NCBI GenBank assembly: GCA_013331625.1
Contig: DUGC01000114.1
Location: 1 to 12,555 of the forward strand
Reading direction: 5' to 3'
Source of the DNA: Candidatus Iainarchaeum sp.
GTDB taxonomy: Archaea > Iainarchaeota > Iainarchaeia > Iainarchaeales > Iainarchaeaceae
Length of the DNA stretch: 12,555 nucleotides
Made by a program: the position numbers and the translations under genes. The notes below the pieces were generated by a model. It had not been told where the DNA came from, did no database searches, and saw only the letters and a list, made by a program, of their open reading frames with translations. How positions within the stretch are numbered: position 1 is the first letter of the stretch; every line of letters starts with the position of its first letter. Below, piece after piece: positions 1 through 12,555 of this stretch.

Positions 1-578
1 CATGGAAATATTTCATCCGATTTTCTTTCACGCGAAATATAGAACAACGGATCTACACCGCTTTCTGAAAATGCTTTCTGCCATAATCCGAAATCAAAAA
101 ATTCATTCCATGCGTCAAATTTACATCCGAGTTTATATGCTTTAACTAAAACTTTCGCTAATTTCCTGTCTCCCCTTGAAAATACCGCCTCAATAAAACT
201 CTGCTTTGGGTTATGCCATTTTATATCCTTATTGAATCTTCCAATAAGGAAATTTATTTTTTTATTAAGATTATCAAGAGAATCCATTGAATGGGATTGA
301 AACGGCGTATGAGATTTTGGCACAAAAGAAGAAACCCCTATATTAATTCTTATTCTCCTGTTTCCAGTTTTACAATAATTTTTTATTTCTTTCACAAGAT
401 TTGCAATTTCCTCTACGTCTTCAAAATTCTCAGTCGGCAACCCAACCATAAAATACAGCTTTATAAGATCCCATCCCTCATCAAAAACAACTTTCGACAT
501 ACTTATATTTTCATCGTTTGATATTTTCTTGTTCAAAAGCTCTCTTAATTTATCCGTTCCTGTTTCAGGCGCAAAAAA
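1..578 (-). CDS. C-terminal part of a radical SAM protein (TIGR03960-like), partial, fused to a secreted protein
   Basis: The reading from about 578 down to 1 gives, in order, FAPETGTDKLRELLNKK, KLYFMVGLPTE, FSRGDRKLAKVL, KFDAWNEFFDFGLWQKAF and, at the window edge, SDEIFPW. These match my memory of the C-terminal half of the uncharacterised B12-binding radical SAM family TIGR03960 (FAPEAGT, KLYFMIGLPTE, RGDRRL, FDAWNEHF, LPWDHID). The gene continues left of the window. The N-terminal B12-binding region and the CxxxCxxC cluster motif are absent; upstream of FAPE the frame continues into an unrelated secreted protein. This part is AT-rich (about 25-38% GC in the 60-nt rows I counted) and uses many AAA, ATA and TTA codons, unlike its neighbour. 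Family assignment is good. As it stands the fragment cannot be an active radical SAM enzyme. Confidence 0.75.
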
Positions 579-592
579 CCCCGCTTTTATTG
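566..592 (-). other. Fusion junction between two unrelated coding sequences
   Basis: The minus-strand reading passes from FAGQVAAIKAG (second beta domain of the secreted protein) directly into FFAPETGT (radical SAM). Internal comparison shows that the second beta domain is cut in its middle relative to the first. The radical SAM protein lacks its first half. Base composition changes at the same place, from GC-rich on the right to AT-rich on the left. The join lies within a few codons of position 578. It may be a metagenomic misassembly or a real deletion or recombination. Confidence 0.7.
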
Positions 593-1790
593 CCGCAACC
601 TGCCCTGCAAATACCTTGCGGAAATCGCGGCCCGCTTCAATCGTGAATGCGCTGCTATGGCTCACAGGTTCCACTGCATCGATTATGAAATCCTCGGCGG
701 CAAAATTGCGGAACTGGATGTAATTTGTCGCAGATTGCCCTGAAACGACCGTGATCCCGCTGCCGGACATGCTCAGGTCAGAGCACTGGCGCACAGAAGT
801 GTCATCCTGCCCTGCATTGTCCTGATTAACAATAATTGTAACGCTTTGTTCCTGGCTTTGCGTATTGGTATTTTTTATTTCATCAAAATGGGCAAAAGAA
901 TCATCCTTAGGCCTCAAATATGAAGTGCTCCCCTTGGCTGTCGGGGCTTCGGGCGCAGGCTTTGAGCCCTGTAGTTTTGGCCGCTGCGGCGCGGCTACAT
1001 CCACAGTGAAATCCTCGCTGATCGAAGGAGAAGGGCAAAATGTCCCGTCGCGAAATGTCGCTGCCACTTCAATAGTGGCGCCCTGCATTCCCCGGGGTGC
1101 GTCTTCATCTGCAAAAACATCAAATTCAATGTTACCGGACGAATTATTTGAAACAACCTTCTCAAATTTCACGTTGGATATCCTGATCCCGAATCCGTTT
1201 GGTGAAACGGAGACATTTTCGATGTCCAGGAATTTGCGCGAATTGTTGTCAAGCCTGAATGTTGCATGCCTCTTCTCACCTGGCTGCAGGTTAATCGTGT
1301 ATGAAACAATGCTTGCCTCATTGCAGCCCGCTTCCTTTTGCGGCTGGTAGCTCTGGCCTACAAGGGTAGGCTGGCTGGGCGGCAGGTAATAGCTGCCGTA
1401 ATATGCCGGCCCGTAAGTGTGGATCCAATCCGGGTAATATGTCCATGCTGAATTGTAGTAGTAATATGAAGGCGGATAATATGTGTAGTTGAGTGTTGCG
1501 GGAGGCGCAAAGCTCCAGTAAGGGTCAAATGCGTACCATCCCGGCTGGTAATAATTGTAAGCCCCCGTGGAATATACCCTGAACGGGTAATCAAAGTAAT
1601 AATAATCGTTGTAAGCGTACGTGTAGGGCGTTCGCATGTAAGTATATGCGCCCCCATAGTTCACTTCAAAATAAAAGTCCGAATTTGCATAGCCCACATA
1701 CAGGCCTGCATTTGCCTGCTGCGCGAGCATTAAAAGAAAAGCTAGTGGCAGCAATATCGCGAGTGGTTTATCCAACCTATCATCCCCCAT
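579..1790 (-). CDS. Secreted tyrosine-rich surface protein, truncated by the fusion
   Basis: ATG at 1790 starts MGDDRLDKPLAILLPLAFLL, a signal peptide with a likely cut after QANA. About 120 residues follow that are roughly one quarter tyrosine, in runs such as YNDYYYFDY, mixed with P, W, G and N. Next comes a beta-rich domain (about residues 155-270) with LQPGEKRHATFRLDNNS and FDVFADEDAPRGMQGATIEV, then a P/K/Q-rich linker. A second copy of the domain (from QCSDLSMSGSGITVVSGQSA) stops midway, at FRKVFAGQVAAIKAG. Each domain carries cysteines. The frame then continues without a stop into the radical SAM fragment, giving at least 596 codons in one frame. A TATA box lies about 24 nt before the ATG, so the transcript is probably leaderless. 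I recognise no named family; a role as a cell-surface or S-layer-associated protein is inferred. The true C terminus is missing. Confidence 0.65.
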
Positions 1791-1808
1791 ATCTATTGCA
1801 TTCACCAG

Positions 1809-1818
1809 AATATATAAA
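1809..1818 (-). promoter_or_regulatory. TATA box of the tyrosine-rich protein gene
   Basis: On the minus strand TTTATATATT is preceded by the purine-rich AAAAGA, resembling a BRE. Its centre is about 24 nt before the ATG at 1790 and there is no Shine-Dalgarno sequence, which fits a leaderless archaeal transcript. Confidence 0.6.
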
Positions 1819-1961
1819 TCTTTTCCTTGGTTAACCGTACTGGGTTAATGGATTTAAGCTTTTTGGGGTAAAAATTGGTAAATTCTAATTAAAATCAATG
1901 AAAATCATTAAATTATTAGCAATTATAAAAGATTTTTAGCCTGCTGTTTATCAGGGTTGTT

Positions 1962-2117
1962 TCATTTCACGAATTCCGGATTCGGCAGGCCTTCGAAGCC
2001 TTTGTCTCCGGTGAGGAACTTTGCGTTTTTCAAAGGTCTTTTTCCTTGAGAAAGTGCTTTTGCGAAACTTGAAGTGTTATTGTTCGGGGGGGGTATCAAA
2101 TTCTTGCGCTGTGATTT
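1962..2117 (-). pseudogene. Possible remnant of a PIN-domain protein C terminus
   Basis: An open stretch of 51 codons without ATG ends KFLTGDKGFEGLPNPEFVK and then TGA. The pattern 'k-F-(V/L)TGDKDFKGL-n-v-eFv' is typical of the last strand-helix of PIN-domain toxins (VapC-like), whose TGD aspartate belongs to the metal-binding acidic set. Only this tail is recognisable: nothing upstream resembles the rest of a PIN fold, and a stop closes the frame at 2118-2120. The match covers under 20 residues, so chance or a non-PIN origin is possible. Confidence 0.3.
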
Positions 2118-2267
2118 CTAAATTGCGCGTTGTTGCCTTGTACCCTTCACTGCAAGTTCCGCCTCCCGTTCCTTTGCCATCAGAGCCTACTGAACGAGAG
2201 CCGCTTTTCGCGAAATTGCAATTGTCAAGTCTGCACAGGTCAGTGTGGGCAGTGTTGTGCCTTTCTG
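2077..2267 (-). pseudogene. Possible lost C-terminal extension of the 992-residue protein
   Basis: Right after the TAA at 2268-2270 the same frame stays open for 26 codons (starting QKGTTLPTLTCADLTIAISR) until TAG. A second frame then carries GTGGGTCSEGYKATTRNLEI to a stop at 2077-2079. In related archaeal proteins as I remember them, 'V-x-HFSTY' is followed by more sequence; here the codon after HFST is TAA where a Tyr codon (TAT or TAC) would be expected. This suggests, but does not prove, that the protein was once longer and that its tail decayed by a nonsense mutation and a frameshift. Confidence 0.3.
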
Positions 2268-5246
2268 TTAAGTGCTAAAGTGCGGAACGGAAAATACAAG
2301 TGTTCCTGCTGAATAGGAAATTATGTTACAATCAGTGCATATACTATTGTTCCTTAATATTTCTGGGTTTTTGAAGGAGAGGTTGTAGAGTGTTATTGTT
2401 GCTGTTCCGTTCAGATCCGGTTGGTTTGCCGGATTTAATGTAACTCTTGCGCTGCTAATGTCAATGTCACTATCAAAATCCAGCCTTTGTGCAATATTGT
2501 TTACAATCCTCACCATCCTTATCGGCCTATTAAAAGTGATTTTTCCAAGCGATCTTACCCCGAGTTCAAAAGCGGTTCCCGCATTCAAATCAATGCTGTC
2601 AAAGTTCGGTTTGATGTTGAATTCTGTGGCAATTGGCTTTGGACAACCATAAGTGTTCACGTAACTTGCTAATGATGCAGGCGTAAAAGGGCACTTGTCT
2701 ATAAAATCAGCAACGCCATCCAAATCTGAATCCAGAGGCATTGGAAGCGAGCAATTTGCCCCGGTGCCCCCATTGATGCCACGGCACTGCCAGAGGTACT
2801 CAGTGCCTGTGTCAGTGGCGTCAGAGAATGTGCCGCTTGTACAGGAATTTCGTGCAGCGCCGCAAGAGCCGTTGATGGGAATTCCGGGGGAATTCCGGTA
2901 AGCATCCCACATAGCCGCCACAAAAGCACTGCGGTACTGCCCGCCGTCCCTGTTGGCGCCATGAAATTGGGGAAACCTCCCTATCCCATCATCAGAATTA
3001 GTGTCAAGGATGCAGCCTCCTTTTCCATCCGGGCCAAATGTCTTTCCATAATTAGCAGCGTTGCCATCATAAGGGGCACAAGGATCCGGTTGTGCCAAGA
3101 CCCCAAGAGCCACCCAGCGATCAATATACCCGGAATCAACAGGCCATTGAGAAGCACGCCATGACACGCTGAGCGCTGGCATCAAATACGTAGCCAGCAC
3201 CTCCCCTTTCTGGGATTGCACTACAATATTTTGATAAGAAGCGCCAGAAGGCCCCAGCTTGCCGCCATCAATATACCCGTAAGGGTCCTTCATGGACTTA
3301 CTTCCGTTGCCAGTAATGATGTAATTCCAATAGAATTGTTCAGGGTAGCCACTCTGGCCCCAGACAGCCATTTCTCTTGGCTTTAAGATAAAAGCGTCTT
3401 CATGCATAATCGTGCCTTCTGCCATAAGAACATCTTTAACCGCTTGAATGCCCAAAAGTACTGCTGCCCAGCCCGCTAAAATCCGGTGGTTTGGGTTATG
3501 GCCGTCATCCAGGTGGCGATATCCGTTGAGTACCGCATAGGCGCGGTCAAGGGCGTGCTGTGTCACCTGAATCAAAGCAGGCTTCTTGTTTTCGATAGAA
3601 TCGTTAAGCATCAACCGCAAAAGGGCATTATTGATCGCTGCGGTATTCTCTGGCTGGTAGTCTTTCATTACATCAAAGGGGCGAAAATGTCTTGGAACTG
3701 ATGCATCGTGGTCCATACGCAGCCCTTGCGAGAAAGTGCTTGCCAGTGCGGCAAGCGTCGGCGGAGTGCCAACAGGCGCATATGCCGGGAGAAGATTGGT
3801 CTTGAGATCGCTTACCCGATAGAGCGGCTTGGCATCACCAATGTAGGGTGGCCGGAAAACACTTGAGCCATTGTCAGGCGGTACCTCCATTAACACAGTA
3901 AGTACGGCCGCCATTTTCACAACACTGATGTTATTGGCTTTATTCCCGCCAATAACCTTAACGATTGATTGGCTGCCCGTGGCGGTATAAGGAAGCGCGG
4001 GCATGAGAGAGGGGTCATAATGCGGCCCGTTGGATTGAAAACCCTGCCGTGATTGTACCTTTGGATTGACTTCCCAACCATTGTTGCCGTCTGCAAAGTC
4101 GGGAGCAATTCTGGTTATGGTTACCGGGCCCAAAACCCAATAATCGCCATTAGCAAAAGCCCCGCAGCTATATTCTCTATCAAAAAACCACGTAATGCCG
4201 TGCTGGGAAATAGATGAACAAATGGTGGCTGCTGCTGCATGGGTTATCGCACTCGCGGCACCGGACTGCGCCGAAAAGTTGTTTGCAGCATCATACGCCG
4301 CGACAGCATACGTATACATAGTGCCGGGGCTCAGGCCAATATCGCCATAAGTATTCGTTGCACTTGTTCCCGCCTCTGCCCCATCCCTATATACCCTGTA
4401 CCATGCAACCGCAATATTGTCTGTTGACGCATTCCACGAAAGATTGATCCGGGAAGAAGAGACGGCCGTGGCATGGAGATTGGCAGGCAGTGAAGGCGCA
4501 ATCTTGTCTCCGGGGTCGGTTGTCCCTGAGCCAAGAGCGTAGAGCTCCATGATTTCTGCCTGGGACAGCACCCTATTATAGATGCGCACATCATCAAGAG
4601 AACCCCTGAAAAAATTGTTGCCAGCCAAGTTCCGGTTGGTTCCGATAAGGCCGCTTGACGGTATGTTTGCTGCACTGTTTACATCATTGGTTGATGTGCC
4701 GAGCAGTACGGTGTTTTTGTAGCATGCTTTGGTGTTATTCAGGAGAGTGCAGGTTACCATGTGCCAAGAGCTGTTTGTTGTGGGCGCAGGGTATATGTCG
4801 TTGTCGTCGCTTCCTGCGTTCCCGTCCCCTGTGGAAAAGGAAATTGCGCTGTTGCTTATCCTTATTTCATACTTAGTTTTTCTAGTTGAATTGGATGTTG
4901 AGCTGGATAGCCGTATTATGGTTCCGGCATAAGATAGTGCTGGCGGCAATACCCAAAACGTGATTGTGTAATTGGTGTCCAAATTGAGTGTTGCTGGCGC
5001 GCCTATGCTCACCGCATCATCAATTCCATCAAAAACCAATGTCCCCGTGCCAATTTTACCCGCAGCCCACGTTGGCCCGTTCACCAGCGCGCCATTATTC
5101 CCGTTCCCGCTCGAATCTGCTGCCGTTGTGCCGCCGCCATCATCAAAAGTCCAGTGGCCCACAAGGCCATCTGTGGGTGCAGCGCGCGCTGGCAGGGAAA
5201 GGGCAAGCAGGAGGAGCAATATGGCAAGGCCCCTTCCATATTTCAT
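2268..5246 (-). CDS. Large secreted LamG-Fn3 protein with unknown central domain
   Basis: 992 residues. Signal peptide MKYGRGLAILLLLLALSLPA, cut near ARA. Residues about 27-239 form a LamG/concanavalin A-like lectin domain (LVGHWTFDD, ADSSGNGNNG, LDDVRIYNRVLSQAEI). Residues about 250-336 form a fibronectin type III domain (LPANLHATAVSSSRINLSWN). About 342-800 is a domain I cannot name, starting ITWFFDREYSCGAFANGDYW and containing GHNPNHRILAGWAAVLLG; proteins of this look occur in bacteria, and a carbohydrate-related role is only a guess. A Cys-rich module (CGAARNSCTSGTFSDATDTG) and one thrombospondin type 3-like calcium repeat (DSDLDGVADFIDKCP) follow. The C-terminal beta domain ends LVFSVPHFST. 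ATG at 5246 has a TATA-like box about 28 nt upstream. It lies 63 nt after rtcB on the same strand and probably has its own promoter. It is likely a surface or exported polysaccharide-binding protein. Confidence 0.85.
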   Translation of the reverse strand: MKYGRGLAILLLLLALSLPARAAPTDGLVGHWTFDDGGGTTAADSSGNGNNGALVNGPTWAAGKIGTGTLVFDGIDDAVSIGAPATLNLDTNYTITFWVLPPALSYAGTIIRLSSSTSNSTRKTKYEIRISNSAISFSTGDGNAGSDDNDIYPAPTTNSSWHMVTCTLLNNTKACYKNTVLLGTSTNDVNSAANIPSSGLIGTNRNLAGNNFFRGSLDDVRIYNRVLSQAEIMELYALGSGTTDPGDKIAPSLPANLHATAVSSSRINLSWNASTDNIAVAWYRVYRDGAEAGTSATNTYGDIGLSPGTMYTYAVAAYDAANNFSAQSGAASAITHAAAATICSSISQHGITWFFDREYSCGAFANGDYWVLGPVTITRIAPDFADGNNGWEVNPKVQSRQGFQSNGPHYDPSLMPALPYTATGSQSIVKVIGGNKANNISVVKMAAVLTVLMEVPPDNGSSVFRPPYIGDAKPLYRVSDLKTNLLPAYAPVGTPPTLAALASTFSQGLRMDHDASVPRHFRPFDVMKDYQPENTAAINNALLRLMLNDSIENKKPALIQVTQHALDRAYAVLNGYRHLDDGHNPNHRILAGWAAVLLGIQAVKDVLMAEGTIMHEDAFILKPREMAVWGQSGYPEQFYWNYIITGNGSKSMKDPYGYIDGGKLGPSGASYQNIVVQSQKGEVLATYLMPALSVSWRASQWPVDSGYIDRWVALGVLAQPDPCAPYDGNAANYGKTFGPDGKGGCILDTNSDDGIGRFPQFHGANRDGGQYRSAFVAAMWDAYRNSPGIPINGSCGAARNSCTSGTFSDATDTGTEYLWQCRGINGGTGANCSLPMPLDSDLDGVADFIDKCPFTPASLASYVNTYGCPKPIATEFNIKPNFDSIDLNAGTAFELGVRSLGKITFNRPIRMVRIVNNIAQRLDFDSDIDISSARVTLNPANQPDLNGTATITLYNLSFKNPEILRNNSICTDCNIISYSAGTLVFSVPHFST

Positions 5247-5267
5247 GGCAAAATAATGCAGTTGCAG

Positions 5268-5279
5268 AATTTAATATTA
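5268..5279 (-). promoter_or_regulatory. TATA-like box of the LamG-Fn3 protein gene
   Basis: The minus strand reads TAATATTAAATT, centred about 28 nt before the ATG at 5246, with no Shine-Dalgarno sequence between. It lies in the 63-nt gap after the rtcB stop, which suggests independent transcription. Confidence 0.45.
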
Positions 5280-5309
5280 TGAGTTTGCACAATTTTTGGA
5301 AAAGCCCGC

Positions 5310-8300
5310 CTATCCCTTCACATTCCCCACGGGCTTGAGCGAGAATACTTTCTTCGAAATCCCGATCTCATCCATTGTCGCTATCACTTCAGAAATGTCC
5401 TTGTATGCCATCCCCGCTTCCTCGGCAAGGCCTGCATATGATGCGCTTTTCACATAAATCCCTTTTGCTTCCATCTCTGCCTGCAACTGCTCGCCCTTCA
5501 CAAGGCCCTTTGCCTTGGTGCGCGACATCGTCCTTCCCGACCCGTGCATGGTGCTGCCGAAAGTTTCGAGCATAGCTTTTTTTGTCCCCACGCACACATA
5601 GCTCCCTGTCTCCATCGAGCCGCCAACGATTATGGGCTGGCCGGTCTTGCGGAAAAGCGGCGCGAGCTCCTCGTGGTCCGGCCCAAAGCCGCGTGTTGAG
5701 CCTTTGCGGTGCACCACGACTTTTTTCATTTTCCCGCCCACTTTGTGCTTTTCGAGCTTTGCAATGTTATGTGCCACATCATAAATAAGGTTCATCTCCA
5801 TTTCCTCAGCGCTTTTTGCAAACACTTTTTCGAACACCTTGCGGATGTTGTGGGTGATGACCTGCCTGTTTGCAAAAGCGTTGTTTGCGGCGCATGCCAT
5901 CGCGCTATAATACCTCTGCCCTTCCTCGCTGTTGAATGGCGCGCACGCAAGTTCGCGGTCCTTTACCTCAAGATTGTACTTTTCCATCACAGGCCCGAAC
6001 TCCTTGAGGTAATCTGTAGCTACCTGATGGCCTGTCCCGCGCGATCCGCAGTGCACCATAACCATGACCTGCTCATCGCTTTGCACGCCGAATTTTGCGG
6101 CGGTTTCCCTGTCATAAATATCGCTCGCATGTATCACCTGCACTTCAAGGTAGTGGTTCCCCGATCCGAGCGTTCCGAGCTGGTTCATGCTGCGCCCTAT
6201 CGCCCTTTCAGAAACATTTCCGGGATCAGCGCCTTCAATGCACCCCTTCTCCTCAATATGATTTATATCCTCTTTCCATGCGTAGCCATTTTCCATGCAC
6301 CACTTTGCCCCTCCCTGCATAACCTCCAGGGCCTGCTTCCTTTCAAGTTTTAAAGTGCCCTTCACCCCGACCCCTGCAGGGACCTTTTCAAACAAGTTAT
6401 TCACGATCTCGCGGATTTTGGGCCGCACTTCCTTATAGCTCAGGTTTGTTGAAATGAGGCGCATGCCGCAGTTGTGTGATACAATGCAATTTGCAATAAA
6501 GTTATGGCTTTCATCGTTCATTGAGAAATCATAAACGTAGTCAGTGTAGTTATTGACTGTTTCAATTTTTTCAATTATGTCTAAAACAAATTCAGAATTA
6601 CCTATAGATTTGCTAGCCATGAATTCTGTGAATGTCGGAAAATCCTTCCCTATCCTTGAATTTTCTTTTTTTACCCGAAGCTGGCTCAAAACTCTTGCTT
6701 TGCCGAAACCCTGACTATGAGCCTGTTCGATGATGTCTGCTTTTGAAATCTTGTTGTCGTTTAGTAATTTGCATGCACTTTCAACAAAATGATTGAAATT
6801 TTCAATATGGCGCCTTTTTTTCTTAAGATATGCAACTGCAAGCATTGATTTTCTCTTTCTTTCACTGCAATATTCATATCCAATCCTGCTCCAAAGCCTG
6901 ATAAGGTTATCCTCGCCTGATGAGATCCTGATAGCAAATTTGTGTGTTTCCTCGCCTGAAACGTTCACAATGCCTTCCTGTAAATGAATGTTATTCACTT
7001 CCACTCCAAATTCGCCTAAGAGCTTGATGATGTCAATCATAAAGTTCAGGTTACTGCTTTTTAGGCTATTGACCTTGTTTTGGCTGAAATTTGGCTCTAT
7101 GAAGCGGTATTTCTCCCCTTTACGCTGTGCCGGTTTTGTCAACTCAGCTCCAAAAAGCCCCGCAAGATAGAGGCGTTTAATCCATTTTGGCGATTCTTTT
7201 ATCCATTTTGGGACCACGGTTGCTGTTTTTGATTTATTCCCAATTGGCACCCCAAGTGCATGCAATAGAACGGAGAGTGATTGCGAATTAATATAAAATG
7301 CAGTGGATTTTCCGCGAATCTCCCTGATTTTGCCTTTAGGAGATATTATAGTACTATTGCACTGTCTGCTCAGGTAATAATTGGATTCATAACCCAGCTT
7401 CTTAATATCCTGTGCAATATCACGCAGGTCATCTTCTTTGCCGCTAACTTTGGTTGACCATACTTCCTGCTTCCTTTTTTTGCTGTAAAATTTCTCTATA
7501 TTTCCATCGCCTGTCAGGAATCCAGTGAGTTTAGCAAGTATTGCTAGTTGTTTTGAATCATCCCTCAAAGGCAGTAACGAATGTTTCCTGAGTTCATTGA
7601 TAAGTTTTTTCCTATTGCCGACAATCCGATCTATATCTCCCTCATCCAATATCTTCCTGCCTTTTGGGTCTTCATATTCAACCCCTTCAAAGGGATAGGT
7701 CGCAAGGCAGCTGCCTACTGCAAGTTCCCCCGCAGGAATCATGTTTTTTCCGGTGTAGAGGGGGTGATCGGAGGTAAGGATTATTTCATTTCCACATTCG
7801 GTGGTGATTTTTATCACTTTTTCATCCGGTTTTTTTTTCATGAAAAGAAGCGGCACTTCGCTTTTCTTTTTATTCGTAACAATATCAAGGAACATGAGTT
7901 CGTCTTCAAGCGGGCGCTTTTCAAAGTCTTCAATCTTTTTATAATAACCCGCTGAAGTGAGAATTTTAGTGTTTGCGACGAGGCAATTAATGTCAAACCC
8001 GACGATTCCAGGGCTGATTATGCCTTCGGCTGCATCAAATGCCGCGACAGCCCCGACAGGCGCACCGTTAGGGGAGAAATAAACACAACCTTGTTGAGCT
8101 TGCTTTCTTAACCCCAATGCGCGTCAGGCATGGCAAGTGAGTATTTTTGTATCCCTGGCAAGCAGGCCAGGTTGGTGGACTGCTCAAACACCCCGTCATC
8201 CATGTTCGCAAACAGGTTTTCATTGGCATAAATTCTTGCAGGGACATTCATGCCTTCCTTTTCAGTTACAGGAATTTCCCATACGTTTTTTGAAACCTGA

Positions 8301-8320
8301 GTTGCCTTGTATTTTGGCAT
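5310..8320 (-). CDS. rtcB: RNA-splicing ligase RtcB, split by a 41-nt intron and a 505-residue intein
   Basis: RtcB seals 2',3'-cyclic phosphate and 5'-OH RNA ends with GTP and Mn2+, in archaeal tRNA and BHB-intron splicing. ATG at 8320 follows a strong Shine-Dalgarno GGAGGTG with 11 nt spacing. The first 70 codons (MPKYKATQVSKNVWEIPVTE to MPDAHWG) end at an in-frame TAA (8110-8108). The conserved sequence resumes in another frame at PVGAVAAFDAAEG. Removing 8109-8069 gives HWGYGAPVGAVAAFD, as the family requires. After removal of the intein (7985-6471) the protein is 484 residues, close to the 481 I recall for Pyrococcus RtcB. Expected active-site residues are present: DIN-C (Cys99; Cys98 in Pyrococcus), GSGNH, VHCGSRGTGH, YDVAHN, and the guanylated His in MHGSGR. 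The stop is TAG. Upstream is a TATA box at 8364-8372. Archease lies 1.6 kb away. Confidence 0.93.
6471..7985 (-). mobile_element. RtcB intein with LAGLIDADG homing endonuclease domain
   Basis: 505 residues inserted between GFDIN and the catalytic Cys of RtcB. Intein residue 1 is Cys (CLVANTKILTSAGYYKKIED). The block B motif TSDH is at about 71-74. LAGLIDADG motifs are LTGFLTGDG (about 153-161) and YLAGLFGAE (about 273-281). Block F is DYVYDFSMNDESHNFIAN and the C-terminal block is CIVSHN, followed by the +1 Cys of RtcB at 6470-6468. All residues needed for splicing (Cys1, block B His, penultimate His, terminal Asn, +1 Cys) are present. The DIN-C site is a known intein site in Pyrococcus RtcB. 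Until the intein leaves, the metal-binding Cys is not in its native setting, so RtcB activity needs protein splicing. Base composition is more AT-rich than the flanking rtcB, as usual for a mobile insert. Each endonuclease motif keeps an acidic residue, so it may still be active. Confidence 0.93.
8055..8125 (-). other. Bulge-helix-bulge splicing element spanning the rtcB exon-intron borders
   Basis: This is the full structured stretch: exon 1 strand 8125-8110, intron 8109-8069, exon 2 strand 8068-8055. Beyond the 7-bp outer helix, GAC (8125-8123) can also pair with GUC (8057-8055) across a 2-nt bulge. Both exonic strands encode conserved RtcB residues (PDAHWG and GAPVG), so the pairing has to fit within the protein code. 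Substrate for the archaeal tRNA splicing endonuclease is the predicted role. Confidence 0.7.
8069..8109 (-). other. Predicted 41-nt BHB intron in rtcB
   Basis: The insertion breaks the reading frame (41 nt; TAA at 8110-8108). With removal after 8110 and before 8068 the codons read CAT TGG GGT TAC GGT GCG CCT, giving H-W-G-Y-G-A-P. The flanks fold as follows. Outer helix: exon GCGCAUU (8122-8116) with exon GGUGCGC (8066-8060), including two G.U pairs. Central 4-bp helix: exon GGGG (8115-8112) with intron CCCC (8074-8071). Inner helix: AGAAA (8108-8104) with UUUCU (8079-8075). The 5' bulge UUA has 3 nt; the 3' bulge UAAC has 4 nt, so the motif is slightly relaxed. The standard cut after the second nucleotide of each bulge (UU^A and UA^AC) gives precisely the frame-restoring join. 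A CAAC-AAG-GUUG hairpin can cap the intron. Confidence 0.8.
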
Positions 8321-8331
8321 TTTCTTTCATG

Positions 8332-8338
8332 CACCTCC
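8332..8338 (-). promoter_or_regulatory. Shine-Dalgarno sequence of rtcB
   Basis: GGAGGTG on the minus strand, 11 nt before the ATG at 8320. An out-of-frame ATG at 8330 lies only 1 nt from it and is too close to be used well. The rtcB start at 8320 is supported by the conserved N-terminal sequence. Confidence 0.65.
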
Positions 8339-8363
8339 GCATCGGCAATTAGGTCTGAACTTG

Positions 8364-8372
8364 TTTTTAAAT
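8364..8372. promoter_or_regulatory. TATA element usable in both directions
   Basis: The plus strand reads TTTTTAAAT and the minus strand ATTTAAAAA. On the minus strand it would start rtcB transcripts near 8343, leaving a short leader that carries the Shine-Dalgarno sequence. On the plus strand it lies about 26 nt before the GTG at 8394 that opens the decayed homing endonuclease frame, the spacing of a leaderless start. Which direction is used cannot be told from sequence. Confidence 0.45.
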
Positions 8373-8393
8373 GCTCTCAGAAGGATTTTTTCC

Positions 8394-9198
8394 GTGGAAA
8401 CCATTAAAACCATAAGTGCCGACCTTGCCGCAGTGCATGCTTACCTGTGTGCTGATGGCTAGGTAATGGTTGGAAAACCGGGGGGTAAATATTCTTGCTA
8501 TCGCATTGGGCTTAGGAACACTGAACCTGTTTTGCTTGAAGATTTCTGCCAAAAATTCAATTTTGTTTTTGGTTTACGCCCCCATATATCCAAAGATATT
8601 GATCGCGCTTATATCGGGGATAAGAGCATCCATCAGTTCCTCACTAGCACATTCGGTTCCTTTTATTCTCATTATTGGTCATTTCCGGAAACAATTTTCA
8701 GCAGTAAGGAATTGAAGGCAGCTTGGCTCCGTGCTGTGTTTGACTGTGAAGGCTGGGTGTATTGCAAAAATGGTAGTGACAGGCATATTGGAATAGGGAT
8801 GGTAAATCTAAACGGAATATTCAAAATTCAATCACTTCTGGGGGCGGGTCGTTTTGCATCCGAAGAAAAAGGCAAAGTTAGCAGAAACACTCAGGCCCTT
8901 TGTTGAGCATGAATGGAAACTCCCCTGTTCAGGAACTGAACGGGCGGCATTTATCCTTTCCAAGCTGGGAGGGAAAAGGCATAAGCTTGGAAAGCGGAGA
9001 TTAAGGGTGTGCTCATGCATTCGCGCAAATTTGGAAAGATTGCAATTGGAGCTGAAGCGATACTATGATGTTAATGCCCTTGTTTCAGGTAAAGTGAAAA
9101 ACAGCAGAGGGGATTCATATTTTGAATTGTCTATAAACAAACTGGCAGATGTTGAAAAAATAAGAATGCATAGGCTAAAATATTCCTTAAACTATTCT
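8394..9198 (+). pseudogene. Decayed free-standing LAGLIDADG homing endonuclease
   Basis: The reading from GTG 8394 gives ISADLAAVHAYLCADG (first LAGLIDADG helix) and then TAG at 8460-8462, where homologues have ADGYV. The same frame continues VMVGKPGGKYSCYRIGLRNT and LRAVFDCEGWVYCKNG (second motif) to about 8840. It then needs a frame change to reach LHPKKKAKLAETLRPFVEHE (from 8854). About 40 residues normally found between the two are missing, which points to a deletion plus frameshift. The tail RVCSCIRANLERLQLELKRY and SYFELSINKLADVEKI has no stop and runs into the lipoprotein gene. TAG also ends rtcB and the toxin gene here, so it is best read as a real stop. The family is recognised from memory. 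It is probably a former invader beside the intron- and intein-bearing rtcB; its original target is unknown. Confidence 0.8.
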
Positions 9199-9906
9199 AT
9201 GTCTATGCATTCCATCCGCAATGTTTCATTGTCAATAGCTGCACTTTATCTCCTGCTGCTTTTTGCAGGGTGCGTTAGCAGCGGGCAGGGCAGAAACGGG
9301 TTGCCTGAGCAAGATGGCTGCATACAGGTAATTACAAGTGCCGTATCCCCTGCAGGGGAGTGCCGCGAGTATGCAACACCATGCGATGTCCCCGAAGGCT
9401 ATTTTGTGGTGGAGGGGTGCCCGCGCGCGCAGGGCGAACCTGCAGTGGAAGATGGCAATGAGCCTGCTGCGCAGGATGGCAACGGGCCTGCTGCGCAGGA
9501 AGCCAAATATTCATTCGACACGAATTTGGTGTTTTGCGATTTTGATAAATACAACAAAAAGCTCGTGTTCTTCTACAGGATAAAAAACCTCGTGGAAGAT
9601 GCACCGGAATACCTTTCAAAAGTGGCCCTCCATGTCCCCGACCTCAATTATTCCACTTCAAAGATGATACAATCATCCTATGGCGCCGGAAGGACGCTTT
9701 GGGAGGAAAAATCATACTCTTACCTTGGCATCACCTACAGGGGACAGGAGTGGGAAGTGCGCAGTGCCGATGCAAACCTCCAGGCTCCGATGCATTATTC
9801 CCTTGTATTGTGCGCCCCTGAAGTGAGCGGGCCATGCACCTCTAGTGTAGGAACCGTGCTTGACAGCGGGATAACAACCGAACGCTGCGCATTCGTGAAA
9901 GAGTAA
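9199..9906 (+). CDS. Small secreted lipoprotein
   Basis: 235 residues if started at ATG 9199 (MSMHSIRNVSLSIAALYLLL); ATG 9205 is an equal alternative. The N-terminal hydrophobic stretch ends LLLFAGC, a lipobox, so the Cys is probably lipid-anchored and the protein faces outward. Next is a Cys-containing segment CIQVITSAVSPAGECREYAT, PCDVPEGYFVVEGC, of a type I have seen in archaeal secreted proteins but cannot name. A low-complexity linker of three near-identical 8-residue units (EPAVEDGN, EPAAQDGN, GPAAQEAK) leads to a C-terminal beta-rich domain of about 140 residues with several cysteines. The open frame extends upstream into the endonuclease remnant, so the longer frame should not be taken as one protein. 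TAAAATATTCC at 9175-9185 could serve as a weak TATA box. It converges with archease, 23 nt away. Function unknown. Confidence 0.75.
   Translation: MSMHSIRNVSLSIAALYLLLLFAGCVSSGQGRNGLPEQDGCIQVITSAVSPAGECREYATPCDVPEGYFVVEGCPRAQGEPAVEDGNEPAAQDGNGPAAQEAKYSFDTNLVFCDFDKYNKKLVFFYRIKNLVEDAPEYLSKVALHVPDLNYSTSKMIQSSYGAGRTLWEEKSYSYLGITYRGQEWEVRSADANLQAPMHYSLVLCAPEVSGPCTSSVGTVLDSGITTERCAFVKE
9436..9507 (+). repeat. 24-nt tandem repeat, three units, in the lipoprotein linker
   Basis: Units start at 9436, 9460 and 9484. The first two are close copies (EPAVEDGN, EPAAQDGN); the third keeps GPAAQ and then diverges. The period is a multiple of three, so unit gain or loss would change linker length without breaking the frame. 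Confidence 0.7.
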
Positions 9907-9929
9907 TCATGTTTCCCGCGCAATGCCAT

Positions 9930-10349
9930 TCAGATGTCGGCAACCACGGTTGCGCTCCACTTTCCCTTCCCGCTTTTGATTTCAAACATATGCATCGTGA
10001 TCGCCTTCACATCATTGAGAAGGTTCTCCCTGCCGATATTTCCAAGGGTATCCCCTGCACATTCAGCACTCAATTTCCCGCCGTTGATTTTTATTTTAAA
10101 TTTTTTGAAGAGCAGGCCATCAACATCTTTTATGTAGACAAGTTCCTCGAGGATGCTGTATAGCAGCCCCTTGTCATCCTTTCCCTCAACTGAAATTTTC
10201 CTCTTCTGTGTTGTGCCGATCTTTTCAGGGCTGGCCATCATGGAAGTGAGCGCGCGGCAGCAGTTCACAAACACTTCCTCCCGCGTTTTTCCATATGCAC
10301 GGAAAGCTATATCGGATATCGCGACATCTGGAAGGAACTCAAATTGCAT
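9930..10349 (-). CDS. Archease, RtcB activator
   Basis: 139 residues from ATG 10349: MQFEFLPDVAISDIAFRAYG, then KTREEVFVNCCRALTSMM, TLGNIGRENLLNDVKAITMH and a final GKGKWSATVVADI. Archease is a small metal-binding protein that speeds guanylation and turnover of RtcB. The usual 'HTADI' near the N terminus reads DVAISDI here, keeping the acidic residues but replacing the His; I believe such variants exist in other archaea and bacteria. The frame is open further upstream to 10475, but that part shows no family similarity and would overlap the toxin gene. The start at 10349 has a TATA-like box at 10373-10380, about 27 nt before it, which fits a leaderless transcript separate from the toxin-antitoxin operon. 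It is near rtcB but not in one operon with it, since plus-strand genes lie between. Confidence 0.9.
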   Translation of the reverse strand: MQFEFLPDVAISDIAFRAYGKTREEVFVNCCRALTSMMASPEKIGTTQKRKISVEGKDDKGLLYSILEELVYIKDVDGLLFKKFKIKINGGKLSAECAGDTLGNIGRENLLNDVKAITMHMFEIKSGKGKWSATVVADI

Positions 10350-10372
10350 AAGAAGAAGGGTGGGTAAAACGG

Positions 10373-10380
10373 TTTTAAAT
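10373..10380 (-). promoter_or_regulatory. TATA box of archease
   Basis: The minus strand reads ATTTAAAA, centred about 27 nt before the archease ATG at 10349, with a pyrimidine-rich stretch and no Shine-Dalgarno sequence between. It lies just past the toxin stop codon. Confidence 0.5.
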
Positions 10381-10392
10381 GGGAGTGGGCAG

Positions 10393-10662
10393 CTATTGGT
10401 ACACATTATCGTGGTGGTCCATGTCCAGCAGCCGTACTGTTTTGCTCTCTTCAATAATATCATATACGGGCACAAAGTTCTGAAGTATATGTACCCTCCG
10501 CTTGTTGTTCATTGGTGCATGCAAGGGCTTGAATCTGTAGGGGTCCTCCAGTATCTGGCACAGCTTGTTTTCCACAACCTTTCTTAACTGTGGATTTTTT
10601 GCGCCAGCCTTCTCCAACTTCTTTTTGCAGGCCTTCTCGACCAGCAGCAAATACGGCAACAT
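10393..10662 (-). CDS. RelE/ParE-superfamily toxin
   Basis: 89 residues from ATG 10662. Helical N terminus (KACKKKLEKAGAKNPQLRKV), then FKPLHAPMNNKRRVHI, FVPVYDIIEESKTVRLLDMD and the ending HHDNVYQ, a layout typical of archaeal RelE-like mRNA-interferase toxins ('F-K-P-L-r-g-p-m-k-g-k-R-R-V-H-i', 'VRLLDFDHHDNVY'). The basic KRR stretch and the terminal HHDxVY are where RelE-family proteins carry residues for RNA binding and cleavage; the exact catalytic set was not checked against a structure. The gene starts 1 nt after the antitoxin stop (TGA-A-ATG), so the two are probably translated together. The stop is TAG. Confidence 0.85.
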   Translation of the reverse strand: MLPYLLLVEKACKKKLEKAGAKNPQLRKVVENKLCQILEDPYRFKPLHAPMNNKRRVHILQNFVPVYDIIEESKTVRLLDMDHHDNVYQ

Positions 10663-10663
10663 T

Positions 10664-10894
10664 TCACTTCCATATATCCTCTATGCGGGTGACTTTCACG
10701 AATTTTCCGCTTTTCTGTATTTTTTCCAGTTTTTCTATGTATTCAGGGCGAAGCCCAGGTTCAAGGATTTCGTTCCCATATTCGGTTGCAATACGGTTTA
10801 TGGCCTCGCTTTTGTCCTTGAGACCATACTTTGCCTTGACCACATTGATTATTCTGTTTGCATCCTCGTCCAGCTTTACAATTGCTGTTGGCAT
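10664..10894 (-). CDS. Antitoxin, DUF2683 family
   Basis: 76 residues: MPTAIVKLDEDANRIINVVK, AKYGLKDKSEAINRIATEYG, then EPGLRPEYIEKLEKIQ and a short C-terminal tail. The N-terminal strand plus two helices matches the ribbon-helix-helix-like DUF2683 antitoxins that precede RelE-like toxins in archaea; the tail would bind the toxin. It is the first gene of a two-gene operon. Upstream there is a G-rich GGGGGT close to the ATG at 10894 and a perfect 14-bp palindrome at 10902-10915, a likely site for self-repression by the antitoxin or the complex. Confidence 0.85.
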   Translation of the reverse strand: MPTAIVKLDEDANRIINVVKAKYGLKDKSEAINRIATEYGNEILEPGLRPEYIEKLEKIQKSGKFVKVTRIEDIWK

Positions 10895-10901
10895 ATTACC
10901 C

Positions 10902-10915
10902 CCATATTAATATGG
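10902..10915. promoter_or_regulatory. Palindromic operator of the toxin-antitoxin operon
   Basis: CCATATTAATATGG is a perfect inverted repeat whose inner edge is 7 nt before the antitoxin ATG at 10894. A TATA-like CTTTAATACC (minus strand, 10925-10934) sits further upstream, which places the palindrome around the expected transcription start, a good position for repression. The operator role is inferred from the position and from how toxin-antitoxin operons are usually controlled. Confidence 0.55.
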
Positions 10916-10934
10916 AGTTAATGTGGTATTAAAG

Positions 10935-11177
10935 GGTTCCGTTACTTATACGCGCCATATGTTTTCCAAAGGGCTATGTGTAATGTCAAAAGGCAAACCA
11001 CTGCCAATTATATCAAGCCGCGAAAGTTTTATGGCATTTTCCCTGGCTTGATGGGCCTTCACTTTCAGGGCGAGGCCTCGTCCCGTTGGGGGCAAGGCAG
11101 CAGGCCGAAAAAATTGACCAAAAAATTTCGAGGACTGCTATAAATGCAGATTCAAAATAAGATTAGGTGCGGGAAAT
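10935..11177. other. Spacer between rps10 and the toxin-antitoxin operon
   Basis: About 240 nt with no convincing gene. The side next to rps10 carries two runs of six T on the minus strand (11120-11125 and 11108-11113), suitable for archaeal U-tract termination after rps10. A GC-rich patch at about 11070-11105 contains the perfect palindrome CGAGGCCTCG, extendable to a 6-bp RNA stem with a GGCC loop. A short plus-strand frame at 10984 (MSKGKPLPIISRESFMAFSL) is closed after 21 codons and resembles nothing I know. No tRNA-like T-loop was found. Confidence 0.4.
11108..11125 (-). terminator. Candidate U-tract terminator after rps10
   Basis: The minus strand has two separate six-T runs (11125-11120 and 11113-11108) 50-70 nt after the rps10 stop. 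Archaeal polymerase can terminate at such U-runs without a hairpin. Confidence 0.45.
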
Positions 11178-11492
11178 TCACTTCGCTTCCTTGAGCTCGA
11201 TTTCAACATGCACGTTCTCGGGGATCTCGACCCTCATGATCCTTCGCAAGGTAGTTTCATCGGCCTGTATATTGATCATGCGCTTGTGGATGCGCATCTG
11301 CCACTTCTCATAGCTCTCGGTCCCGCCGCCGCATGGGCTCTTCCTTGTCGGGATCACGAGCTTTTTTGTCGGCAAAGGAATCGTTCCAGAGTGCTTTGCG
11401 CCCGTGCGCTCCGCCACTTCCTGTATCTTGCCACAGATGTCCGTGAGCTTTGTGTAATCCGCCGATGCTAGCTTTATCCTTGCCGTCTGCAT
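11178..11492 (-). CDS. rps10: 30S ribosomal protein uS10 (S10)
   Basis: 104 residues, the usual archaeal length of about 102: MQTARIKLASADYTKLTDIC, then GPIPLP-like GTIPLPTKKLVIPTRKSPCG, YEKWQMRIHKRMINIQ and IPENVHVEIELKE. uS10 binds the 3' domain of 16S rRNA in the small subunit head. It follows the EF-1alpha gene on the same strand by 64 nt, the order seen in the archaeal str-type operon. AAGTGAT about 10 nt before the ATG is a weak Shine-Dalgarno match. A TATA-like box at 11537-11548 may give it a second promoter besides readthrough from EF-1alpha. Confidence 0.97.
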   Translation of the reverse strand: MQTARIKLASADYTKLTDICGKIQEVAERTGAKHSGTIPLPTKKLVIPTRKSPCGGGTESYEKWQMRIHKRMINIQADETTLRRIMRVEIPENVHVEIELKEAK

Positions 11493-11502
11493 GAAAAATC
11501 AC

Positions 11503-11548
11503 TTAAAAAAATCCTGTTGCAGCCCGTCTGGGCTGCAAATTATATGCC
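11503..11548 (-). promoter_or_regulatory. Spacer element between EF-1alpha and rps10: TATA box, hairpin and T-run
   Basis: In transcription order: GGCATATAATTT (11548-11537, TATA-like), a perfect 7-bp hairpin GCAGCCC-AGAC-GGGCTGC (11536-11519), then a run of seven T (11510-11504). In readthrough RNA the hairpin and U-run resemble a partial intrinsic terminator that could lower rps10 expression. From the TATA box, transcription would start near 11517, just past the hairpin, giving an independent rps10 promoter. The two readings are compatible but untested. Confidence 0.45.
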
Positions 11549-11556
11549 GAAAGGTT

Positions 11557-12555
11557 TTATGCCCTCGGGGTAATTGAGAGGATCACTCCTGCCGCAACAG
11601 TCTGGCCCATATCCCTTATCGCGAACCTTCCGAGCTGCGGGAACTTCTTGAATTCCTCGACGCATAAAGGCTTGAGCGGGGTGATCTTCACGATTGCCGC
11701 ATCGCCTGTCTTGAGGAACTTGGGGTTCTCCTCTTTCACCTGCCCAGTCTTTGGGTCAAGTGATTTTTGTATCTCCGTAATTGTACAGCTGACCTGCGCC
11801 GTGTGCATGTGGAACACGGGCGTGTATCCTATCGGTATTGCTGTAGGGTGCGAGAGCACGACGATCTGCGCCGTGAAATCCTTTGCAACCGTTGGCGGGT
11901 TATTCACATGGCCGACAACATCCCCCCTTGAAATGTCCTTCTTCTCAAGGCCCCTTACGTTAAAGCCGATGTTGTCGCCGGGAATTGCCTGCGGCAGCTG
12001 CTCGTGGTGCGCCTCGACTGTCTTGACTTCGCCTGTCTTTCCTGAAGGCATGACAACAATCTTGTCGCCCGGCTTTATTATCCCTGTTTCCACCCTTCCC
12101 ACAGGGACGCATCCGACCCCCTTGATGTTGTAGACATCCTGTATAGGGAGCCTGAGGGGCTTATCTGTCGGCGGCTCTGGCGCCTTGAGCTCATCAAGCG
12201 CTGTAACAAGTGTCGGGCCCTTATACCAAGCCATCTTGCCTGTTGCCTTTGCGACGTTCTCGCCTTCCCATGCCGAAATCGGGATGAACTTGACCTGGTC
12301 TGCTACCTTGTAGCCTATTCCTGAAAGGAGCTTTGTCATCTTGTCCTTGATGTCATTGAACTTTGCTTCATTATACTGGACTTCGTCCATCTTGTTGACT
12401 GCGACAATGAGCTGCTTGAGGCCCATGACCTGCGCCAAAAATGCGTGCTCTTTGGTCTGCGGCTGCGGGCCTGCAGCATCAGCATCGTTCTTTGTGACGA
12501 CGAGCACTGCAGCATCTGCCTGCGATGTCCCTGTAATCATGTTCTTTACAAAGTC
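11557..12555 (-). CDS. tuf: Translation elongation factor EF-1alpha (aEF1A), 5' end outside the window
   Basis: 332 residues in view. The first residues [20 protein letters not shown] belong to the G-domain after the DxxG region, so roughly the first 95-100 residues, including the P-loop, lie beyond the right edge. NKMD is the guanine-specificity motif and ISAW the G5 motif. Domain 2 begins near [33 protein letters not shown]. Domain 3 ends [18 protein letters not shown]. This factor brings aminoacyl-tRNA to the ribosome with GTP. The stop is TAA and rps10 follows in the same direction. The sequence is well conserved and complete to its C terminus. Confidence 0.97.

Follow-up and report, generated by a model that had tools for sequence, protein, structure and literature searches.

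A predicted bulge-helix-bulge intron in the archaeal rtcB gene and similar candidate introns in rtcB of other archaea

The closest known relative of the interruption described here is the intron in cbf5 pre-mRNA of the Desulfurococcales and Sulfolobales, on which Watanabe (2002) and Yoshinari (2006) reportedly worked. In eukaryotes, a short, frame-changing mRNA intron is removed from XBP1 and HAC1 by tRNA-type splicing, with metazoan XBP1 being joined by RTCB; these systems differ from the one proposed here in that IRE1 makes the cuts and the splicing is controlled by stress. The introns of archaeal tRNAs have the same bulge-helix-bulge (BHB) geometry as the rtcB insert and presumably share its EndA/RtcB pathway, and four of the host's own tRNAs (tRNA-Asp, -Ala, -Thr, and -Leu) have it. 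The rtcB insert differs from them in lying in an mRNA and in its 3′ bulge of 4 nt. According to passages of Yokobori 2009 (PMC2738675), the cbf5 introns are 16–44 bp long, disrupt a catalytic codon, are patchy in their presence, and often have relaxed BHB motifs, and cbf5 was at that time the only archaeal gene with confirmed mRNA splicing, others being predicted. Like those of cbf5, the candidate introns of rtcB are short, BHB-bounded, patchy in occurrence, and in a gene for an RNA-processing enzyme, and a cut between the second and third bulge bases fits their borders. Unlike them, they are in another gene of other archaea, occupy at least ten positions at two places with up to two inserts per gene, and interrupt the gene for the pathway's presumed ligase. 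In addition, cbf5 splicing has been tied to a heteromeric EndA, whereas one alpha-like EndA gene was found in the genome studied here. A search of open-access papers, covering part of the literature, found no report of an intron in rtcB, and an earlier description is possible.

We analyzed a 12,555-nt stretch of DNA (the window) from Candidatus Iainarchaeum sp., contig DUGC01000114.1 of assembly GCA_013331625.1. The rtcB gene is on the minus strand at 8320-5310 and is interrupted by a 41-nt insert at 8109-8069. Read unspliced from the ATG at 8320, it codes for a 70-aa peptide (cluster P0001) that ends in MPDAHWG followed by a TAA, while the conserved reading continues in another frame. The earlier note had described this stop and change of frame, and on re-reading the sequence both are where it had put them. 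Removing the 41 nt, which is not a multiple of three, brings back the HWGYG motif, as had been claimed, and gives a single frame of 989 residues plus a stop codon. Of the 989 residues, 484 are RtcB and the other 505 form an intein that separates FDIN from CGMR, and residues 8-484 of Pyrococcus horikoshii RtcB (1uc2) match the RtcB part nearly end to end (E 2.5e-162). Exon 1 (8110-8320, minus strand) runs from the ATG to HWG and the first base of the Tyr codon, and exon 2 (5310-8068, minus strand) contains the intein at the FDIN-C boundary (6471-7985, minus strand; Intein_splicing PF14890, E 2.9e-16) and ends with the stop codon at 5312-5310. Past the insert, the frame runs on undisturbed for over 900 codons. 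The word across the spliced junction, GCATTGGGGTTACGGTGCGCC, is absent from the DNA of the window's rtcB. The gene combines predicted splicing at the RNA level with predicted splicing at the protein level. About 1.6 kb upstream, on the same strand, is the gene for Archease, the partner protein of RtcB (9930-10475; PF01951, E 1e-33). Just upstream of rtcB and divergent from it is a free-standing LAGLIDADG-like frame (8391-8903, plus strand) that is split by a TAG; the part downstream of the TAG (8466-8903) accounts for its weak Pfam match (LAGLIDADG_3, E 0.0017, under Pfam's cut-off).

The minimum-energy fold of the insert region is a BHB, identical to the one drawn in the earlier note. All of its elements are read on the minus strand. 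An outer helix of 7 bp, two of them G.U, pairs GCGCAUU (8116-8122) with GGUGCGC (8060-8066). It is followed by a 4-bp central helix of GGGG (8112-8115) and CCCC (8071-8074), which spans both exon-intron borders, and by a 5-bp inner helix of AGAAA (8104-8108) and UUUCU (8075-8079). Whereas a canonical BHB has 3-nt bulges on both sides, here the 5′ bulge is UUA (3 nt, 8109-8111) and the 3′ bulge UAAC (4 nt, 8067-8070). Relaxed BHBs also occur in this family of introns. Under the rule that EndA cuts each bulge between its second and third bases, the predicted cuts are 8110/8109 (UU^A) and 8069/8068 (UA^AC), and they join U to AC, giving the Tyr codon of HWGYG and restoring the frame. Within 15 nt of each border, 37 joins have a full central helix, and by structure this one scores highest among them. 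Protein conservation and the RNA fold agree on one join, which is what had been proposed. Removal of 8109-8069 or of 8108-8068 leaves an identical spliced product; between these two joins, one base apart, the exact bond is set by the BHB rule alone. The total folding energy differs only modestly from that of shuffled sequence (z −1.76) and is equaled or bettered by 9 of 200 shuffles. A more specific test gave a stronger result: with the exons fixed and the intron dinucleotide-shuffled over 1000 rounds, the pairing observed at frame-restoring joins was reached in 0.2% of shuffles. The fold, the restored frame, these shuffles, and an insert at the same site in a relative support the candidate intron at 8069-8109. 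Two other kinds of insert were rejected. A group I or group II self-splicing intron is disfavored as an Rfam search of the window had no match at the gathering score and a ribozyme intron needs more than 41 nt. The insert is also not an intein, being 41 nt long and having a stop; the separate 505-aa insert at FDIN-C does match Intein_splicing.

The host genome (1.43 Mb in 123 contigs, 86.75% complete) encodes both an EndA and a ligase. A single RtcB gene was found in it, as was a single EndA match (contig C123, 7382-7642), in a 172-aa ORF that looks like the alpha type; at this completeness a second, unseen EndA subunit is possible. Relaxed BHBs, according to a review (PMC6379350), are removed efficiently only by (αβ)2 and ε2 EndA enzymes. 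Given that limit, the 4-nt bulge together with a single alpha-like EndA gene is a point against splicing of the rtcB insert. The genome has 29 tRNA matches, and ARAGORN called introns in seven tRNA genes. Those in tRNA-Asp, -Ala, -Thr, and -Leu are canonical BHBs with a full central helix and those in tRNA-Ile and -Ser have three of the four central pairs. The 69-nt "intron" called in tRNA-Gly (G000 contig C52, L145) was rejected, being a tandem repeat of tRNA sequence and not a BHB intron. A search of the genome for PF09414 RNA ligases gave none above the family cut-off. It does contain a homologue of 2′-5′ RNA ligase, which leaves room for a joining enzyme other than RtcB.

To find rtcB in relatives, 53 genomes of the same order were searched with the spliced protein and 48 had a match. 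The HWGYG site is uninterrupted in all 34 readable rtcB loci, one of them from the window's own genus. The other loci comprised C-terminal fragments, pieces of the window itself, EndA, and the locus of G045. In G045, a genome from another family of the order, the frame ends at this same place, and an insert, also of 41 nt, lies at the identical nucleotide. The two inserts look unrelated and agree at 20 of 41 positions. The inner helix is AACUC/GGGUU in G045 versus AGAAA/UUUCU in the window, the central helix is GGGG/CCUC versus GGGG/CCCC, and the bulges are the same. Its truncated peptide is identical to P0009, a protein publicly labeled as Candidatus Diapherotrites archaeon. An exact-pattern scan of 75 genomes of the order found only the window and G045. 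The earlier note had suggested comparing rtcB of close relatives, and the outcome, an intron absent from 34 loci and present with compensatory inner-helix changes at the same nucleotide in one, supports its reading of the insert as a BHB intron.

The recurrence of such inserts in other archaea goes beyond that note. With the 70-aa truncated peptide as query, and a length filter that admits short proteins only, 32 short homologues were found. Nine end exactly at HWG (P0001, P0003-P0009, and P0030), P0001 being the window's own cluster, which is on 13 contigs. Others carry different inserts or break off close to the His of this motif, within a few residues. Two metagenome proteins, P0018 and P0022, carry a stop-free, in-frame insert of 11 residues between the His and Trp of HWGYG; this insert could be translated or spliced, and retained inserts are conceivable there. 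L052, a locus labeled Candidatus Woesearchaeota, has a 31-nt insert with a BHB at CAUUG^GGG, three bases before the Tyr codon region. Of 103 genomes searched in the order of L052, 92 had a match and at least 21 of these carry such inserts; in a phylum-wide draw of 371 genomes, 335 had a match and at least 31 carry them. Splice-aware alignment of 52 loci to intact RtcB proteins gave 61 candidate introns in 44 loci, with one locus per genome among the 44 kept. L181, L191, and L172 were dropped as resembling inteins or alignment artifacts, as was a second gap of L094; L184 repeats L167, and L089, L090, L096, and L097 gave no intron. Four loci (L074-L077) were read outside the alignment, of which L074-L076 have no intron at either of the two places defined below and L077 has an intein. 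Seventeen genes have two candidate introns. The 61 introns are 12–41 nt long, represent 59 distinct sequences, and divide by three with remainder classes of 21, 19, and 21. The shortest, an identical 12-nt insert in L071, L079, and L080, is in the GGI-GFD region and has an in-frame stop and a 4-bp helix with no inner stem. These inserts may be the smallest form of the rtcB mini-introns. In size they equal the putative 12-bp introns reported for an archaeal virus (Peng et al., cited in PMC2738675). In one further genome, G433, two rtcB-like matches lie about 1 kb apart on contig C83, the second with a stop.

The candidate introns are found at two places in the gene, three positions at the one and seven at the other. 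At place A (PDxHxGYG), eight are directly after the His codon, three are 2 nt later, and 27 are 7 nt later, the class of the window. At place B they lie 17, 11, 9, 8, 6, 4, and 2 nt before the FDIN-C boundary (n = 3, 9, 1, 1, 6, 2, and 1, respectively). Codons are interrupted in all three phases (offsets 0, 2, and 7 at A and −2 to −17 at B). The search covered the first 102 residues of RtcB, and rare later introns could be missed. In a whole-gene alignment of 24 loci, two (L059 and L066) had gaps beyond residue 110, neither with a BHB, and these were not counted. Both places double as intein sites: L077 (G143) and L172 (G397) have inteins at GYGF-C, and the window and L170 have them at FDIN-C. 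The two conserved motifs are shared by RtcB inteins and the introns, and the window's gene has both kinds, though inteins leave the protein and not the RNA. L072 and L094 have a place-B intron and an intein at FDIN-C in the same gene, which disfavors a simple exclusion of introns by inteins. A tree of 95 RtcB proteins shows introns in scattered positions, the label "none" requiring 28 changes, at least 17 of them forced by well-supported branches. Shuffled labels give a mean of 29.9, and the clustering is no greater than that. The tree was made with FastTree from rows that include hand-picked intronless proteins, 12 short rows, and an L066 row with eight stops from false downstream gaps, and was used for scatter only.

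We also examined how well the candidate introns fit the BHB as a group. All four central pairs form at the protein-consistent join in 53 of 61 introns, in 44 this join is the best of all by structure alone, and in 55 it has p ≤ 0.05 against shuffled introns. The six with p > 0.05 are L064, L092, L093, and the three 12-nt inserts. In eight introns at least one central pair is missing; L167 is the one case at place B, and the other seven are at place A, with six to seven of them being of the CAY^ type. For eight place-B introns the join was first set with the reference Phe; Tyr, one conservative change, was allowed after the data had been seen and gives a BHB-consistent join. Under the strict rule, the central helix is complete in 45 of 62, the join is top-ranked in 38 of 62, and p ≤ 0.05 holds in 47 of 62. 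In the 57 introns that are 23 nt or longer, inner pairs one to five are formed in 55, 56, 57, 55, and 45 cases, respectively, compared with shuffled means of 24.7, 26.1, 26.7, 23.9, and 25.2 and a maximum of 38 in 2000 shuffles, the counts being somewhat inflated by relatedness and by the choice of the best equivalent join. Each inner pair position has five or six kinds of standard pair. Both in these 57 introns and between G045 and the window, the predicted structure is kept while the sequence changes. The outer helix, which is made of exon sequence, is mostly short, a third outer pair forming in 4 of 57. Read unspliced, a stop overlaps the intron in 58 of the 61, including all 21 whose length is a multiple of three; in the other three the frame is shifted and a stop follows within 15 codons. 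Stop-free inserts would be under-counted here, the loci having been chosen by their broken frames.

The 41-nt insert is very probably an archaeal BHB intron in rtcB mRNA that is cut by EndA and most likely joined by RtcB with Archease. One way for the RNA to stay uncut would be for ribosomes to bypass or frameshift across the insert, as in the hop of T4 gene 60. A stop codon and a hairpin directly after the take-off Gly codon are a trait of known bypass elements and the rtcB insert has both right after a Gly codon. However, the Tyr codon of HWGYG arises only by joining U and AC, and landing on GGU at 8066-8064 would lose the Tyr and one Gly. The triplet before that GGU is AAC and not a Gly codon, and no matching take-off and landing codons that restore the protein were found in the window. 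Across the candidate introns codons are broken in all three phases, and it is the BHB geometry that is conserved rather than any match between take-off and landing codons; we consider bypass highly improbable. A separate start offers another route with no RNA splicing, in which RtcB would be made as two pieces, the 70-aa N-terminal peptide and a large piece from a TTG-started frame of 935 aa that begins within the intron. This piece would lack the Tyr, with the motif altered, and the inserts preserve base-paired helices but neither a translated sequence nor a start codon, leaving the two-piece reading the least credible of all.

The fragmentation of the assembly, with its 123 contigs and 86.75% completeness, might suggest a pseudogene or a sequencing or assembly error. 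Against this, the cluster of the truncated peptide is on 13 contigs and an independent genome (G045) has a different insert at the same nucleotide. The gene is also the sole RtcB found in the genome, its remaining frame is intact for more than 900 codons, and the introns of at least six tRNA genes call for a ligase, all of which makes a dead or misread gene very unlikely. It is somewhat less improbable, but still unlikely, that the EndA cut serves to destroy or switch off rtcB mRNA as regulatory processing, with splicing being rare or conditional. XBP1 and HAC1 are a precedent for regulated tRNA-type mRNA splicing. A negative regulatory role has also been proposed for the cbf5 intron (PMC2738675). 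A single-copy enzyme is still required for tRNA splicing, however, and hence some splicing of rtcB is needed, so that regulatory cutting is a refinement of the BHB intron reading and not an alternative to it.

If the insert is a BHB intron, the genome holds what its removal would need: the genes for EndA, RtcB, and Archease are present alongside intron-bearing tRNA genes. From the gene and its fold we infer transcription, cleavage, ligation by RtcB, and the fate of the intron. The rtcB pre-mRNA would fold as a BHB and EndA would cut it at the two bulges, at 8110/8109 and 8069/8068. Joining of the exons, for which RtcB with Archease is the most likely agent, would then yield RtcB with HWGYG. 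Unspliced mRNA would yield only the 70-aa fragment, which lacks the FDINC motif with Asp95 and Cys98 (P. horikoshii numbering), residues we take to be metal ligands. In that case RtcB could be produced only with the help of EndA and, should RtcB itself do the joining, pre-existing RtcB would be required as well to mature rtcB mRNA. The overlap with intein sites could reflect repair scars, homing immunity, or a shared preference for conserved codons. We tentatively suggest a wider possibility, for which the odds are rather against us, that in DPANN archaea rtcB recurrently gains and loses mini-introns that need RtcB for their joining and that lie at, or shield, the two intein homing sites. As part of that same tentative reading, the introns might be repair scars of homing-endonuclease cuts, surviving only where they fold as a BHB and can be spliced, or might confer homing immunity by interrupting the endonuclease target.

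In practice, genomes with such introns get a split or truncated rtcB annotation, as with P0009, whose 70 aa are annotated as an RtcB family protein. Dozens of cases at two places of a second gene, and in different archaea, would show that tRNA-type mRNA splicing is recurrent. The rtcB series would provide comparative material for the gain and loss of introns and the intein-site overlap makes their origin testable. As the gene codes for the presumed ligase of its own pathway, it also presents a testable self-dependence, no RtcB mRNA without RtcB. Were the wider reading of recurrent mini-introns true, RtcB must be inherited as a protein for rtcB to be read.
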